The notes under the pieces: model-generated
What the model was told of the DNA's origin: nothing
What the model saw: the letters and a program-made list of their open reading frames with translations, nothing else
The model's database searches: none
Position numbers and translations under genes: made by a program
NCBI GenBank assembly: GCA_022823465.1
Contig: JAJEHX010000023.1
Location: forward strand, 1-64,000
Source of the DNA: Candidatus Latescibacterota bacterium
GTDB taxonomy: Bacteria; JAAXHH01
Length of the DNA stretch: 64,000 bases
Reading direction: 5' to 3'
Shown here: positions 1 to 64,000 of the stretch, one piece after another
Layout of the letters: every line of letters starts with the position of its first letter
Numbering within the stretch: the first letter of the stretch is position 1

Positions 1-1652
1 GTCCGGAAACCCGACGCGTTCGGTTCCAGGGCCGAGCCTTTCAGGTAGGGTTTCCATACCTGCGCCCGTTGCCTGTGCCACAGAAACACGCCGGCCACGT
101 CTTCCACCAGGAGCCGTTCCGCTTCTCTGTACAGGGCAATGCGGCGATCCGGGTCCCCGACCTCGGCGTCGGCCGCGGTCATCAGGCCGTCGAAGGCGGT
201 ATTGTTCCAGTTGTGCCGGCCATTGGACCGCCAGAGCCCGAGGAGGTTGCTCGGATCCACGAAGTCGAACTCGTAGGGCACCAGCCCAAAGGTAAGCGTA
301 TGGTTGTTCAGGCCGTCCATGAAGACCTTGTTCTCTACGTTACGCACTTCGACCTTCATATTGAGGTTGCGACTCAGCATCGCCTGCAGGCCCTCGGCCG
401 CGTCGCGGTGCATGGCGATCTCGTTGCGCAGCCACATGTCCAGCTCGGGAAAACCGCGGCCATCCGGATAACCGGCCTCCGCCAGGAGTTGCCTGGCACG
501 CACCGGATCGTATCGCTGGCTTTCCTCGTAGGCGTTTCCGGAATAGGCCGGGAATCCGGGAGGCAGCATGGCGTAGCCGGGTATGGCGAAGCCCTTGAGC
601 GCGGAACGGCAGATCGCGGCCCGGTCGATGGCGAGACTCATGGCCAGGCGCACTCTCCGGTCGTTGAACGGAGCTTTCGTGGTATCAAAAAACAGGTAAT
701 GGGTCCAGAAATTGGGCCAGGTATGCACCTGGCCGCTCAAGTCGTCATCGGAAAGCAACCGGGCCAGCTCCGCCTGGTTCTCCACCTCGGTAAAGTCGAT
801 CTCGTCGGCCTCGTACGCCGGAATCCGCGGAGGCGGCGTGGTCAGGTTGAACATCTTGTAGATCAACCTTTCCAGGTAGGGCTTGTCGGCCCCCCGGTAC
901 ATGGGATTGGCCTCGTAGACCATCCGTTCGCCCTTGGTCCATTCCACCATGACGAAGGGACCGGAGGAAACGCTGGTCTCGGGACGGGTGGACCAGGTGT
1001 CTCCGTGTTTCCGCACGACGTGCTCGGGCGATACCCAGGAATAGGTCAGCAGCAGGGGCAGGTGGGGCGTGGGTTCCTCGGTCGCGACATGAAGCGTAAG
1101 GTCGTCGGACGCCCATACGCCGAGGGAGTCCACGGGCGCCTTCCGGGCGACGACGGCCTGCCAGTTCCGGATCGGCTGGTAGTACCAACCGAAGTCGTAG
1201 GCGTTCTCCGGGTCGGCGCCCCGGCGCAGGGAAAAGACGTAATCGCGGGCCGTCAGTGGCCGGCCGTCGCTCCATTGCAGCCCAGGCCGCAGGTGGAAGG
1301 TCCACACCAGCCCGTCAGCGGACATCTCCCACCGCTCCGCGGCGCCGCCCCGCAACACGAAGTCCCGGTTTGTGCGCGTCAGCGGTTCGGCGATGATGTA
1401 TTTGCCCGCGGCGCCTTTGTAGACCGTTCGGAACCACTCGTTATAGGGCCGGGATTCGGAGAATACGCGAAGGACCTGTTGTTCCGGGGGCAGGGCATCC
1501 ACGGGCAAAGGCACCCCGATGGAGTTGACGTAGCGCGACCCGTTGGCGGAGTGGAGGGTATCGATCAGGCCGTAGGCGGACCATGTTAAACCCGCGGCGA
1601 GGAAGAGGAAGATCCAAGGCCGAAGAACCGATGTGCCGGTTTGTTTTCGCAT
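1..1652 (-). CDS. ABC transporter substrate-binding protein, family 5 (peptide type), partial
   Basis: This is the ligand-capturing protein of a peptide/nickel-class ABC importer, acting outside the cytoplasmic membrane. I translated the minus strand by hand from ATG 1652; the frame stays open for 550 codons to the window edge, so the C-terminus is missing and the ORF track omits it. A hydrophobic stretch (WIFLFLAAGLTWSAYGLI) near residues 14-31 is a signal peptide or anchor, and I see no lipobox cysteine. The family-5 signature lies near residue 125 (LQWSDGRPLTARDYVFSLRR), and a later segment (DRRVRLAMSLAIDR) is also typical. It is the last gene of the oppB-DUF368-oppC-SBP operon. The ligand cannot be read from sequence. 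Confidence 0.9.
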   Translation of the reverse strand, partial: MRKQTGTSVLRPWIFLFLAAGLTWSAYGLIDTLHSANGSRYVNSIGVPLPVDALPPEQQVLRVFSESRPYNEWFRTVYKGAAGKYIIAEPLTRTNRDFVLRGGAAERWEMSADGLVWTFHLRPGLQWSDGRPLTARDYVFSLRRGADPENAYDFGWYYQPIRNWQAVVARKAPVDSLGVWASDDLTLHVATEEPTPHLPLLLTYSWVSPEHVVRKHGDTWSTRPETSVSSGPFVMVEWTKGERMVYEANPMYRGADKPYLERLIYKMFNLTTPPPRIPAYEADEIDFTEVENQAELARLLSDDDLSGQVHTWPNFWTHYLFFDTTKAPFNDRRVRLAMSLAIDRAAICRSALKGFAIPGYAMLPPGFPAYSGNAYEESQRYDPVRARQLLAEAGYPDGRGFPELDMWLRNEIAMHRDAAEGLQAMLSRNLNMKVEVRNVENKVFMDGLNNHTLTFGLVPYEFDFVDPSNLLGLWRSNGRHNWNNTAFDGLMTAADAEVGDPDRRIALYREAERLLVEDVAGVFLWHRQRAQVWKPYLKGSALEPNASGFR

Positions 1653-1678
1653 GTTGCACCTGCCATGCGGCGGAGCTC

Positions 1679-2542
1679 CTACTCGTTCATCCTCGGGTCG
1701 AGGGCATCGCGGAGTCCGTCGCCAATGAGGGAGAACCCGAGCATGACCAGGGCGATCATGAAAACCGGAAAGAGGGCGAGGTGCCAGTAGTAGATCACGT
1801 TGGGCAGGTGGCTGCTGACCATCTGTCCCCAGCTCGGCGTGGGCGGGTTGATGCCCAGTCCGAGGAAGCTCAGTCCCGCCTCGGCGAAGATGGCCTGGGG
1901 AATGCCCATGGCCAGGCCGACGATGATGGGGCTGAGGGCGTTGGGCAGCATGTGGCGCACGATGGTGTGCACGTTGGAGGCGCCCATGGACCGGGCGGCC
2001 CGGACGAAATCGGACGCGCGGAGCGACAGGAACTGCGCGCGGACCAGGCGGCATACGCCCACCCAGCCGGTCACGCCGATGGCGAACAGCACGTTGCTCA
2101 GTCCGCTTCCCAGCCAGGCCATGATCAGTATGGCGAAGAGCAGGCTGGGGAAAACCGACATGACGTCCACCAGGCGCATGACGATGTAGTCGGCCTTGCC
2201 CCCCTTGAAACCGGCGATGGCCCCGAGGGGCACCCCGATCAGCAGGGAGATCATCTGCGCGACGAATCCCACGATGAGCGAGATCCGGGCGCCGTACACG
2301 ATCCGGCTGAAGTAATCCCGGCCGATGCTGTCCGTGCCCATGGGGTGGGTCCAGGACGGAAACTGCCACGCCGCGTCGAAATTGGCCTCGGAATAATGGG
2401 ACGGCGAGACCCATGGCGCGAAGATGGCCATGAACGAGATGACGATGATGATGATCCCCGCGGCGACGGACAGCTTGTTTTTCATGTAGCGGCGAAGGGC
2501 GTCGCGCCACAGGCCGCCGGTGGTTGGGGTGATTTCCGTCAT
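1679..2542 (-). CDS. Peptide ABC transporter permease, OppC/DppC type
   Basis: This is the second inner-membrane permease of the peptide importer. It is 287 residues long, usual for OppC. I start it at ATG 2542 (MTEITPTTGG), not at the upstream in-frame extension shown in the ORF track, because the OppC-like N-terminus (LRRYMKNKLSVAAGIIII) begins there. Features are an N-terminal membrane helix, a periplasmic segment with HPMGTDSIGRDYFSR typical of DppC/OppC, and the EAA loop that contacts the ATPase (RAARSMGASNVHTIVRHMLP). It follows the DUF368 gene by 23 bases and precedes the binding-protein gene by 26. No ATPase gene lies in the visible operon; it may lie beyond the left edge. Confidence 0.93.
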   Translation of the reverse strand: MTEITPTTGGLWRDALRRYMKNKLSVAAGIIIIVISFMAIFAPWVSPSHYSEANFDAAWQFPSWTHPMGTDSIGRDYFSRIVYGARISLIVGFVAQMISLLIGVPLGAIAGFKGGKADYIVMRLVDVMSVFPSLLFAILIMAWLGSGLSNVLFAIGVTGWVGVCRLVRAQFLSLRASDFVRAARSMGASNVHTIVRHMLPNALSPIIVGLAMGIPQAIFAEAGLSFLGLGINPPTPSWGQMVSSHLPNVIYYWHLALFPVFMIALVMLGFSLIGDGLRDALDPRMNE

Positions 2543-2565
2543 GGTGCTGGTTTTCCGTTCGTTTG

Positions 2566-3519
2566 CTAGTCTTCCGTTTTTTCTGTGGAGCGCCTCGTCG
2601 CGAGATGCTCGATGACCAGTACGATCGCGCAGCCGGCGATGCCCAGGGTAATGGCCAGCAGGACTTCTTCCGACACGGCCGCGGGCAGGACGTTTTGCTC
2701 TATCAGGGGCTTCACCACACCTTGGCTGTTCGTGAACGTTTCCACCGTTTCCTTCCACGGCCAGATCTTCCGCAATGAGCCGGCCATGAGGCCGATGAGG
2801 GCCGCCACGGTCACGTCGTGGTAGCGACGTAACAGCCACCTGAGCACCCGCGCGAAGAAGATGAGCCCCAGGATGCCTCCGAATCCGAAGATCAGAATGG
2901 GCAGGAAATCGCGCTGGACCACGGCGTTGAGCATGTACTCGTACTTCCCCAGAATGACCAGGATGAAAGAACCCGAAATGCCGGGCAGGATCATCGCGCA
3001 GATGGCGATGGATCCGCTCAGGAACACGAACCACGCGGCGGAGGTCGTCTCGACAGGGACGGCGCCCACCAGTACGAAGGCCGCCGATGCCGCCAGCAGC
3101 AACGCGAGCACTTCCGTCGCGGTCCAGGCGGACACCTTGCCCCGAACGGTGATGATCGACGCGAACACCAGCCCGAAGAAAAAGGCCCACACCAGGACGG
3201 GATGGTGCGCAAGGGCCCATGCGAAAAACCGGGCCAGGCTGAAAATCGCCACCATGATGCCGGTGACGAGGGCGATCAGGAAGGGATAAGGGAAACCGGC
3301 AAGCGCTTCTTTGAACCGAAAGGTAACCAGTGCGCGAAGAAACCTTACGTTGACCGCGTGCACGGCGTCCAGCAGTTCTTCGTAAACGCCGAGGATGAAG
3401 GCCATCGTGCCCCCGGAAACGCCGGGTACGACGTCGGCGACCCCCATGCAGAATCCGCGGGCGGAGATGCCCAGGTAGTCCAGGAAAGTACGTCCCGAAC
3501 GTGAAGACTCGTTGGCCAT
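2566..3519 (-). CDS. popT: DUF368 membrane protein (PopT-type polyprenyl-phosphate transporter)
   Basis: DUF368 proteins are polytopic membrane proteins recently linked to recycling undecaprenyl phosphate across the cytoplasmic membrane (PopT). The 317-residue protein shows the repeated family motif: GVADVVPGVSGGTMAFILG near residue 25 and ILPGISGSFILVILGKYEYM near residue 200, each beside hydrophobic helices. About eight hydrophobic segments are visible. The ATG at 3519 overlaps the oppB stop by one base (TAATG), so translation is probably coupled. Its position between the two permease genes of a peptide importer is unusual: it splits an oppB-oppC pair that is normally adjacent. The symbol rests on family recognition only. 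Confidence 0.85.
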   Translation of the reverse strand: MANESSRSGRTFLDYLGISARGFCMGVADVVPGVSGGTMAFILGVYEELLDAVHAVNVRFLRALVTFRFKEALAGFPYPFLIALVTGIMVAIFSLARFFAWALAHHPVLVWAFFFGLVFASIITVRGKVSAWTATEVLALLLAASAAFVLVGAVPVETTSAAWFVFLSGSIAICAMILPGISGSFILVILGKYEYMLNAVVQRDFLPILIFGFGGILGLIFFARVLRWLLRRYHDVTVAALIGLMAGSLRKIWPWKETVETFTNSQGVVKPLIEQNVLPAAVSEEVLLAITLGIAGCAIVLVIEHLATRRSTEKTED

Positions 3520-4451
3520 TACTTGCTCCCGCGTACGTATCTGACCCTGGGATCCACGAGCGCGTAGAGAATGTCGGTAATAAGGTAGACGATACCGATC
3601 AGCACCGCTACGAGCAGCGTCAGCGCCATGATCATGGGATAGTCCCGTTCGAAGATGCTGGTGACGAAGAACTGTCCCAGTCCCGGGATGCGGAAAATGC
3701 CTTCGACGAAGAGCGACCCGGTCATCACGCCGGGCAGCATCGGCCCCATGATGGTCAGCAGGGGGATCAGGGAGTTTTTCAGCACGTGGATGAACAGGAC
3801 GCTCCGTTCCTTGAGCCCCTTTGCCCGGGCCGTGCGCACGTAATCCATGCGCAGGTTCTCGAGCACGCTCGAACGGGTGTACCGGGCGATGATGGCCATG
3901 GGACCCAGGGCGTAGACGATCACCGGCATGATCCAGGTCTCGGGTCCGCCCCATCCGCCCGTGGGCAGGACCCTCCATATGGTGGCGAAAAGGACGATGA
4001 ACAGGATGGAAATGGCGAAACTGGGCACAGTGATCCCCAGGGTGGCGAGTATCGTGGTCCCGTAATCCATCCAGGTATTCTGTTTTATGGCGGACAGGAT
4101 GCCCAGGAGGATGCCGAAGGAGAAGGCCACGGCGAGGCCCATGCCGCCCAGTTGCATGCTGATGGGCCAGGTCCGCGCAATGAGGTCCGTTACCGTCTCG
4201 CCCGGGCTCTGGAAGGGAATGCCGAAGTCGAATTGCAACGCGTTCCACATGTACCGTCCGTACTGCTCGTACAGGGGCCGGTCCAGACCGTACTTGCGCA
4301 GGATGTTGGCCTTGGCCTCGGCGGACAGAGGCATCTTCTCTTCGTCGAAGGGGCCGCCGGGCACCGCATGCATCAGGCTGAAGGTGATGATCGTGACCAG
4401 GAACAGCACGCCGACCAGGCCCAAGATGCGGTATATGATGTATCGGATCAT
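3519..4451 (-). CDS. Peptide ABC transporter permease, OppB/DppB type
   Basis: This is the first permease of the peptide importer, 310 residues, matching the usual OppB length. The N-terminus ([22 protein letters not shown]) is the family's first membrane helix; the region around residues 25-75 ([29 protein letters not shown]) is the typical OppB periplasmic stretch. The EAA loop [20 protein letters not shown] is near residue 210 and the C-terminus DPRVRY is characteristic. It is the promoter-proximal gene of the minus-strand operon and diverges from the sugar-acid operon at 4763. Its stop overlaps the DUF368 start. Confidence 0.94.
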
Positions 4452-4538
4452 AGGGTCAGATTTTCTAATGTACCGCGGTGATATCGGGGGAATCCACCGG
4501 TTCGTGACACGAGCGGGAATACCGGCGGTTCAGCCTCA

Positions 4539-4568
4539 ATAGTGCAAGCAGGCGCGCCGGGGTGTCAA
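4539..4568 (-). promoter_or_regulatory. Candidate promoter of the peptide-transporter operon
   Basis: On the minus strand a perfect -35 hexamer TTGACA (4563-4568) is followed after 18 bases by a weak -10, CACTAT (4539-4544), about 90 bases upstream of oppB. The -35 is convincing and the -10 matches only three of six consensus positions. The rest of the 311-base divergent gap (4452-4762) holds this element and the plus-strand promoter/operator listed next; I see no other feature in it. Confidence 0.35.
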
Positions 4569-4683
4569 GATTTATTTGCCGGGGCCGGGCCGCACCGTAA
4601 CGCGAATTCAACTACGGAAAATCCGATGCCGGAGCGGGGTTTTCAGGGGGCCGTGTTTTGCCCCGATCCGGGGGTATCTCCCC

Positions 4684-4721
4684 TTGACACCCCCCACGTC
4701 GTTTCACAAATTAGCGACGTG
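4684..4721 (+). promoter_or_regulatory. Candidate promoter with palindromic operator before the sugar-acid operon
   Basis: A perfect -35 TTGACA lies at 4684-4689, with an AT-rich region (CAAATT/AAATTA) 17-18 bases downstream as the likely -10. An inverted repeat CACGTCG-N13-CGACGTG (4695-4721) covers the spacer and -10, where a repressor would block RNA polymerase. The gene start, GTG 4763, is preceded by AAAGGAGG at 4747-4754. The regulator is not encoded nearby. Confidence 0.45.
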
Positions 4722-4762
4722 ATTCCACGGTGCCGGATTGACGGACAAAGGAGGACGCGAGC

Positions 4763-5878
4763 GTGCGGATCGTCGAGGTTTCTGCGCTGGTTTTGCGGCT
4801 GCCGGAGATAACAGGGGCCTGCGACGGCACGCAGGATACCTGCCTGGTCAAAATCGAAACGGACGAAGGCATCACGGGCTGGGGCGAGGTCGATTCGTGT
4901 CCCACCGTGGTTAAGGCCGTCATCGACGCGCCCCTGTCCCACCAGATCTGCAACGGCCTGGCCAACGCGCTGGCCGGTGCCGATCCCCTGGATATCGACG
5001 CGTGCACGGACCGGATGATGGACGCGGCCAATTACTACGGCCGGATCGGAGTAGGGCGGCACGCCATGGCGGGTGTCAACCTGGCGCTCTGGGACATTGC
5101 CGGAAAGGCGAGCGGGCAGCCCGTCTACCAGCTCCTGGGCGGTGCGCACCGGCTCAGGTTCCGGGCCTATGCTTCCGTCCTGTTCGGCGACACGCCCGCG
5201 GCGACCCGGACCATCGGCCGGAAGTTCGCCGACCAGGGATTCACGGCGGTCAAGTTCGGCTGGGGACCCATGGGCAAGGACGAGAAGCAGGACGTCGCAC
5301 TGGTGCGGGAGGCCCGCCGGGGAACAGGTGACGACGTGGACGTGCTCATCGACGCGGGGCAGGTGTGGGACTGGGAGACCGCGCTGACGCGCTCCCGGCA
5401 GTTCGCCGAATACCGGCCCTTCTGGATCGAGGAACCGCTGCACCCCGATGACATCGAAGGGTACGCCGCGCTGACCGCGGAGAGTCCGGTCCCCATTGCT
5501 ACCGGTGAAGCCGAATCCCGTCTCGAGGACTTCGAGCGCCTGGTCACCGTGGGCGGGCTGGACTGGATTCAACCCGACCCGGGCCGCTGCGGGATTTCGA
5601 CCATGGCGGCGGCGGGGCGGACTGCCCATAGCCATGGCCGCAAGGTCGTCAATCACAGTTACAAGAGCGGCATCACCATGGCGGCGTCGCTCCATGCCCT
5701 GGCTTCCCTGCCCAACGCGTCCGTCTTCGAATTCTGCATGTCGGATTCGCCGCTTCGGCACGAACTGACCCACGAGCGGTTTACCATCGATGACGACGGT
5801 TTCGTGGCGGTCCCCGACGGACCCGGACTGGGCGTCACGGTAAATGAAGAAACCATAGCCAGGTACCGGGTTGCCTGA
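4763..5878 (+). CDS. Mandelate racemase/muconate lactonizing enzyme family protein (likely acid-sugar dehydratase)
   Basis: This is an enolase-superfamily enzyme, which would abstract the alpha proton of a carboxylate. The 371-residue protein has the N-terminal capping domain (about 1-120) and the C-terminal barrel. Metal-site regions are recognisable: IDAGQVWDWETA, FWIEEPLHPDD and IATGEAES. A base-type His is in VVNHSYKSGI with its Asp partner in WIQPDPGRCG. The usual KxK at the end of barrel strand two reads VKFGWG, so the second Lys is replaced. GTG 4763 has a strong Shine-Dalgarno 8 bases upstream. The downstream KDPG/KHG aldolase suggests a sugar-acid dehydratase that makes a 2-keto-3-deoxy acid. 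The substrate is inferred, not read. Confidence 0.88.
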   Translation: MRIVEVSALVLRLPEITGACDGTQDTCLVKIETDEGITGWGEVDSCPTVVKAVIDAPLSHQICNGLANALAGADPLDIDACTDRMMDAANYYGRIGVGRHAMAGVNLALWDIAGKASGQPVYQLLGGAHRLRFRAYASVLFGDTPAATRTIGRKFADQGFTAVKFGWGPMGKDEKQDVALVREARRGTGDDVDVLIDAGQVWDWETALTRSRQFAEYRPFWIEEPLHPDDIEGYAALTAESPVPIATGEAESRLEDFERLVTVGGLDWIQPDPGRCGISTMAAAGRTAHSHGRKVVNHSYKSGITMAASLHALASLPNASVFEFCMSDSPLRHELTHERFTIDDDGFVAVPDGPGLGVTVNEETIARYRVA

Positions 5879-5902
5879 TTTCCGATCACAAGGAGCACCG
5901 CA

Positions 5903-6304
5903 ATGGCCCCACCGAACCCAGTTATGCACGCCGCCCTCAACCGGATCAACGTCGATGAGATCAAGGAACAGATCGGTCCGCCTCCCGCCTCCTGCGCGGT
6001 CGTTGCCGCGGACCACGTAACGGCGGCTTTCATCTGGCAGGAATCCGGCACGATCAACGACAACCACTGCCACGACTACGACGAGTGGTGGCTGGTGCTG
6101 GAGGGAGAGATCGACTGGGTGATCGAGGGACGAGACGAAACCGTCCACGCGAAGGCGGGAGACTTCATCTACGTGCCTGCACTGACCTTCCATCACATCT
6201 TCCCCGTGGGCGGGAAGCCATCGATCCGCCTGGGCGTCGCCCTGACGGGGCACGGCCATCTGCACGAGCGTCCGGAGCGCAAGGTGAAGGTCACGTTGGA
6301 GTAG
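5903..6304 (+). CDS. Cupin-domain protein
   Basis: This is a small single-domain cupin of 133 residues. The metal-binding cupin motif 1 is visible as NDNHCHDYDEWWLVLEGEID (His-x-His with the following Glu), and motif 2 lies around FIYVPALTFHHIFP (conserved His). AAGGAG sits 8-10 bases before the ATG. It lies 24 bases after the dehydratase gene and just before the KDPG aldolase gene, so it is probably co-transcribed with the sugar-acid pathway. Small cupins of this kind act as sugar isomerases/epimerases, dioxygenases or ligand-binding proteins; the sequence does not decide which. Confidence 0.85.
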   Translation: MAPPNPVMHAALNRINVDEIKEQIGPPPASCAVVAADHVTAAFIWQESGTINDNHCHDYDEWWLVLEGEIDWVIEGRDETVHAKAGDFIYVPALTFHHIFPVGGKPSIRLGVALTGHGHLHERPERKVKVTLE

Positions 6305-6324
6305 CGCCACAACGGAGTGGATCC

Positions 6325-6984
6325 ATGTCTACGAGAGTTGAAAATCTCGCATCCATCAAGGCTGGGGGCGTGGTCGCGGTGCTCAGGGCGGACAGCCCCG
6401 ACAACCTGGTCCATGTCGCTCAGGCCATCGGCAGGGGCGGCATCGGGGCCGTCGAGATCACCATGACGACGCCCGGCGCCCTGGGCGTCATTGGCGAATG
6501 CGCGGACCGGCTCGAGGGCGAGCTTCTCCTCGGCGCGGGTACCGTGCTGGACCCCGAGACGGCCCGCGCCGCGATCCTTGCCGGCGCCGAATACATCGTG
6601 ACGCCGACGCTGAACCCGGACGTCATCACCCTCTGCCGACGATACGACAAGGTCGTGATCCCGGGGGCATTGACCCCGACGGAGATCCTGACGGCATGGG
6701 AATGCGGCGCGGATATCGTGAAGGTTTTTCCCGCAACGGCTGTGGGACCCCGCTATTTCAAGGACGTGAAGGGCCCGCTTCCCCAGATCGACCTCATCCC
6801 CACGGGTGGGGTGGACCTGGACAATGCGGGCGACTTCATCCGGGCGGGCGCCTGCGCCGTCGCCGTGGGCAGCAACCTGGTCGACAAGGCCGCCGTGGCC
6901 GCGGGCGAATGGCACGTGCTTACCGATACGGCGAGGCAATATGTGGAAACCGTGCGGACCGCGCGGCAGGACGGTGGGGGATGA
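6325..6984 (+). CDS. eda: 2-dehydro-3-deoxy-phosphogluconate/4-hydroxy-2-oxoglutarate aldolase
   Basis: This class I aldolase cleaves 2-keto-3-deoxy sugar phosphates to pyruvate and an aldehyde. The 219-residue barrel shows the family Glu (AVEITMTTPGA, residue 42 region), the GAGTVLDPETA loop and the Schiff-base lysine in DIVKVFPATAVGPRYFKDVKGP. GGVDLDNAGDFIRAG is the phosphate-site end. I start at ATG 6325 (GGAG upstream); the ORF track extends the frame into the cupin gene. The TGA overlaps the next ATG in ATGA. Together with the MR-family dehydratase it fits the end of an Entner-Doudoroff-like branch. Confidence 0.93.
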   Translation: MSTRVENLASIKAGGVVAVLRADSPDNLVHVAQAIGRGGIGAVEITMTTPGALGVIGECADRLEGELLLGAGTVLDPETARAAILAGAEYIVTPTLNPDVITLCRRYDKVVIPGALTPTEILTAWECGADIVKVFPATAVGPRYFKDVKGPLPQIDLIPTGGVDLDNAGDFIRAGACAVAVGSNLVDKAAVAAGEWHVLTDTARQYVETVRTARQDGGG

Positions 6985-7931
6985 TCCGCAAGGCCGTGGT
7001 GCCCGTCGCGGGCCTGGGCACGCGGATGCTTCCGCTCACTCGTTCCGTTCCCAAGGAAATGCTGCCCCTGGGCCGCAAACCGGCGATCCATCGCGTGGTG
7101 GATGAACTGGCGGCCGCGGGGATCGAACGCATCCTCTTCGTGACGTCCGGCCATAAAAAAGCGATCGAGGAGTACTTCGAACCCGGCGGGCGGACGGCTG
7201 GGCCGCGTGGAGGGCGCCAGTCGAGCGAACCGCACCGTGATCCGCGCGGTCCAGACGAGCCGAACTATACCGGCCCGCACCGGGAACGACGCGGTCGGGA
7301 TCCTTCGGATCAGACCGGACCGCCCGCGCTCGACTATTCGTTCGTCCGACAGGACGTCCCGGCCGGCAACGGAGACGCCGTGCGGTTGGGCGCGTCCTTC
7401 GCGGGATCGGACCCCTTCGTCGTAGCGTGGGGCGATGCCGTCATCCGGTCGTCGACGGAAGGCCGCGTGCTGCGGCGCATGATGGAGACCCACTTGAAGG
7501 AGGACGCCGCCTGCACTATCGCGGTGGAATACGTACCCGAAGAGAAGGTGTCTCGATACGGTATCGTACGACCCAGATACGAATCCGGATCGGCCTTCCC
7601 GGTCGATGATATCGTGGAGAAGCCGTCCCTGGAAAGTGCGCCCAGCCGCTACGCCGTGTCGGCCCGGTACATATGCGGTCCCGGCATCTTCCCGGTGCTG
7701 GAGGCGACGCCGCAGGGCCGGAACGGCGAACTGTGGCTTGCCGACGCCATCCGCAACCTGCTCCGGCAGGGCGGGACGGTATGGAGCGTTCCCCTCGGGG
7801 CCGGTAGCAGGCGCTACGACATCGGCACGCCCCTGACCTACTGGGAAGCCTTTGCGGATTACGCCCTGGAAGACGAGACGGACGGAACGGCCTTTCGGGA
7901 CCTCCTGCAAAGGCGGTTGAACAGTTCATGA
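6981..7931 (+). CDS. galU: UTP-glucose-1-phosphate uridylyltransferase-like nucleotidyltransferase
   Basis: This protein would make UDP-glucose from UTP and glucose-1-phosphate. The 316 residues begin with the nucleotidyltransferase signature VVPVAGLGTRMLPLTRSVPK, followed by the GalU-type EMLPLGRKPAIHRVVDELAAAG. Later family segments are DIVEKPSLESAPS, GRNGELWLADAI and RRYDIGTPLTYWEAF. It is odd between residues 69 and 112, where GalU normally has a helical insertion: the sequence is Arg/Gly/Pro/Asp-rich (EPGGRTAGPRGGRQSSEPHR, then DPSDQTGPPALDYSF). The usual GLGHAV reads GNGDAV. It may use a different sugar phosphate. It overlaps eda by four bases. Confidence 0.8.
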   Translation: MIRKAVVPVAGLGTRMLPLTRSVPKEMLPLGRKPAIHRVVDELAAAGIERILFVTSGHKKAIEEYFEPGGRTAGPRGGRQSSEPHRDPRGPDEPNYTGPHRERRGRDPSDQTGPPALDYSFVRQDVPAGNGDAVRLGASFAGSDPFVVAWGDAVIRSSTEGRVLRRMMETHLKEDAACTIAVEYVPEEKVSRYGIVRPRYESGSAFPVDDIVEKPSLESAPSRYAVSARYICGPGIFPVLEATPQGRNGELWLADAIRNLLRQGGTVWSVPLGAGSRRYDIGTPLTYWEAFADYALEDETDGTAFRDLLQRRLNSS

Positions 7932-8004
7932 TCGGCGCACGCATACCGCGTACAATTCGGTGCGCATACCGCCAGGAACAACTCGTGCCACTCGGCTCAC
8001 GCCA

Positions 8005-9000
8005 ATGGGAGTCCAATTGAACGGGACCGTGACCGCATCCGCGCCCGGCCGCGTCGGCATAGTAGGCAATCCGACCGACATGTACGGCGGCAGCGTGATC
8101 TCTTGTTCGACTAAGGAAAGGGCGAGGGTCGTGATCCGGCCGGCGGACCGCCTGGTCCTGGACGCCGGGGCCGAACAGCGGGTCGTTTCGACGCCGGACG
8201 ACCTGGCCACGAGGAAAGATATTTTCGATATCGCCCGGGTCGCGCTGGCCGGAACCGAATCGACGGATCTGCGCGCCCAGGTATCCTGGTCGACCGATAT
8301 CCCCTTCCGGGCAGGCCTTTCGGGATCGACCGCGCTGCTCGTGTCCATGGTCGCCGGCCTGCTCGCCTTCCGCGGCATCCGCCACGGTCCCTACCACCTG
8401 GCGGAACTCGTCCGCAGGATCGAGTACCGGAACCTGACTTTCTGCGGATACCAGGACGCCTACATGTGCACTTTCGGCGGGTTGCATTACATGGATTTCA
8501 GGGGGAAGGAGTTTCACCTGGAATACGGCACCGATCCTCTCGCCACCATGGAGCCGATGCCGGCGGCTGCGGCCCTGCCGGTCGTCGTGGTCATCACGGG
8601 AGGCCAGCGTGTTTCCGGCGGCGTGCATACCCCCTTGAGGGAAAGGTGGCTGGCCGGTGAATCCGAAGTGGTCGAAGCGTACAGGACCATCGCCTCCCTG
8701 GCACGGGAAGGCAAGAAAGCGATCCTCGAAAACCGGTTAGACAGGCTGGGAGCACTGATGAACGAAAACCAGGCGCTGACGCGGGAACTCGGCGGATCCA
8801 ATCCGGAGGACGACCGTTTCATTGAACTCGCACGAGAGGCTGGCGCGTCCGGCGCCAAGCTCGCGGGCAGCAGCGGCGCCATCGTCGCGCTTCACGAATC
8901 ACCCCGCGAACTGGCCAGGGCCATGATAGAGGCCGGCGCCGCGGGCATTCTCGAACCCGCCCCGGGACCGGGACTCGCAATCGAACAAGAAGACTCTTAG
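8005..9000 (+). CDS. GHMP-family sugar kinase (glucuronokinase/galactokinase-like)
   Basis: This is an ATP-dependent small-molecule kinase of the GHMP fold. The N-terminal motif SAPGRVGIVGNPTDMYGG is the substrate-side signature, PFRAGLSGSTALLVSM is the ATP-binding GHMP motif 2, and SGAKLAGSSGAIVAL is motif 3. The start is uncertain: GTG 7960 (the ORF track) and ATG 8005 have no Shine-Dalgarno, while TTG 8017 has GGGAG five bases upstream. The conserved domain begins just after all three. Sitting between a GalU-like pyrophosphorylase and LarA, it may phosphorylate a sugar or uronic acid that GalU then activates; that pairing is inference. Confidence 0.82.
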   Translation: MGVQLNGTVTASAPGRVGIVGNPTDMYGGSVISCSTKERARVVIRPADRLVLDAGAEQRVVSTPDDLATRKDIFDIARVALAGTESTDLRAQVSWSTDIPFRAGLSGSTALLVSMVAGLLAFRGIRHGPYHLAELVRRIEYRNLTFCGYQDAYMCTFGGLHYMDFRGKEFHLEYGTDPLATMEPMPAAAALPVVVVITGGQRVSGGVHTPLRERWLAGESEVVEAYRTIASLAREGKKAILENRLDRLGALMNENQALTRELGGSNPEDDRFIELAREAGASGAKLAGSSGAIVALHESPRELARAMIEAGAAGILEPAPGPGLAIEQEDS

Positions 9001-9009
9001 GAAGTCGTC

Positions 9010-10302
9010 GTGAACATTACACTCGACTATCATAAAACCGGGCTCGAAGTGATTGTGCCGGACGAGCATCTCGTGGCGGTCCTCAACATGCGGGATACGC
9101 CGCCGCTGGATGACTCCGTGGCCGAGACCAGGGAGGCGCTGCGCCGGCCCGTGGCGGGCCCGCCGCTCGAAGCCATCGCCCGAGGACGCCGGAACGCCTG
9201 CGTGGTCGTCTCCGACATCACCCGGCCCGTGCCCCACGACATCATCCTCCCGCCCCTCCTGGAATGCCTGGAGCGAAGCGGAATCGGGCCGGAGGACATA
9301 ACCCTCCTGGTCGCCACCGGGCTGCACACGCCCATGAATGAGGATCAGCTCCGGGAGACCCTGACCGACGCCGTGGTGGACCGCTATCCTGTCGTGAATC
9401 ACCAGGCGCGTATCGGCGCGGAACAGGCCTTCCTGGGTGCCACGAGTACCGGGATCCCGATCCACGTGGACCGCAGGTACGTGGAGAGCGACCTCAAGGT
9501 ACTGACCGGGTTGATCGAAGCCCATTTCATGGCCGGGTATTCGGGCGGACGCAAGCTGGTCGCGCCCGGGCTGGTGGGCGTGGAGACGATCGAGCACCTG
9601 CATGGTCCGAAGATCCTCGAGCACCCCCGCGCCACGACGGGCGTGCTGGACGGCAATCCCCTCCACGAAGCAGCCCTCGAGATCGCCCGCCGCGCCGGCG
9701 TCGATTTCATCCTCAACGTCGCCATGGACGAGGACCGCCGCGTAACGGGGGTGTTCGCCGGCGAACTCGATCAGGCGCACCGGCACGGTGTCGGCCACGT
9801 GGACGGCATGGTCGTGGCCTCCGTGGAGGAACCGGTAGACATCGTCGTCACCTCCTCGGCCGGCTATCCACTGGATACCACCTTCTACCAAGCCGTAAAG
9901 GGCATGGTCGGCGTGCTGGACATCCTCCGGGAAGGCGGATCCATCGTCATCGCCGCCGGATGCGCCGACGGGATCGGCAGCGCGGAGTTCGAAGGACTGT
10001 TGCGGAAGACGACGGATATCGACGCTTTTATCGAGTGGATCCAGCAGCCGGGCGTATTCACCATCGACCAGTGGGAGATCGAGGAACTGGTCAAGGCGTT
10101 GAAGAAGGGCCGGGTATATCTTTACACCGATGGATTGAGCGACGACGACGTGCGGGACTGTCTCGTCGAGCCGGTCCCGTCCGTCGAGACGGGCATCGCA
10201 CGCGCCCTGGACCGCCACGGTGCCGGTGCCACCATCGCCGTCGTCCCGCGGGGACCCTACGTCATTCCCCGGGTGCGCCGGGGACAGGATGCGGCGGGGT
10301 AG
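9010..10302 (+). CDS. larA: LarA-type nickel-dependent racemase/epimerase
   Basis: LarA-family enzymes carry a nickel-pincer nucleotide and racemise or epimerise alpha-hydroxy acids by hydride transfer. The 430-residue protein keeps the expected features: SDITRPVPHDIILPPLL, the first active-site His in ATGLHTPMN, His in IEAHFMAGYSGG, the cofactor-linking Lys in GGRKLVAPG and the following HLHG. It starts at GTG 9010 with AGGAAG upstream. The cofactor-making genes larB, larC and larE are not in this window. In a sugar-acid operon it more likely acts on a sugar acid than on lactate; LarA homologues are known to have varied substrates. Confidence 0.9.
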   Translation: MNITLDYHKTGLEVIVPDEHLVAVLNMRDTPPLDDSVAETREALRRPVAGPPLEAIARGRRNACVVVSDITRPVPHDIILPPLLECLERSGIGPEDITLLVATGLHTPMNEDQLRETLTDAVVDRYPVVNHQARIGAEQAFLGATSTGIPIHVDRRYVESDLKVLTGLIEAHFMAGYSGGRKLVAPGLVGVETIEHLHGPKILEHPRATTGVLDGNPLHEAALEIARRAGVDFILNVAMDEDRRVTGVFAGELDQAHRHGVGHVDGMVVASVEEPVDIVVTSSAGYPLDTTFYQAVKGMVGVLDILREGGSIVIAAGCADGIGSAEFEGLLRKTTDIDAFIEWIQQPGVFTIDQWEIEELVKALKKGRVYLYTDGLSDDDVRDCLVEPVPSVETGIARALDRHGAGATIAVVPRGPYVIPRVRRGQDAAG

Positions 10303-10313
10303 CGCGTTGAAGT

Positions 10314-10338
10314 AACCGGTCTCCCGGCGGACCGGTTT
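10314..10338 (+). terminator. Hairpin after larA, possible terminator
   Basis: A perfect 8-base inverted repeat AACCGGTC/GACCGGTT with an 8-base loop begins 12 bases after the larA stop. Only three T residues follow, so it is a weak intrinsic terminator at best. It marks a plausible end of the 4763-10302 operon. Confidence 0.45.
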
Positions 10339-10399
10339 GCCGCCGTGGTCCACAGAACACGGGTGGATTACGAAGCCGCGGCCTGAAAACGAGTTCCCC

Positions 10400-10927
10400 A
10401 TGACCTCCAACAGGTATGTCCACCATACTCCCCGTATCCATCCCTCCGCCTTCGTGGCGGAAAGCGCGGACATGATCGGGGCGGTCGGCATCGGCAAGGA
10501 CGCGAGCGTCTGGTACCAGGTGGTGATCCGGGCGGACGACGAGCCCGTAACCATCGGCGAGGGAACCAACGTGCAGGACGGCAGCGTCATCCATATCGAC
10601 ACCGGACTGCCCACCGTGCTGGGGAAGGGCGTGACCGTGGGACACCGCGCCATCGTACACGGCGCGGTAGTGGAAGACCACGTGCTGATCTCCATGGGCG
10701 CCGTGATCCTCAGCGGCGCGCGCATAGGCGAGCACAGCATCATCGGTGCCGGCGCGCTGGTGCTGGAGAACATGGAAGTGCCGTCGGGATCCCTTGTGGT
10801 GGGCGTTCCCGGACGCGTGGTACGTTCCGTCACGGACGAGCAGATCGAGCGTATTCACCGGACCGCGGAAGGGTACGTCGAACGGCGTGGAATCTATCTC
10901 GAACGGCGCGCTCTCAAAAACGCCTGA
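10400..10927 (+). CDS. Gamma-carbonic anhydrase family protein (left-handed beta-helix)
   Basis: This is a hexapeptide-repeat protein of the YrdA/PaaY/gamma-CA group, 175 residues. Zinc-site histidines are visible in SVIHIDTG and in GVTVGHRAIVHGAVV (GHxxxxHG). Hexapeptide turns run from about residue 12 to 140, followed by an amphipathic C-terminal helix (DEQIERIHRTAEGYVERRG). I start at ATG 10400 (MTSNRYVHHTP) and not at the in-frame TTG 10337, which lies inside the preceding hairpin. Many family members lack strong carbonic anhydrase activity, so the substrate is open. Confidence 0.88.
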   Translation: MTSNRYVHHTPRIHPSAFVAESADMIGAVGIGKDASVWYQVVIRADDEPVTIGEGTNVQDGSVIHIDTGLPTVLGKGVTVGHRAIVHGAVVEDHVLISMGAVILSGARIGEHSIIGAGALVLENMEVPSGSLVVGVPGRVVRSVTDEQIERIHRTAEGYVERRGIYLERRALKNA

Positions 10928-10976
10928 CCTCCCCATTTTCGACGTTCCGTACATCGTGTCCGACGTCAAAATCAAC

Positions 10977-11005
10977 TTGACTTTTACGGTCCCGAACCAT
11001 AATTT
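10977..11005 (+). promoter_or_regulatory. Promoter for tRNA-Arg (and probably tadA)
   Basis: TTGACT (10977-10982), a 17-base spacer and TAATTT (11000-11005) form a good housekeeping sigma promoter, ending 26 bases before the tRNA. The -35 is the same TTGACT seen near the tRNA cluster at 38.2 kb. It is the only clear promoter in the short gap after the carbonic anhydrase gene. Confidence 0.7.
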
Positions 11006-11031
11006 TCGGTGCTCTGGTTTGCTGGCCCTGA

Positions 11032-11105
11032 GCGCCTGTAGCTCAATTGGATAGAGCACCTGACTACGGATCAGGAGGTTGGGGGTTCGACTCCCTCCGG
11101 GCGTA
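11032..11105 (+). tRNA. tRNA-Arg (anticodon ACG)
   Basis: The cloverleaf is complete: acceptor stem GCGCCTG/CGGGCGT with two G-T pairs, D arm with AGCTCAATTGGATAGAGC, anticodon stem CCTGA/TCAGG with loop CTACGGA, and T arm GGGGGTTCGACTCCC. The anticodon ACG is the substrate for A34-to-inosine editing by TadA, whose gene starts 22 bases downstream. CCA is not encoded. Confidence 0.96.
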
Positions 11106-11126
11106 TTTTTCGCGGGACGCGGCAGC

Positions 11127-11609
11127 ATGAGAAGCAATGACGGAGAACACGAAGGATGGCTTCGGCTGGCGCTTGAAGAAGCCAGGTCGGCCGGGGCCGC
11201 TGGCGATGTGCCTGTCGGAGCCGTGATCGTACACGACGGCGTGGTGATCGGGCGGGGTCAGAACCGCGTGGAGCGATTGCGCGACCCTACGGCCCATGCC
11301 GAAATGCTGGCGATCCGAGAGGCGAGTGCCGCCCTGGGATACGAACGGCTGGCCGGAGCCGCGCTCTACGTTACGCTGGAACCCTGCGCGATGTGCGCGG
11401 GAGCGATCGTGCTGGCCCGCCTTCAGAACCTGGTGTACGGTGCGGCCGATCCCAAGACCGGGGCCTGTGGCTCCCTTCGCGATATCGTGCGGGACAACCG
11501 GCTGAATCACCAGGTGGAGGTAACTGGAGGTGTTCTGTCGGAGACCTGCTCCGAACTGCTGAAGGACTTCTTCAGAACGAAAAGGGGGGCGGGCGAGCCG
11601 GTCAGCTGA
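11127..11609 (+). CDS. tadA: tRNA-specific adenosine deaminase
   Basis: TadA deaminates the wobble adenosine of tRNA-Arg(ACG) to inosine. The 160-residue protein carries the zinc-dependent deaminase motifs: TAHAEMLAIREA (zinc His and catalytic Glu) and PCAMCAGAIV (two zinc cysteines). The N-terminal segment GDVPVGAVIVHDG is typical. I start at ATG 11127; the ORF track extends upstream through the 3' end of the tRNA. It sits directly behind the gene of its own substrate, probably on the same transcript, and 11 bases ahead of tRNA-Ser(CGA). Confidence 0.95.
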   Translation: MRSNDGEHEGWLRLALEEARSAGAAGDVPVGAVIVHDGVVIGRGQNRVERLRDPTAHAEMLAIREASAALGYERLAGAALYVTLEPCAMCAGAIVLARLQNLVYGAADPKTGACGSLRDIVRDNRLNHQVEVTGGVLSETCSELLKDFFRTKRGAGEPVS

Positions 11610-11620
11610 CCACGGATAAC

Positions 11621-11708
<88 letters not shown>

Positions 11709-11840
11709 CCTTTTATGAAGAAACATCTCAATAGCATACCCTTGAGCAAATCTTGGACGGAAAAGGGACAGTTTCACTGTAACCTTCGGTAAAGTTCGAG
11801 AAGTGTTTTCAGATGGCGAAGGCAGGGAAAGGGAAAAGTG

Positions 11841-12142
11841 ATGCCAATAAGTAGTTTTAGGGTGACCTTCCCTGAGGATGACTGCTCTTTTCGTCTATTT
11901 TATGCCAAAAATACGTTCATAAAAGCTTTGGAACACATAGGTTGGATAAAGTTGAAGGATTGAGAATAAAGGGCTGTAAATCCCGCATCACTGTTAAAGG
12001 GCGGACTTGGTTTGGTACTCGTAAAACAGTCAAGTCGGCCAGAACGTACTGCATAGTTGTGGGGATAAGCAATCGGCAGAAGAAAAGATATCTTGAGAAG
12101 GTGTGTGAAGAACTGGATATAAAAATAAATGTCGAACTCTAA
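11841..12142 (+). pseudogene. Small hypothetical gene split by a frameshift
   Basis: An ORF starts at ATG 11841 with AGGGAAA upstream (MPISSFRVTFPEDDCSFRLF) and stops at TGA 11961 after 40 codons. A second ORF, listed in the track from TTG 11942, continues in the -1 frame (LDKVEGLRIKGCKSRITVKG ... CEELDIKINVEL) to 12142. The two overlap and join into a coherent basic protein of about 100 residues. I do not recognise a family. A single-base indel around 11940-11960 explains the pair; sequencing error is possible. It is the first gene of the island. Confidence 0.45.
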
Positions 12143-12628
12143 CTCTCATCACACTTAGTATAGTTTCAGCGCACTGGGTTTCCTCTACCAGCCACCTAAG
12201 GGTTTGTGTTTTACCTCGTAGTTTACCCCCCACGTACGGACGCTCCAGATTCATTTCCCCATTTGCAAACGCAGAAACCTCATTAATAAATGTCTTACAC
12301 GACACAATTGACGTCATTGTACTTGTACCCTTGACCGATACACAGAGTAAAGCTTCCTTCTGATCGAGGAGGTCAACATAGACTCATTTCAAACTGACAC
12401 GCCATTCTGGTAATATCGTGTCTATCCTGATAACATATGTGAGGAATGTCGACAGTCAGAACGATGTCTGCGCTGTAAACTCTTGTGGGCAGTTGATAGA
12501 GTCGCTAAATTACGTAATACTGGTGGTTTGCACTCCTTCTGTAGTATAGTACCTGGTCCTCCTTGCCTAGTGTGAAGATTAGGAAATCCAAGGACGATAT
12601 GACCTTTCGATCACACGTATAAGTCAAA
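12143..12628. other. 486-base gap in the island with a minus-strand ORF remnant
   Basis: No confident gene is present. The minus strand carries an ORF whose N-terminal part (12150-12317, MTSIVSCKTFINEVSAFANG then RPYVGGKLRGKTQTLRWLVE) reads like protein-coding sequence; its 3' part runs into the opposite-strand gene at 12142, so it looks like a truncated remnant. The remaining 300 bases are AT-rich and probably hold the promoter of the first methyltransferase gene; I could not pick one reliably. Confidence 0.3.
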
Positions 12629-13735
12629 ATGCAAGTAATCGATCTTTTTTGCGGTGCTGGTGGATTTGGTTTGGGTGCTAGCCGAGCCGGATTCGATGTA
12701 TCCGTATCGGTTGAAATTGATCCCCAAACGGTTTCAGTCCATCGTAAAAATCTTCCAAATTCAACGCTTTGGGAGAAAGATATTAATACTCTGTCGGGAG
12801 TGGAACTATTAAGTAATTTCGAACTCCAACATCGCGAAGTGGATGGTGTAATTGGGGGACCACCTTGTCAAGGGTTCAGCCTCATTGGACGTCGAAACGT
12901 TTGCGATCCGCGCAATCATTTATTCATTCGTTTTTTTGACATCGTAAGTGAAATAGTCCCGAAGTTTTTTTTGGCGGAGAATGTTCTAGGATTATTAAGC
13001 AAAAAAAACTCACATATCGTCAGAGAAGCACTATCTAGGGTGGAAGGAAAGTATGAGGTCTTCTCACCAATTAGACTTGTGGCTAGCAAATACGGTGTTC
13101 CCACAACCCGTGAAAGGGTGTTTTTTTTTGGATACTTGCAGGATGAGTTAAATCGGATTCAGCCTACAGACTTTATACCCGAAAATATAAAAACGGTGCG
13201 TGTAAAGGATGCATTGAAAGGATTGCCCAAAACAATAGATCCGTATTGGATTCGAGAAGAGGATGGATGGAGAAAGATTAAAAAAGTAATAACAGGGAAT
13301 TTTGGTTCGAAGCTTTACAGTCATATACCCAATGGAGTTGGAGATGGGGACGCAATTAGACGGTTCATGAAACATAGTGAGGTGTCAGGATGTCTCGGTA
13401 CTCGCCATACTGAGTTAGTGTTGCAAAGGTATTCCAAAATCGAACCAGGCAGGTGTGACCCTGTTTCAAAAAGCTATCGTCTAGATAACAACGGTTTTTG
13501 CCCAACACTTAGAGCTGGCACTACAAAGGAAATGGGTAGCTACCAAGCAGTTCGTCCGTTACATCCTTCCGAAAATCGAGTAATAACGCCACGAGAAGCT
13601 GCAAGACTTCAGGGATATCCAGATTGGTTTCAGTTTCACCCCACGAAATGGCATAGTTTCAGGCAAATTGGTAATAGCGTCAGCCCTATTCTTGCCGAAC
13701 ATATATTGCGAGTTATCAGAAGGGCACTCGATTGA
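12629..13735 (+). CDS. DNA (cytosine-5-)-methyltransferase, first copy
   Basis: This is a C5-cytosine methyltransferase of 368 residues using S-adenosylmethionine. Motifs appear in order: I (VIDLFCGAGGFGLGASRAGF), IV with the catalytic Cys (GGPPCQGFSLIGRR), VI (FLAENVLGLL), VIII (YGVPTTRERVFFFGY) and IX-X (ITPREAARLQGYPDWF, QIGNSVSPILAEHILR). The variable region between VIII and IX (about 180-300) sets the target site, which cannot be read. It heads the plus-strand operon with the GHKL ATPase and the 15152 gene; the ATPase starts 11 bases after its stop. Base composition is much richer in AT than the backbone. Confidence 0.95.
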   Translation: MQVIDLFCGAGGFGLGASRAGFDVSVSVEIDPQTVSVHRKNLPNSTLWEKDINTLSGVELLSNFELQHREVDGVIGGPPCQGFSLIGRRNVCDPRNHLFIRFFDIVSEIVPKFFLAENVLGLLSKKNSHIVREALSRVEGKYEVFSPIRLVASKYGVPTTRERVFFFGYLQDELNRIQPTDFIPENIKTVRVKDALKGLPKTIDPYWIREEDGWRKIKKVITGNFGSKLYSHIPNGVGDGDAIRRFMKHSEVSGCLGTRHTELVLQRYSKIEPGRCDPVSKSYRLDNNGFCPTLRAGTTKEMGSYQAVRPLHPSENRVITPREAARLQGYPDWFQFHPTKWHSFRQIGNSVSPILAEHILRVIRRALD

Positions 13736-13745
13736 GGGGGATCTA

Positions 13746-15155
13746 ATGGACAATTTAAAGTACACGACAGTTGATGCGACGCCCGTGAAGTCCTTTTTTG
13801 TCGATATGCTTACCAGAGACATCGAATTGGACGATGCGATCTTAGATCTGCTAGATAACTGTGTCGATGGGATACTACGTCTCAGGGGCGAGAGTATCGG
13901 AGAAACTCCGTATGAGGGTTTTGAGGCTGAGATTCGATTTGATAAAGACTCGTTTTTAATATCGGATAACTGCGGGGGTATTCCTTGGAGCTTTCATGAC
14001 TACGCTTTTCGAATGGGTAAAGATAGTCAGGAAAGAGATAATGATTTGCCAACAGTTGGAGTTTATGGAATTGGGATGAAAAGGGCGATTTTTAAGATAG
14101 GAAGACAGTGTCTTATATCAACTCAGCATGATCAGGATCAGTATGAAGTAGAAATATCTCCAGAATGGATTGCGGATCAAGCTAACTGGTCAATACCAGT
14201 ACATGCAGCAGCACGCCGCGACAGGAGCGAAGATGGGACGACTATTGTCGTAGATAAATTAAACGAGAATATCGCTAAACATTTTACCTCCGATATCGAG
14301 AATTTCACACGTGAGTTAGTAAGGAAAATCGAGACACACTATGCGTTTATCATCGCTAAAGGGTTTAAAGTAACTGTAAATGGTAATGCAGTTGAACCTA
14401 GACCCACAAAGTTGATCTTCGTCGAAACAAACAATGGAAACAAACCTGTAATCAGACCGTTTATTTACAAAACTGAAGTCGACGACGTTAAGGTATACTT
14501 AACTGTCGGGTTTACAAGACCTATACCCACTCAAGAAGAAATCAACGACGAGCAGGAAGAAAAAAGGTACTCATCCATGGACGCAGGGTGGACTGTGGTC
14601 TGCAATGATCGCGCAGTTTTGTATTGTGATCGTTCGGAACTAACTGGATGGGGTGAGGCTGGAGTGCCGCGATATCATACTCAGTTTATCGCAATTTCCG
14701 GTATTGTAGAATTCCAAAGTAACGACGCATCAAAACTTCCTACCACGACCACTAAACGCGGGGTTGACGCATCTTCATATCTCTATCTACAGGTTAAGAA
14801 CAAAATGAGAGAGGGAATGGCGATGTTTACAAACTTTACAAATAAATGGAAGGGGCGAGGGGATGAATCCAAAAAGTTCATAGATTCAGGTACCCCGCAA
14901 CCGTTAGACCAAACAAAAGTGTTGGCTGAAAGACTTACGATGAATCCAGTTCATTCTGGACTGAGAGGAGAGCAATTCAAGCCTAAGCTCCCTATGCCCA
15001 AACCTGAACCAACATCAAGAAAACGGATTTCGTTTTTAAAGAAATTAGAAGAAATCCAAACTGTTCAACGATACCTATTTGGCGAGGAGGAAGTTACGGC
15101 TTCTCAAGTCGGAGAAAAGAGTTTCGATCAGATGCTGAGAGAGGCTCAGCAATGA
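13746..15155 (+). CDS. GHKL ATPase (HATPase_c_3/MORC-like) in a restriction-type operon
   Basis: This is a 469-residue protein with an N-terminal ATP-binding GHKL module. The N-box is DDAILDLLDNCVDGI, with Asp where the catalytic Glu of MutL/GyrB/MORC stands; the G1 box is FLISDNCGGIP; the G2 region is GVYGIGMKRAIFKIG. A second half (about 230-400) may be the S5-like transducer, and the C-terminus is polar (PKLPMPKPEPTSRKR). I start at ATG 13746 (GAGGGGG upstream) instead of the track's longer frame. MORC/MutL-type ATPases linked to C5-methyltransferases and nucleases are a predicted class of restriction system. It overlaps the next gene in ATGA. Confidence 0.82.
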   Translation: MDNLKYTTVDATPVKSFFVDMLTRDIELDDAILDLLDNCVDGILRLRGESIGETPYEGFEAEIRFDKDSFLISDNCGGIPWSFHDYAFRMGKDSQERDNDLPTVGVYGIGMKRAIFKIGRQCLISTQHDQDQYEVEISPEWIADQANWSIPVHAAARRDRSEDGTTIVVDKLNENIAKHFTSDIENFTRELVRKIETHYAFIIAKGFKVTVNGNAVEPRPTKLIFVETNNGNKPVIRPFIYKTEVDDVKVYLTVGFTRPIPTQEEINDEQEEKRYSSMDAGWTVVCNDRAVLYCDRSELTGWGEAGVPRYHTQFIAISGIVEFQSNDASKLPTTTTKRGVDASSYLYLQVKNKMREGMAMFTNFTNKWKGRGDESKKFIDSGTPQPLDQTKVLAERLTMNPVHSGLRGEQFKPKLPMPKPEPTSRKRISFLKKLEEIQTVQRYLFGEEEVTASQVGEKSFDQMLREAQQ

Positions 15156-16081
15156 AACACCCTCCGTACCACCTTAGAGTAAATAAAGCGATAGACAGGT
15201 TTCTACTCGTAGAACTCGTCAATATACTTGGAAAGCAAGTTAAACTATCTGACTACACTTACTATGGGTTTGGGGGGCCGTTTCTGGAGGACTGCAAGCT
15301 CATCCATGATCAATGTCCAGAGATCAAGATCGTTTCAATTGAAAAAAACACGGAGACATTCAAAAGACAACAGTTTCATCGATTTTCAAAAAAACTCGAG
15401 TTAAGACAAGAGGATTTCACGAGTTTTATATCGGATTTCTCAAGCACAGGCGGAGAGGTGTTCTGGCTTGATTACACCAATTTGAGATATGCTCATTTCG
15501 ATGTATTCATGAGCGTTCTGGAAAGAATATCGGAAAACAGCATAGTAAAAATTACCATTCCAGCAGAATACAATGGCTTAGATTGGGAGCGTTTCCAGCG
15601 AGATTACAATCAAGTCTTACCTGCTTCGTGTAATGAGACATCCATATCGAGACCCTTACCATTTATTAAATTGCTTCTGGAAATGCTACAGATCGCATCA
15701 CAACAAGCCCTTCCAGCGGCGAGAGAGGAGATATTCCAAATTTTGGATTCGTCGCATTACAACGACCAAAGTAAAATGCTGAGCGTCACGGGCATAGTCT
15801 GCAACAAGAGCCAATCTTCACAGGTCCTAGATTGGTTCAAAAACGACTGTTTTCTGAATCCGAGTTGGGATAGTCCTCGCAGAATAGACGTTCCTATTCT
15901 AAGCATTAAGGAAAGAATGCTTCTTGAGAGGTATTTACCAACTAATGCAAAAACAGGGCGTTACATTTCGCAGGTATTGGGATATCGGATTGACGATACA
16001 AACGAAGCAAATATCGAGAAACTGAAGCAGTATGAAGGGTTTTACCAATATTATCCATACTTTGCTCGGGTCTCGATCTAA
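15152..16081 (+). CDS. Rossmann/methyltransferase-like protein partner of the GHKL ATPase
   Basis: I do not recognise a named family. The 309-residue protein has a region resembling a Rossmann-fold methyltransferase: YTYYGFGGPFLEDCKLIHDQ (residues about 28-47) could be a glycine-rich motif I, EIKIVSIEKNTETFKRQQFH an acidic-loop motif II, and GEVFWLDYTN a motif IV-like strand. No classic NPPY or PC catalytic motif is visible, so it may bind a nucleotide or SAM without methylating DNA. Its ATG overlaps the ATPase stop by four bases, which implies a joint function. It is the last plus-strand gene before the convergent minus-strand operon. Confidence 0.6.
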   Translation: MKHPPYHLRVNKAIDRFLLVELVNILGKQVKLSDYTYYGFGGPFLEDCKLIHDQCPEIKIVSIEKNTETFKRQQFHRFSKKLELRQEDFTSFISDFSSTGGEVFWLDYTNLRYAHFDVFMSVLERISENSIVKITIPAEYNGLDWERFQRDYNQVLPASCNETSISRPLPFIKLLLEMLQIASQQALPAAREEIFQILDSSHYNDQSKMLSVTGIVCNKSQSSQVLDWFKNDCFLNPSWDSPRRIDVPILSIKERMLLERYLPTNAKTGRYISQVLGYRIDDTNEANIEKLKQYEGFYQYYPYFARVSI

Positions 16082-16164
16082 CCTACCGTTGATACCTTTT
16101 CGATGATGTCGTAGGCAAGATACTTGCGTTCGTTCAATCTAACGGCGTCAAGGATTAGACTCCA

Positions 16165-16917
16165 CTAAACAACCTCAATCCATGACGGCTCAAATCCGAC
16201 AGCATTCAATACGTTTTCCATTTGCAACTCTTCCGGTAGTCCTTTAATCCTGAATCTGGTGGCACTCGCAGGAATCGGCTCGATTAATGTCAACTGACTA
16301 CCGTGCGGTTGCCAGGTAAACCGGTGGGTCTCTCCCTCAAATCCCTCGAGATTGCCCCTTGCGTTTTGACGCCACGTATAGCTGTTAACCGCAAAGGGAA
16401 CTATAGGTCTTTCGAACATGGTAAACTCTCTTGTTTCCATGTTTCGAACAAACACCATGAGCCGAACGTCAGAGTAACGTCCACGTGATTCGGAAATCCG
16501 GTTGTTTTGTATTTCGAGAACTATGTTTCCAGTGGATTGAATATCAGCTGTAGGGTTGTCTACACCTGCTGAGTATGTAGGACTATTCCTTCCAATAATC
16601 AGCCGTAACGTTCTTTGTCTTTCGGGGCCCCTGCTCACCGTGGTAAGCGCGTGCGGCCTAGAGTTCTTTACAGTTTTTACGGACCAGCAGCAAGCGTTCC
16701 ACGTCACATCAGCGATTCCTAATGGAGCATTTAGTGCGGTACCATCGACCGCTTCGGCAAAGATCCGACTGAATTCGTTGCCGTCTACGTCCGATTGCCC
16801 CACAACTCGCCTGTACACCAACCGTTTGCCCAACTCTTCGATTACAGAAGGTGGAAAGCCGTTCATGGGATACGGTTCAGAAACCGTGTATCCAGATCGT
16901 GTTCTTATATTTGCCAT
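16165..16917 (-). CDS. Hypothetical protein, candidate restriction endonuclease
   Basis: This is a 250-residue protein of unnamed family, last in the minus-strand dcm-vsr-HNH operon. Near residue 70 it has GIADVTWNACCWSVKTVKNS: an Asp followed about ten residues later by SxK, matching the spacing of a PD-(D/E)xK nuclease core with Ser in the Glu position. This is suggestive only. The later part (ISESRGRYSDVRLMVFVRNM, EFTMFERPIVPFAVNSYTWR) could be a DNA-recognition region. I prefer ATG 16917 (MANIRTRSG) over the TTG 16938 of the track. A methyltransferase, Vsr and HNH protein upstream make a restriction function plausible. Confidence 0.55.
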   Translation of the reverse strand: MANIRTRSGYTVSEPYPMNGFPPSVIEELGKRLVYRRVVGQSDVDGNEFSRIFAEAVDGTALNAPLGIADVTWNACCWSVKTVKNSRPHALTTVSRGPERQRTLRLIIGRNSPTYSAGVDNPTADIQSTGNIVLEIQNNRISESRGRYSDVRLMVFVRNMETREFTMFERPIVPFAVNSYTWRQNARGNLEGFEGETHRFTWQPHGSQLTLIEPIPASATRFRIKGLPEELQMENVLNAVGFEPSWIEVV

Positions 16918-16976
16918 TTTAGTAAGTTGAGCTTGCAATCCTAAAATTCAAAACAATGGAACAATACTATTGTGTT

Positions 16977-17747
16977 TTAGACTGTTCCCGACCAATCACT
17001 CTGATCTTCGTCCCATACTACCTCAGTAATCAAATGTTCTAGAAGAATGGACCTTACCCGCGTTCCCTGATCGACCTTGTAACGATACACACCTTCTTGA
17101 ACTACAATCCATCCATTTTGCAAATCGTGTCCTTCGATTGCGCGGATCATGGCTCTACTGCCAACTTCGGGCCAGCCAACCAATCCAGACTCCATTCTGA
17201 AGAAACGGTCTACTTGTTCTTGATCAAAGTTTTCTTGCATAGTAGCCCAAGCAGAAACTGGACAACCAACCACCTCGTTAATATCACCCAGTTCGTAATA
17301 GCCATGCCCTCGTGCATTCTTTATTATAACTCGTTGTATCCTTTCAAATTCCGGAGCCCAGACCATTCGTTCTTCGATGCCCAAATCTAAGCATGTCTGT
17401 ATGTATCTAGATTGGTCGATTCTATCTCTTAGACCTTCGTTAGTCTTAAATGAATTTGCCGCACTTGGAAGAACTTGATCATCCGGCTTCGTAGATCCCG
17501 ATATTACCGCGGACAAAAACGCTGCGAAGTACTCTTCGTCTAAAGCGAATTGCTCATTACAACCTCGACATGCCTTAATAGTCGGTAGGTCAGGTGGGTA
17601 TGGCTTCTTCAACAGACTCTTTGACGGCACGTGATCGTTGGTAGGGTCCGAAACTCCTTGTTCGCAATATACACAATACCCTCTCAGCCTTTCGTCTGTA
17701 AACTCACGGATTTGTTTCACCAGATAATACCTATAGTGTATCGGCAA
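16977..17747 (-). CDS. HNH-type endonuclease domain protein
   Basis: This is a 256-residue protein with an N-terminal zinc-binding HNH-like module. CVYCEQG (residues 25-31) and ACRGCNEQF (about 59-67) give a CxxC/CxxC pair, and DPTNDHVPSKSLL between them supplies the DH dipeptide of the HNH core. The rest (about 90-256) is not recognisable. It starts 21 bases after vsr ends on the minus strand, inside the operon of the second methyltransferase. It may be the restriction nuclease itself or an accessory nuclease. Confidence 0.7.
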   Translation of the reverse strand: MPIHYRYYLVKQIREFTDERLRGYCVYCEQGVSDPTNDHVPSKSLLKKPYPPDLPTIKACRGCNEQFALDEEYFAAFLSAVISGSTKPDDQVLPSAANSFKTNEGLRDRIDQSRYIQTCLDLGIEERMVWAPEFERIQRVIIKNARGHGYYELGDINEVVGCPVSAWATMQENFDQEQVDRFFRMESGLVGWPEVGSRAMIRAIEGHDLQNGWIVVQEGVYRYKVDQGTRVRSILLEHLITEVVWDEDQSDWSGTV

Positions 17748-17768
17748 TCGGCCATTCCTGAATTCTCA

Positions 17769-18254
17769 TCAAATTTGCTTAACATGTCGTCCTACGAGAT
17801 TTACGACGGACAGAATCACATCGTAGAATACGGATAGTCTTGATCTGAGGTTTGTCCTGTGTCTACCGATCATGTCGAAATCAAACGTAAAATCCTTGCG
17901 TTTTAAATCGTGTTCCCAGATACGAATTGCATTCCATTGGATGTTCTTGTAATAGGTATTTACCTTTTTGTCCCTTTTTCTATTGCGTTCGATTTTAAGA
18001 GTCCAGTATTCAGTTCTGGTGGAAGGTATGCGACAGTGTTTTTTGCACCCATGCCAAAAACATGAATCGATGAAAATCACCGTCTTGTGTTTTGGTAGAA
18101 CGATGTCCGGCTTACCATAATACTTGGATGAGTTTTTAAGGTATCTATATCCCCGCTGCCAAAGTTCTTTACGAAATGCCACCTCGATTTTACTGTCTTT
18201 ACTTTTAATTCGAGACATGATTTCGCTGCGTTTCTTCTTTGAAACTGTATCCAT
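17769..18254 (-). CDS. vsr: Very short patch repair endonuclease
   Basis: Vsr nicks DNA 5' of T in T:G mismatches that arise by deamination of 5-methylcytosine. The 161-residue protein begins with the typical RSEIMSRIKSKDSKIE and carries the catalytic Asp in YGKPDIVLPKHKTVIFID, the zinc/active-site HGCKKHC of SCFWHGCKKHC, and the later KIERNRKRDKKVNTYYKNIQW. It is encoded next to the second methyltransferase gene, whose product would create the lesions it repairs. The tail after residue 125 is not typical of the family. Confidence 0.93.
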   Translation of the reverse strand: MDTVSKKKRSEIMSRIKSKDSKIEVAFRKELWQRGYRYLKNSSKYYGKPDIVLPKHKTVIFIDSCFWHGCKKHCRIPSTRTEYWTLKIERNRKRDKKVNTYYKNIQWNAIRIWEHDLKRKDFTFDFDMIGRHRTNLRSRLSVFYDVILSVVNLVGRHVKQI

Positions 18255-18354
18255 AGCGAAAAGTCTCGCAAACGCATCAAATCCAATCGCAAACCCACTT
18301 TTACGGAAAAGACTCTTCGAATAAATCGACCCAGGTAATCGTTATAGTGAATAA

Positions 18355-19365
18355 CTAATGGGCGTGAATCCTATCCGACTGCTCGTTTCGGTCAAACAAT
18401 TGGCTCTGGGAAAGTCTTCTTACAGGACCTTCCTCCATTGCCTGTATCATGGATTTAGCCACAGCTTCAATCTTGGGAATGACAACGCTGTTCCCCGCTT
18501 GTTTCCTTACCTGCGCGACCGGGACCACGATTTTGAAAGAGTCCGGGAACCCTTGGAGCCTTAACATTTCTCGAGGCGTGAATCTACGTTCGCCATTCAC
18601 GGTCACGTAGTTATAAGACCCCTCCGCTCTCAGAGCACAAGTGAACGGATGAATGCCGATGTTTCCACTCTTGTTTTCGTGTAATACGACCGGACGATGC
18701 GTGACTCTTTTGTTTTGCTCTTTTAGTTTACGTTCGAGTTTAGAACGGAAGTATTCAGTCAAAAAGTGTCGTTTGTCTATCTGGGCTTCAGGTTCAAGTA
18801 CATCAGATAACGATTTCGAATCCGAACCTTTTGTTGGAAACTCAAATGGGAAATCCCTGTTGAACCCAACTAGTATTATGCGTTCTCTCTTCTGCGGAAC
18901 ACCGAAATCAAGACCATTTAGTACTTTATAGTGTACGAAATACCCCAATGCTACCAAATGGTCCAATATGACCTTGAGGGTTCTCCCCTTGTCATGCGTG
19001 GTTAACTGCTTTACGTTTTCCAACAAAAACGCCTTGGGTCTTTTCGCTTTCAAGATCCTTTCTATGTCAAAAAACAAGGTGCCTCTGGTGTCCGTAAATC
19101 CATGCCGGTTCCCGATAATACTGAATGCCTGGCACGGGAAGCCTCCGGTTAATATGTCGTGATTCGGCACCTTAGATGCGTCTATTTGGGTTATATCTCC
19201 ATGAGGTTTCTCTCCGAAATTGGCTTTGTACATCATTTGACACTGTTCATTCCATTCGGAGGTAAACACACATTTACCACCGATCCTTTCGAAGGCGATG
19301 CGAATTCCGCCTATGCCGGCGAACAAGTCTATAAAGGTAAATCTACTGTTGTTTCCGTTAGTCAT
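18355..19365 (-). CDS. DNA (cytosine-5-)-methyltransferase, second copy
   Basis: This second C5-cytosine methyltransferase has 336 residues. Motif I is FTFIDLFAGIGGIRIAFERIG, motif IV GGFPCQAFSIIGNR with the catalytic Cys, motif VI FLLENVKQL, motif VIII FGVPQKRERIILVGF, and motifs IX-X FTPREMLRLQGFPDSF and RKQAGNSVVIPKIEAV. It is only distantly like the first copy, so the target is probably different. I start at ATG 19365 and not TTG 19404, because the duplicate fragment at 21019 also begins there. It leads the minus-strand operon with vsr, the HNH gene and the candidate nuclease. Confidence 0.95.
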   Translation of the reverse strand: MTNGNNSRFTFIDLFAGIGGIRIAFERIGGKCVFTSEWNEQCQMMYKANFGEKPHGDITQIDASKVPNHDILTGGFPCQAFSIIGNRHGFTDTRGTLFFDIERILKAKRPKAFLLENVKQLTTHDKGRTLKVILDHLVALGYFVHYKVLNGLDFGVPQKRERIILVGFNRDFPFEFPTKGSDSKSLSDVLEPEAQIDKRHFLTEYFRSKLERKLKEQNKRVTHRPVVLHENKSGNIGIHPFTCALRAEGSYNYVTVNGERRFTPREMLRLQGFPDSFKIVVPVAQVRKQAGNSVVIPKIEAVAKSMIQAMEEGPVRRLSQSQLFDRNEQSDRIHAH

Positions 19366-19620
19366 TTCTGAACAAGCGTCCTTTCTGACTCCGCGATAGG
19401 CCAACGAAGGTTCTCTTTTGGTGTTGTTTTGTATGTGTTCATACTAAGTGCAGATCTCAATCGAAGCAAGTGAAAGGATAATCGTCGTTTACGATGTAAA
19501 AACACTTGATTAAGGGAATCTGGACGATGCTTTGTTGTTCCCTGATTCAAGTATAACTTGATAAGTCGTTCTATCGTGGATTCGGCACCTTCCCTCCAAC
19601 AAAGGTATAGTGTTGCAAAC

Positions 19621-19956
19621 ATGTCGGATTCTGTTGAAGAAATAAAAAAACACAATAGGGACCTGCATGGATACAGTGGAGCGCTGCTGGTCGTAGTAGA
19701 TAATGCACTGTGGGGAGCAAATATCGTAACATTCGGGCTTGCGACCCTTCTTGTTAGTCTACTCGCCTTTGTGTTCACCGGATTTGGTGTGTTTCTGGTT
19801 CAGAAGTTCCTCTCGGAAGATAGAACCGGTGTAGCTCTGGCGAAGGGATTTGTAACAGGTGTAATGGCAGGAGTTCCTACAGGCGTTGTAGGAACCGTGG
19901 GAGGAATTTACATTTTGAGTAAGGCGGGTATTCGGGCCATTCGCAGTAGAAACTGA
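19621..19956 (+). CDS. Small membrane protein of unknown function
   Basis: This is a 111-residue protein starting at ATG 19621. The N-terminus is polar (MSDSVEEIKKHNRDLHGY), followed by two or three hydrophobic segments: ALLVVVDNALWGANIV, TFGLATLLVSLLAFVFTGFG, and a glycine-rich one, GFVTGVMAGVPTGVVGTVGG. It ends in a basic tail (RAIRSRN). I do not recognise a family. It is divergent from the second methyltransferase, separated by about 255 bases. A degraded copy of its C-terminal half lies at 21096-21230. It could be a membrane-acting effector of the island; that is speculation. Confidence 0.55.
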   Translation: MSDSVEEIKKHNRDLHGYSGALLVVVDNALWGANIVTFGLATLLVSLLAFVFTGFGVFLVQKFLSEDRTGVALAKGFVTGVMAGVPTGVVGTVGGIYILSKAGIRAIRSRN

Positions 19957-19976
19957 CCGTAATTACAGCTTCCGCG

Positions 19977-20756
19977 TTATACGAACTTGTCCTTTCCAGA
20001 CCCCGAGGACACAACCAATCGTTTTGTCAATTCTGCCCGGTAGCGGTTGATCCATTGCGTGTTGAGTTCGTCAGCCAGACGCCTTTGACGAGTCTTGATC
20101 GGGCGTCCGGGCGGTAGCTTGAGGCCGAGGAATTCAAGGATTTCACAGGCTACACCGACCGGGTCGGCGTCAAGGTCTTCATAACGCACCATGTACGGCT
20201 GAATCCCAACGGAATCAAACCACGCCCGCCAGGCCGAATTGTGCTCTTCAATCATCTGCACAAACTTGCAGATTTGATCGAAGTCGAATCGTGGTTCTTG
20301 TTCCGCCTGTTTCGACTCCTCCTGATCGGTCTGGTGCCAGACATTGGTTTGCTCGGCTCGGTGCCACGACACAGCCTGCGCCAGCACATCGTCGCGATGC
20401 AGATAGATAAAGTCTGTATGGCCGAACGCTTGGTTCAACAGGTCTAAATCGCCACCAGCGAGAGTAGGAAAGACGGTAGCCAACCTGTCGACCAGATAGT
20501 CCATAGTTCCCCACATAATCCTGGCGGCAAACACTCCGTTTTCGGTCCTGCCCGCGGCAAGGGCAACTCGAACGAATTCGGAAAACTCAAAGACCCCATC
20601 GGACGAGCGGCCGATGTCCCATCGGGCAGCCCACAGTTGCTCGTCGGGTTGGCGGAAGTACGACTCAGGTTGCCCCGCGACTCTCGTGGACGCCATCAAT
20701 CCGCACAGCAAGGTACTGCCTGTGCGCGGAGTGGCGCATATCAAGTACGAATCCAT
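19977..20756 (-). CDS. Stf0-type sulfotransferase
   Basis: This is a PAPS-dependent sulfotransferase of the Stf0/NodH-like family, 259 residues, which would sulfate a sugar or lipid headgroup. The 5'-phosphosulfate loop is at the very N-terminus (YLICATPRTGSTLLCGLMAS) and the 3'-phosphate strand-loop is FIYLHRDDVLAQAVSWHRA near residue 140. The C-terminal MVRYEDLDADPVGVACEILE is also typical. The start is ATG 20756; an in-frame ATG at 20765 is equally possible. Its base composition is richer in GC than the methyltransferase genes next to it, so it may have arrived separately. Confidence 0.88.
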   Translation of the reverse strand: MDSYLICATPRTGSTLLCGLMASTRVAGQPESYFRQPDEQLWAARWDIGRSSDGVFEFSEFVRVALAAGRTENGVFAARIMWGTMDYLVDRLATVFPTLAGGDLDLLNQAFGHTDFIYLHRDDVLAQAVSWHRAEQTNVWHQTDQEESKQAEQEPRFDFDQICKFVQMIEEHNSAWRAWFDSVGIQPYMVRYEDLDADPVGVACEILEFLGLKLPPGRPIKTRQRRLADELNTQWINRYRAELTKRLVVSSGSGKDKFV

Positions 20757-20905
20757 GTGTCCCATCCGGAATAGGCTTTCCTGACTGCTTCTTGATTTCC
20801 TGAATCTGTCATTTCGTAATACCTCCAACCGGATGCAGTTTTTCGACCCTGTTTGGAGTTGGTTCTCGCTAAAATGGCATCACGCAATAACTGAGGTGAA
20901 TATAA

Positions 20906-21019
20906 TCTCTGGAGCTCAAACACACGTGTACTACCGGACCATTCGAAGGCGACGCGATTCCAGTCGATTCCGACAAACGGGTCAGTAAAGGTGAAATTAC
21001 TGTTGTTTCTACCCGTCAT
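20906..21019 (-). pseudogene. Decayed 5' fragment of a duplicated C5-methyltransferase gene
   Basis: Reading the minus strand from ATG 21019 gives MTGRNNSNFTFTDPFVGIDW and then NRVAFEWSGSTRVFELQRL. This aligns without gaps to the start of the intact methyltransferase at 19365 (MTNGNNSRFTFIDLFAGIGG IRIAFERIGGKCVFTSEW). The SAM-binding DLFAGIGG is ruined to DPFVGIDW, and similarity ends after about 38 codons. Upstream bases also match. The track's 151-residue ORF 20741-21196 merely runs through this remnant. Confidence 0.75.
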
Positions 21020-21095
21020 TTTTGTTAAATTTGCCCATCTGACTCTACGGTTGGACAAAGCGATTTGCTTTGGGTGAAACCACGTAGAGCAGAGG

Positions 21096-21230
21096 ATGTT
21101 TCGGCGCGGCTCTGTGTGGGGATTCGTCTCTGGTGTTATAGCGGGAGTGCTGCCAGGCATAGTTGGTAACATCAGGAGGATTTGTATTCCGGGCAAGGCA
21201 GGAATCGGACCTGGACTACGGAGGGCATGA
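21096..21230 (+). pseudogene. Decayed 3' fragment of the small membrane protein gene
   Basis: The plus-strand frame ending at TGA 21228-21230 reads WGFVSGVIAGVLPGIVGNIR and ends KAGIGPGLRRA. This matches the end of the protein encoded at 19621-19956 (KGFVTGVMAGVPTGVVGTVG, KAGIRAIRSRN). A short ATG ORF from 21096 survives. With the methyltransferase fragment, in the same divergent orientation, it is the second half of a partial duplication with an internal loss of about 380 bases. The rest of the 20757-21237 gap shows nothing else. Confidence 0.7.
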
Positions 21231-21237
21231 ACACCTG

Positions 21238-21323
21238 GGAGAGGTGCGAGAGCGGTTGAATCGGCACGCCTGGAGAGCGTGTGTTCACCATGTGGACCGT
21301 GGGTTCGAATCCCACCCTCTCCG
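21238..21323 (+). tRNA. tRNA-Ser (anticodon GGA)
   Basis: This class II tRNA has acceptor GGAGAGG/CCTCTCC, discriminator G, no encoded CCA, anticodon stem CACGC/GCGTG with loop CTGGAGA, a long variable arm, and T arm GTGGGTTCGAATCCCAC. It closes the accessory island on the right, eight bases after the membrane-protein remnant. It shares its 3' 28 bases with the tRNA-Ser(CGA) at 11621. Confidence 0.96.
21296..21323 (+). repeat. 28-base direct repeat, right copy (3' end of tRNA-Ser)
   Basis: This is identical to 11678-11705. The pair brackets all the AT-rich accessory genes. No integrase or transposase gene is present between the copies, so any integration event that used them has lost its enzyme or was driven in trans. 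Confidence 0.5.
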
Positions 21324-21435
21324 TTAATCCCCGGGGAAACCCGGACCCGGAACGAAGGGGTGGCGGCCCGTATGGACGCGCATGGTCCCGCCCGGACCTT
21401 TCGCCCCGCCAGGCCCTCGTTCCACGAAAGTTTTG

Positions 21436-21507
21436 GGGCAGTAGCTCAGTTGGGAGAGCGCCAGAATCGCAATCTGGAGGTCGGCGGTTCGATTCCGCTC
21501 TGCTCCA
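21436..21507 (+). tRNA. tRNA-Ala (anticodon CGC)
   Basis: The cloverleaf has acceptor GGGGCAG/CTGCTCC with one G-T pair, D arm AGCTCAGTTGGGAGAGCG, anticodon stem CCAGA/TCTGG with loop ATCGCAA, T arm GGCGGTTCGATTCCGCT and discriminator A. CCA is not encoded. It lies between the island and the SRP RNA gene. Confidence 0.95.
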
Positions 21508-21694
21508 CTCGGGTGGCCGGGGCCGCTATACATCGGCGTTCCTGGCCATCCCGTTATACAGCTTGGTTCGATTACGGTCGTGCTAGATGGGGAGTTAGCG
21601 GTGCCCTGTAACCCGCAACCCGCTACAGCGGGATCGAATTCCCATCCCGAGGATCGTCCTTGCTTCGCCGGTATGCGATGCATTCGGTATTGAA

Positions 21695-21791
21695 GGTCAG
21701 GTCCTGCGCAACGTGACAACGCCCAACCCCGTCAGGACCGGAAGGTAGCAGCGGTAAGCGCCTGAATCGTGTGCCGCGGGAGCGCCTGGCC
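21695..21791 (+). ncRNA. ffs: Bacterial small signal recognition particle RNA (4.5S type)
   Basis: The diagnostic SRP core GTCAGGACCGGAAGGTAGCAG is present at 21731-21751, including the asymmetric loop and GGAA tetraloop that bind Ffh. Flanks pair as expected: GGTCAGG at 21695 with CCTGGCC ending at 21791, and GCGC on both arms. Total length is about 97 bases, right for the short bacterial form. It lies 125 bases upstream of dnaX, a common arrangement. Ends are set from pairing and may be off by a few bases. Confidence 0.92.
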
Positions 21792-21902
21792 GGAGCCGGC
21801 GGCACGGATGCCCCGATGCGAGGAGATTCGAGGGTGGGTGCACGACCGCTTAAACAGTTCCGCTCCGTTCCGCCTGCCTCTCGTCCCACGTAACCCAGGC
21901 AT

Positions 21903-21908
21903 GGAGGT
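21903..21908 (+). promoter_or_regulatory. Shine-Dalgarno GGAGGT that fixes the dnaX start at TTG 21916
   Basis: GGAGGT is followed after seven bases by TTG GCC TAC GAA. Read from there the protein begins MAYEVTARKWRPQEF, the expected DnaX N-terminus. The ATG at 21901 overlaps this site and has no ribosome-binding site of its own. Confidence 0.8.
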
Positions 21909-21915
21909 TTGGGCA

Positions 21916-23880
21916 TTGGCCTACGAAGTCACGGCCCGAAAATGGCGTCCCCAGGAATTCGACGGCGTAATCGGCCAGGAACACGTCACCACGACGCTTA
22001 AAAACGCCATTCAGGCCGGCCAGACCGCCCATGCCTACTTGTTCGCCGGTCCCCGCGGCGTGGGCAAGACGACCACGGCCCGCATCCTGGCCAAGGCCCT
22101 GAACTGCGTCGACGGTCCCACTGTAACGCCCTGTAACGCCTGCTCGATTTGCCGGGAAATCTCGGAAGGACGCAGCGTCGACGTGCTGGAGATCGACGGC
22201 GCCTCCAACAACCGGGTCGAACAGGTCCGGACGCATCTGCTCGAGAGCGTCAAGTACACGCCCAGCCAGGGCAAGCACAAGATCTACATCATCGACGAAG
22301 TGCACATGCTGACTAAGGAGGCCTTCAACGCCCTGTTGAAGACGCTTGAAGAGCCGCCTCCCCACGTGTACTTCATCTTCGCGACGACGGATCCCCGGAA
22401 GGTGATCCCCACCGTGCTTTCCCGGTGCCAGCGATTCGACTTCCGGCGCATATCGGGACCCACCATCGTGGATCACCTGGCCATGATCAGCGAGCAGAGC
22501 GGGTACGACGTACAGCGCGAGGCCCTCGCCCTCATCGCGCGCCGGGTGGACGGCAGCATGCGGGACGCCGAAAGCCTGCTGGACCAGGTCGTCGCCTTCG
22601 GCGGCACCGGGCTGACCGCCGGTGAAGCGGCGGAGGTCCTGGGCATCGTGGACCAGGATGTCTACTTCGAACTGCTCGACATCGTGGCGGATCAGGACGT
22701 CCCCCGGGGGCTTGACCTGGTCGACCGGATCTTCCGGCAGGGCCACGACCTCGAAGAGATCATCCTGGGCGTGCTGGAACACCTGCGCAACCTGCTCGTC
22801 GTCAAGGCGGCGCCCGAAGCGGACGCGTTGCTCGGCGCAGCTGCGCTGGAATTCGACCGCTACAGGGCGCAGTCGGAGCGATTCGAGACGGAAGACCTGC
22901 TCAGGCTGTCCCAACTGGCCACGCAGATGGAAGAGGCCGTCAAGCAAAGCGCACTTCCCCGGGTGCAACTCGAGACGGGCGTCGTCCGCATGATACGCAT
23001 GGCCAAATCGGTGCAGTTGACGGACGTCATGGCCCGTTTGTCCGAAATGGCCCGCCGCGTTGGATCGGGAGAAGGGGACGGCGCCGCTTCCGATACAGCG
23101 GCCTCCGAAGAAGCGAAACCAACTGCCGGCGCGCGGGAATCAACCCAGGTCGATGCGCCACCAGCCACGGCGCCGGCCATGTCGTCCTCCGGGGATCAGG
23201 GTCCTTCGCGGGACGCGTCGCCCGCACCGGTCGACAAAGCGCCCGAGCCTCAGGACCCCGTGGTCCCCGCTGGGCCCGCAACGGCCACGGAATCCGCAAC
23301 AGCCACGGAGTCCGCAACGGCCACTCGGCCCGCAACGGCCACTCGGCCCGCAACGGCTACGGATCCCGTAACGGCCACGGCGGCTGCCCCTAAGCTTGAC
23401 GTTCGGGAGGTCCGCAACCGTTGGCCTTCTATCGTAAAAGAGATCACGGCGCAGCGGAGCGCCCTGGGCAGTTTCATGGCGGAAGCGGAGGTCTCGGCTT
23501 GCACGCCGGCCGACGATGCCGGGTCGGGCGCCCCCGCCAGGGTTACCCTCAGGTTCGGGGCCAGCCGGGTCTTTCACAAGCAACAGGCGGAAAAGCGTGA
23601 TAACGCGGTGCTGATACAGAGGATCTGCGCCGACGCGCTGGGATTTCCGGTTCGGATCGCCTGTGAAATCGGGGACAGTACCGGACCGGACGAGCGCACC
23701 ATCCCCAATGAAAACCCGGCCGGGGATGAACAGGGAATCCCGCCGAGCGGCGCGGCCGGCACGGCGGGCACGACCGCCACATCGGCCGCTAAGGAGACGG
23801 GCGCCCGTTCAGGCGCCGCGAAAGATCCGGCGGTCATGAAAATCGTGGACGCTTTCGACGGGCAGATAGTGAAGGGCTGA
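21916..23880 (+). CDS. dnaX: DNA polymerase III subunit gamma/tau
   Basis: This is the clamp-loader ATPase of the replicative polymerase, 654 residues from TTG 21916. The AAA+ module shows Walker A (AGPRGVGKTTTARILAKALN), the zinc site (CVDG...CNACSICREI), Walker B (KIYIIDEVHMLTKEAFNALL) and sensor 1 (FIFATTDPRKVIPTVLSRCQ). Domain III runs to about residue 365. A long Ala/Pro/Thr-rich linker follows (about 370-500) containing a six-unit 18-base repeat, then a tau-like C-terminal domain. I saw no A-rich slippery heptamer for a gamma frameshift. It is followed by ybaB and recR, the classic order. Confidence 0.96.
   Translation: MAYEVTARKWRPQEFDGVIGQEHVTTTLKNAIQAGQTAHAYLFAGPRGVGKTTTARILAKALNCVDGPTVTPCNACSICREISEGRSVDVLEIDGASNNRVEQVRTHLLESVKYTPSQGKHKIYIIDEVHMLTKEAFNALLKTLEEPPPHVYFIFATTDPRKVIPTVLSRCQRFDFRRISGPTIVDHLAMISEQSGYDVQREALALIARRVDGSMRDAESLLDQVVAFGGTGLTAGEAAEVLGIVDQDVYFELLDIVADQDVPRGLDLVDRIFRQGHDLEEIILGVLEHLRNLLVVKAAPEADALLGAAALEFDRYRAQSERFETEDLLRLSQLATQMEEAVKQSALPRVQLETGVVRMIRMAKSVQLTDVMARLSEMARRVGSGEGDGAASDTAASEEAKPTAGARESTQVDAPPATAPAMSSSGDQGPSRDASPAPVDKAPEPQDPVVPAGPATATESATATESATATRPATATRPATATDPVTATAAAPKLDVREVRNRWPSIVKEITAQRSALGSFMAEAEVSACTPADDAGSGAPARVTLRFGASRVFHKQQAEKRDNAVLIQRICADALGFPVRIACEIGDSTGPDERTIPNENPAGDEQGIPPSGAAGTAGTTATSAAKETGARSGAAKDPAVMKIVDAFDGQIVKG
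23277..23384 (+). repeat. Six tandem 18-base units inside dnaX
   Basis: Units of the form CGCAACGGCCACKSRRYC begin at 23277, 23295, 23313, 23331, 23349 and 23367; units three and four are identical. They encode (P/S)ATAT(E/R/D) hexapeptides in the flexible linker between the ATPase core and the tau C-terminus. The repeat is in frame, so copy-number change would only alter linker length. Confidence 0.85.
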
Positions 23881-23924
23881 AACCGGGTCGCGACGGCCTG
23901 GTGCAGACAGGAAAGGACAGGGTT

Positions 23925-24236
23925 ATGGCCAAGGGCATGTCAGGCATGATGAAGCAGATGCAGAAGATGCAGAAGAAGATGATGCAGCTTCAGGAAGAAA
24001 TCGCCGAGCGGCGGGTCGAAGGCACGGCCGGCGGCGGCATGGTCACCGCGGTGGTCGACGGCAAGCTGAACGTCGTGGAGCTCAGGATCGACCCGGCCGT
24101 GGTGGATCCCGAGGACGTGGAGATGCTCGAAGATCTCGTACTGGCTGCGGTAAACCAGGGTCAGCAGAAGGCACAGGATATGATGACCCAGGAGATGGGG
24201 CAGCTCACCGGCGGACTCAACATCCCCGGCCTGTAA
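23925..24236 (+). CDS. ybaB: YbaB/EbfC family nucleoid-associated protein
   Basis: This is a small dimeric DNA-binding protein of 103 residues. The N-terminal helix is Met/Gln/Lys-rich (KQMQKMQKKMMQLQEEIAER), followed by the family's GTAGGGMVTAVVDGKLNVVE and the MLEDLVLAAVNQGQQKAQ helix. I start at ATG 23925 with AAGGACAGG upstream, not at the track's earlier GTG. It stands between dnaX and recR, the standard bacterial arrangement. Confidence 0.94.
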   Translation: MAKGMSGMMKQMQKMQKKMMQLQEEIAERRVEGTAGGGMVTAVVDGKLNVVELRIDPAVVDPEDVEMLEDLVLAAVNQGQQKAQDMMTQEMGQLTGGLNIPGL

Positions 24237-24304
24237 CGTCCCATCCAGCGGAGATTCGCGGATCCCGGTCCGGCTGACTGCCGGTTTTTCAAGGAACAGG
24301 TTGC

Positions 24305-24907
24305 ATGGTGCGCAGGTACAGTTCCGAGGCCCTGGCCATCCTGGTGGACGAATTGAGCCGCCTGCCCAATATCGGCAGGGTTACGGCGCAGCGGCTGGCC
24401 TTCCATATTCTGAAGGGGCCGGCCGAACGCGCCTTTTCGCTTTCCGACGCCATCCGGGCGGTAAAGGAGAAGGTCCGGCACTGCAACGTGTGCTGGAACA
24501 TCACCGAGTCCGAAACCTGCGAGATCTGTCACGATGCCCGTCGCAGGCCGGAGACCATCTGCGTGGTGGAAGAACCCCGGGACGTGATCACGCTCGAAAG
24601 CACGGGAGAGTACCGGGGCCTGTACCACGTGCTCCACGGCGCGCTTTCGCCCCTCGACAACATCACCCCGGACGACATACGCGCCCGGGAACTCGTGCAG
24701 CGTATGAACGATTCGGTGCAAGAGGTCATCATCGCGACCAATCCCAATATCGAAGGAGAAGCCACCGCGCTCTACCTGAGCCGGCTGATCAAGCCCCTTG
24801 GCGTGCGGGTTACCCGACTCGCCCGGGGTCTTCCCATGGGCGGCGACCTGGAATACGCCGACGAAGTGACCCTTGCCCGCGCCCTCGAAGGCCGAACGGA
24901 GTTGTAA
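24305..24907 (+). CDS. recR: Recombination mediator protein RecR
   Basis: RecR works with RecO/RecF to load RecA onto gapped DNA. The 200-residue protein has the N-terminal helix-hairpin-helix (LSRLPNIGRVTAQRLAFHIL), a C4 zinc finger (HCNVCWNITESETCEICHD), the Toprim domain beginning ICVVEEPRDVITLESTGEYR with IIATNPNIEGEATALYL, and the C-terminal Walker-like RLARGLPMGGDLEYADE. AAGGAACAGG precedes the ATG. Confidence 0.96.
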   Translation: MVRRYSSEALAILVDELSRLPNIGRVTAQRLAFHILKGPAERAFSLSDAIRAVKEKVRHCNVCWNITESETCEICHDARRRPETICVVEEPRDVITLESTGEYRGLYHVLHGALSPLDNITPDDIRARELVQRMNDSVQEVIIATNPNIEGEATALYLSRLIKPLGVRVTRLARGLPMGGDLEYADEVTLARALEGRTEL

Positions 24908-24974
24908 CTCGGAGGAATTGTAACTAGAATCGGTAATACAATCGCCGGACCGATCTACCGATCCCCTTGCCGCC

Positions 24975-25559
24975 ATGAATCTGCCAAACAAACTGACCAT
25001 ATTCCGCATCATACTGAGTCCTATCTTCATGGTCTTCTTCCTGGTAGATACATTGTATACACGGTATATCGCCCTGGTGATCTTCATGATCGCTTCGCTG
25101 ACCGATCTGTACGACGGTTACCTGGCCCGCAAGACCGGCGTGATCACCAGTTTCGGAAAGTTCATGGACCCCCTGGCGGACAAGATACTCACCTCCACCG
25201 CCCTGATCTGCTTCGCGTCCCTCGGCTACATCTACACCTGGATGGTCCTGGTCATCATCGGCCGGGACTTCATCGTGACCGGCCTGCGATGCATCGCGGC
25301 GTACCGGGGGCTCCTGATCCTGCCGACCCAGGTCGCCAAGTGGAAGACCGCTTCGCAGATGGTGGTCATCGTGATTATCCTGCTCTACATCAACGTCCAG
25401 ACGACCATGATCGCCTTCGGCCAGTGGAACGGCGAGTTCGACGACGTCGCCTGGTGGATCCTCAACGGCATGGTCTTCGTCTCCATGACACTCACGGTCA
25501 GTTCCGGCCTGGACTACGTCGTCAAGAACCGGTCGATCATCACCAGTCTGCTGAGGTAG
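24975..25559 (+). CDS. pgsA: CDP-diacylglycerol-glycerol-3-phosphate 3-phosphatidyltransferase
   Basis: This membrane enzyme makes phosphatidylglycerophosphate from CDP-diacylglycerol and glycerol-3-phosphate. The 194-residue protein starts with MNLPNKLTIFRIILSPIFM and has the CDP-alcohol phosphotransferase signature DLYDGYLARKTG...FGKFMDPLADK (D-x2-DG-x2-AR-x8-G-x3-D-x3-D) near residue 45. Further hydrophobic helices follow. It is directly followed by pgpA, giving two consecutive steps of phosphatidylglycerol synthesis. Confidence 0.94.
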   Translation: MNLPNKLTIFRIILSPIFMVFFLVDTLYTRYIALVIFMIASLTDLYDGYLARKTGVITSFGKFMDPLADKILTSTALICFASLGYIYTWMVLVIIGRDFIVTGLRCIAAYRGLLILPTQVAKWKTASQMVVIVIILLYINVQTTMIAFGQWNGEFDDVAWWILNGMVFVSMTLTVSSGLDYVVKNRSIITSLLR

Positions 25560-25561
25560 GC

Positions 25562-26029
25562 ATGCGCGCCCTGATCATCCTGTTGTCGACCGGATGTTAC
25601 GCCGGTTACACGCCCCGCGCGCCCGGCACGGCCGGCAGCTTGCTGGGACTCGGACTGGTCTGGGTGTTTTCCGGTCCCCTTGGCCTGTCCCTTCCCTACT
25701 ACTTGCTGGTTACGGCGGTCCTGTTCCTCGTCGGCGTCTGGGTATCGGGCAGGGCCGAACCGCTGTTCGGACACGATGGGCCCGAGATCGTGATCGACGA
25801 GATCACCGGGGTCCTGATCGTCTTCCTTGTTGTCTTTGCCGGTATGCGTTTCGACGTCATGACAGTCGTTGCCGGCTTCGTCCTCTTTCGCGTCCTGGAC
25901 ATATGGAAGCCCTTCCCCTGCGACCCGATGCAGCGTCTTCCCGGCGGCCTGGGGGTCATGATGGACGACGCCGTTGCCGCGGTCTACACCTGTCTCCTGC
26001 TGTTGCTCACCGGATGGCTCATGTTATGA
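25562..26029 (+). CDS. pgpA: Phosphatidylglycerophosphatase A
   Basis: PgpA dephosphorylates phosphatidylglycerophosphate, the product of the enzyme encoded two bases upstream. The 155-residue membrane protein has the family start LSTGCYAGYTPRAPGTAGSL, the acidic EIVIDEITGVLI and FRVLDIWKPFPCDPMQRLPG, and the end GVMMDDAVAAVYT. Four hydrophobic helices are visible. Its TGA overlaps the cinA ATG in ATGA. Confidence 0.93.
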   Translation: MRALIILLSTGCYAGYTPRAPGTAGSLLGLGLVWVFSGPLGLSLPYYLLVTAVLFLVGVWVSGRAEPLFGHDGPEIVIDEITGVLIVFLVVFAGMRFDVMTVVAGFVLFRVLDIWKPFPCDPMQRLPGGLGVMMDDAVAAVYTCLLLLLTGWLML

Positions 26030-27279
26030 AATCCGCCGCGATCATCACGATCGGCGACGAGCTGCTATACGGTTCCGTGGTCGATACCAACGCCGCCTAT
26101 ATCGGCCAGCGCATGACGGAAGCCGGCATCGAACCGATATGTTCCATGACCGTGGGAGACGAGGGTCCCCGCATCGGCCAGGCCCTCGACGTCGTGTGCC
26201 GGCAGGCGGACGTGGTGCTCGTCACGGGCGGACTCGGACCGACCCACGACGACGTGACCAAGACGGTCATCGCGGAGGCGATCGGCCAGGACCTGGTCTT
26301 TCATCCCGATATCCTGGACACGGTGGAAGCCATGTTCACCCAGCGTGGCATGGACATGCCGGAATCGAACCGTATCCAGGCCTATATGCCCAGGGACGCC
26401 GAGGTCCTGGACAACCCCGTCGGCACGGCGCCCGGTTTCCTGGTGCGCCACCACGAAGCGGCCGTTTTCGTCATGCCGGGCGTGCCCCGCGAGATGAAGA
26501 AGATGCTGAACGAGCAGGTCCTCCCCCGGCTGAAGGAGCGGGGCGCGGGCAGGGTCATCCTGCACCGGTGGATCCGCACGACGGGGATCGGCGAATCGAG
26601 TCTTTCCCAGATCATCGGCGATGTCATCGCGGAGGCGGAGGACGTCAAGATAGCCTCCCTGCCCCAGGAAACCGGCGTCAACCTGCGTCTCACGGCCGAG
26701 GGAGGCAGCGAGGCAGAAGCCCGGCGGCGCATCGAGGCCGTCGAATCCAGGATGGTCGCACGGGCCGGCGAGCATATATACGGCATGGACGACGATACCC
26801 TCGAAGAAGTGGTGGGACGCCTGCTCCGGGAAGCGGGTGCGACGGTGGCGATCGCCGAATCCTGCACCGGCGGTCTCGTGGCTTCCCGCATGACCGACGT
26901 CCCGGGCAGTTCCGATTACCTGTTGGAGGGGGTCGTATCTTATAGCAATGCCGCGAAAATGGCGCGCCTGGAGGTGCCGGTCGGGACAATAGACCGGCAC
27001 GGTGCGGTCAGCGCGGAAACGGCGGCCGCCATGGCCCAGGGCGTGCGGCAAACCAGCGGCGCCGACTACGGCCTGTCCACGACCGGTGTCGCGGGGCCCG
27101 GCGGCGGGACGCCGGAAAAGCCCGTCGGCCTGGTCTACCTGGGTCTGGCCGCGTCGGATGGCGTCGTGACGCGGAAACTCATGCTGGGTCCGGACCGTCA
27201 CGTGAACAAGACGCGGGCCGCCCTGGCCGCCCTGAACCTGCTCCGGCTCGTGCTCACCCGCGCCGCCGGGGGGAACTGA
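26026..27279 (+). CDS. cinA: CinA family protein (two-domain, with nicotinamide-nucleotide amidase domain)
   Basis: This is a 417-residue protein with an N-terminal molybdopterin-binding-like domain (AIITIGDELLYGSVVDTNAA, VLVTGGLGPTHDDVTKTVIA, about 1-170) and a C-terminal CinA/PncC domain (AIAESCTGGLVASRMTDVPG, GVVSYSNAAKMARLEV, TTGVAGPGGGTPEKPVGLVY, about 255-417). The C-terminal domain of such proteins deamidates nicotinamide mononucleotide in NAD recycling. It starts at ATG 26026, overlapping pgpA; recA, often next to cinA, is absent here, but recX follows two genes later. Confidence 0.93.
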   Translation: MKSAAIITIGDELLYGSVVDTNAAYIGQRMTEAGIEPICSMTVGDEGPRIGQALDVVCRQADVVLVTGGLGPTHDDVTKTVIAEAIGQDLVFHPDILDTVEAMFTQRGMDMPESNRIQAYMPRDAEVLDNPVGTAPGFLVRHHEAAVFVMPGVPREMKKMLNEQVLPRLKERGAGRVILHRWIRTTGIGESSLSQIIGDVIAEAEDVKIASLPQETGVNLRLTAEGGSEAEARRRIEAVESRMVARAGEHIYGMDDDTLEEVVGRLLREAGATVAIAESCTGGLVASRMTDVPGSSDYLLEGVVSYSNAAKMARLEVPVGTIDRHGAVSAETAAAMAQGVRQTSGADYGLSTTGVAGPGGGTPEKPVGLVYLGLAASDGVVTRKLMLGPDRHVNKTRAALAALNLLRLVLTRAAGGN

Positions 27280-27329
27280 ACGCGCCGCCGGGAACTTGAA
27301 GACCCGCTGGCGCCGTAGAAAGGCTATCG

Positions 27330-27884
27330 ATGCGCACGTTCATTGCCGTGGAAGTACCGGACACCATAAAAGACCGGATCGCGGAGCTGGAAAATCGACT
27401 AAAGGGTACAGGAACCGATGTCAAGTGGGTCGAGCCGGGTAATATCCACATCACGCTGAAGTTTCTTGGCAATGTCGAGACGCACCAGCCGGCAACGATA
27501 CGGGACGGACTGTGCGAAGCCCTGGATCCCATATGCCCCTTCGCCCTGGCCCTCGGACGCGTAGGCGCTTTCCCGGACCTGAACCGGCCCCGCGTCTTCT
27601 GGGTTTCTGTCGGTGAGGGCAGGGACGAACTGACCGCCATGCAGCACCGCATCGAAACCGAATTGCACGCCCGCGGCTTCGTCCGCGAGGAACGGCCCTT
27701 TTCGCCCCACCTGACCATCGGCCGGGTACGGTCGCCCCGGGGCCTGGCAAAGCTGACGGAACTGGTCCGGAGCACGGAGTTCGAGACCGAACCGTTCCCG
27801 GTGATGCGCGTGGCGGTGGTGAAGAGCGACCTGAAACCGGACGGACCGGTCTACACGGTCATCGATCACGTCGAACTGGATTGA
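27330..27884 (+). CDS. thpR: RNA 2',3'-cyclic phosphodiesterase (2'-5' RNA ligase family)
   Basis: This is a small 2H-phosphoesterase of 184 residues that opens 2',3'-cyclic phosphates on RNA. Both catalytic HxTx motifs are present: NIHITLKFLG (residue 39 region) and SPHLTIGRVRS (near residue 130), with the N-terminal MRTFIAVEVPDTIKDRIAEL typical of the family. It lies between cinA and recX. Confidence 0.93.
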   Translation: MRTFIAVEVPDTIKDRIAELENRLKGTGTDVKWVEPGNIHITLKFLGNVETHQPATIRDGLCEALDPICPFALALGRVGAFPDLNRPRVFWVSVGEGRDELTAMQHRIETELHARGFVREERPFSPHLTIGRVRSPRGLAKLTELVRSTEFETEPFPVMRVAVVKSDLKPDGPVYTVIDHVELD

Positions 27885-27886
27885 CC

Positions 27887-28537
27887 ATGCCGACCATTAC
27901 GGATATCAGCAAACCGGGAAGCGGAAAGCGTCGGGAACGCAAGGTCACGATTGACGACGGGCGCGTCCTGACGATTACGGAAGAGACCTATGTCCGCTTC
28001 AATCTGGCCGGCGGCCAGGCGATGGACGCAGAACGACTGCGGGATGTGGAACTGGCCGACGGCGTAGCCCGGGCCATGATGGAAGCCCACCGGCTCATCG
28101 ACCATCGCATGCGCACCCGGCACGAACTGGCGGCGAGACTCAGGTCCCGGGGCCGGCCGGAAGACGTCATCGCGGTGGTGCTGGACCGGCTCGAGAACGT
28201 GGGATTGATCGACGATGGACGCTTCGCCCGCCAGTGGATCGACGAACGCCTCCGAAGCCGTCCGGTCGGCCTGTCCCTGCTGCGCCGGGAGTTGAGGCAG
28301 AAGGGGATCGACGCCGGAATCGTCGAAACCGCCCTCGAGGAAAGTGCATCCGGCGAAGGGGAAACGGACAGGGCCTGCGAGGCGCTTCGCCGGCAGACCT
28401 ATCGATACGCCCGCCTCGACCGCGCCGCGGCACACCGGCGCATGGTCGCCTTCCTGGGACGGCGGGGGTTCAGGCAGGATGTCATTTATCACGTCGTCCA
28501 TCGCGTGCTGGACGAGATGGCGGAGTCCGGAAATTGA
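27887..28537 (+). CDS. recX: Regulatory protein RecX
   Basis: RecX inhibits RecA filaments. The 216-residue protein contains three helical RecX repeats: DHRMRTRHELAARLRSRGRP EDVIAVVLDRLENVGLIDDG, RFARQWIDERLRSRPVGLSL and RRMVAFLGRRGFRQDVIYHV. I take ATG 27887 as start; the track uses TTG 27881, which overlaps the thpR stop. The TGA overlaps the alaS TTG start. recA itself is not in the window. Confidence 0.9.
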   Translation: MPTITDISKPGSGKRRERKVTIDDGRVLTITEETYVRFNLAGGQAMDAERLRDVELADGVARAMMEAHRLIDHRMRTRHELAARLRSRGRPEDVIAVVLDRLENVGLIDDGRFARQWIDERLRSRPVGLSLLRRELRQKGIDAGIVETALEESASGEGETDRACEALRRQTYRYARLDRAAAHRRMVAFLGRRGFRQDVIYHVVHRVLDEMAESGN

Positions 28538-31179
28538 CCGGAGCCGAACTGCGCAGATCGTTTACGGGCTTTTTTGCCGACCGCGACCATACCGTCGTGC
28601 CGAGCGCCAGCGTGGTGCCCTGGGACGATCCCACGCTGCTTTTTACGAACGCGGGGATGAACCAGTTCAAGGACGTTTTCCTGGGACGGAGCACCCGGGA
28701 CTACGTGCGCGCGGTGGATTACCAGAAGTGCATGCGGGCCGGGGGTAAGCACAACGACCTGGAGGACGTGGGCAGATCGCCCATCCACCAGACCTTCTTC
28801 GAAATGCTGGGCAACTGGTCCTTCGGCGACTACTACAAGGAAGAAGCCATTGTCTGGGCCTGGGAATTGCTGACCGAAGTGTGGAAACTGCCCGCCGACC
28901 GGCTCTGGGCATCCGTGTTCCGGGAAGACGACGAAGCCGAACTGCTCTGGCAGCGGCACACCGGCGTTCCGGCCGGCCGCATACTCCGTTTCGACGAAAA
29001 GGACAACTTCTGGGAGATGGGCGAGACCGGTCCCTGCGGTCCCAACTCGGAAATCCACTACGACCTGGGACCGGAACGGTGCGATCGGGGAGACGACCCG
29101 GGCCATGTCTGCGAAGTCAACGGGGACTGCGTGCGATACGTGGAGATCTGGAACCTGGTCTTTATCCAGTACGACCGGGGAACCGACGGCGCGCTGACCA
29201 CCCTGCCCGCCCGCCACGTGGATACCGGGATGGGATTCGAACGCGTGCTCAGCATCCTGCAGGGCGTGGATTCGAACTACGAGACCGACGTGTTCCAGCC
29301 GCTGATGAATCACATCGGCGAACTGTCGGAACATCCTTACGCTGAGGGAGATACGGCCGTGGCCTACCGCGTGCTCGCCGATCACGTCCGGGCCCTTGCT
29401 TTCGCCATTGCCGACGGCGCCCTGCCCTCCAATGAAGGGCGCGGCTACGTCCTGCGCCGGATCCTTCGCCGCGCGGCGCGATATGGCCGCACGCTCGGAC
29501 TGACCGATCCCTTCCTCCACCGGCTTGTGTCGACGCTTACGGATCAGATGGGCGGAGCCTACCCTGAACTCCCGGTCGCAAGTGAGAAAGTGCAGACCGT
29601 GGTCCGGTCCGAGGAGGAAGCCTTCGGCCGCACGCTCGACAACGGGCTTGAACTCTTTGAGGGCATGGTGGAAAGGGCCGAGACGGAAGGGCGGCGCAAG
29701 ATTCGGGGCGAAGAGGCCTTCAAGTTATACGATACGTACGGCTTTCCCCTGGACCTGACGCAACTTATGGCCGGCGAACGGGGCCTGACCGTGGACCTCG
29801 CCGGATTCGAGACAGAGATGGAGGCGCAGCGGACGCGGTCCAGAGTCGGCGGGAAGGCGGTCGATGCTAGGGCGACCGGAGTTGCCGGCCGGGCGGCGGG
29901 TGCATCGCCGGGTAAGGCCTCCGAACCGACCCGTTTCGTCGGCTACGAAACGCTTTCATCAGACCGAACCGCTGTTGTCGCCTGTGCAGATGGGGACGTC
30001 GTCCTCGCTGAAACGCCCTTCTACGGGGAATCGGGCGGACAGGTAGGCGACACCGGCTGGCTGGAGACGGAGTCGGGCGACCGGATCGCCGTGCTGGACG
30101 CCACGCGCGAGGGCGATATCGTCATTCACCAGTGCGATCCGGACGGCGCCTCGGGGCTCGAACCCGGGACGGCTGTGGCCGCGCACGTCGACGAGGCCCG
30201 CAGACAGTCCATCATGCGGAACCACACGGCGACCCACCTTCTCCACGCCGTGCTACGGGAAACTCTGGGCGCGCACGTGGAACAGCGGGGATCCGTGGTC
30301 GACCCGGGCCGGCTTCGTTTCGACTTCGCCCATTTCGGCGCCGTCACCCGGGACGAGCTGGACGCCATCGAGCGCAGAGTCAACGAGCTCGTATTGCGGA
30401 ACATCGGCGTCGAGTGGTTCGAAACCGACCTCGAAGACGCCAGGAGCCGGGGCGCCATGGCGCTCTTCACGGAAAAATACGACGACCGGGTGCGCGTGGT
30501 TCGCATCGGGGACGTGAGCATGGAGCTTTGCGGGGGCACCCACCTGGGCGCGACGGGCGGGATCGGTATGTTCCGGCTGGTCCGGGAATCGGGCATCGCC
30601 GCCGGCGAACGGCGCATCGAGGCCCTGACCGGTACCGCCGCGTACGAAGCCGTCAAGCGGGACGAAGACCTCATCGCCGAGACCGCGGAGACCCTCAGGT
30701 GCGAGCCCGACGACCTGGCGAAGCGGGCGGGAGACCTGAACGCGCGGGTCCGTGAACTCGAACGGCACGTCCGCGATATGAGTGCGGATTCCGCGCGAAA
30801 CTGGATCGACGACCTGGTCGGCGCCGCCGTGGACGCAGGCGGCGTCTCCGTGGCCGCGGGCCGCGTGGCCTGTCCGGACATCGATACCCTGCGCGCCATG
30901 GGAGACATGGTGCGCGAACGGCTCTCCGGCGCCGCGGTGGGCGTACTCTTCGCAAGCTTCGATGAACGGCCGGTCTGCATAGTCGTGGCCACCGATGCCG
31001 CAATCTCCGGGCACGGACTCCACGCGGGCAGGCTGGCGCGGGACGTGGCCGCATTCATCGGCGGCGGCGGCGGCGGGAAAGCCCACATGGCGCAGGCCGG
31101 GGGGAAGGACGCGTCCCGGATCGATGAAGCCGTGGCGCAGGCGCCCGGTGTGGTCGGGAACCACCTGCGAAGCACCTGA
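28534..31179 (+). CDS. alaS: Alanine-tRNA ligase
   Basis: This enzyme charges tRNA-Ala and clears misacylated Ser/Gly. It has 881 residues, the usual full length. The aminoacylation domain has class II motif 1 (PTLLFTNAGMNQFKDVFLG), motif 2 (MRAGGKHNDLEDVGRSPIHQ) and the GYVLRRILRRAARYG region; the editing domain has HTATHLLHAVLR and CGGTHLGATGGIG; the C-terminal DHHA1 domain ends FIGGGGGGKAHMAQAGG. TTG 28534, with GGAG eight bases upstream and overlapping the recX TGA, gives the expected N-terminus LTGAELRRSFTGFFADRDH; the track extends far into recX. Confidence 0.96.
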   Translation: MTGAELRRSFTGFFADRDHTVVPSASVVPWDDPTLLFTNAGMNQFKDVFLGRSTRDYVRAVDYQKCMRAGGKHNDLEDVGRSPIHQTFFEMLGNWSFGDYYKEEAIVWAWELLTEVWKLPADRLWASVFREDDEAELLWQRHTGVPAGRILRFDEKDNFWEMGETGPCGPNSEIHYDLGPERCDRGDDPGHVCEVNGDCVRYVEIWNLVFIQYDRGTDGALTTLPARHVDTGMGFERVLSILQGVDSNYETDVFQPLMNHIGELSEHPYAEGDTAVAYRVLADHVRALAFAIADGALPSNEGRGYVLRRILRRAARYGRTLGLTDPFLHRLVSTLTDQMGGAYPELPVASEKVQTVVRSEEEAFGRTLDNGLELFEGMVERAETEGRRKIRGEEAFKLYDTYGFPLDLTQLMAGERGLTVDLAGFETEMEAQRTRSRVGGKAVDARATGVAGRAAGASPGKASEPTRFVGYETLSSDRTAVVACADGDVVLAETPFYGESGGQVGDTGWLETESGDRIAVLDATREGDIVIHQCDPDGASGLEPGTAVAAHVDEARRQSIMRNHTATHLLHAVLRETLGAHVEQRGSVVDPGRLRFDFAHFGAVTRDELDAIERRVNELVLRNIGVEWFETDLEDARSRGAMALFTEKYDDRVRVVRIGDVSMELCGGTHLGATGGIGMFRLVRESGIAAGERRIEALTGTAAYEAVKRDEDLIAETAETLRCEPDDLAKRAGDLNARVRELERHVRDMSADSARNWIDDLVGAAVDAGGVSVAAGRVACPDIDTLRAMGDMVRERLSGAAVGVLFASFDERPVCIVVATDAAISGHGLHAGRLARDVAAFIGGGGGGKAHMAQAGGKDASRIDEAVAQAPGVVGNHLRST

Positions 31180-31206
31180 CCGGCTGGCAACTTGAAGAGG
31201 CCGGAC

Positions 31207-31296
31207 GCCCAGGTCGCGGGACCCCGGCCGCATGCGTCGACGACGACTCAGGCCCAGGTCGCGGGACCCCGGCCGCACGCGTCCCGCACGCGTCTA
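31207..31296 (+). repeat. Two imperfect tandem units of about 45 bases between alaS and the rmlD-like gene
   Basis: The 26-base core starting GCCCAGGTCGCGGGACCC occurs at 31207-31232 and 31252-31277. Copies of a CGACGACTC tail follow each unit. The region is noncoding in my annotation although one frame is open and joins the downstream gene. Confidence 0.7.
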
Positions 31297-31329
31297 CGAC
31301 GACTCGGGCTAAATGATCGGCACGGATTC

Positions 31330-32214
31330 ATGCGCATTCTCATAACCGGCGCTCGCGGGCAACTGGGCACGGACCTGCGGCGTTCGCTGCCGGGACACGA
31401 GCTCGTTCCCTGTACCCGGGATGAACTCGACGTCACCGAAAAGCACCGGGTATACGGCCTGTTGAAAGACCACCGGCCCGACGCGGTGATCAATACCGCC
31501 GCGTATCACCGGGTCGACGAATGCGAGTCGCATCCCGACCGGACATTCGCCGTCAACGCCTTCGGACCCTGGCACCTGGCCGCGGCCTGCCGCATGTACG
31601 AGGCGAAACTGGTGCATATCAGCACGAATTTCGTCTTCGGCGGCGAGGCGGACCGGCCCTATGCGGAAGATGACCTGCCTCTGCCCCTGAACGTGTACGG
31701 CACGGCCAAGCTGTCCGGGGAACACCTGGTTCGGTCGACCTGGGACCGCCATTTCATCATCCGGACCACCGGCCTGTTCGGCCTTTCCGGCGGAGGTGGA
31801 AAAGGATACAACTTCATCGAGGCCATGATCCGTGCGGGCATGGAAAGACGGGAGGTGGTCGTGGTAAGCGACCAGGTGATGGCGCCCACGGCGACGGCGG
31901 ACCTGGCCCGGGCGCTGGCGGAACTCGTTACAACCGATGCATACGGCACGTACCATGTGACCAGCGGCGGCGCGTGCTCCTACTTCGAGTTCGCCCGGAC
32001 CATCTACCGGAAGACGGGGATCGACGCGGCGGTGAAACCCACGTCCACCGAAGCCTACGGCGCGCCGGCCGTACGGCCCCTGTACACGGTGCTGGACAAC
32101 GGCCGGTTCCGGTCCCTGGGCCTCGCGGCGAAGATGCCCCCCTGGGAAGACGCCCTGGACGGCTACCTGGCGCAACGGGCCGGCGGCGACGGAACGATCG
32201 GCATGAGCCCATGA
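31330..32214 (+). CDS. dTDP-4-dehydrorhamnose reductase-like NAD(P)-dependent reductase
   Basis: This is a short-chain-type sugar-nucleotide reductase of the RmlD family, 294 residues. The NAD(P)-binding start is MRILITGARGQLGTDLRRSL, the DELDVTEKHRV and VINTAAYHRVDECE segments are RmlD-like, and the catalytic YxxxK is in LNVYGTAKLSGEHLVRS. I start at ATG 31330; the track's longer frame includes the repeat region. It overlaps the heptose kinase gene by four bases, so it may serve a heptose- or deoxysugar-containing glycan rather than rhamnose. Confidence 0.86.
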   Translation: MRILITGARGQLGTDLRRSLPGHELVPCTRDELDVTEKHRVYGLLKDHRPDAVINTAAYHRVDECESHPDRTFAVNAFGPWHLAAACRMYEAKLVHISTNFVFGGEADRPYAEDDLPLPLNVYGTAKLSGEHLVRSTWDRHFIIRTTGLFGLSGGGGKGYNFIEAMIRAGMERREVVVVSDQVMAPTATADLARALAELVTTDAYGTYHVTSGGACSYFEFARTIYRKTGIDAAVKPTSTEAYGAPAVRPLYTVLDNGRFRSLGLAAKMPPWEDALDGYLAQRAGGDGTIGMSP

Positions 32215-33185
32215 TCATTACCCAGACGCCCCTGCGCATCAGTTTCGCCGGCGGGCTCACGGATTTCGCCGATTTCTACACGCGGGAAGACGGCCTGGTC
32301 GTCAGCGCGGCCATCGACAAGTACATCTTCGTCATCATCAACGAACGGTTCGACGACCGGATCTACATCAACTATTCGAAGCGGGAGGCCGTCGATCATC
32401 CCGACGAGATCGAACACGATCTGATCCGGGAGGCCCTGCGTCTCACCGGCGTGACCCGGGGCGTGGAAATCACGACGCTGACGGACATCCCCTCCGAAGG
32501 ATCGGGCCTGGGGTCTTCAAGCAGCATTACGGTGGGCCTGCTGAACGCCCTGTATACCTACTGCGGCAATCCGCAGCCAACGGAGAAACTGGCGCGGGAC
32601 GCCTGCAAGATCGAGATCGAGCGGTGCGGCCAGCCCATCGGGAAACAGGACCAGTACATCGCGGCCTACGGCGGCCTGCGCGGGTTCACTTTCACGCCCG
32701 GCGGCGTGGAGGTGGAACGTCTGGGCCTTGCAAACGGCCATACGGAACGGCTGAGCGACAGCCTGATGCTGTTCTTCACCAACAAGACGCGTAAGGCGGA
32801 AACCGTACTGCGCGAGCAGAAGGCGAATATGACCACCAAGTTCGCCCTCCTGAAAGAGATCAGGTCCGTGGCGGAAAGCACGCGGGAAGCCCTCGCCTCA
32901 GGGTGCGTCGACCGCATGGGCGAATTGCTGGACCGGGGCTGGACGTGGAAGTACAGGATGTCCGGCCTGGTGAGCAACGCCGAGATCGACTCCATGTACC
33001 GGAAGGCCAGGGACGCCGGCGCCACGGGCGGCAAGGTATGCGGCGCGGGCGGCGGCGGCTTCCTGCTCCTGTTCTGTCCGCTACCGTCCCAGCCCCTGGT
33101 CCGCGAAGCGCTTTCCGATTACAGGGAACTGCCCTTCAACCTGGAACGGGACGGCACCAGGGTGATCTTCAACATGCGGAGGTAG
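32211..33185 (+). CDS. hddA: D-glycero-alpha-D-manno-heptose-7-phosphate kinase-like GHMP kinase
   Basis: This kinase would form heptose 1,7-bisphosphate. The 324-residue protein has the substrate motif TPLRISFAGGLTDFADFYTR, the ATP loop PSEGSGLGSSSSITVGLLNA and motif 3 GGKVCGAGGGGFLLLF, with HddA-like segments CGQPIGKQDQYIAAYGG and LMLFFTNKTRKAE. The start ATG overlaps the previous stop in ATGA. The neighbouring gmhA supplies its substrate, so a GDP-heptose-type pathway is likely; gmhB and hddC are not in the window. Confidence 0.9.
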   Translation: MIITQTPLRISFAGGLTDFADFYTREDGLVVSAAIDKYIFVIINERFDDRIYINYSKREAVDHPDEIEHDLIREALRLTGVTRGVEITTLTDIPSEGSGLGSSSSITVGLLNALYTYCGNPQPTEKLARDACKIEIERCGQPIGKQDQYIAAYGGLRGFTFTPGGVEVERLGLANGHTERLSDSLMLFFTNKTRKAETVLREQKANMTTKFALLKEIRSVAESTREALASGCVDRMGELLDRGWTWKYRMSGLVSNAEIDSMYRKARDAGATGGKVCGAGGGGFLLLFCPLPSQPLVREALSDYRELPFNLERDGTRVIFNMRR

Positions 33186-33192
33186 GCATCGA

Positions 33193-33268
33193 ATGATCCG
33201 CGAATACCTCGACCGGAGGCGGGAGGTCTGATGATCCGCGAATACCTCGACTGGACGCGGGAGGTCTG
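33193..33268 (+). repeat. 38-base tandem duplication over the gmhA start, creating a 12-codon leader ORF
   Basis: 33193-33230 and 33231-33268 match at 36 of 38 positions. Both copies begin ATGATCCGCGAATACCTCGA. The first copy reads MIREYLDRRREV then TGA, and that stop overlaps the second ATG in TGATG. Copy one also supplies GGGAGGT just before the gmhA ATG, so the duplication may have provided its ribosome-binding site. Confidence 0.9.
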
Positions 33269-33797
33269 CGGCCGGATCGAACCCCGTGAAGTGCAGGCCC
33301 TGATCGACCTCCTGATGGAGGCCCGGAAGAACGGCAAGGGCATCTTCGTCATCGGGAACGGCGGCAGCGCGGCGACGGCTTCCCATCTCGCCGTGGACCT
33401 GGGCAAGGGCACGCTGCGCGGCACAGAGGATCGGCCCCGGTTCCGGGTCAACAGCCTGACGGACAACCTGCCCTACGTCACGGCGTGGGCCAACGACTTC
33501 GACTACGACCTGGTCTTCGAACAGCAGTTGCGCAATCTCGGCGGACCCGGGGACGTGGTCATCGGCATCAGCGCGTCGGGGAACAGCCCCAACGTGGTCC
33601 GCGCCATGGAATACGCCCGCTCGGCCGGGATGGTTCCGGCCGCGATGACGGGATTCTCCGGCGGGAAGCTGAAGGACCTGGCCGATCATTCGGTCCACGT
33701 CCCCGTGGACGACTACGGCATGGCGGAAAACATGCACATGATCATCGTCCATATCATCATCACGCAGACCACGGCCCGCGTAGCGAACGGCGAATGA
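33231..33797 (+). CDS. gmhA: Sedoheptulose-7-phosphate isomerase-like SIS-domain protein
   Basis: GmhA converts sedoheptulose-7-phosphate to D-glycero-D-manno-heptose-7-phosphate, the first step of heptose synthesis. The 188-residue SIS-fold protein has GIFVIGNGGSAATASHLAVD (phosphate loop), AWANDFDYDLVFEQQL and GDVVIGISASGNSPNVVRAM. It starts at ATG 33231, the second copy of the duplicated 38-mer. The end overlaps ispE in ATGA. Next to the HddA-type kinase it forms the heptose module. Confidence 0.9.
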   Translation: MIREYLDWTREVCGRIEPREVQALIDLLMEARKNGKGIFVIGNGGSAATASHLAVDLGKGTLRGTEDRPRFRVNSLTDNLPYVTAWANDFDYDLVFEQQLRNLGGPGDVVIGISASGNSPNVVRAMEYARSAGMVPAAMTGFSGGKLKDLADHSVHVPVDDYGMAENMHMIIVHIIITQTTARVANGE

Positions 33798-34669
33798 TCC
33801 TTCGTTCCTTTGCCAAGATCAACCTGGGCATCCACTTGCTCGGCAAGCGGCCCGACGGCTACCACGAGATCGTCACGCTGATGGAGACCGTGGACCTGGC
33901 CGATGACGTGGCGGTTTCCGGACAGGAAAGCGGGACGACCGTCACGTGCTCCGACCCGGCCGTGCCGGCGGACGGGCGCAACCTGGCGCACAAGGCGGCC
34001 GATCTCGTGCGGGACCGGTACGGACTCGCCGGCCGGGGCGTGCGCGTCCACATCGAGAAGCGCGTCCCGGTGGCGGCCGGACTCGCCGGCGGGAGCGGCA
34101 ACGCGGCCATGACGCTGCACGGGCTCAACGCCCTCTGGTCACTGGGACTGCGGGAAGAAGAGTTGATGGACCTCGCCGCGGAACTGGGATCCGATGTGCC
34201 GTTCTGTCTCTACGGCGGCGCGGCGGTGGCATCCGGGCGGGGAGAGAAAGTCAAGTGGCTGGACGCGGCCGGATCCCGCCATTACGTACTGGTCTGTCCA
34301 CCCTTCGAAGTCAGCAGCGGATGGGCCTATAGCCAATCGAAATTGGAATTGACAAAAGACAGCTCCTGTATTAATTTAGTTTCTTCTGTCATGCAGGCCG
34401 GGGATGTGGACAGACTGGCGTCCTGCCTGCATAACGACCTGGAACCGGCGGTCCGGGCGGCCTTCCCTGAGATCGACAGGGCAAGGGGCCTGCTGGCGGA
34501 CGCCGGCCTGGAAGGTATTCTGATGTCCGGCAGCGGTCCGACGGTCTTCGGACTGGCGTCCGGTCGGGCGGCGGCGGAACGGATGGCATGCGATCTGCGG
34601 GGACGGGTCGAACCGTCCTGGCGGTTCTTCGCGGTCTCCTCGAAATCCCGGTGGGAAGCCGGGGTTTAA
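33794..34669 (+). CDS. ispE: 4-(cytidine 5'-diphospho)-2-C-methyl-D-erythritol kinase
   Basis: IspE is the kinase of the MEP isoprenoid pathway. The 291-residue GHMP-fold protein starts SFAKINLGIHLLGKRPDGYH, has the ATP loop PVAAGLAGGSGNAAMTLHGL and the later DVPFCLYGGAAVASGRGE and GILMSGSGPTVFGLAS. It overlaps gmhA by four bases and precedes prs. Codons 190-205 (KLELTKDSSCINLVSSV) are more AT-rich than the rest of the gene. Confidence 0.94.
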   Translation: MILRSFAKINLGIHLLGKRPDGYHEIVTLMETVDLADDVAVSGQESGTTVTCSDPAVPADGRNLAHKAADLVRDRYGLAGRGVRVHIEKRVPVAAGLAGGSGNAAMTLHGLNALWSLGLREEELMDLAAELGSDVPFCLYGGAAVASGRGEKVKWLDAAGSRHYVLVCPPFEVSSGWAYSQSKLELTKDSSCINLVSSVMQAGDVDRLASCLHNDLEPAVRAAFPEIDRARGLLADAGLEGILMSGSGPTVFGLASGRAAAERMACDLRGRVEPSWRFFAVSSKSRWEAGV

Positions 34670-34695
34670 TCGAGTTGCGGGAGGGAGGACGGCGC

Positions 34696-35649
34696 ATGGC
34701 GGTCGGTTTGAAGATTCTGAGTGGAAATTCAAACGCGCCGCTCGCGCAAGACATCTGCGAATATCTCGGCGTATCTCTCGGGAACGCGGCCGTTTCGCGA
34801 TTCAGCGACGAAGAGATCAGGATACATATCAACGAGGATATCCGCGGGACCGACGTGTTCGTGGTCCAGTCGACCAATTCCCCGGCGGAGAACCTCCTCG
34901 AGCTGCTGTTGCTGCTGGACGCGGCCAAACGGGCTTCGGCGCGCAGGGCCACCGCGGTGATCCCCTATTACGGCTATGCCCGCCAGGACCGCAAGGCGGG
35001 ACCCCGGGTGCCCATCTCGGCCAAGGTCGTCGCGAATCTGATCGCCGCGGCCGGGGCGGACCGCGTACTGACGATGGACCTGCACGCGCCGCAGATCCAG
35101 GGATTCTTCGACATCCCCCTGGATCATCTGTATTCCGCGCCCGTATTTACGCGGCGGCTCAGGGAACTGGGGACGTCGGAGGACCTGGTGATCGCTTCCC
35201 CGGACGCGGGAGGCATGGCCATGGCCCGGTCCTACGGCCGGCGGCTGAACTGTCCCCTGGCCCTCGTGGACAAGCGGAGACCGAGGCCGAACGTCTCAGA
35301 GGTCGTCAACGTGATCGGCGAAGTGGAAGGAAAGAACGTGATCATCCGCGACGACATGATCGACACCGGGGGAAGCCTGACCGGCGCGGCCGCGGCCTTG
35401 AAGCAGAACGGCGCCGAGACGATTTACGCGGCCTGCACGCACGCGCTGCTCTCCGGGAACGCCGTGCAGAAGGTGGAGGATTCCGTACTGGACTGCCTGA
35501 TCGTCTCGGACACGATACGCCTGAGCGAGGACAAGCAGAACGGCAAGCTGGAGCAGCTTTCCGTGGCCTCCCTCTTCGGCGAGGCGATCAAGCGCATACA
35601 CGAGGAGAAATCCGTCAGTTCGCTCTTTGAATCGTCGGACCAGACCTGA
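34696..35649 (+). CDS. prs: Ribose-phosphate pyrophosphokinase
   Basis: Prs makes PRPP from ribose-5-phosphate and ATP for nucleotide and amino-acid synthesis. The 317-residue protein is full length. It shows NINEDIRGTDVFVVQSTNSP-type start (INEDIRGTDVFVVQS), the flexible loop PYYGYARQDRKAGPRVPIS, the metal His in MDLHAPQIQGFFD and the PRPP loop VIIRDDMIDTGGSLTGAA. GGGAGG lies 8 bases before ATG 34696. ispE-prs-rplY-pth is a common conserved order. Confidence 0.96.
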   Translation: MAVGLKILSGNSNAPLAQDICEYLGVSLGNAAVSRFSDEEIRIHINEDIRGTDVFVVQSTNSPAENLLELLLLLDAAKRASARRATAVIPYYGYARQDRKAGPRVPISAKVVANLIAAAGADRVLTMDLHAPQIQGFFDIPLDHLYSAPVFTRRLRELGTSEDLVIASPDAGGMAMARSYGRRLNCPLALVDKRRPRPNVSEVVNVIGEVEGKNVIIRDDMIDTGGSLTGAAAALKQNGAETIYAACTHALLSGNAVQKVEDSVLDCLIVSDTIRLSEDKQNGKLEQLSVASLFGEAIKRIHEEKSVSSLFESSDQT

Positions 35650-35772
35650 GACAGGCCATCATGGACAGGCCATCATGGCCGATCCGCGGGAACGGAGCGG
35701 AAACCGGCGCTGATCGCAGTGGATCGAATTTGAACACGCAATAGAACACCGGGTATCGCACAGGAGAAGGAA

Positions 35773-36438
35773 ATGAACCAGGTTTCTTTAAAAGCCCGTC
35801 AACGGACGGACACCGGAAAGCAGGTCGCCAAAACGCTTCGGCGGGACGGCAGCCTGCCCGCCGTGGTCTACGGTAGCGGAGAGCCCCCGACGCCGTTGAC
35901 GCTCGACTACCGCGAGTTCGAAGGGTTCCTGAGGAAGACCAGGGGCGAAAGCGTCGTCATCAACCTGGAAATCGAAGGCATGGACGACAAGAAGGCCCTG
36001 TTGCGAGACCTGCAGCGGGACTACCTGAGGAACCAGTTGCTGCACGCCGATTTCCAGCAGATCAGGATGAGCGACCAGATCACCACGGAGGTATCGCTCG
36101 TGATGATCGGCGAGCCCGTCGGCGTGACGAGAGACGGCGGGGTGCTGGACCAGTCCCTGCGGGTGATCGAAATCAGTTGCGTCGCGTCCGAAATCCCCGA
36201 GCACCTGGAAGTGGACATCAGCAATCTGAGCATGGGCGAAACGATCCATATCAGTGATCTTTCCTTCGACAACGTCGAAATCGTGACCGATGGAGAGGTC
36301 GCCGTGGTGTCTGTCCTCACGCCGATGGCCGAGGAGCCTGAGGAAGAAGAAGCAGTGGAAGAGCTGGAAGAGCCGGAAATCATCGGCCGGGCCCAGGAAG
36401 ACGGCGAGGGCGAGGAAGAAGAAGAGAACGAAGACTAA
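35773..36438 (+). CDS. rplY: 50S ribosomal protein L25/general stress protein Ctc
   Basis: This 5S-rRNA-binding ribosomal protein is of the long Ctc type, 221 residues. The L25 domain begins LKARQRTDTGKQVAKTLRRD and includes LPAVVYGSGEPPTPLTLDY; the second TL5-like domain covers about 95-185. A strongly acidic tail follows (EEPEEEEAVEELEEPE ... EGEEEEENED). AGGAGAAGG precedes the ATG. It sits before pth, the usual neighbour. Confidence 0.95.
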   Translation: MNQVSLKARQRTDTGKQVAKTLRRDGSLPAVVYGSGEPPTPLTLDYREFEGFLRKTRGESVVINLEIEGMDDKKALLRDLQRDYLRNQLLHADFQQIRMSDQITTEVSLVMIGEPVGVTRDGGVLDQSLRVIEISCVASEIPEHLEVDISNLSMGETIHISDLSFDNVEIVTDGEVAVVSVLTPMAEEPEEEEAVEELEEPEIIGRAQEDGEGEEEEENED

Positions 36439-36498
36439 GGCAGCCCGGTTATGTGTCAGCATGCCGATTCCGGACCCTTGCGGCCTGAAGGTTCGTCC

Positions 36499-37074
36499 AT
36501 GCACGCCTTCATCGGTCTCGGCAACCCGGGCGTTCGCTACGCGGGCACGCGCCACAACGCCGGTTTCGACGTGATCGACACCTGGCTGCGGCGGCTCGAT
36601 CTCGAGCTTGCCCCGGTAAGTGACCGTTTTCATGGCGCCGTCGCAACGATCGCCGGTCTGCCCGTGGCGCTGGTGAAGCCGGTGACCTTCATGAACCGCA
36701 GCGGTTACGCGGTGCGGGAGGCGGCAGCACATTATGAACTCGACGTCGATCGCATCGTGGTCGTCTGCGACGACGTCAACCTGCCCTTCGGTACGCTGCG
36801 TATCAGGGCGAAGGGCAGTGATGGCGGCCACCGGGGACTGGAATCCATCATCGACGCGCTGGGAACGGAAGGATTCGCCCGCCAGCGTATCGGAGTCGAC
36901 CTCCCCCGGGACGCGGATACGCTGGTCGACTACGTGCTGGAGGCGTTTACCGAAGAGGAAGCAACCGATCTGCCCATCGTCCTCGACCGGGCCTGCGACC
37001 AGCTGGCGCTGTTCGTAAGCGACGGCTGCGGCGAGGCCGCGAGCAGGTACAACGGCCCGTCGTTCACGGACTGA
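36499..37074 (+). CDS. pth: Peptidyl-tRNA hydrolase
   Basis: Pth recycles tRNA from prematurely released peptidyl-tRNA. The 191-residue protein has the family signature FIGLGNPGVRYAGTRHNAGF with the catalytic His, VALVKPVTFMNRSGYAV, and DDVNLPFGTLRIRAKGSDGGHRGLESI. ATG 36499 gives the standard N-terminus; the track's earlier ATG adds a non-family leader. Confidence 0.95.
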   Translation: MHAFIGLGNPGVRYAGTRHNAGFDVIDTWLRRLDLELAPVSDRFHGAVATIAGLPVALVKPVTFMNRSGYAVREAAAHYELDVDRIVVVCDDVNLPFGTLRIRAKGSDGGHRGLESIIDALGTEGFARQRIGVDLPRDADTLVDYVLEAFTEEEATDLPIVLDRACDQLALFVSDGCGEAASRYNGPSFTD

Positions 37075-37121
37075 AGGGGCAATCCGGAAAGCGAACCCGC
37101 ATACAACCAGGAGGAATGCAC

Positions 37122-37469
37122 GTGCGGTCCTATGAAACAGTAGTGGTTATCGATTCCAAACTCGAAGAAGCGCCGCTCGAGGAGGAGATCTCCGCCATCG
37201 AGGGGCTCATCACGTCGAATCAGGGAGAGGTCGTCGACACGGAACGCTGGGGAAGCAGGAAGCTCAGCTACGAGATCAACGACGCCCACCATGGATTCTA
37301 CACGCTGATCCGATTCGATGGCGAACCGACCGTGGTCGACGCGCTGGACCGGTCGTTCAAGTTGAACGATCGCGTACTCCGCCACATGACGAAGCGGGTC
37401 AGGAAGCATCCGGCCCATGTATACGAAAAGGCGGAACAGGCCGAAAAGGACACAGGAGCGGAAGCATGA
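37122..37469 (+). CDS. rpsF: 30S ribosomal protein S6
   Basis: This is small-subunit protein S6, 115 residues. AGGAGG at 37109-37114 is one base from ATG 37116 but seven bases from GTG 37122. The GTG start gives [16 protein letters not shown], the expected S6 N-terminus, so I prefer it over the track's [23 protein letters not shown] and the basic [15 protein letters not shown] are typical. It overlaps rpsR in ATGA and heads the rpsF-rpsR-rplI cluster, which here lacks ssb. Confidence 0.94.
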
Positions 37470-37705
37470 ACCAATCCAGGACGAGGATGACCAGGACAAG
37501 AAAGCAGAAGCGCATACCGGGCCGTATCAAGAACATCGATTACAAGGACCCGAAGCAGCTCCGGCGTTTCGTTACCGAGCGGGGCAAGATCGTGCCCAGC
37601 CGCATTTCCGGCGCCAGCGCGTTGTGCCAGCGGCGCCTGGCAAAGGCCATCAAACGGGCGCGTCATATCGGCCTGCTGCCTTTCATCGAAGAAACCTACA
37701 AGTAG
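37466..37705 (+). CDS. rpsR: 30S ribosomal protein S18
   Basis: This is small-subunit protein S18, 79 residues, partner of S6. The conserved [19 protein letters not shown] and [20 protein letters not shown] followed by [10 protein letters not shown] are intact. It overlaps rpsF by four bases and is 14 bases from rplI. Confidence 0.96.
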
Positions 37706-37719
37706 CCGAGGAGTCGGAC

Positions 37720-38163
37720 GTGAAGCTCATATTGACCGAATCTGTGCGGGACCTGGGAAACATCGGTGAGATCGTCGACGTTTCCAACGGGTACGGCAGA
37801 AACTACCTGATGCTGACGAAAAAGGCCGTTCCGGCGACGCCCGGTAACCTGAAAATGCTTCAGGGCAAACTGAAACAGCAACTGGCCCTGGAAGCCAAGA
37901 CGGTAGAGCAGGCCTCCGAACTCGCCGGGATGCTCGAGGAAGTCTCCCTGACCGCCGTCGTGCAGGTCGGGGAAGAAGACCGCATGTTCGGTTCCGTCAC
38001 CCAGCAGCATATCGCCGACCTGCTGAAGGAAAAAGGCTACGATATCGACCGGCGCAAGATCCACCTCGACGAGCCCATCAAGGCGCTGGGGATATACACG
38101 ATTCCCATAGCGCTGCACGCCCGTGTAGAGGCCAACGTGAAGCTCTGGGTGGTCAAGGAATAG
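37720..38163 (+). CDS. rplI: 50S ribosomal protein L9
   Basis: This is large-subunit protein L9, 147 residues. The N-terminal domain MKLILTESVRDLGNIGEIVD followed by VSNGYGRNYLMLTKKAVPAT, the long connecting helix and the C-terminal MFGSVTQQHIADLLKEKGYD are all present. GTG 37720 is the start (CGAGGAG upstream); the track extends the frame back through rpsR. Confidence 0.96.
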   Translation: MKLILTESVRDLGNIGEIVDVSNGYGRNYLMLTKKAVPATPGNLKMLQGKLKQQLALEAKTVEQASELAGMLEEVSLTAVVQVGEEDRMFGSVTQQHIADLLKEKGYDIDRRKIHLDEPIKALGIYTIPIALHARVEANVKLWVVKE

Positions 38164-38188
38164 GGGCGGATCGCGCCTTAAAATTGAC

Positions 38189-38217
38189 TTGACGCGGGCA
38201 GCCGGAATTCATATATT
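38189..38217 (+). promoter_or_regulatory. Promoter for the small membrane gene and tRNA cluster
   Basis: TTGACG (38189-38194), a 17-base spacer and TATATT (38212-38217) make a strong promoter, with a second overlapping -35-like TTGACT at 38184. It lies 25 bases after rplI and 26 before the start of the small membrane protein gene. Confidence 0.65.
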
Positions 38218-38242
38218 GGACGCCTGTGGAGGTGGGGGAGAA

Positions 38243-38533
38243 ATGGCGAAAAGAACGCGGTCGGAGCCCGGTTCGCCCCGGTCGTCAGGACGGCGTCGCG
38301 CTACCGGAACCCAGACACATGTTCCACCCTTTCGGGGGTCCCATTACCGTCTCCTCGGTGCGGCACTCGGCGCTATACTACTGGGTTTTGTCGCGTTGGC
38401 GTACGAATCGATCACACTGGCGCCGCTGTTGATGGTTTCCGGTTATTGCGTGGGCATACCTCTGGTGCTGATTTGGAGAGGCAAGTCCGCAAGACAGGGT
38501 TCGGCCAACGACCGGGAATCGCGTCAAACGTAG
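38243..38533 (+). CDS. Small membrane protein (DUF3098-like)
   Basis: This is a 96-residue protein with a basic, low-complexity N-terminus (AKRTRSEPGSPRSSGRRRAT) and two hydrophobic segments, YRLLGAALGAILLGFVALAY and LAPLLMVSGYCVGIPLVLIW, ending in a polar tail. GGGGGAG sits before ATG 38243. The topology resembles small two-helix DUF3098-type proteins; the function is unknown. It is the first gene behind the promoter at 38.2 kb and is followed by three tRNAs. Confidence 0.65.
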   Translation: MAKRTRSEPGSPRSSGRRRATGTQTHVPPFRGSHYRLLGAALGAILLGFVALAYESITLAPLLMVSGYCVGIPLVLIWRGKSARQGSANDRESRQT

Positions 38534-38546
38534 TGTGGACGCGTAC

Positions 38547-38621
38547 GGGCGATTAGCTCAGTTGGTTCAGAGCGCATGCCTTACAAGCATGAGGTCACTG
38601 GTTCGAATCCAGTATCGCCCA
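38547..38621 (+). tRNA. tRNA-Val (anticodon TAC)
   Basis: Acceptor GGGCGAT/ATCGCCC, anticodon stem CATGC/GCATG with loop CTTACAA, T arm CTGGTTCGAATCCAG and discriminator A. It is the first of three tRNAs in the cluster. Confidence 0.96.
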
Positions 38622-38632
38622 TGCAACATATC

Positions 38633-38707
38633 GGGGGCGTAGTTCAATCTGGTTAGAGCACTGCCCTGTCACGGCAGAAGTTGCGGGTTCGAGTCCCGTC
38701 GTCCCCG
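38633..38707 (+). tRNA. tRNA-Asp (anticodon GTC)
   Basis: Acceptor GGGGGCG/CGTCCCC with one G-T pair, anticodon stem CTGCC/GGCAG with loop CTGTCAC, T arm GCGGGTTCGAGTCCCGT and discriminator G. It lies 11 bases after tRNA-Val. Confidence 0.96.
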
Positions 38708-38720
38708 TTGGAAATAAGAT

Positions 38721-38760
38721 AGATAGCCCGTCGAACATGCATGGTTCCGGCGGGCTATCT
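38721..38760 (+). other. Perfect 10-base inverted repeat between tRNA-Asp and tRNA-Leu
   Basis: AGATAGCCCG (38721-38730) and CGGGCTATCT (38751-38760) form a perfect stem around a 20-base loop. Only TT follows, so it is a processing or terminator-like hairpin between the tRNAs and not a clear intrinsic terminator. Confidence 0.5.
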
Positions 38761-38768
38761 TCGATTGT

Positions 38769-38852
38769 GCCGGAGTGGTGGAATTGGTAGACGCGAGGGA
38801 CTCAAAATCCCTTGACCGCAAGGTCGTGTCGGTTCGAGTCCGACCTCCGGCA
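38769..38852 (+). tRNA. tRNA-Leu (anticodon CAA)
   Basis: This class II tRNA has acceptor GCCGGAG/CTCCGGC, D arm TGGTGGAATTGGTAGACGCG, anticodon stem AGGGA/TCCCT with loop CTCAAAA, a variable arm TTGACCGCAAGGTCG and discriminator A. It ends 29 bases before the M20 peptidase gene. Confidence 0.95.
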
Positions 38853-38881
38853 TCCTTCTAAAAAGAAAGCAGGTTGAAACG

Positions 38882-39997
38882 ATGTTCGATCCCGTCCAGG
38901 TCACCAGGGAGCTGATCGCATTCAATTCGATCAGCGCCAACAGCAACGCGCCCGTATCCGATTACCTGCAGGACCAGCTCGACCGGCTGGGCTTCGCGGT
39001 TGAGCGCATCACCTACCAGGACGCCAACGGCGTGGAGAAGGTCAATCTCGTCGGCCGCAAGGGAGAGGGTAGGGGCGGACTGGCGCTGCTGGGCCATTCC
39101 GACACCGTCCCGGTGGACGGCTGGGAGACGGACCCGTTCACAGCGGAGATCCGGGACAATCGGATTTACGGCCGGGGCAGCTGCGACATGAAAGGGGCCC
39201 TGGCCACCATGCTGGCGGCGGGTGGGGCCTTCGAGGCGTCGGAACTTTCCGCGCCGATCTACCTCGTGTTCACCGCCGACGAAGAAGTCGGGTGCTGGGG
39301 CGCGGCGGAAGTCAGCGACCGTTCCGAACTCCTGGCGGACAGCGGCCTGCGTTACGGCATCATCTGCGAACCCACACTCATGCAGGTGGTGCGGGCGCAC
39401 AAGGGCGCCGTTTTCATGCGGGCGGAGACGAAAGGCCGGGCGGCCCACAGCAGCACCGGCAAAGGCGTCAACGCCCACCTCGCCATGATCCCCTTCCTCT
39501 CGGAGATGAAGGCCATCCACGACGAGTTGCGCAGGGACCCCGTCCACCTGAACGACGAATTCGATCCGCCTTTCTCCGACTGGAACATCGGGATAAACGA
39601 CGGCGGGATCGCCCTGAACATGACGGCGCCCAGCAGCGTATGCACGGTCTACTACCGGCCGATGCCCGGACAGGACCAGGAAGCCCTCCTTGACCGCACG
39701 CGGCAGGCGGCCGAACGCTGCGGCGTGGAACTGAAGATCCAGAAGATCGGGGACCCCTTCAGCACCGACCCGGATTCGGACCTGGTCCGGACGGCCCTTC
39801 GCATTACCGGTACGGAGCAGGCCCACACGGTACCCTACGGCACCGATGGTCTGGTCTTCGGCAGGAAGATGGAGCTGATCCTGCTGGGCCCGGGGGATAT
39901 CAGCCAGGCCCACACGGTGGACGAGTGGATGGACCTGGACCAGTTCGATCTGGCGATCGACACGTACAAGGCCATGATCCGTACATTCTGTGTTTGA
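38882..39997 (+). CDS. M20 family metallo-hydrolase (ArgE/DapE-like)
   Basis: This two-zinc amidohydrolase of 371 residues resembles acetylornithine deacetylase and succinyl-diaminopimelate desuccinylase. Metal and catalytic motifs are in order: LALLGHSDTVPVDGWETDPF, YGRGSCDMKGALATMLAAGG, FTADEEVGCWGAAE, and the late His in LGPGDISQAHTVDEWMDLDQ. A dimerisation domain lies between (about 180-290, KGRAAHSSTGKGVNAHLAMI). The substrate cannot be fixed from sequence; ArgE is the best guess. It follows the tRNA cluster and precedes ychF. Confidence 0.88.
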   Translation: MFDPVQVTRELIAFNSISANSNAPVSDYLQDQLDRLGFAVERITYQDANGVEKVNLVGRKGEGRGGLALLGHSDTVPVDGWETDPFTAEIRDNRIYGRGSCDMKGALATMLAAGGAFEASELSAPIYLVFTADEEVGCWGAAEVSDRSELLADSGLRYGIICEPTLMQVVRAHKGAVFMRAETKGRAAHSSTGKGVNAHLAMIPFLSEMKAIHDELRRDPVHLNDEFDPPFSDWNIGINDGGIALNMTAPSSVCTVYYRPMPGQDQEALLDRTRQAAERCGVELKIQKIGDPFSTDPDSDLVRTALRITGTEQAHTVPYGTDGLVFGRKMELILLGPGDISQAHTVDEWMDLDQFDLAIDTYKAMIRTFCV

Positions 39998-40012
39998 GGG
40001 GAGGACACCGAA

Positions 40013-41086
40013 TTGCAGATCGGCCTCGTCGGCCTGCCCGGTTCCGGGAAGACCACGTTGTTCAACGCCTTGGTGAGGGCAAATGCGGAAACCGGCGGTT
40101 ACGCGGGGCTGAACAAGGTCAACCGGGGGACGATCAGGGTTCCGGACCAGAGAGTCGACCGCCTTTCCGGCCTGTTCAATCCACGCAAGACCACTTTCGC
40201 CACTGTGGAATACCTGGACATCGGCGGTATTACGACCGGCGCAGGGCGCCAGGAGGAGCAGCAGGACGCCGGGGGACTGGGCGACCTGCGCAACATGGAT
40301 CTGCTGGTCCACGTGCTCCGGGGGTTTCCGGACCTGGCCGACGCGCCTATAACGCCTTCGGACGATTTCGAGACAGTGGAGCTGGAACTCGCCATCGCCG
40401 ATCTGGAGATTATCGAGCGCCGGCTGTCACGCCTTTCCAAGGAGGCGCGGTCCACGAAGCGGCCGGATCTGGTCCGCGAATGGCAACTGCTCGAACGCTG
40501 CAAGGAGGAAATCGAAGGCGGCGGTGTCATCCGGAACCTCGAATTTGATCCGGAAGACGAGAAAAGGCTTAGAGGCTACCGGTTCCTGTCGCAGAAACCG
40601 GCGCTCCTCGTGCTGAATATCCGCGAGGAAGACCTGGGCTCGGAAGCGCAGCGGCTTGCGGCACTGGGTGAATGTGCCGATGGGCTGGACGCATTGGCGC
40701 TCTGCGCGAAGGTCGAAATGGAGATCGCCCAGCTCGAAGAGGACGACGCGGATGCCTTCCTGGAGGATCTGGGCATCCGGGAATCCGCCCTGAACCGCAT
40801 GATCATCGCCTCGTACAGGCTGCTTAACCTGATTTCCTTCTTCACCGTTGGAGAGGATGAAGTAAAGGCATGGACCGTCGCGCGCGGCGTCACGGCGCCG
40901 GAAGCGGCCGGGACGATACACTCCGACCTGGAACGGGGGTTCATCCGGGCCGAAACGCTGGAGTGGGAATCTCTGCTCGATCTCGGGGGATGGCAGGCGG
41001 CGAAGGAGAAGGGCGTGCTGCGCGTCGAAGGCAAACAGTACGTCGTCCAGGACGGCGACGTGATCAACGTGCGATTTAACGTCTGA
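40013..41086 (+). CDS. ychF: Redox-regulated ATPase/GTPase YchF
   Basis: This Obg-related P-loop protein binds ribosomes. The 357 residues show G1 (IGLVGLPGSGKTTLFNALVR), a G2/G3 region (FATVEYLDIGGITTGAGRQE; the usual DxAG is altered), the helical domain (about 125-200) and a C-terminal TGS domain (AWTVARGVTAPEAAGTIHSD, VVQDGDVINVRFNV). The start is TTG 40013 with GAGGGGAGG upstream. The typical NxxE is present only as LNIREED. Confidence 0.9.
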   Translation: MQIGLVGLPGSGKTTLFNALVRANAETGGYAGLNKVNRGTIRVPDQRVDRLSGLFNPRKTTFATVEYLDIGGITTGAGRQEEQQDAGGLGDLRNMDLLVHVLRGFPDLADAPITPSDDFETVELELAIADLEIIERRLSRLSKEARSTKRPDLVREWQLLERCKEEIEGGGVIRNLEFDPEDEKRLRGYRFLSQKPALLVLNIREEDLGSEAQRLAALGECADGLDALALCAKVEMEIAQLEEDDADAFLEDLGIRESALNRMIIASYRLLNLISFFTVGEDEVKAWTVARGVTAPEAAGTIHSDLERGFIRAETLEWESLLDLGGWQAAKEKGVLRVEGKQYVVQDGDVINVRFNV

Positions 41087-41161
41087 TAGAACCAGATTCA
41101 CAAGTTGAAGATTTCGCTTGTCAACCTGCAGGCAGTGTCGATATCATAGATTACCCTTTCG

Positions 41162-41179
41162 GCCCGGGACGACCCGGGC
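41162..41179 (+). other. Perfect GC hairpin between ychF and the selenoprotein candidate
   Basis: GCCCGGG and CCCGGGC pair over a four-base loop ACGA. No T tract follows. It could end the ychF transcript by a factor-dependent route or sit in the leader of the next gene. Just downstream, AAGGA and ATG 41200 open a five-codon ORF (MDLRK) whose TGA overlaps the ATG at 41214. Confidence 0.5.
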
Positions 41180-41213
41180 TCAATCCACCACAAGGAATAA
41201 TGGATCTACGAAA

Positions 41214-41792
41214 ATGAAAACCAGAAACCACCTGATGACCGCGTTGCTTCTCGCCGGAGGGCTGCTGTGGTCTTCTCCAGTCGGCGCCCAGCTCGGCGCC
41301 AACGCCGGCTTCAATCCTGAACCGCTCAGCCTTGTGGATTTCAAGAAGGCGTTCAACGGCGATACGGGCAAAATTCGCCTCGTCGTGATGTTCTCGCCTA
41401 CATGAGGCCACTGCATAAGCGGCGCCGGGGCGGTGCAGCAAGAAATACTGAAGCGGTTTCCCTCAGACGACCTCCGGGTCTACGTGGTCTGGCAGCGGAT
41501 ACTCAGGAACGACGCGGTTAATGCGGCTCGTACCGCGGCCGTCAATGTGTTCGACGACGATAAGCGTGTCAGCCAGATGTGGGACCCCGCGAACGCGCTG
41601 GGATTCTGGTACAAGAAGTCGGGTGAACTGGAACACAAGGACCCCATGGTCTGGGACGCCTACTTCCTCTACGGCGCGGATGCCGAATGGAAGGACGCGC
41701 CTACCGGACTGATCGACGCCGGTTACACGGTGTGGAATATGAAAGACAGGCTCTTGAAATCGGTGGCGACCACGATGGAGACCGTGGACTGA
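41214..41792 (+). CDS. Candidate selenoprotein: secreted thioredoxin-like protein with UGHC motif
   Basis: Two track ORFs (ending 41405 and starting 41433) are in the same frame, separated only by TGA 41403-41405. Read through as selenocysteine, they give one 192-residue protein: a signal peptide (LMTALLLAGGLLWSSPVGAQ), a beta strand RLVVMFSPT, then U-G-H-C at residues 64-67, CISGAGAVQQEILKRF, and a well-formed C-terminal domain (RVYVVWQRILRNDAVNAART, DPMVWDAYFLYGADAEWKD). The motif sits where thioredoxin folds carry CxxC, as in CGHC. A hairpin follows the TGA at once. The alternative is a recent Cys-to-stop mutation. No SelA/B/C/D genes are in the window. Confidence 0.72.
41403..41438 (+). 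promoter_or_regulatory. Candidate bacterial SECIS element downstream of the in-frame TGA
   Basis: After TGA 41403-41405, CACTGC (41409-41414) can pair with GCGGTG (41430-41435); an alternative is CTGCAT (41411-41416) with GTGCAG (41433-41438). Either leaves an apical region of GGCGCCGG about 16-24 bases after the TGA, the position of the conserved G-rich loop in fdhF-type elements. This was folded by eye only. Confidence 0.55.
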
Positions 41793-41804
41793 TCCCGGCT
41801 CCGG

Positions 41805-43226
41805 TCACCCCTCCAGGCTGAGGAGGAAGGGTTCCTCGAAGGCCTGTACAAGCCACTGCATGAAGCGGGCGCCGTCCGCGCCGTCTATGACTCTGTGATC
41901 GTAGGAGAGCATCAGCGGAAGCATGAGGCGCGGCTGGAACGCGCCGTCCACGTAAACCTGTTCCATGCGGCTTCGCGCCAATCCAAGGATGGCCACGTCC
42001 GGCGCGTTCACGATCGGCGCGAAGAAGGTCCCGCCGAACCCGCCCAGGTTCGAGATCGTAAACGTACTCCCCTGCATATCGTCCGGTGAGAGCTTCCTGT
42101 CCCGTGCCTTCGCGGCGACTTCGGACAACTCGACGGACAACTCGACCATGTTTTTCCGGTCCACGTCCCGGATGACCGGCACGACCAGGCCGCGGTCCGT
42201 GTCGACCGCCACGCCCACGTGGTAGTATTTCTTGTAGATGATCTCGTGCCGGGCCATGTCGACGCTTGCGTTGAACAGGGGAAACCGCTTGAGCGCCGCG
42301 GCCACGATTTTCAGGGCGATGGCCGTCATGGTCAGCTTGCCGCCGGCGGCTTCCGCCGCGGGGCCAAACTGCTTTCGCAGGGCTTCCATGTCTGTGACGT
42401 CGGCCTTGTCGCCATAGGTGACATGGGGGATGTTCGTCCACGCCGCGCTTAAGTGCTCCGCGGCGGCCCGGCGTAGATTGCTCATGGACTCGGTTTCCAC
42501 CGGACCCCATTTCGTGAAGTCCGGCAGCGGAGCCGAAGGTGCGGATGGCCTGGGACCGGCCGCCGAGCCCCGGCCGGCGCTCAGGTCCCTGGAATGGGTC
42601 TTTACGTCTTCGACGGATATCCGCCCTCCCGGACCGGTTCCGGGCACCTGGCCGATATCTAGTCCGATCTCGCGGGCGAATCGGCGCACGGACGGAGCGG
42701 CCGGCACAGGTTCCCCGCCGGTTGTAGCCGGAACAGTCGTTGGCGGCGATGAAGACGGAGCAGGTGGCGCGGGCGGGGTTTCCCTCGAGGGAGACGGGAC
42801 CTCCGAACCGGTTGCCGCCTTTTGATCCGGTGCTGCGGATGCGCCCGGATCCGCCTCCCCCGAGGCGGTTTCCTGAGCGGAAGGCTCCGTGACGGCCGTG
42901 TCCGGTGCCTCGGAAGCCGCTGCCCCGGAGGCCGGCGCCGCATCCGCGGCCGGTTCTTCCGCCTCCTTGCCGGCGGCTGCCTCGGCGCCCGCTTCTTCAT
43001 ACATGAGCACGGGAGCGCCCACTTCGGCCGTCGCGCCATTCTCCACGAGGATCTCGGTGACCACGCCGCTGAATCCCGACGGCACCTCCAGGTTGGCCTT
43101 GTCGGTCTCGATCTCCAGGACGGGTTGATTGACTTCGACCCTGTCCCCCACCGCGACCAGGATACCCACCACGGTCCCGTCGTCTATGTTCTCGCCAAGG
43201 GCTGGAAGATTGAAAGGCGTCGCCAT
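41805..43226 (-). CDS. aceF: Pyruvate dehydrogenase complex dihydrolipoyllysine acetyltransferase (E2)
   Basis: E2 passes acetyl groups from E1 to CoA. The 473-residue protein has one N-terminal lipoyl domain (lipoyl Lys in EIETDKANLEVPSG, about residue 45), a long Ala/Pro/Glu linker (about 80-165), a peripheral-subunit-binding domain (SVRRFAREIGLDIGQVPGTG) and the catalytic core ending MLSYDHRVIDGADGARFMQW. It follows aceE by 19 bases on the minus strand. The gene for E3 (lpd) is not in the window. It converges with the selenoprotein candidate, leaving only 12 bases between the stops. Confidence 0.95.
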   Translation of the reverse strand: MATPFNLPALGENIDDGTVVGILVAVGDRVEVNQPVLEIETDKANLEVPSGFSGVVTEILVENGATAEVGAPVLMYEEAGAEAAAGKEAEEPAADAAPASGAAASEAPDTAVTEPSAQETASGEADPGASAAPDQKAATGSEVPSPSRETPPAPPAPSSSPPTTVPATTGGEPVPAAPSVRRFAREIGLDIGQVPGTGPGGRISVEDVKTHSRDLSAGRGSAAGPRPSAPSAPLPDFTKWGPVETESMSNLRRAAAEHLSAAWTNIPHVTYGDKADVTDMEALRKQFGPAAEAAGGKLTMTAIALKIVAAALKRFPLFNASVDMARHEIIYKKYYHVGVAVDTDRGLVVPVIRDVDRKNMVELSVELSEVAAKARDRKLSPDDMQGSTFTISNLGGFGGTFFAPIVNAPDVAILGLARSRMEQVYVDGAFQPRLMLPLMLSYDHRVIDGADGARFMQWLVQAFEEPFLLSLEG

Positions 43227-43245
43227 GGTTCCGGTATCTCCAACG

Positions 43246-45918
43246 CTACAACATGAGCGGATTCGGCTTGTCGGCGTCGATCTCCAGATCGGTCATCGCC
43301 TGCTTCAGCCTGGAGGCAGGCAGTTTTCCGTCGCGCATCAGCCCGTAGAGGGCGGACAGCGTGATGTAACGGGCGTCCACCTCGAAGAAATCCCGTAAGG
43401 CGGCGCGGCCGTCGCTGCGGCCGAATCCATCGGCGCCGAGCGTGATCAAATGGCCCGGGAACCAGGCGGATACGGTGTCCGGCAGCGCTTTCACGTAGTC
43501 GCAGGCCGCCACGTACGGGCCCGGCACATCGGCCACGCAGGAAGTCACGTAGGGCACGCGGGGTGTTTCTTCGGGATGCATGATGTTCCATCGCTCCACG
43601 TCGACCGCCTCGTTGTGCAGCGCCTTGTAGCTGGTGATGCTCCAGACGTCCGCGGCCACGCCGTACTGTTCTTCCAGGATCCTGCCCGCCTTGAGCACCT
43701 CGTTCAGGATGGCGCCGCTGCCGAAGAGCTGGACGCGCAGGTCGCCGTCCTTCTTCTCCGATTCGCGGAAGCGGTACATGCCCTTGAGGATGCCCTCGCG
43801 GGTCGCCTCGGGATCGCCCGGCATGGGCGGCATGGCGTAGTTCTCGTTGTGCACGGTCAGGTAGTAGAACACGTCGTCCTGTTCTTCGTACATGCGCCGG
43901 ATGCCTTCTTCGATGATCACGGCCAGTTCGTATCCGTAGGCCGGGTCGTAGGCCAGCAGGTTCGGCACCGGGTAGGCCAGCAGATGACTGTTGCCGTCCT
44001 GGTGCTGAAGTCCTTCGCCCGCCAGCGTGGTGCGGCCCGACGTGGCGCCGACCAGGAAGCCCTTGCAGCGCATGTCGCCCGCGGACCAGACCAGGTCGCC
44101 GACGCGTTGCAGTCCGAACATGGAATAGTAGATGAAGAAGGGGATGGTGTTGATGTCGTAGGTGGCGTAGGCCGTGCCCGCGGCGATGAAGGACGACATG
44201 GCGCCGGCTTCCGAGATGCCTTCCTCCAGCAGCTGGCCGTCCTTCGACTCGCGATAGTACAGGAGCGTTTCGCTGTCCACCGGGTCGTAGAGCTGACCCA
44301 CCGGCGAGTAGATGCCGGACTGCCGGAACAGGGCCTCCATGCCGAAGGTCCGCGCCTCGTCGGGCACGATGGGCACGATGAGGTTGCCGATCTCCTTGTC
44401 CCGCATCAGGTCCGAGAGGATGTTGACGAAGGCCATGGTCGTCGACACCTGCCGGTCCGTTCCCTGGTAGTACTTGCTGTACTTGTCCTGCTTCGGCGCG
44501 TGGAGCGGCGTGAAGGTCGTCCGCCTGGAGGGCACGTAGCCGCCGAGGGCCCTGCGCCGCTCGTGGAGGTACTGAATCTCCTCGCTGTCCTCGGGCGGCT
44601 TGTAGAAGGGCACTTCGGCCACGTCCTCGTCGGAAATCGGGATCCGGAAGCGGTCCCGGAAGGCGAGCAGGTCGCTGTCTTCCATCTTCTTGATCTGGTG
44701 CGTGGCGTTGGCCCCCTGTCCGCTGTCGCCCAGTCCGTAGCCCTTGATCGTCTTCATCAGGATGACCGTCGGCGCCCCTTCGGTCTCCACGGCCGCCTGG
44801 TAGGCGTGGTAGACTTTGAGCGGATCGTGGCCGCCGCGCCGCAGGTGCTGCAGTTGGGAATCGGACAGGTGTTCCACCATCTTCTTGAGATCGGGATGGA
44901 CGCCGAAGAACTTGTTCCGGATGTATTCGCCGGACGCCATGCTGTACTTCTGGTACTGGCCGTCCACCGTCTCGTGCATGCGGTTCACGAGGAGCCCGTC
45001 GCCGTCCTTCTCCAGCAGGGAATCCCAGTCGCTGCCCCAGATGCACTTGATGACGTTCCATCCCGCGCCCCGGAAGATGGCTTCCAGTTCCTGGATGATC
45101 TTGTGGTTGCCCCGGACGGGACCGTCGAGCCGCTGCAGATTGCAGTTGATTACGAAGATGAGGTTGTCGAGCTGCTCGACGACAGGCACGGTGATGGCGC
45201 CCAGGGATTCGGGTTCGTCCATTTCCCCGTCCCCCATCATGACCCACACTTTGGAATCGCTCGGTTTCTTGATCCCGCGGTTCTCCAGGTATTTCATGAA
45301 GCGGGCCTGGTAGATGCCGGTAATGGCGCCGAGGCCCATGGATACCGTGGGGAATTCCCAGAAGTCCGGCATCAGCCAGGGATGAGGATAGGACGACAGC
45401 CCGGGCGTATTCACCTCGTGGCGGAAATTCTTGAGCTGTTCTTCGGAGATCCGGCCTTCCAGGTAGGCCCGCGCGTAGATGCCGGGCGCGGCGTGCCCCT
45501 GGACAAAGAGGAGGTCGCCCTCGTGGCTTCCGTTCCGGTTGCGGAAGAAGTGGTTGAATCCCACCTCGTAAAGCGTTGCCGAGGAAGCGAATGTGGAGAT
45601 GTGCCCGCCGATGGAGCCGTCGGCCCGGTTGGCCCGGACCACCATGGCCAGCGCGTTCCAGCGCACGATGTTCTTGATGCGCCGTTCCAGGTCGCGGTCG
45701 CCGGGATAGGGTTCCTGCAGTTCGACGGGTATGGTGTTTACGTACGGCGTGTTGGCTGAGAAGGGCAGGCGTACGCCGGACTCGGCGGCGCGGGACTCCA
45801 AAGCCGCGAGAATGCGGCGGGTCCGCTCCGGGTCGCCCTGCGATATGACGTACTCAATCGATTCGAGCCATTCGTGAAGTTCCAGCGATGCTACATCGGG
45901 TTCCACGTCCGTTGTCAT
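43246..45918 (-). CDS. aceE: Pyruvate dehydrogenase E1 component, homodimeric
   Basis: The thiamine-diphosphate enzyme decarboxylates pyruvate. The 890 residues match the homodimeric AceE type. The N-terminal part has GHISTFASSATLYEVGFNHF; the thiamine-diphosphate motif is VMMGDGEMDEPESLGAITVP through VFVINCN (reads LIFVINCNLQ); later parts include SEAGAMSSFIAAGTAYATYD and FITLGADGFGRSDGRAALRD-type C-terminal sequence (LGADGFGRSDGRAALRDFFE). The operon aceE-aceF reads leftward from a promoter with a palindromic operator. The long opposite-strand ORF 43450-45759 is a shadow. Confidence 0.96.
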   Translation of the reverse strand: MTTDVEPDVASLELHEWLESIEYVISQGDPERTRRILAALESRAAESGVRLPFSANTPYVNTIPVELQEPYPGDRDLERRIKNIVRWNALAMVVRANRADGSIGGHISTFASSATLYEVGFNHFFRNRNGSHEGDLLFVQGHAAPGIYARAYLEGRISEEQLKNFRHEVNTPGLSSYPHPWLMPDFWEFPTVSMGLGAITGIYQARFMKYLENRGIKKPSDSKVWVMMGDGEMDEPESLGAITVPVVEQLDNLIFVINCNLQRLDGPVRGNHKIIQELEAIFRGAGWNVIKCIWGSDWDSLLEKDGDGLLVNRMHETVDGQYQKYSMASGEYIRNKFFGVHPDLKKMVEHLSDSQLQHLRRGGHDPLKVYHAYQAAVETEGAPTVILMKTIKGYGLGDSGQGANATHQIKKMEDSDLLAFRDRFRIPISDEDVAEVPFYKPPEDSEEIQYLHERRRALGGYVPSRRTTFTPLHAPKQDKYSKYYQGTDRQVSTTMAFVNILSDLMRDKEIGNLIVPIVPDEARTFGMEALFRQSGIYSPVGQLYDPVDSETLLYYRESKDGQLLEEGISEAGAMSSFIAAGTAYATYDINTIPFFIYYSMFGLQRVGDLVWSAGDMRCKGFLVGATSGRTTLAGEGLQHQDGNSHLLAYPVPNLLAYDPAYGYELAVIIEEGIRRMYEEQDDVFYYLTVHNENYAMPPMPGDPEATREGILKGMYRFRESEKKDGDLRVQLFGSGAILNEVLKAGRILEEQYGVAADVWSITSYKALHNEAVDVERWNIMHPEETPRVPYVTSCVADVPGPYVAACDYVKALPDTVSAWFPGHLITLGADGFGRSDGRAALRDFFEVDARYITLSALYGLMRDGKLPASRLKQAMTDLEIDADKPNPLML

Positions 45919-45983
45919 CGAGCTTCCCCGGGGTGCGCCGCGCGTCGGCGTTCAGCTCTTTTCCCATTCGAAAACATCGACAC

Positions 45984-46013
45984 AAAATAGGGGTGTGGCA
46001 CCCCTTCTGTCAA
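45984..46013 (-). promoter_or_regulatory. aceEF promoter with palindromic operator in the spacer
   Basis: On the minus strand TTGACA (46008-46013), 18 bases and TATTTT (45984-45989) form a promoter 66 bases before aceE. The spacer is almost entirely an inverted repeat, GGGGTG-TGG-CACCCC (45990-46004 on the plus strand), placed to control polymerase binding. A pyruvate- or redox-responsive regulator is possible; none is encoded nearby. Confidence 0.6.
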
Positions 46014-46047
46014 TCATTATATTGATTTGCGGCCGCGTCGCGGCGGC

Positions 46048-46080
46048 GTCCCGGACCCCTTCCGGAAAGGCGTCCGGGAT
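46048..46080. other. Strong hairpin in the aceE/DHDPS-like divergent gap
   Basis: GTCCCGGAC (46048-46056) pairs with GTCCGGGAT (46072-46080), and the inside (CCTT CCGG AAAGG) pairs further. It lies upstream of both divergent genes, so it is unlikely to be a terminator for either. It may be a leader structure of the plus-strand gene. In the rest of the 45919-46233 gap I see only the aceEF promoter. Confidence 0.5.
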
Positions 46081-46233
46081 ACACATGGAGAGATGCTCAG
46101 AATCGTTCTTGGAGAAGCGCGCGGTTTACCTCTGGCGAGGTGCCGGAAGCAGTCCTTGGAGAGTGCTCCGAGTACTCCTCCGTATAAGCGCACAGTCAGG
46201 CCTGAAAGCACGATGAAAACCTGGGAGGTTGGC

Positions 46234-47142
46234 ATGAAAAGCGACGGCCGGCACGGCTGGCACGGCATATTCACCATACCGCAGACCCCCTTTACGGACG
46301 ATGGCGCGCTGGACGAAGACGGGCTGCGGAGGCAGATCGATTTCTGCGTGGACGTGGGCGCCCACGGCGTCGTCTATCCCGTCATGGTGAGCGAGTTCTG
46401 GCTGCTCTCGGACGACGAGCGGAAACGGGTCGTGGACGTGGCCGTGGAGCAGGTGGACGGGCGCATCCCCATGATCGCGGGCGTGGCGGGGGTGAGTACC
46501 GAGGTCGCCGTGATGTTCAGCCGCCACGCCCGCGAGGCCGGCGCCGACGGCGCGATCGCCCTGCCGCCCTACGTGCTCAAGCCGGGCCTGGACGGGCTGG
46601 TCGACTACTACAGGCAGGTTGCGGAGGCCGTGGGAAACCCCGTTTTCATCCAGAACTTCGATCCGCCCCTCGGCTCCAGCCTCTCGCCGGCCTTCATCCG
46701 GGAGTTGCTGCTGGACATTCCGCACGTGAAGTACATCAAGGAGGAGATGATGCCCTGCGGTCATTCGGTGACGGCACTGCTGGAGACCTGCGGGGACGAG
46801 CTACACGGCGTCTTCACCGGGTTCGGCGGCCGGTGGTTCATCGACGAGCTGAATCGCGGCGTGAGCGGCACCATGCCCGCCTGCGAGTTTACCGACGTGC
46901 TGGTCCGGCTATACGAACGGTACCGGTCGGGCGACGTGGAAGGGGCGCGGGAGATCCACAACCGGCTGCTGCCCCTCATCAACATCGAGAGCCTGCACGG
47001 GGTGATCTTCTGCAAGGAGATCCTGAAGCGGCGCGGCCTGATCGCGTCGACGTACACCCGGGCGCCGGGGCAACTGGACCGGCACGACTTCGCGGAGATC
47101 GACCGGCTCATCCGGGACGTAGAGCCATTGTATATACGGTGA
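46234..47142 (+). CDS. Dihydrodipicolinate synthase/N-acetylneuraminate lyase family protein
   Basis: This is a class I (Schiff-base) aldolase of the DHDPS/NAL barrel family, 302 residues. The Schiff-base lysine is in HVKYIKEEMMPCG near residue 170; the start HGIFTIPQTPFTDDGALDED is typical, and GFGGRWFIDELNRGVSGTMP is the later family segment. The tyrosine of DapA (YNVPxR) is missing: the region reads VFIQNFDPPLGSSL. So it is probably not the lysine-pathway enzyme but a catabolic keto-acid aldolase or dehydratase. GGGAGG lies five bases before ATG 46234, preferred over the track's long leader. Confidence 0.85.
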   Translation: MKSDGRHGWHGIFTIPQTPFTDDGALDEDGLRRQIDFCVDVGAHGVVYPVMVSEFWLLSDDERKRVVDVAVEQVDGRIPMIAGVAGVSTEVAVMFSRHAREAGADGAIALPPYVLKPGLDGLVDYYRQVAEAVGNPVFIQNFDPPLGSSLSPAFIRELLLDIPHVKYIKEEMMPCGHSVTALLETCGDELHGVFTGFGGRWFIDELNRGVSGTMPACEFTDVLVRLYERYRSGDVEGAREIHNRLLPLINIESLHGVIFCKEILKRRGLIASTYTRAPGQLDRHDFAEIDRLIRDVEPLYIR

Positions 47143-47222
47143 GCGATACCGCGCCGACGTCCGCGCCGCGAAAGCCGCGCGGCGCCGAGGAAAGATCATC
47201 ACTTGCGTCCCGTGCCCGCCCG

Positions 47223-49208
47223 CTACGTCCATTCGTGCAGGGCGTGTCCCTGGCCGGGAAACCAGATCCAGTCCACGAGGAACCCGAGAAACACCCCCAC
47301 ACTGTATCCTACCAGCACGCCCCAGGCAAAGGGCTGGGCCCGTCGATAGATGGTCACTCCGCCGATCCGCATCAACAGCATCTTGATCAGCCAGGCCAGG
47401 AACAGCGAGAACATGAGCAGGCGGATCACGTCGGCGAAGGCCACGGTAAAACCCACCGGCGCCAGGGGCCAGCCGGGAAAACGGTAGGTCAGGGCCGTCA
47501 TGACCAGCATGATGACGCCGCCGAGGGCCATGAACAGGAACTCGGGCGGCTGCAGCTGGTCGGCGTTGCGTATCCACCGCACGATATCGTCAAAGTAGGT
47601 CTCGTTGATGCCGCCGAAGGCGTCGCGCGTGCCGAAGTTGTACGCGCCGATGGTCGTGTTCCCGATGTAGATCGTGTACAGGATGGACGTCAGCAGGCTG
47701 ACGACGAAGGTGACGGACATGAGGGCGAGTATGCCTCGCTTGTCCCGCAGCAGGTCGGACGTCACCTTGTCGGACTGGGCGATGGTGCCGATCCCCATGC
47801 CCCGCCAGTTCCGGGCGTAGACGGACCCCAGGCCCAGGGTGGTCAGGCTCTGGGGGTCGATGTTTCCCGAGCCCACGGTCAGTATGGTGAAATGGTGGGC
47901 ATTGACCGGAAGGTCCATGAAGGCCAGGCCCGTCTGGGCGATGATCCGGGCCGTGCCCAGGTACAGAATGAAGAGAAACAGCAGGTAAACGGGCAGCACC
48001 TGCCAGGAGAGGCCCGACCCCACGAGCCAGGCCACCAGGTAGACCAGGCAGCCGGCCAGTCCGAGGACGGCCACCCGGTAGGACATCAACTCCGAGGCCG
48101 GCCGCTCGCCGCTGCGCAGGGCCCGCCGAAAGACGTCGGCGATCTGTGCGCGCGCCGTCCAAAGGTGCCAGAAGACGAAGACGATGAATCCGCCGAAGAA
48201 CTGGGCCTTCACCACGGCGTTCACCCCCACCGGACTGCCGGAATACTGGAGGCCGACGCGGTCCAGCAGTCCGCCTTCCAGCACGCCGCAAAGGGCGAAG
48301 AACCACAGGCTGAAGGTGATCTCGACCGGCGCCAGGAATGCGAAGCACAGGGCATAGATGTTGACGCTGATCCTTATGGCCGGTATGCCTTCCAGCAAGG
48401 TCAGGTTTGTGTGGTAGAGCGCGCCGATGGGAATGTGCGGGATGGCTCCCCAGAACGAGGAGATGTTCCAGATCATCAGGGCAAGGGATAAACTGAAGCC
48501 CACCTGGAACATGCGGTCGTAGACGAATCGCGGAAAGGTCCGTTCCGTCCCATCGTCATGGCGGATCAGGTCGACGGCCATCTGCACGAGCGGAAAGGAC
48601 AGCCGCTCGTGGGCCACCCAGGTCCTCCTCATGATGGTGGACATGCAGGCGCCCATGAAGAACAGCACGACGAAGAAGGTCAGCCACCAGAAGAGGGGCG
48701 AAAACCAGGGCCCCCAGATGACGTCGCCGGCTCCTTCCGGGATCCCCTCGTAGAACCACACCAGCGTGTTGCCCTGGCCGCTGACCAGCAGCCAGTCCGG
48801 CAGATAGTCGAAGAAGGTGGCCTCCCACTGGTTCTCCGGCCGCGCGAAATAGTAGGGCGTGGCGATGACCCCCATGAGATAGGCGACCAGGACCTTGCCC
48901 GGCACGAGGGAGGAAACGAACATCATTACGAAGACCAGGGCCAGTTCGCTTCCGTTCAGCACCCAGGACGGCCGCCAGGTGCGCAGGGCCGGGTTGACGA
49001 TGAGCAGGAGGAAGAAGAAGGGGATCAGGACCGCGATGGGCAGATGGGACACCGTCATGCGGGACGAATGCACGAGGAAGGAGCCGAAGGGGACCCAGAT
49101 GTTGATCAGGACGGCGAGCAGCAGGCCCAGGACCACGGCGCGGCGTGATATGCCGGCTGATCGCAATGTTCCGGGTTGCGGGATACCAATGCGCAGTTTG
49201 GTTGCCAT
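47223..49208 (-). CDS. Multi-pass membrane protein, DUF6785-like/OPT-related transporter
   Basis: This is a 661-residue polytopic protein with about 14 hydrophobic segments, starting SRRAVVLGLLLAVLINIWVP. Segments such as SSLVPGKVLVAYLMGVIATP, MSTIMRRTWVAHERLSFPLV and TARIIAQTGLAFMDLPVNAH recall the uncharacterised DUF6784/DUF6785 proteins, distantly like oligopeptide transporters. The substrate is unknown. It converges with the DHDPS-like gene. I know this family mostly from uncultivated and planctomycete-like lineages, which supports the taxonomic guess. Confidence 0.75.
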   Translation of the reverse strand: MATKLRIGIPQPGTLRSAGISRRAVVLGLLLAVLINIWVPFGSFLVHSSRMTVSHLPIAVLIPFFFLLLIVNPALRTWRPSWVLNGSELALVFVMMFVSSLVPGKVLVAYLMGVIATPYYFARPENQWEATFFDYLPDWLLVSGQGNTLVWFYEGIPEGAGDVIWGPWFSPLFWWLTFFVVLFFMGACMSTIMRRTWVAHERLSFPLVQMAVDLIRHDDGTERTFPRFVYDRMFQVGFSLSLALMIWNISSFWGAIPHIPIGALYHTNLTLLEGIPAIRISVNIYALCFAFLAPVEITFSLWFFALCGVLEGGLLDRVGLQYSGSPVGVNAVVKAQFFGGFIVFVFWHLWTARAQIADVFRRALRSGERPASELMSYRVAVLGLAGCLVYLVAWLVGSGLSWQVLPVYLLFLFILYLGTARIIAQTGLAFMDLPVNAHHFTILTVGSGNIDPQSLTTLGLGSVYARNWRGMGIGTIAQSDKVTSDLLRDKRGILALMSVTFVVSLLTSILYTIYIGNTTIGAYNFGTRDAFGGINETYFDDIVRWIRNADQLQPPEFLFMALGGVIMLVMTALTYRFPGWPLAPVGFTVAFADVIRLLMFSLFLAWLIKMLLMRIGGVTIYRRAQPFAWGVLVGYSVGVFLGFLVDWIWFPGQGHALHEWT

Positions 49209-49556
49209 GGTCCGGTACGCCGAAAGGTCAAAGAAAACCGGGTTTTAAGCGGGGAAAGGATGCCGGGTCTGTACGACTTCAATATATCCGGTTCCCGACA
49301 GACGGCACAACCCTAGATTTAGAACGCGAAGCCGCGTCCTTGGTTTTTGCTTGAACCGGTGTGTCAACCTTTTTATATTGCTTTGTTCAAGCATGCAACG
49401 GCTCATTACGCTCGGGATGAATGCGACAGTTTGGGCCTCGCGGCCGTTCCGGGCATTCCCATGTTCCCCAACGATGCGAAACGCGGAAACGGCGGACTGC
49501 ACGGCTTCGAGCGTGCGAAACCGCCGGTTGCCGGATACCGACAGGGGTAGCGCCTC
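49209..49556. other. 348-base divergent gap with one promoter
   Basis: This gap separates the minus-strand transporter from the plus-strand giant protein. Apart from the plus-strand promoter at 49351-49379 I see no gene. The small ORFs listed here in the track (49347-49714) lack ribosome-binding sites and read as basic non-protein-like sequence. A leader of about 170 bases before ATG 49557 follows. Confidence 0.5.
49351..49379 (+). promoter_or_regulatory. Promoter upstream of the M28-like/FtsX fusion gene
   Basis: TTGAAC (49351-49356), a 17-base spacer and TATATT (49374-49379) fit a housekeeping promoter. Transcription would start near 49386, giving a leader of roughly 170 bases. Confidence 0.55.
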
Positions 49557-52500
49557 ATGTGGTCGAAGATAAAAACGGGGATCGGCATCGCCGTCGCGGC
49601 ACTGATGTTGTCCTCTGTCACCATCTTCCATCCCAGGGATATTACCGAAAATATCCTGATGAAGCTGATCTCCCTGCCCGAACCCCAGGAGATACAGCCC
49701 TTCCTGGGCCATGACCGTTCGCTGGAGGAGGCCCTGGAGTCGGTCAGCGCGGAGTCGATCGAAAACACGGTGCGGACCCTCTCCTCCTATCCTTCCCGGG
49801 TCGTGGGTTACGCCGGCGCGGATTCGGCCTATGAATACATCAGGGACCAGTTCGACGAGATCGGCCTGCAGGACGTCCGGACCGAGACGTTTCCGGTCAC
49901 GGTGCCCATCGACAAGGGCTCGAAACTCACCGTCCTGGAAACGGGCGAGGAGATCCCGCTCCACGCCCTCTGGCCCAATCTCGTGCGCACGCCCACCACG
50001 CCCCGCGAAGGGCTGTCCGGTCCGATCGTCTACGGCGGCAAGGGGGAATTCGGCGACTTCAACGGGTACGACATGCAGGGCAGCGTCGTACTCATGGATT
50101 TCGATTCCCAGGACCGGTTCATCAACGCCCGGATGCTCGGCGCCAGCGCCATCATCTTCTTCGACAACGGACGGGTGACCCGGAGCGAGGCGGAACTCAA
50201 ATTCATGGGGCTTCCGCTCAACGTGCCCCGGTACTGGGTCGAAAAGGACCACGTGCCCGCACTGCTGGCCCTGGCCGAACCGGCGACGAACCAGGTAAAC
50301 GTACAGGCCCGGATGGACTGGGAGGTCGTGGAAGGGAAGAACATCTTCGGGTGGATACCCGGGCTTGACGAGGAAATGCCAAATGCACGGGACGAGACCC
50401 GCACGAAATGGAAGGACTACACGATCGTCATCGAGTCCTTCTACGACGCCATGTCGGTGGTCCCAGGCGTTGCGCCCGGCGCCGAGAGCGCCACGGGCGT
50501 GGCCGCGCTGCTGGAAGTCGCCAGGGCGGTCAAGCAGTATAGCCCCAAGTACTCCGTGGTCATCCTGGCCACTTCCGCCCACTTCATGGGCCTGGAAGGC
50601 GCGCACAACTGGCTGTACCGGCACGGCAGGGCGAGCGGTTACTTCATGTCGAAGATCCCCGAGGAAGACAAGATCGACTTCGACATGTTCTTCGGTATCG
50701 ACCTTTCCAGTCACGAATCCCGCGTCGGCGCTTTCGCCTTCGGCACCTTCGACAACGGCGCCTGGGCGACCAACCACTACATAAAGAACATCTTCGCGCC
50801 CTATTCGAGGAAATTCGCGGGCTACATCCAGGAAGCCTTCGGGGCGGGCGCCGACTCGGCCCGGTACGTCAACGCCATCGTGCCTCCCCAGCGGACCTGG
50901 AAGGACTTCATGCCCGTCAAGCTGGGCCTGGACAGCGAGGCCGTCACCTACTTCGGCAAGAAGGGCATGTCCTTCGTCACGCCGAACGGTACCCGGGGCC
51001 TGGTGGACACGCCCCACGACCGCTTCGAATCGGTCAACGTCGCAAATGTGACCGAGCAGGCGCGCTCCCTCGCGGTCATGCTCGCCCGGGCCACGACGGA
51101 CGGCGAGCTCTTCGAAGAGACCAAGCTCAAGATCCAGGACACGGCCCACGACATGACCGGGACGGTCTACGAATTCGACCGGGACGTCAACTTCTTCGTG
51201 CCCAAGAAGCCCATCCCCGGCGCCCTGGTCACCTATTTCAAGAGCCTGACCAACACGGGCGTGCGGGGCATCCTGATCAACAAGGCCGATTCGCTGGGAC
51301 GCTTCGCCTTCCGTCCGCTGAAGCAACAGAAGGGGCCGATTAAGCTTCGGTCCTACGCCCTGGACGAGGACGGCGAGATCATCTACGCGCCCGACCTGGG
51401 GCAGGAAGGCGACAAGACCTTCCCCCTGAACGCGGCCAGCGGCGCGAACGAAAACACGACCCTGCAGATCGTGTTCCGGGCCCGGGCCCTCGACGTGTAC
51501 GAGATCATCGACTCCCGGTACCTCACCGCGCTGGACCAGTTGACCGTCCTGGGGCAGAACGACGCCGAGCCCCAGTGGTACGGCCACAGCTATATCGAGA
51601 AGCAGAGCGGCACGGAAGGGCGCACCGTTCCAGCCGCCGTCGTCTTCGCCAAGCCTGGGCAGCGCCTCAAGCTCCTCATGAGCACCAGCCTCTTCGGCGT
51701 CAAGTACCTGCTGACCAATGCGCCGGATGAATTTCTGAAGAATCCCGTCGAACCGGGCGAGGTGACCCTGGCGCTCCTGGAAGAGGCCCAGGGACAGGGC
51801 TACCTGGTCGACGAGGGGCTCATCGTCAATCCGTCCTACCAGGGCACGCGGGACATGTGGGTCGTGGACGACGTGCGGCTGAAGCAACTGGCCCGATTCG
51901 GCGTGGAGAACCAGCGCATCGAGCAACTGCACGAGGAGGCGCGCGTCGCCCTCCTGGAGGCGGAGGAGCATCTCGCGAACCGGGAATACGACGCCTTCAT
52001 TTCCAAGTCGCGGGAGGCCTGGGGGCTCGAAGCGCGGGGATACCCGGAAGTCAAGTCCACGGCGGACGACACGGTCAAGGGCGTGATCTTCTATTTCATC
52101 CTGCTCCTGCCCTTCTCCTTCTTCATGGAACGCCTGGTCTTCGGGTTCCCGACGATCAACAAGCGGATCTTCGGATTCGCCGTCTTCTTCATCGCGGTTT
52201 TCCTCGTGCTGCAGCAGGTGCATCCCGCCTTCAAGCTCAGCACGTCGCCCTACGTCATCTTCCTGGCCTTCGTCATCTTCGCGCTGGGGACGACCGTGCT
52301 CATCATCGTCCTGTCCAAGTTCAACCAGGAAGTGCAGAAGATCAAGCGCGCGCAGACGGGCATGCACGAGGCCGATATCGGCCGGTTGAGCGCCACGGCC
52401 GTCGCCCTGTCGCTGGGCGTCTCCAACCTGCGGAAACGTAAAGTGCGCACGGCCCTCACGGCCGCCACCATCACGCTGCTGACCTTTACCGTGCTGTCCT

Positions 52501-54185
52501 TCACGTCCATCACGACGTCCCTCAGGTACTACAAGCTGGAGCGGTACAACGAGCCGGCCTATGACGGGACGCTGGTCCGGGACCGGAACTGGAAGGGGCT
52601 GCAGCCCTCCGTCTACGACTATCTCAAGAGCACCTTCCAGGATAAGGCCACGCTGATCCCCCGGGCCTGGTACATGTCCCAGGTTAAAGGCGAAAAGGGG
52701 TTCTTCTCCTTCTCGTCGCCCAGGTCGTCCCACGAAAGCTACGTGAACAGCATCCTGGGCCTGACCCCGGACGAGCCGAAGGCGACCCGCCTCGATGAAT
52801 ACCTCCTGGGCGGGAGATGGTTCGAGCCCGGCGAACGGAACGCCGCCATACTGCCCGACGACGTGGCCGCGGTGGTGGGCATCAGGCCGGAAGACGCCGG
52901 TTCCGCCTACATCGACATGTTCGGCATGAATCTGCAGGTCGTCGGCGTGATCGATTCCCGCAGGTTCAACCAGCTCAAGGACCTGGACGACGAGAAGCTG
53001 ACGCCTGTCGACCTGGTCCAGGAAAAAGGCAAGATCGCGCAGCGTATCGGAGAGGACCCGCGGCTGCAGGCCGAATCGCCGCCGGAAGCCTTCATTCACC
53101 TCGAATCCAACAACGTGATGATCCTGCCGTTCGAGACGGTCATGGACCTCGACGGCAAGATGTACTCGGTCGCGATTACGGATTTCAGGGACGAAAGCGG
53201 GCAGCCGAATCCCGATTTCGACCGGGATATCGAGGACTTTCTGTCGCGGGTCGCCATGACCATGTTCGTGGGCAAGGACGGCACCGTAAACGTCTACAGT
53301 TCCATCGGCTCCACCTCCATCGGGGGCATCGGCAACTTCCTCATTCCCATTCTCGTCGCCGCCATGATCGTCCTGAACACCATGATGGGCGCGGTACACG
53401 AGCGCTTCCGGGAGATCGGCGTCTACAGCTCGGTCGGATTGGCGCCGAGCCACATCGCGGCCCTTTTCCTCGCGGAGTCTTCGGTCTTCGCCACGGTCGG
53501 CGCCGTGCTGGGATACCTGGGGGGGCAAACCATCACCCTCGTGCTGTCGAACTATGAGATCCTCGCCGGCCTGTCGCTGAACTATTCCTCCCTTTCGGCC
53601 GTCTGGTCGGTGGTCGTGGTGATGGCCACGGTCTTCCTGTCGACGGCCTATCCGGCGAAGAAGGCGGCGGACATGGCCGTGCCGGACGTGGGCCGGGAGT
53701 GGAAATTCCCCGAACCCGACGGGGACGACTGGAGTTTCGACTTCCCCTTCACCATCGGCAGCGTCGAGGTGCTGGGCATGTACGCCTATCTCACGCGGGT
53801 CTTCGAATCCTACGAGGAGGGTTCCCTGGGCGCCTTTGTCACGGAAAACGTCCAGTTGAGCGCCCAGGAGACGCCGTCGGGCCATCCCATGTACCATATC
53901 TCGATGATGACCTGGCTCGCGCCTTACGACCTGGGCATCAGCCAGCGCGTCTCCCTCAGCGCCGCGCCGGCCGAGAATGAAAGAGACCTGTACGCCGTCT
54001 GGGTGGACATCCACCGCGAGAGCGGCGACGTCGCGTCCTGGCAGCGCATCAACCGGCGATTCCTGAGCGTGCTGCGCAAGCGCTTCCTGGTCTGGCGCAC
54101 CCTGCCGCAGGACTTGAAGAACCAGTACGCCGTCGCCGGCCGGGAAACGACCAAAGAGGCGCAAGAAGCGGGCCAACCCGTATGA
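49557..54185 (+). CDS. Giant M28-peptidase-like/FtsX-permease fusion protein
   Basis: The 1542-residue membrane protein has an N-terminal helix (IGIAVAALMLSSVTIF), a PA-like domain (about 130-210, IVYGGKGEFGDFNGYDMQGS) and an M28-type domain (about 280-520). Where active M28 enzymes have the metal ligands HxD, D and EE it reads IVIESFYDAMSVVPG, GAESATGVAALLEVAR and LATSAHFMGLEGAHNW, so most zinc ligands are missing. Three helices (about 840-930) follow, then an FtsX/MacB permease part: VRTALTAATITLLTFTVLSF, a long periplasmic domain, NFLIPILVAAMIVLNTMMGA and VHERFREIGVYSSVGLAPSH. No ATPase gene adjoins it. The ATGA end couples it to the next gene. Confidence 0.85.
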   Translation: MWSKIKTGIGIAVAALMLSSVTIFHPRDITENILMKLISLPEPQEIQPFLGHDRSLEEALESVSAESIENTVRTLSSYPSRVVGYAGADSAYEYIRDQFDEIGLQDVRTETFPVTVPIDKGSKLTVLETGEEIPLHALWPNLVRTPTTPREGLSGPIVYGGKGEFGDFNGYDMQGSVVLMDFDSQDRFINARMLGASAIIFFDNGRVTRSEAELKFMGLPLNVPRYWVEKDHVPALLALAEPATNQVNVQARMDWEVVEGKNIFGWIPGLDEEMPNARDETRTKWKDYTIVIESFYDAMSVVPGVAPGAESATGVAALLEVARAVKQYSPKYSVVILATSAHFMGLEGAHNWLYRHGRASGYFMSKIPEEDKIDFDMFFGIDLSSHESRVGAFAFGTFDNGAWATNHYIKNIFAPYSRKFAGYIQEAFGAGADSARYVNAIVPPQRTWKDFMPVKLGLDSEAVTYFGKKGMSFVTPNGTRGLVDTPHDRFESVNVANVTEQARSLAVMLARATTDGELFEETKLKIQDTAHDMTGTVYEFDRDVNFFVPKKPIPGALVTYFKSLTNTGVRGILINKADSLGRFAFRPLKQQKGPIKLRSYALDEDGEIIYAPDLGQEGDKTFPLNAASGANENTTLQIVFRARALDVYEIIDSRYLTALDQLTVLGQNDAEPQWYGHSYIEKQSGTEGRTVPAAVVFAKPGQRLKLLMSTSLFGVKYLLTNAPDEFLKNPVEPGEVTLALLEEAQGQGYLVDEGLIVNPSYQGTRDMWVVDDVRLKQLARFGVENQRIEQLHEEARVALLEAEEHLANREYDAFISKSREAWGLEARGYPEVKSTADDTVKGVIFYFILLLPFSFFMERLVFGFPTINKRIFGFAVFFIAVFLVLQQVHPAFKLSTSPYVIFLAFVIFALGTTVLIIVLSKFNQEVQKIKRAQTGMHEADIGRLSATAVALSLGVSNLRKRKVRTALTAATITLLTFTVLSFTSITTSLRYYKLERYNEPAYDGTLVRDRNWKGLQPSVYDYLKSTFQDKATLIPRAWYMSQVKGEKGFFSFSSPRSSHESYVNSILGLTPDEPKATRLDEYLLGGRWFEPGERNAAILPDDVAAVVGIRPEDAGSAYIDMFGMNLQVVGVIDSRRFNQLKDLDDEKLTPVDLVQEKGKIAQRIGEDPRLQAESPPEAFIHLESNNVMILPFETVMDLDGKMYSVAITDFRDESGQPNPDFDRDIEDFLSRVAMTMFVGKDGTVNVYSSIGSTSIGGIGNFLIPILVAAMIVLNTMMGAVHERFREIGVYSSVGLAPSHIAALFLAESSVFATVGAVLGYLGGQTITLVLSNYEILAGLSLNYSSLSAVWSVVVVMATVFLSTAYPAKKAADMAVPDVGREWKFPEPDGDDWSFDFPFTIGSVEVLGMYAYLTRVFESYEEGSLGAFVTENVQLSAQETPSGHPMYHISMMTWLAPYDLGISQRVSLSAAPAENERDLYAVWVDIHRESGDVASWQRINRRFLSVLRKRFLVWRTLPQDLKNQYAVAGRETTKEAQEAGQPV

Positions 54186-55006
54186 AGTTCGCCTTCTGTA
54201 ATGAAATGTTCCGGGACGTGCCCCTCCGGCAGGTCTTTCGCACCGCCGCGGAAATCGGTTACGACGGCGTGGAGATCGCCCCATTCACGGTGGCGCGTTC
54301 GGTGAACGAGGTCGGACCGGACGCAAGGAAGGCGATTCGCGACGAGGCCGCCGAATTCGGCCTGGAGATCACGGGACTGCACTGGGTCCTGCTCAGCCCG
54401 GAAGGCCTCTACCTCAATCACCCCGACGACGGCATCCGCTACTGCACCAGGCTGTATCTCTGCGACCTGGTGAAATTCTGCGGGGACCTGGGCGGCCGGG
54501 TCATCGTCCTCGGATCGCCGAAGCAGCGCAACGTGTTGCCGGACCAGACCTTCGAGGCGACCTGGGACCGGACCCGGACGGCCCTCGAGGAATGTCTGCC
54601 CGCGGCCGAAGAAAACGGCGTAACGATCTGCCTCGAGCCCCTGGACAGCGCCCAGACCAATTTCATCAACACCCCGGCCGAGGCCGCGCGGATGGTCCGG
54701 GAGATCGGTCATCCGAATCTCCGCATGATCATCGACGTGCGGGCGACCCTTTGCCAGGGCCTGGACGCCGCGGAGGCCGTTCGCGAACACAAGGACGACA
54801 TGGCTTACATTCACTTCAATAACGCCAACGGCGATGGCCCGGGTTACGGCGACACCGATTTCGTGCCCATTCTGCGGGCGCTTCGGGAAACGGGTTACGA
54901 GGGGTACGGTTCGGTGGAAGTCTTCGACTATTCTTACGGCGCGGAGAACATAGCGCGAAAGAGCCTGGAAACGCTCCGGACGGCCTGGGCGGCCTGGGCG
55001 GCATAA
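54182..55006 (+). CDS. Sugar phosphate isomerase/epimerase-type TIM barrel protein
   Basis: This is a xylose-isomerase-like barrel (AP endonuclease 2 superfamily) of 274 residues. Typical segments are MKFAFCNEMFRDVPLRQVFR, AAEIGYDGVEIAPFTV, metal-site Glu in GVTICLEPLDSAQTNF, Asp in LRMIIDVRATLCQG, His in DDMAYIHFNNANGDGPGYG and the final Glu in GYGSVEVFDYSYGAE. It would isomerise or epimerise a sugar or polyol with a divalent metal. Its ATG overlaps the fusion gene's stop; pyrR follows. Confidence 0.88.
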   Translation: MKFAFCNEMFRDVPLRQVFRTAAEIGYDGVEIAPFTVARSVNEVGPDARKAIRDEAAEFGLEITGLHWVLLSPEGLYLNHPDDGIRYCTRLYLCDLVKFCGDLGGRVIVLGSPKQRNVLPDQTFEATWDRTRTALEECLPAAEENGVTICLEPLDSAQTNFINTPAEAARMVREIGHPNLRMIIDVRATLCQGLDAAEAVREHKDDMAYIHFNNANGDGPGYGDTDFVPILRALRETGYEGYGSVEVFDYSYGAENIARKSLETLRTAWAAWAA

Positions 55007-55066
55007 GCCGGAGGCCAGCGTCCGGGAGCAGGCGGCACGAGCCGCGGAGCATGAGAGGGTGGCCGG

Positions 55067-55600
55067 GTGAATCAACAGGTCCTCGACAGAGAAGGCATCG
55101 CCAGGGCGGTATCTCGTATCGCCCACCAGATCCTGGAACGCAACAAGGGCGCGGCCGGCATCGTCATCGTCGGTATACAGAGGAGAGGGGACTGGCTGGC
55201 GCGCCGGCTGGCCGATGCCTTGCGCGAAGCAGAGGACACGGCCGTTCCCGTGGGCGTGCTGGACATCAACCTCTACCGCGACGACCTCCAGGTCCGCGCG
55301 GACTACCCCGTCGTCCGAACCACCGACATACCCTTCGACATCGAGGGACGCACCGTCATCCTGGTCGACGACGTCCTGTACACGGGCCGTACCATCCGGG
55401 CGGCGCTGGACGAACTGAAGGACTTCGGCCGGGCCAGGCGCATCGAACTCGCCGTCCTGATCAACCGGGAGGGGCGGGAACTGCCGATCCAGGCGGACTA
55501 TATCGGGGAGGACATCGAAGTGGGCCCCGGCAGAACCGTGGTCGTGCACGTTCATGAACTCGACCGGAAAGATGACGTTTCCGTCGAGGAGGTGGTGTGA
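55067..55600 (+). CDS. pyrR: Bifunctional pyr regulator/uracil phosphoribosyltransferase-type PyrR
   Basis: PyrR binds pyr mRNA in response to UMP in many bacteria and often has uracil phosphoribosyltransferase activity. The 177-residue protein shows IVIVGIQRRGDWLARRLADA, LDINLYRDDL and the PRPP loop VILVDDVLYTGRTIRAALDE, then LAVLINREGRELPIQADYIG. It starts at GTG 55067. It heads pyrR-pyrB-pyrC, with the pyrB ATG overlapping its TGA. I found no obvious attenuator hairpin in the 60 bases before it. Confidence 0.95.
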   Translation: MNQQVLDREGIARAVSRIAHQILERNKGAAGIVIVGIQRRGDWLARRLADALREAEDTAVPVGVLDINLYRDDLQVRADYPVVRTTDIPFDIEGRTVILVDDVLYTGRTIRAALDELKDFGRARRIELAVLINREGRELPIQADYIGEDIEVGPGRTVVVHVHELDRKDDVSVEEVV

Positions 55601-56556
55601 TGGATGAAGCCCGCCTCCACGCGCTGCGCCACCGCCACCTTATCGGCCTCGAGGATTTCTCGCGCGAGGAAATCCGGCTGATCCTGGATACGGCGGACTC
55701 CTTCAAGGAAGTGATCCGGCGCCCCATCCGGAAGGTCCCCGCCTTAAGGGGGAAGAACGTCGTCAATCTCTTCTTCGAATCGAGCACCCGCACGCGGCTG
55801 TCCTTCGAACTGGCCGAGAAGCAGCTCTCCGCCGATACCCTGAATTTCGCATCCACCGGCAGCAGCGTGTCCAAGGGAGAGACCCTCGGCGACACGGCCC
55901 GGAACATCGAAGCCATGCAGGTGGACTGCGTGGTGGTGCGTCATTCGGCGGCGGGCGTCCCCTTCTTCCTTTCCCAGTGCCTGTCGAACGCCGTCGTCAT
56001 CAACGCCGGCGACGGCGCCCACGAACATCCGACCCAGGGCCTGCTCGACCTGCTGACCATGCGGGACGCGCTGGGCGACCTGGAAGGGCTGAAGGTCGCG
56101 CTCATTGGCGACGTCGCCCACAGCCGGGTGGCGCGCTCCAACATATGGGGACTTCAGAAAATGGGCGCGAAGGTGGCCGTCTGCGGCCCGCCCACGCTGA
56201 TCCCCGTCGACATCGAAGCAATGGGCGTTGAGGCTTGCCACCGGCTAGAGGACGCCCTCCGCGACGCCGACGTGGTCTACGCCCTGCGGATACAGCTTGA
56301 AAGGCAACAGGAAGCCTTCTTCCCTTCCCAGCGCGAATACACGCGGCTCTTCGGCATCGACCCGGAACGCCTCGAACTCGCCCGTCCCGGCGCCATCGTC
56401 ATGCATCCCGGTCCCATCAACCGCGGCGTGGAACTCGACTCCCGCGTGGCGGACAGCGGCCGGTCCGTCATTCTCGACCAGGTAACCAACGGGGTCGCCG
56501 TCCGTATGGCGGTCCTCTATCTCCTCAACGGCGGGGGTGAGCGCGATGCGGCCTGA
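55600..56556 (+). CDS. pyrB: Aspartate carbamoyltransferase catalytic subunit
   Basis: PyrB makes carbamoyl-aspartate in pyrimidine synthesis. The 318-residue protein has the carbamoyl-phosphate motif VVNLFFESSTRTRLSFELAE, the SKGET loop (SVSKGETLGDTARNIEAM), AHEHPTQGLLDLLTMRDALG and IVMHPGPINRGVELDSRVAD. I choose ATG 55600 (TGATG overlap with pyrR, AGGAGG upstream), one codon inside the track's GTG. It overlaps pyrC slightly. No pyrI regulatory subunit is present. Confidence 0.96.
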   Translation: MDEARLHALRHRHLIGLEDFSREEIRLILDTADSFKEVIRRPIRKVPALRGKNVVNLFFESSTRTRLSFELAEKQLSADTLNFASTGSSVSKGETLGDTARNIEAMQVDCVVVRHSAAGVPFFLSQCLSNAVVINAGDGAHEHPTQGLLDLLTMRDALGDLEGLKVALIGDVAHSRVARSNIWGLQKMGAKVAVCGPPTLIPVDIEAMGVEACHRLEDALRDADVVYALRIQLERQQEAFFPSQREYTRLFGIDPERLELARPGAIVMHPGPINRGVELDSRVADSGRSVILDQVTNGVAVRMAVLYLLNGGGERDAA

Positions 56557-57886
56557 CGGACGGGTTACAGGCGGACGGGTCACGTCGGGCGACGCGGAAC
56601 TGTCGGTGGTCCGCAACGGACATATCGTCGATCCCGCTTCCGGCCGCGACGAGATCGGCGACCTCTGGTTTCGCGACGGCCGGATCATCGATCGTCCCTC
56701 GGACGACGAGGCGAAAGGGGCCTCCGTCGTCGATGCGGCCGGGCGTCTCGTTCTGCCGGGCCTGGTCGATATGCACACCCACCTCTGCGAACCGGGCTAC
56801 GAGTACCGGGAGACCCTGGAAAGCGGGGCGGCGGCGGCGGCGGCCGGCGGCGTCACCGGCGTGGCGTGCATGCCGGATACCGAACCCGACCTGGACGATG
56901 CCCCCGCGGTGAGATTCGTCCGGGAACGGGCGGCGGGCGTCCCGGTGCATGTCTACCCCATCGCCGCGGTCACCGCCGGCCGTGCGGGCGAGCGCCTGAC
57001 GGAGATTGGCGAGCTTGCCGACGCCGGCGCCGTCGCGCTTTCCGACGCCGAACGAACCGTCCGGAATCCTGCCATTCTGCGCCGGGCCCTCGAATACGCC
57101 AGGATGTTCGATCTGCCCATCATCGCGCACTGCGAAGATCCGTCGCTCTCCGCCGGCGGCCTCATGCACGAGGGGAGCCACGCTACCCGGCTGGGTCTCA
57201 AGGGCATCCCGTCCATCGCCGAGGAAACCATCGCCGCGCGGGACATCATGCTCGCGGAATGGACGGGGGGACGGCTGCACCTGACCCACGTGAGCACGGC
57301 CGTGACCGTGGGACTCGTCCGGTCCGCGAAGCAGCGGGGCGTCCGGGTGACTGCCGATGTCAGCCCCCCACACCTGGTGCTGACCGATGAAGCGCTCTCC
57401 TCGTACGACACCCATCTGAAAGTCAATCCGCCCCTGCGAACCCGGGCGGACGTGGAGGCGCTTCGGGAGGGCCTCGCGGACGGAACCATCGACGCGGTCG
57501 CTTCGGATCACACGCCGCGGTCCGTGGACGAGAAGAACACGGAGTTTCAGGAAGCGCTCCCCGGCGCCGCCGGACTCGAGACCATGCTGTCCGTCGTGTA
57601 TACCGAGTTGATTGCGCCGGGCCTGCTGACCTGGAACGATGCCGTGCGGCGCATGTCGACGGCTCCCAGCGGAATACTGGGCACGGAAGGCGGCAGCCTG
57701 GCGTCCGGCAGTCCGGCCGACTTCATCCTCTTCCACCCGGACGGAACCTGGACCGTGGATCCCGCGTCCTTCAGGTCAAGGTCCGGCAATACGCCCTTCG
57801 CCGGTCGCGTGTTAAAAGGCGGCGTAACCATGACCGTCGTCGCCGGCCGGGTAGTTTATCGGTGCGACGACCCCGAATCATCTTGA
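56546..57886 (+). CDS. pyrC: Dihydroorotase
   Basis: PyrC closes carbamoyl-aspartate to dihydroorotate. The 446-residue amidohydrolase has the zinc motif VLPGLVDMHTHLCEPGYEYR, then LPIIAHCEDPSLSAGG, RLHLTHVSTAVTVGLVRSAK and the catalytic Asp in IDAVASDHTPRSVDEKN. AVALSDAE stands where this type I group lacks a carboxylated lysine. ATG 56546 is preferred to GTG 56537; both overlap pyrB. It is the last pyrimidine gene visible; carAB, pyrD, pyrE and pyrF lie elsewhere. Confidence 0.95.
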   Translation: MRPDGRVTGGRVTSGDAELSVVRNGHIVDPASGRDEIGDLWFRDGRIIDRPSDDEAKGASVVDAAGRLVLPGLVDMHTHLCEPGYEYRETLESGAAAAAAGGVTGVACMPDTEPDLDDAPAVRFVRERAAGVPVHVYPIAAVTAGRAGERLTEIGELADAGAVALSDAERTVRNPAILRRALEYARMFDLPIIAHCEDPSLSAGGLMHEGSHATRLGLKGIPSIAEETIAARDIMLAEWTGGRLHLTHVSTAVTVGLVRSAKQRGVRVTADVSPPHLVLTDEALSSYDTHLKVNPPLRTRADVEALREGLADGTIDAVASDHTPRSVDEKNTEFQEALPGAAGLETMLSVVYTELIAPGLLTWNDAVRRMSTAPSGILGTEGGSLASGSPADFILFHPDGTWTVDPASFRSRSGNTPFAGRVLKGGVTMTVVAGRVVYRCDDPESS

Positions 57887-57912
57887 CTGAACGTGCCATA
57901 TGAGTGTATTTT
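57883..57912 (+). promoter_or_regulatory. Candidate promoter of the TPR protein gene
   Basis: TTGACT (57883-57888), an 18-base spacer and TATTTT (57907-57912) lie across the pyrC stop and about 105 bases before the TPR gene. The spacing is at the upper normal limit. Confidence 0.45.
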
Positions 57913-58016
57913 CAGGAAACTGTTTGTTCTGAATAAACCGGCATAGTCATCGAAACGCATCCCCGTGACAGGCCTCGGCGATGTGCCGTCGACGCGTCTG
58001 TCGAAAGGAGTCCGTA

Positions 58017-59216
58017 ATGTTTTTCAGAAAGGTTTCCATCTGCGTGCTATTCGCCCTCGGCTTCGCCGTGCTGGCTCCCATCGCGGCGGACGCGCAGAAA
58101 ATCGAGCTTCGTTCCGCGAAGATCTACATCCGTGAAACGCCGCCCCAGTGGGATAAGGCCCTGGCCCTGCTCGAGACCGCCCTTGAAAAGGACCCGGGCA
58201 ACAACGACGCCCACTATCTCCTCGGGCTCATTCATTACTACCAGGGCAACTTCGACGCGATGTTCGAGAACTGGGAAGCGGTAACCCTCGACGACCTGGA
58301 CAGGAAAGACAAGAACCAGTACAAAGATACCCTGAGCTCCATGATCCGTACGAACTACCAGGTGGGTCAGCAAAGCTACGAAAAAGGGGAATACGCGGAA
58401 GCCGCCGATTTCTACAGCCGTTCGGTGAATGCGACCTCGATGCTGCAGGACGCGTTGCGTTCCACGGGCAACAAGAACGATGCCAAAACTGCCGACGAAC
58501 TGGAACCCGCCAAGCAGCAGGGTTACCTCTACTGGGGTTACGCCCACCTGGGCGCCGAGGATTACGACAACGCCAGATCGGCCCTGGAGAAGCTTCTTGA
58601 AATCGATCCCGACAAGTTCGAAGCCTGGGACGGCCTGATCAACGTGTACTACACCAGTGAAGCCTGGGACAAGCTAATCACGGCCTGTAACAAGGTTATC
58701 GAGATGTCGGAAGAGATCGATCTCAACACCTACCTCATTCTGCGTAACGCTTATTTCGGCGTGGCCGACACGGCCAGCGCAGTCTCAACGTACGAAAGGG
58801 CATTGGAAGCGTTTCCGGAAGAGAAGTCGCTGTACCGGGACGTCAGCTCCATCCATAGCGCCAAGAAAAACTACGATAAGGCGATCGAGACGCTCGAAAA
58901 GGGGCACTCCGCCCTGCCCGAGGATGTCGAACTGCTGAGATACCTGGGGACCAATTACTACAACAAGGGGTTGTCCGACAAGGAAGCCGGGGATGTCGAA
59001 GCCGCATCGACGGCATTTCACGGCGCCCTGGACAGCATGAACAGGCTGTTGGCGCTGCAACCGAACAACATAGATGGGCACGACATACTCAGTGACGCCT
59101 ATTTCGGACTTTCCAGCGTCGAAACGGACGAGGCCAAAAAGCAGGAGTTCGCCGCCAAGGGAGAAGAACACCGGAAAAAGAGGCTGGACCTGATCACTTC
59201 CGGTGAGGGAATGTAA
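58017..59216 (+). CDS. Secreted tetratricopeptide-repeat protein
   Basis: This is a 399-residue protein with a Sec signal peptide (VSICVLFALGFAVLAPIAADAQ, cleavage likely after ADA) and TPR repeats throughout: ALALLETALEKDPGNNDAHY, YLYWGYAHLGAEDYDNARSA, AVSTYERALEAFPEEKSLYR, NYDKAIETLEKGHSALPEDV and MNRLLALQPNNIDGHDILSD. It is a periplasmic scaffold or a subunit of a larger assembly; no enzyme domain is visible. AAAGGAG precedes the ATG. A strong terminator follows at 59266. Confidence 0.85.
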   Translation: MFFRKVSICVLFALGFAVLAPIAADAQKIELRSAKIYIRETPPQWDKALALLETALEKDPGNNDAHYLLGLIHYYQGNFDAMFENWEAVTLDDLDRKDKNQYKDTLSSMIRTNYQVGQQSYEKGEYAEAADFYSRSVNATSMLQDALRSTGNKNDAKTADELEPAKQQGYLYWGYAHLGAEDYDNARSALEKLLEIDPDKFEAWDGLINVYYTSEAWDKLITACNKVIEMSEEIDLNTYLILRNAYFGVADTASAVSTYERALEAFPEEKSLYRDVSSIHSAKKNYDKAIETLEKGHSALPEDVELLRYLGTNYYNKGLSDKEAGDVEAASTAFHGALDSMNRLLALQPNNIDGHDILSDAYFGLSSVETDEAKKQEFAAKGEEHRKKRLDLITSGEGM

Positions 59217-59265
59217 TTCCCGGGTTGGTCGCCGGGGCGATAAAGCAGGTTGAACACTGGGTTTT

Positions 59266-59300
59266 AAGAGGATTCCGTGGGTTCTCCGGAATCCTCTTTT
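59266..59300 (+). terminator. Rho-independent terminator after the TPR gene
   Basis: AAGAGGATTCCG (59266-59277) pairs perfectly with CGGAATCCTCTT (59287-59298) over a nine-base loop, and the stem runs into TTTTG. This is the clearest intrinsic terminator in the window. Confidence 0.88.
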
Positions 59301-59393
59301 GTATTGTCCAAACTGATTGACACCCCGGTAGCGGCTTTCTATACTACCGTTGCCCTTTGCCCATTTCCTTCGTCTCGAGTATGGAGGTCTATC

Positions 59394-59963
59394 ATGCGGT
59401 CCAATTCGTTGGCTTTAAAGCAATGCCGGATCGTAACGCTGATGCTCTGCCTGGGATTCGGCTTGCACGTCGCGGGTTGCGGTCCTTTTTCACTGGGGAG
59501 AAGCGTACCGGTTCCGCCGGATACGACGGCGGATGCTCCGGAGGCTACGGAGGCCCCGGAGGTCCCAGAGGCTTCGGATGCCCTGGAGGCTCCGACCAAA
59601 GCGGTGGAAAACGACGAAAACACGCCGCAGCCGGACCGCGACCGAACTGCGACCGAACCGGCTTCCGTATCGCCAACAGCCGCCCCGGTCCCGGATACCC
59701 TTTGGGGGTACAGGGTCCAGCTCTATTGGTTTACATCCCGGGACGCGGCTGAAGCAGCGGTAGAGCGGGTGGAACGGTTTCTGGCGGACTCGTCGCTGGC
59801 GGACTCTTCGCACGGTATATACCTGAACGAAGAAGCTGGGGGCTTCAGAGTCCGGGTGGGCGATTTCACGGACAAGGCCGATGCCGACCGCTTTCGCGAC
59901 CGGATGAGAAGGGAAGGCTATGCCGATGCCTGGACGGCCAGGACCCGGATTCAGGCACCCTGA
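59394..59963 (+). CDS. SPOR-domain lipoprotein
   Basis: This is a 189-residue lipoprotein: signal sequence RIVTLMLCLGFGLHVAGCGP with a lipobox ending at Cys (VAGC), an acidic Pro/Ala/Thr-rich linker (ATEAPEVPEASDALEAPTKA), and a C-terminal SPOR domain (YRVQLYWFTSRDAAEAAVER, GFRVRVGDFTDKADADRFRD). SPOR domains bind denuded peptidoglycan glycans at division sites. GGAGGT lies six bases before ATG 59394. The protein is probably envelope-located; enzymatic function is not suggested. Confidence 0.9.
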   Translation: MRSNSLALKQCRIVTLMLCLGFGLHVAGCGPFSLGRSVPVPPDTTADAPEATEAPEVPEASDALEAPTKAVENDENTPQPDRDRTATEPASVSPTAAPVPDTLWGYRVQLYWFTSRDAAEAAVERVERFLADSSLADSSHGIYLNEEAGGFRVRVGDFTDKADADRFRDRMRREGYADAWTARTRIQAP

Positions 59964-60008
59964 CGGGCAAGTCCGATCAGGGTGCTCCACCGAAGGGAAT
60001 TCCTCCAA

Positions 60009-61199
60009 ATGACGGCACGTAACGGTTCGTTCGCCCCTCTGGACCCCGGCCGGCGCATTCTGATGGGGCCAGGTCCGAGCGATATGCATCCCAGGGTCTA
60101 CCAGGCCATGGGCGCACCGCTTACAGGGCACCTGGACCCCTATTTCATCGGGGTCATGGACGATACCAAGGCCCTGCTCCGGTACGTGTTCCAGACTGAA
60201 AACGATCTGACTATTCCCATCTCGGCCACCGGCTCCGCGGGCATGGAGACCTGTATCTGCAATCTCGTCGAACCCGGAGACGAAGTGCTCATCTGCGTGG
60301 GCGGCGTATTCGGGGACCGCATGGCCCAGATGGTCGAACGGCACGGCGGCAGGCTGATTCGCCTGGAGGGCGACCCGGGCCGTCCGTTTACACCGGGGCA
60401 GGTCCGGGAAGCGCTGGCAGGTTGCCGCCCCAAACTCGTGGGTCTGGTACACGCGGAAACGTCCACGGGCGTGCTGCAGCCCCTCGAGGAAATCATCCGG
60501 ATCGTCCATGAACACGACGCCCTCGTCCTGGTCGACACCGTGGCCTCCCTGGGTGGAACGCCCGTCAAGGTCGATGAATGGGGCATCGACGTCTGCTATA
60601 CCGGCAGCCAGAAATGCCTGAGCGCGCCTCCGGGCCTGGCGCCCGTCACGCTGAACGAACGGGCGCTCGCTGCGGTTTCCGCGCGTAAGACGCCGGTTGA
60701 CTGCTGGTACCTGGATCTTTCCCTGATCAATGCGTACTGGGACGGCGACCGGGTCTATCATCATACCGCGCCTGTGAGCTTGATCTACGCGTTGAGGGAA
60801 GCGCTTGTCCTCATTCACGAGGAGGGACTGGCGAAGGGCCATGCGCGGCATGTCCTGAACTACGAGGCGTTCAAGGCCGGCATCGACGCCATGGGGCTCG
60901 GGTTCTTCGTGGATGAACCCCACCGCGCCCCGACAATCAACCCTGTCCTCTCTCCGGAAGGGGTCGACGAAGCCAGCGTGCGCCGACGCCTCCTCGAAGA
61001 CTACGGCATCGAATTCGGCGGCGGTCTCGGCGCATTGAAAGGCAAGGCCTGGCGCGTGGGCCTCATGGGTCAGTCCTCGCAGAAGGATCACGTCATGTTA
61101 TGCCTGGGCACCCTCGAAGACGCGCTGCGAGCGGAAGGACACGAAGTCGCGGAAAGCGGTGTGGCCGCGGCAAGTGCCGTGTACGCCGGTTCGTCTTAG
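60009..61199 (+). CDS. Class V aminotransferase (alanine/serine-glyoxylate type)
   Basis: This is a PLP-dependent aminotransferase of 396 residues. The start RRILMGPGPSDMHPRVYQAM is the alanine-glyoxylate/purine-catabolism type signature. The PLP site includes ISATGSAGMETCICNLVEPG, HAETSTGVLQPLEEI, VLVDTVASLGGTPVKVDEWG and the Schiff-base lysine in CYTGSQKCLSAPPGLAPVTL. ATG 60009 has AAGGGAA upstream; the track's earlier GTG is less likely. The substrate pair is unclear; glyoxylate as acceptor is the best guess. Confidence 0.9.
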   Translation: MTARNGSFAPLDPGRRILMGPGPSDMHPRVYQAMGAPLTGHLDPYFIGVMDDTKALLRYVFQTENDLTIPISATGSAGMETCICNLVEPGDEVLICVGGVFGDRMAQMVERHGGRLIRLEGDPGRPFTPGQVREALAGCRPKLVGLVHAETSTGVLQPLEEIIRIVHEHDALVLVDTVASLGGTPVKVDEWGIDVCYTGSQKCLSAPPGLAPVTLNERALAAVSARKTPVDCWYLDLSLINAYWDGDRVYHHTAPVSLIYALREALVLIHEEGLAKGHARHVLNYEAFKAGIDAMGLGFFVDEPHRAPTINPVLSPEGVDEASVRRRLLEDYGIEFGGGLGALKGKAWRVGLMGQSSQKDHVMLCLGTLEDALRAEGHEVAESGVAAASAVYAGSS

Positions 61200-61327
61200 A
61201 GCGAACCGCGTGGCGGCAGTTAGGCGGACCGCGTGACGGCCATTCGTCATCACCGGGCATCCGTCGCATAAGCTGGAAGAGCTTTTGAGCAGCACTGGAG
61301 TAGTACTATGGCAGCACTGGAGGAGCT

Positions 61328-61651
61328 ATGTATTTCGTTGAAGAAGAAAACATGTCCACAAAATCGATTGCACCGGGCGTAAGCATCGCCGTGGCAGGGG
61401 GCGAGCGGGCCCAGATGTCTTTCGTGACGCTCACGCCGGGATCTCAGGTGCCCATGCACGATCATCCCCACGAACAGATGGGCGTCGTACTGGAAGGTGA
61501 ATTCGTCATGGTCATCGGAGAAGAAAGTAGGACCATAAAAACGGGGGACAAGTACGTGATTCCCGGCGGGGTTCGGCACGGCGTGACCGAAGTCATGGTC
61601 GAATCCGTCGCCCTCGACATATTCAGTCCGCCCCGCGAGGACTACGCTTAA
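61328..61651 (+). CDS. Cupin-domain protein
   Basis: This is a small cupin of 107 residues with both metal-site motifs: MHDHPHEQMGVVLEGEFVMV (three His and Glu) and KYVIPGGVRHGV (last His). GGAGGAG immediately precedes the ATG. The segment before it has two copies of CAGCACTGGAG. It lies between the aminotransferase and creatininase genes and may act in the same pathway; its substrate is unknown. Confidence 0.85.
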   Translation: MYFVEEENMSTKSIAPGVSIAVAGGERAQMSFVTLTPGSQVPMHDHPHEQMGVVLEGEFVMVIGEESRTIKTGDKYVIPGGVRHGVTEVMVESVALDIFSPPREDYA

Positions 61652-61705
61652 TCGACACCGGCAGCGAACCGACGCATTCCGCAGCCAACCAGTCAGGAGT
61701 GATCC

Positions 61706-62455
61706 ATGTCCGATGCCCTACCCCTCGACCGTCCCGTACAGCTCTGGAAAATGACCCGCAGGCAGTTCCGCGAGGGGATCTACGCCGGCAACCTCAAGGG
61801 CGCGATTATCCCCACGGGGAGCACGGAACAGCACAACGAGCACCTGGAGATGTCCCACGACACCGCCAGCGCCGTGTACGTATCCGAACGTGCTGCGCAG
61901 AAGCTCTATCCGGAGGTCGTGGTCACCACGCCGCTGGCCATTGGCGTGTCGGAGCACTGGATGGACCACAAAGGGACGCTGACGACCCGGCCCGAGATCT
62001 TCACGGAACTCCTCTACGACGTGGCCGACAGCATGAAAAGGGGCGGGATCAACCATATCCTGGCCGTCAACGGCCATGCCGGGAACGCCGGTCCCGTCAA
62101 CGCCGTGCTGGAGGATATCCAGTCCCGCCTGGGCGTCGATTTCGCCTTCTGCAGCTACTGGGAAGCCTACACCCCGGAAGTCGTGCGGAAATACATGGAA
62201 TCGAACAACTGTCCCGGCCACGCCAGCGAGTTCGAGACCTCCTTTGCCTACGCGGCCTTCCCGGGACACGTCCACTGGGAAGGCGTCGATTACGATTCGG
62301 CCAGGCTGACCATTTCCGAGGCCGACCGGGCCGCTCAGGACCGGGAATTCCACCACGAAGCAAAGCTCGCCGACGCCGTGAAGGGCCAGGGCATGATCGA
62401 CGTGGCGGTCGACTGGGTCGCGGCCAGGATGAAGGCGATGATCGAGGGCACCTGA
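61706..62455 (+). CDS. Creatininase family amidohydrolase
   Basis: This is a metal-dependent amidohydrolase of the creatininase fold, 249 residues. Metal-site segments are IIPTGSTEQHNEHLEMSHDT, NHILAVNGHAGNAGPVNAVL and CPGHASEFETSFAYAAFPGH. Family members open creatinine or cyclic amides, or act on formamide intermediates (FAPy). It precedes a polar amino-acid ABC transporter by three bases, so the operon may import and cut an amino-acid-like nitrogen compound. Confidence 0.9.
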   Translation: MSDALPLDRPVQLWKMTRRQFREGIYAGNLKGAIIPTGSTEQHNEHLEMSHDTASAVYVSERAAQKLYPEVVVTTPLAIGVSEHWMDHKGTLTTRPEIFTELLYDVADSMKRGGINHILAVNGHAGNAGPVNAVLEDIQSRLGVDFAFCSYWEAYTPEVVRKYMESNNCPGHASEFETSFAYAAFPGHVHWEGVDYDSARLTISEADRAAQDREFHHEAKLADAVKGQGMIDVAVDWVAARMKAMIEGT

Positions 62456-62458
62456 TCC

Positions 62459-63216
<758 letters not shown>

Positions 63217-63220
<4 letters not shown>

Positions 63221-64000
63221 TCGGCGTATTACGCAGGCCGTGGGTCAGGCGCGTCCTGTCGAACTGGATACAGCCGGCGGCCATTGCCGGCATCCTCGTC
63301 TTCGCGGTCACGCGCGGCGCGGAGAACATCAACTACCGGTGGCAGTGGTACCGGGTCGGCGATTTCCTGCTCACTTCTGAAAACGGCGCCTGGTCCGCGG
63401 GGCCCCTGGTCCAGGGCCTCTTCGTCACCCTCGAAATCTCCATCCTGAGCCTCTTGCTGACCCTCGTCATCGGACTCGCGACCGCCATGCTCCGCCTGTC
63501 TTCTTCCGTGATCGGGCGCGGGCTTGCCCGCGGGTACCTGGAGCTGATCCGGAACACTCCCCTGCTGATCCAGCTCTACGTGATGTATTTCGTCCTCGGT
63601 CCCATTCTCGGCTGGGGTCAGACCACGACGGCCATCGCGTGTCTCGCCGCGTTCCAGGGCGCCTACACGTCGGAGATCTTCCGGGCCGGCCTGCGCGCCA
63701 TCCCCCGGGGGCAGGTCGAGGCGGGGGACAGCCTGGGACTGTCGCGCGTCGACAACTACCGGTACGTCATCCTGCCGCAGGTGATTCGCAACATGCTTCC
63801 GCCGCTCACCAACGAGGCGGTTTCCCTCGTGAAGAACTCCTCCATCGTCAGCGTCATCGCCATCTTCGACCTGACCACGCAGGGCCGGAACCTCATTGCG
63901 GACACCTTTCTGACTTTCGAGATATGGCTTACCGTGGCGGCGATCTACCTGGTTGTGACCCTGGCCCTTTCGACCGCGGCGGCCATGGCCGAACGACGCA
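63217..64000 (+). CDS. Polar amino-acid ABC transporter permease (HisM/GlnP type), partial
   Basis: This is an inner-membrane permease of a histidine/glutamine-class importer; 261 codons are visible and the C-terminus runs off the window, so the ORF track omits it. I translated it by hand from GTG 63217 ([14 protein letters not shown]). Typical features are [40 protein letters not shown], the EAA-like loop [20 protein letters not shown] and [20 protein letters not shown]. It overlaps the ATPase gene by four bases. Confidence 0.93.

What the first reader, a model, noticed from the sequence alone, without database searches (positions are those of the whole stretch)
11709..21237. tRNA-Ser-bounded island with two convergent methylation/ATPase/nuclease operons
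Between two tRNA-Ser genes base composition drops sharply and the content changes to dcm-GHKL ATPase-Rossmann-like protein (plus) facing dcm-vsr-HNH-candidate nuclease (minus), plus a small membrane protein and a sulfotransferase. MORC/MutL-type ATPases linked to C5-methyltransferases and nucleases were predicted as restriction systems (Iyer, Abhiman and Aravind). The partner genes at 15152 and 16165 are not part of any named system I know, so this could be a new composite defence locus.
Basis: partly seen in the sequence, partly recalled or inferred. Interest (0 to 1): 0.8.

Follow-up and report, generated by a model that had tools for sequence, protein, structure and literature searches.

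The report
MORC-type ATPase–methyltransferase defence cassette
The island holds two separate DNA-defence gene sets side by side: an ordinary-looking restriction-modification system, and a rarer unnamed cassette that pairs a bacterial relative of the eukaryotic MORC silencing ATPases with a methyltransferase-fold protein and also sits in a known anti-phage slot of E. coli prophages, where it can be tested directly.

Summary
In detail: a 43% GC island lies between two tRNA-Ser genes in a 64% GC genome. The same site is empty in six congeners and filled with other cargo in five, so it is an integration hotspot. The "one composite system" reading does not hold: the island carries two modules that recur apart. 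Minus strand: dcm2-vsr-HNH-X. X lacks family models, but follows an M.HhaI-like methyltransferase in nearly all bacterial and viral loci found, and its AlphaFold model has a PD-(D/E)XK restriction-endonuclease fold (ThaI, HinP1I): a Type II R-M system. Plus strand: dcm1-GHKL-MT35. MT35 is Pfam Methyltransf_35 (class I methyltransferase fold). In 11/11 sampled genomes carrying it (and 8 further loci) it directly follows the GHKL gene; the two co-diverge (Mantel r 0.82), while the DNA methyltransferase is exchangeable (m5C, N4/N6, DISARM's). Seventeen of 19 paired GHKLs carry the motif that Iyer et al. used to define the MORC family. Three-gene versions without any recognised nuclease occur in filamentous phage PfAC20 and in 47 complete E. 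coli genomes, in the three read within the P2 defence hotspot. Neither protein is in PADLOC; no description was found. Defence function and effector are inferred, not shown.

The parts
11621..11708 (+). tRNA-Ser (CGA), left border of the hotspot
   Evidence: ARAGORN
12629..13735 (+). dcm1: C5-cytosine DNA methyltransferase of the MORC cassette
   Evidence: PF00145 E=4.9e-62, TIGR00675 over cut-off; 40-54% identical homologues beside GHKL-MT35 in other loci
13746..15155 (+). GHKL ATPase of MORC type (469 aa from ATG 13746); Bergerat motifs DLLDN, DNCGGI, YGIGMKRA; S5 motif GWTVVCNDRAV; TTKR lysine
   Evidence: PF13589, alignment A2, motif test, PHROG 20521 of unknown function
15152..16081 (+). 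MT35: Methyltransf_35 (PF20553), class I methyltransferase fold, 4-bp ATGA overlap with the GHKL gene
   Evidence: PF20553 E=1.5e-56; AF2 pLDDT 88; Trm1 3axs Z 16.3 over 220 residues; overlap
16165..16917 (-). X: predicted PD-(D/E)XK Type II restriction endonuclease, partner of dcm2
   Evidence: AF2 pLDDT 89.6; ThaI 3ndh Z 8.6, HinP1I 2fkc Z 7.5; invariant D70 and K81; next to dcm2 homologues
16977..17747 (-). HNH-like nuclease candidate (CxxC...DHVPSK...CxxCN)
   Evidence: homologues on plasmids share CxxC, DHVP(S/T)K and CxxCN; Pfam match weak
17769..18254 (-). vsr: very short patch repair endonuclease
   Evidence: TIGR00632 119.5 bits, over cut-off
18355..19404 (-). dcm2: C5-cytosine DNA methyltransferase, M.HhaI-like
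   Evidence: TIGR00675; best solved relative M.HhaI E=2e-73
21238..21323 (+). tRNA-Ser (GGA), right border of the hotspot
   Evidence: ARAGORN

Best explanation
The island is cargo in a genus-wide tRNA-Ser integration hotspot and holds two independent self/non-self modules. (1) Minus strand: a Type II restriction-modification system. dcm2 methylates C5 at its site, X (PD-(D/E)XK fold) cuts the unmethylated site, Vsr repairs T:G mismatches from deaminated 5mC, and an HNH gene has been picked up in the operon. (2) Plus strand: a three-gene MORC cassette. dcm1 marks self DNA. The MORC-type GHKL ATPase with its obligate partner MT35 forms the sensing/effector unit: I infer that ATP-driven dimerisation clamps DNA lacking the mark and turns on the response, with MT35 (methyltransferase fold, nearest solved folds are RNA/tRNA methyltransferases) either as effector or as sequence reader. 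In larger versions the same pair is built into helicase- and nuclease-containing systems including DISARM. Shown: gene order, obligate pairing, co-divergence, exchangeable DNA methyltransferase, folds, motifs, presence in an established anti-phage slot. Inferred: anti-phage function, ATP-driven clamping, MT35's target, and how DNA or cell is disabled.
For: Hotspot: empty and differently filled sites in congeners. Module 2: PF20553 searches in three other phyla plus the window's own found 11 genomes over cut-off, all with the GHKL gene directly upstream. In 398 Pseudomonadota the four strongest GHKL hits are exactly the four MT35 genomes. GHKL and MT35 distances correlate, r=0.82, p<=5e-5, n=16; GHKL against dcm r=0.27, p=0.23, n=9. 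The MORC S5 motif published by Iyer et al. is met by 17/19 paired GHKLs, against 0.4% of shuffled sequences and neither of two BbrUII-type GHKLs. Three-gene sets in a prophage-like contig (L106), in PfAC20 and in E. coli P2 prophages between portal and replication endonuclease genes, a slot reported to hold tin, old and other defence systems (PMC9519451; PMC9122126). Pair inside DISARM operons. Module 1: dcm-X adjacency, fold, co-divergence r=0.39, p=5e-5.
Against: No experiment. The position of the canonical catalytic Glu of the GHKL N-box is Asp in all 20 sequences tested, which may lower ATPase activity. No nuclease was recognised in the three-gene sets, so the restriction step is open. Prophage-borne DNA methyltransferases can instead serve phage self-protection. 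The HNH gene's role in module 1 is unclear: no other dcm-X locus read has it. X has Ser where most PD-(D/E)XK enzymes have the acidic residue of (D/E)XK.
Confidence: 0.66

Rival explanations
1. Modification-only cassette: dcm1, the MORC ATPase and MT35 together modify or package the carrier's own DNA (or regulate it epigenetically), protecting it from other restriction systems rather than attacking foreign DNA.
For: Two methyltransferase folds and no recognised nuclease in the minimal sets; several carriers are phages or prophages.
Against: Also chromosomal in distant bacteria and built into DISARM operons; occupies the P2 slot reported to harbour anti-phage systems.
Confidence: 0.2
2. R-M with a recruited nuclease: GHKL-MT35 is a MutL-like switch that activates Vsr or HNH enzymes encoded nearby or elsewhere; in the window the HNH and Vsr of the minus operon serve both operons.
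For: Vsr and/or HNH_2 genes directly beside GHKL-MT35 in L067, L068, L069, L062 and in DISARM L035/L078; Iyer et al. describe MORC/paraMORC operons with Vsr and HNH.
Against: No Vsr or HNH beside the cassette in L082, L083, L106, PfAC20 or the E. coli P2 prophages.
Confidence: 0.3
3. The whole island is one composite defence system whose two operons depend on each other.
For: Convergent arrangement within one hotspot insert.
Against: Each module recurs without the other: five genomes carrying X have no GHKL of this family, and no X is seen in any other GHKL-MT35 locus. A congener holds a different R-M at the same site.
Confidence: 0.04

Closest known systems
Prokaryotic MORC / paraMORC restriction-modification operons (Iyer, Abhiman and Aravind 2008, PMC2292703)
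   Same: GHKL+S5 ATPase with the published MORC motif, beside DNA methyltransferases, Vsr, HNH and SFII helicases, in mobile islands
   Different: The Methyltransf_35 partner is not mentioned in the parts of the text read; most of their MORC operons carry an SFII helicase, while the minimal cassette has neither helicase nor nuclease
DNMT / HEF_HK / Response_reg_2 operons (PMC8011034)
   Same: C5-MTase upstream of a GHKL gene and a fixed downstream partner, with Vsr and HNH_2 nearby
   Different: The partner there is a response-regulator-like domain; here it is a methyltransferase fold (PF20553)
DISARM class 1
   Same: Two loci (Microvirga terrae plasmid, G582) hold GHKL-MT35 between the MmeI-type MTase gene and drmA
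   Different: The window cassette has no drmA, drmB, drmC or drmD
BbrUII/HgiDII GHKL-type Type II restriction enzymes (NF050001)
   Same: C5-MTase plus GHKL protein; weak N-terminal similarity (E=2.7e-5)
   Different: The window protein lacks the C-terminal part of that model and scores 23 bits against a 550-bit cut-off; the two BbrUII-type proteins tested lack the MORC motif
HinP1I / ThaI restriction endonucleases and M.HhaI
   Same: X has their PD-(D/E)XK-type fold (Z 7.5-8.6); dcm2 is M.HhaI-like
   Different: No detectable sequence similarity of X to them; site specificity unknown
Orphan cytosine methyltransferase of Pf phage PfAC20 (PMC11878078)
   Same: Same three genes GHKL-MT35-dcm
   Different: The authors list only the methyltransferase and call the system incomplete; the conserved trio suggests a complete unit

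Membership tests
Prokaryotic MORC (sensu Iyer et al. 2008) | GhXhhpXXRhl motif in the S5 domain | tested here: met
   GWTVVCNDRAV at residue 281 of the window protein; 17 of 19 MT35-paired GHKLs match strictly, shuffles 0.4%
Prokaryotic MORC (sensu Iyer et al. 2008) | Four intact GHKL ATP-binding motifs | tested here: inconclusive
   N-box, G1 and G2 boxes and a TTKR lysine found, but the canonical N-box Glu is Asp throughout; the fourth motif was not scored separately
Prokaryotic MORC (sensu Iyer et al. 2008) | Groups with MORCs in a tree to the exclusion of other GHKL proteins | not tested
   A profile search of PDB sequences gave MORC2/MORC3 only at E 0.05-0.09, behind topoisomerase VI B at 0.0016
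Methyltransf_35 (PF20553) | Score over Pfam gathering threshold | tested here: met
   192.5 bits against 27
Methyltransf_35 (PF20553) | Methyltransferase activity | not testable with these tools
   Class I methyltransferase fold by AF2 and VIA-align; no activity known
Type II restriction-modification (minus operon) | Cognate DNA methyltransferase encoded next to the endonuclease gene | tested here: met
   dcm2 homologue adjacent to X in all intact loci read except L052; in the window vsr and HNH lie between them
Type II restriction-modification (minus operon) | Endonuclease fold | tested here: met
   Top VIA rows are PD-(D/E)XK restriction enzymes, best Z 8.6 over 172 residues; Foldseek best E only 0.011
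Type II restriction-modification (minus operon) | Cleavage of unmethylated sites | not testable with these tools
   Needs enzyme assay
DISARM | drmA, drmB and drmC core | tested here: not met
   No such genes in the island; the pair does occur inside DISARM loci elsewhere
BbrUII/HgiDII restriction enzymes | NF050001 curated cut-off (550 bits) | tested here: not met
   22.9 bits, residues 119-244 only
Named systems in PADLOC-DB 2.0.0 | Significant model match for GHKL, MT35 or X | tested here: not met
   No match for the window's GHKL, MT35 and X or the E. coli GHKL and MT35; PfAC20 GHKL gives MzaB at 0.001 only

The most novel reading that the evidence does not exclude
A nuclease-free, methylation-gated immune system: a bacterial MORC ATPase senses DNA lacking the self mark and activates a dedicated methyltransferase-fold effector (MT35), which disables the phage or the cell by modifying DNA or tRNA instead of cutting.
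Probability: 0.2. Interest if true: 0.9.

Novelty: new variant of a known kind. Interest (0 to 1): 0.66.

Why it matters
Iyer et al. predicted in 2008 that bacterial MORC ATPases work in restriction systems and gave rise to the eukaryotic MORC silencing proteins. A compact DNA methyltransferase + MORC + MT35 cassette that sits naturally in E. coli P2-like prophages makes that prediction testable in a standard laboratory host with standard phages. It also gives a candidate function to Methyltransf_35 and PHROGs 20521/19983, suggests that a published 'incomplete' Pf-phage system is a complete unit, shows an undescribed accessory pair in some DISARM loci, and gives a fold assignment to an uncatalogued restriction-endonuclease family.

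Tried and rejected
Single composite system: rejected because the modules recur separately. MT35 as a hidden nuclease: its model is a class I methyltransferase fold with no added nuclease domain seen. PfAC20 ORF4 as a fourth component: looks spurious. A tyrosine-recombinase island with its own integrase: no integrase-like gene found in the insert, and the only end repeats found are the two tRNAs themselves. phmmer of GHKL, MT35 and X against PDB gave nothing useful, nor did a profile of X. Single-sequence scans of viral contigs for MT35 and X were empty; alignment queries worked. Literature: no paper with PF20553, nothing on the trio by product names; Rousset 2022 main text has no methylase, MTase, GHKL or HATPase, but its supplementary table of 169 P2-hotspot systems could not be read, so the trio may be listed there unnamed. 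The megablast counts (2 and 45 genomes) are exact for two cassette types; the other matches among the 220 were not inspected.

Full report
OBSERVATION. The stretch between tRNA-Ser(CGA) 11621-11708 and tRNA-Ser(GGA) 21238-21323 has 41-46% GC over most of its length in a genome of about 64%. The 15152 gene is not unassigned: it is Pfam PF20553, Methyltransf_35 (192.5 bits, threshold 27). The 16165 gene has no family match in Pfam, PADLOC, NCBIfam or PHROGs.

HOTSPOT. The window's phylum has 16 genomes held here, 12 of one genus. Both flanks are found in nearly all of them. In G002, G003, G006, G008, G010 and G012 the two tRNA-Ser genes are separated by about 70 bp. G007, G009 and G011 carry a leucine-rich-repeat protein gene there, G004 a carotenoid-oxygenase-like gene and a PadR-like regulator, and G005 a different dcm-vsr set whose Vsr is 73% identical to the window's. 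The island is therefore a strain-variable insert at a genus-wide hotspot. No integrase was seen within it.

MINUS OPERON. Homologues of X were found in genome contigs, a sample of Bacteroidota-type genomes (7 of 395), viral contigs (14) and one faecal phage record. A dcm2-like methyltransferase gene, 47-58% identical where scored, lies directly upstream, usually overlapping, in almost every intact locus; it is adjacent but divergent in L101/L102 and absent next to the Enterovibrio copy L052. A vsr gene follows in L085, L086, L088 and L102. X and dcm2 co-diverge (Mantel r=0.39, p=5e-5, n=18). AlphaFold2 on an 18-sequence alignment gave pLDDT 89.6. VIA-align's best rows are ThaI (Z 8.6, 172 residues), HinP1I (7.5 and 6.8), NhoI and Eco15I domains, NaeI, DpnI, EcoRV and SwaI. 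(The name ThaI for 3ndh and the HinP1I active-site remark below rest on my own knowledge.) D70 and K81 are invariant in the GLADV...WSVK segment, though the residue two before the lysine is Ser, Gly or Ala rather than acidic; HinP1I is, from memory, also atypical there. dcm2's closest solved relative is M.HhaI. I read this operon as a Type II R-M system with an uncatalogued endonuclease family. The HNH gene between vsr and X has relatives on alphaproteobacterial and Pantoea plasmids in varied defence contexts, twice beside a dcm plus an ATP-binding-protein gene (one of these, from L055, matches the BbrUII model); it is probably an acquired extra.

PLUS OPERON. PF20553 is rare: 4 of 398 Pseudomonadota, 3 of 395 and 3 of 288 genomes (over cut-off) in two other phyla, 1 of 16 in the window's phylum. 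In all 11 the gene directly follows a GHKL gene on the same strand; the same holds for a Microvirga plasmid, a Sinorhizobium plasmid where an insertion element separates the two, three viral contigs, phage PfAC20 and two E. coli prophage types: 19 loci. In the same 398 Pseudomonadota, the four strongest hits of a GHKL profile are exactly the four PF20553 genomes; the fifth (G329) is a longer GHKL beside dcm without MT35 and without the MORC motif. GHKL and MT35 distances correlate strongly (r=0.82, p<=5e-5, n=16), those of GHKL and dcm do not (r=0.27, p=0.23, n=9). So GHKL-MT35 is the fixed core and the DNA methyltransferase is exchangeable: C5 type (11 loci), N6/N4 type (L070, L079, L080, L081), or the large MmeI-like enzyme of DISARM and L062.

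MORC IDENTITY. Iyer et al. unify prokaryotic and eukaryotic MORCs by GhXhhpXXRhl in the S5 domain. The window protein has GWTVVCNDRAV at residue 281; 17 of 19 MT35-paired GHKLs match strictly, against 0.4% of shuffled sequences, and two BbrUII-type GHKLs do not match. GHKL boxes are intact, except that the N-box Glu is Asp in every member. A tree with eukaryotic MORCs was not made, so placement rests on the motif.

MT35. The model (pLDDT 88) is a class I methyltransferase; best matches are tRNA methyltransferase Trm1 (Z 16.3, 220 residues) and other RNA methyltransferases (Z 14-15), but many methyltransferases score 13-14, so the target cannot be read from the fold. W105, D107, Y203, D205 and the N-terminal YxLR..K are invariant.

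THREE-GENE UNITS AND DEFENCE SLOT. The trio without recognised nuclease or helicase beside it occurs in L082, L083 and L106, PfAC20 and E. coli. In E. coli, 2 complete genomes carry one type and 45 another (63% identical GHKL) at full length; the three regions read lie in P2-like prophages between the portal and replication-endonuclease genes. Vassallo et al. describe that position as housing tin, old and several validated systems (PMC9519451), and Rousset et al. find 169 systems there (PMC9122126). The PfAC20 paper lists the methyltransferase as an incomplete system (PMC11878078). Annotation of neighbours was by similarity to a reference set plus Pfam for selected genes, so an unrecognised small nuclease is not excluded.

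LARGER VERSIONS. GHKL-MT35 also sits beside vsr (L067), HNH (L068), HNH plus vsr (L069), vsr plus a PLD-SNF2 helicase plus a methyltransferase (L062), helicases (L070, L081), and inside DISARM between the MmeI-type gene and drmA (L035, L078).

MECHANISM. By analogy with MutL and MORC (GHKL clamps), the pair most likely responds to DNA lacking the partner methyltransferase's mark and triggers a response; in large systems nucleases or helicases execute it. In the trio the executor is unknown: a recruited nuclease (rival, 0.3), MT35 itself (novel case, 0.2), or no attack at all (modification-only rival, 0.2). These are readings of the plus operon and overlap in part with the best explanation, which leaves the executor open.

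NOVELTY. The parts belong to known superfamilies and the general MORC/R-M link was predicted in 2008; the obligate MORC-MT35 pair, its stand-alone trio, its place in DISARM and in the P2 slot were not found described in the papers searched. Hence: new variant of a known kind.

Noticed in passing
window 20918-21058: Remnant of the 5' end of a dcm2-like gene (70% nucleotide identity to 19264-19404) at the right edge of the island, so a second copy of that system may once have lain there.
   Followed up: partly
L043 2896-5710 (G005, same tRNA-Ser site): Different R-M-like set in a congener: Vsr 73% identical to the window's, another C5-MTase and a convergent 340-aa protein without family match.
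   Followed up: partly
L038, L039, L041 (G007, G011, G009): The same hotspot holds a gene of up to about 1,050 codons with leucine-rich repeats and Big-like repeats.
   Followed up: no
L108 268-3711 (Pseudomonas phage PfAC20): Published as an incomplete defence system, but ORF1-ORF3 are GHKL, Methyltransf_35 and a C5-MTase.
   Followed up: yes
L078 913-19828 (G582): DISARM operon with the GHKL-MT35 pair inserted plus a full-length BbrUII/HgiDII-type GHKL restriction enzyme and vsr downstream.
   Followed up: partly
L117 5562-8531 (G329): dcm1-like gene with a longer GHKL protein (557 aa), no MT35 and no MORC motif: possibly a two-gene variant with a fused C-terminal domain.
   Followed up: partly
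L051 around 7500-8700; L054 4738-8425: Decaying copies of the dcm-X system: stop codons in L051, X interrupted by a transposase gene in L054.
   Followed up: partly
L055 and L057 (small Rhodobacterales plasmids): Relatives of the window HNH gene lie beside a recombinase gene, between a dcm plus GHKL pair (BbrUII-like in L055) and a dcm-vsr set.
   Followed up: no
window 19558-19956 and 19977-20828: Small hydrophobic protein and an Stf0-type sulfotransferase (PF09037) in the island; no link to either defence operon seen.
   Followed up: no
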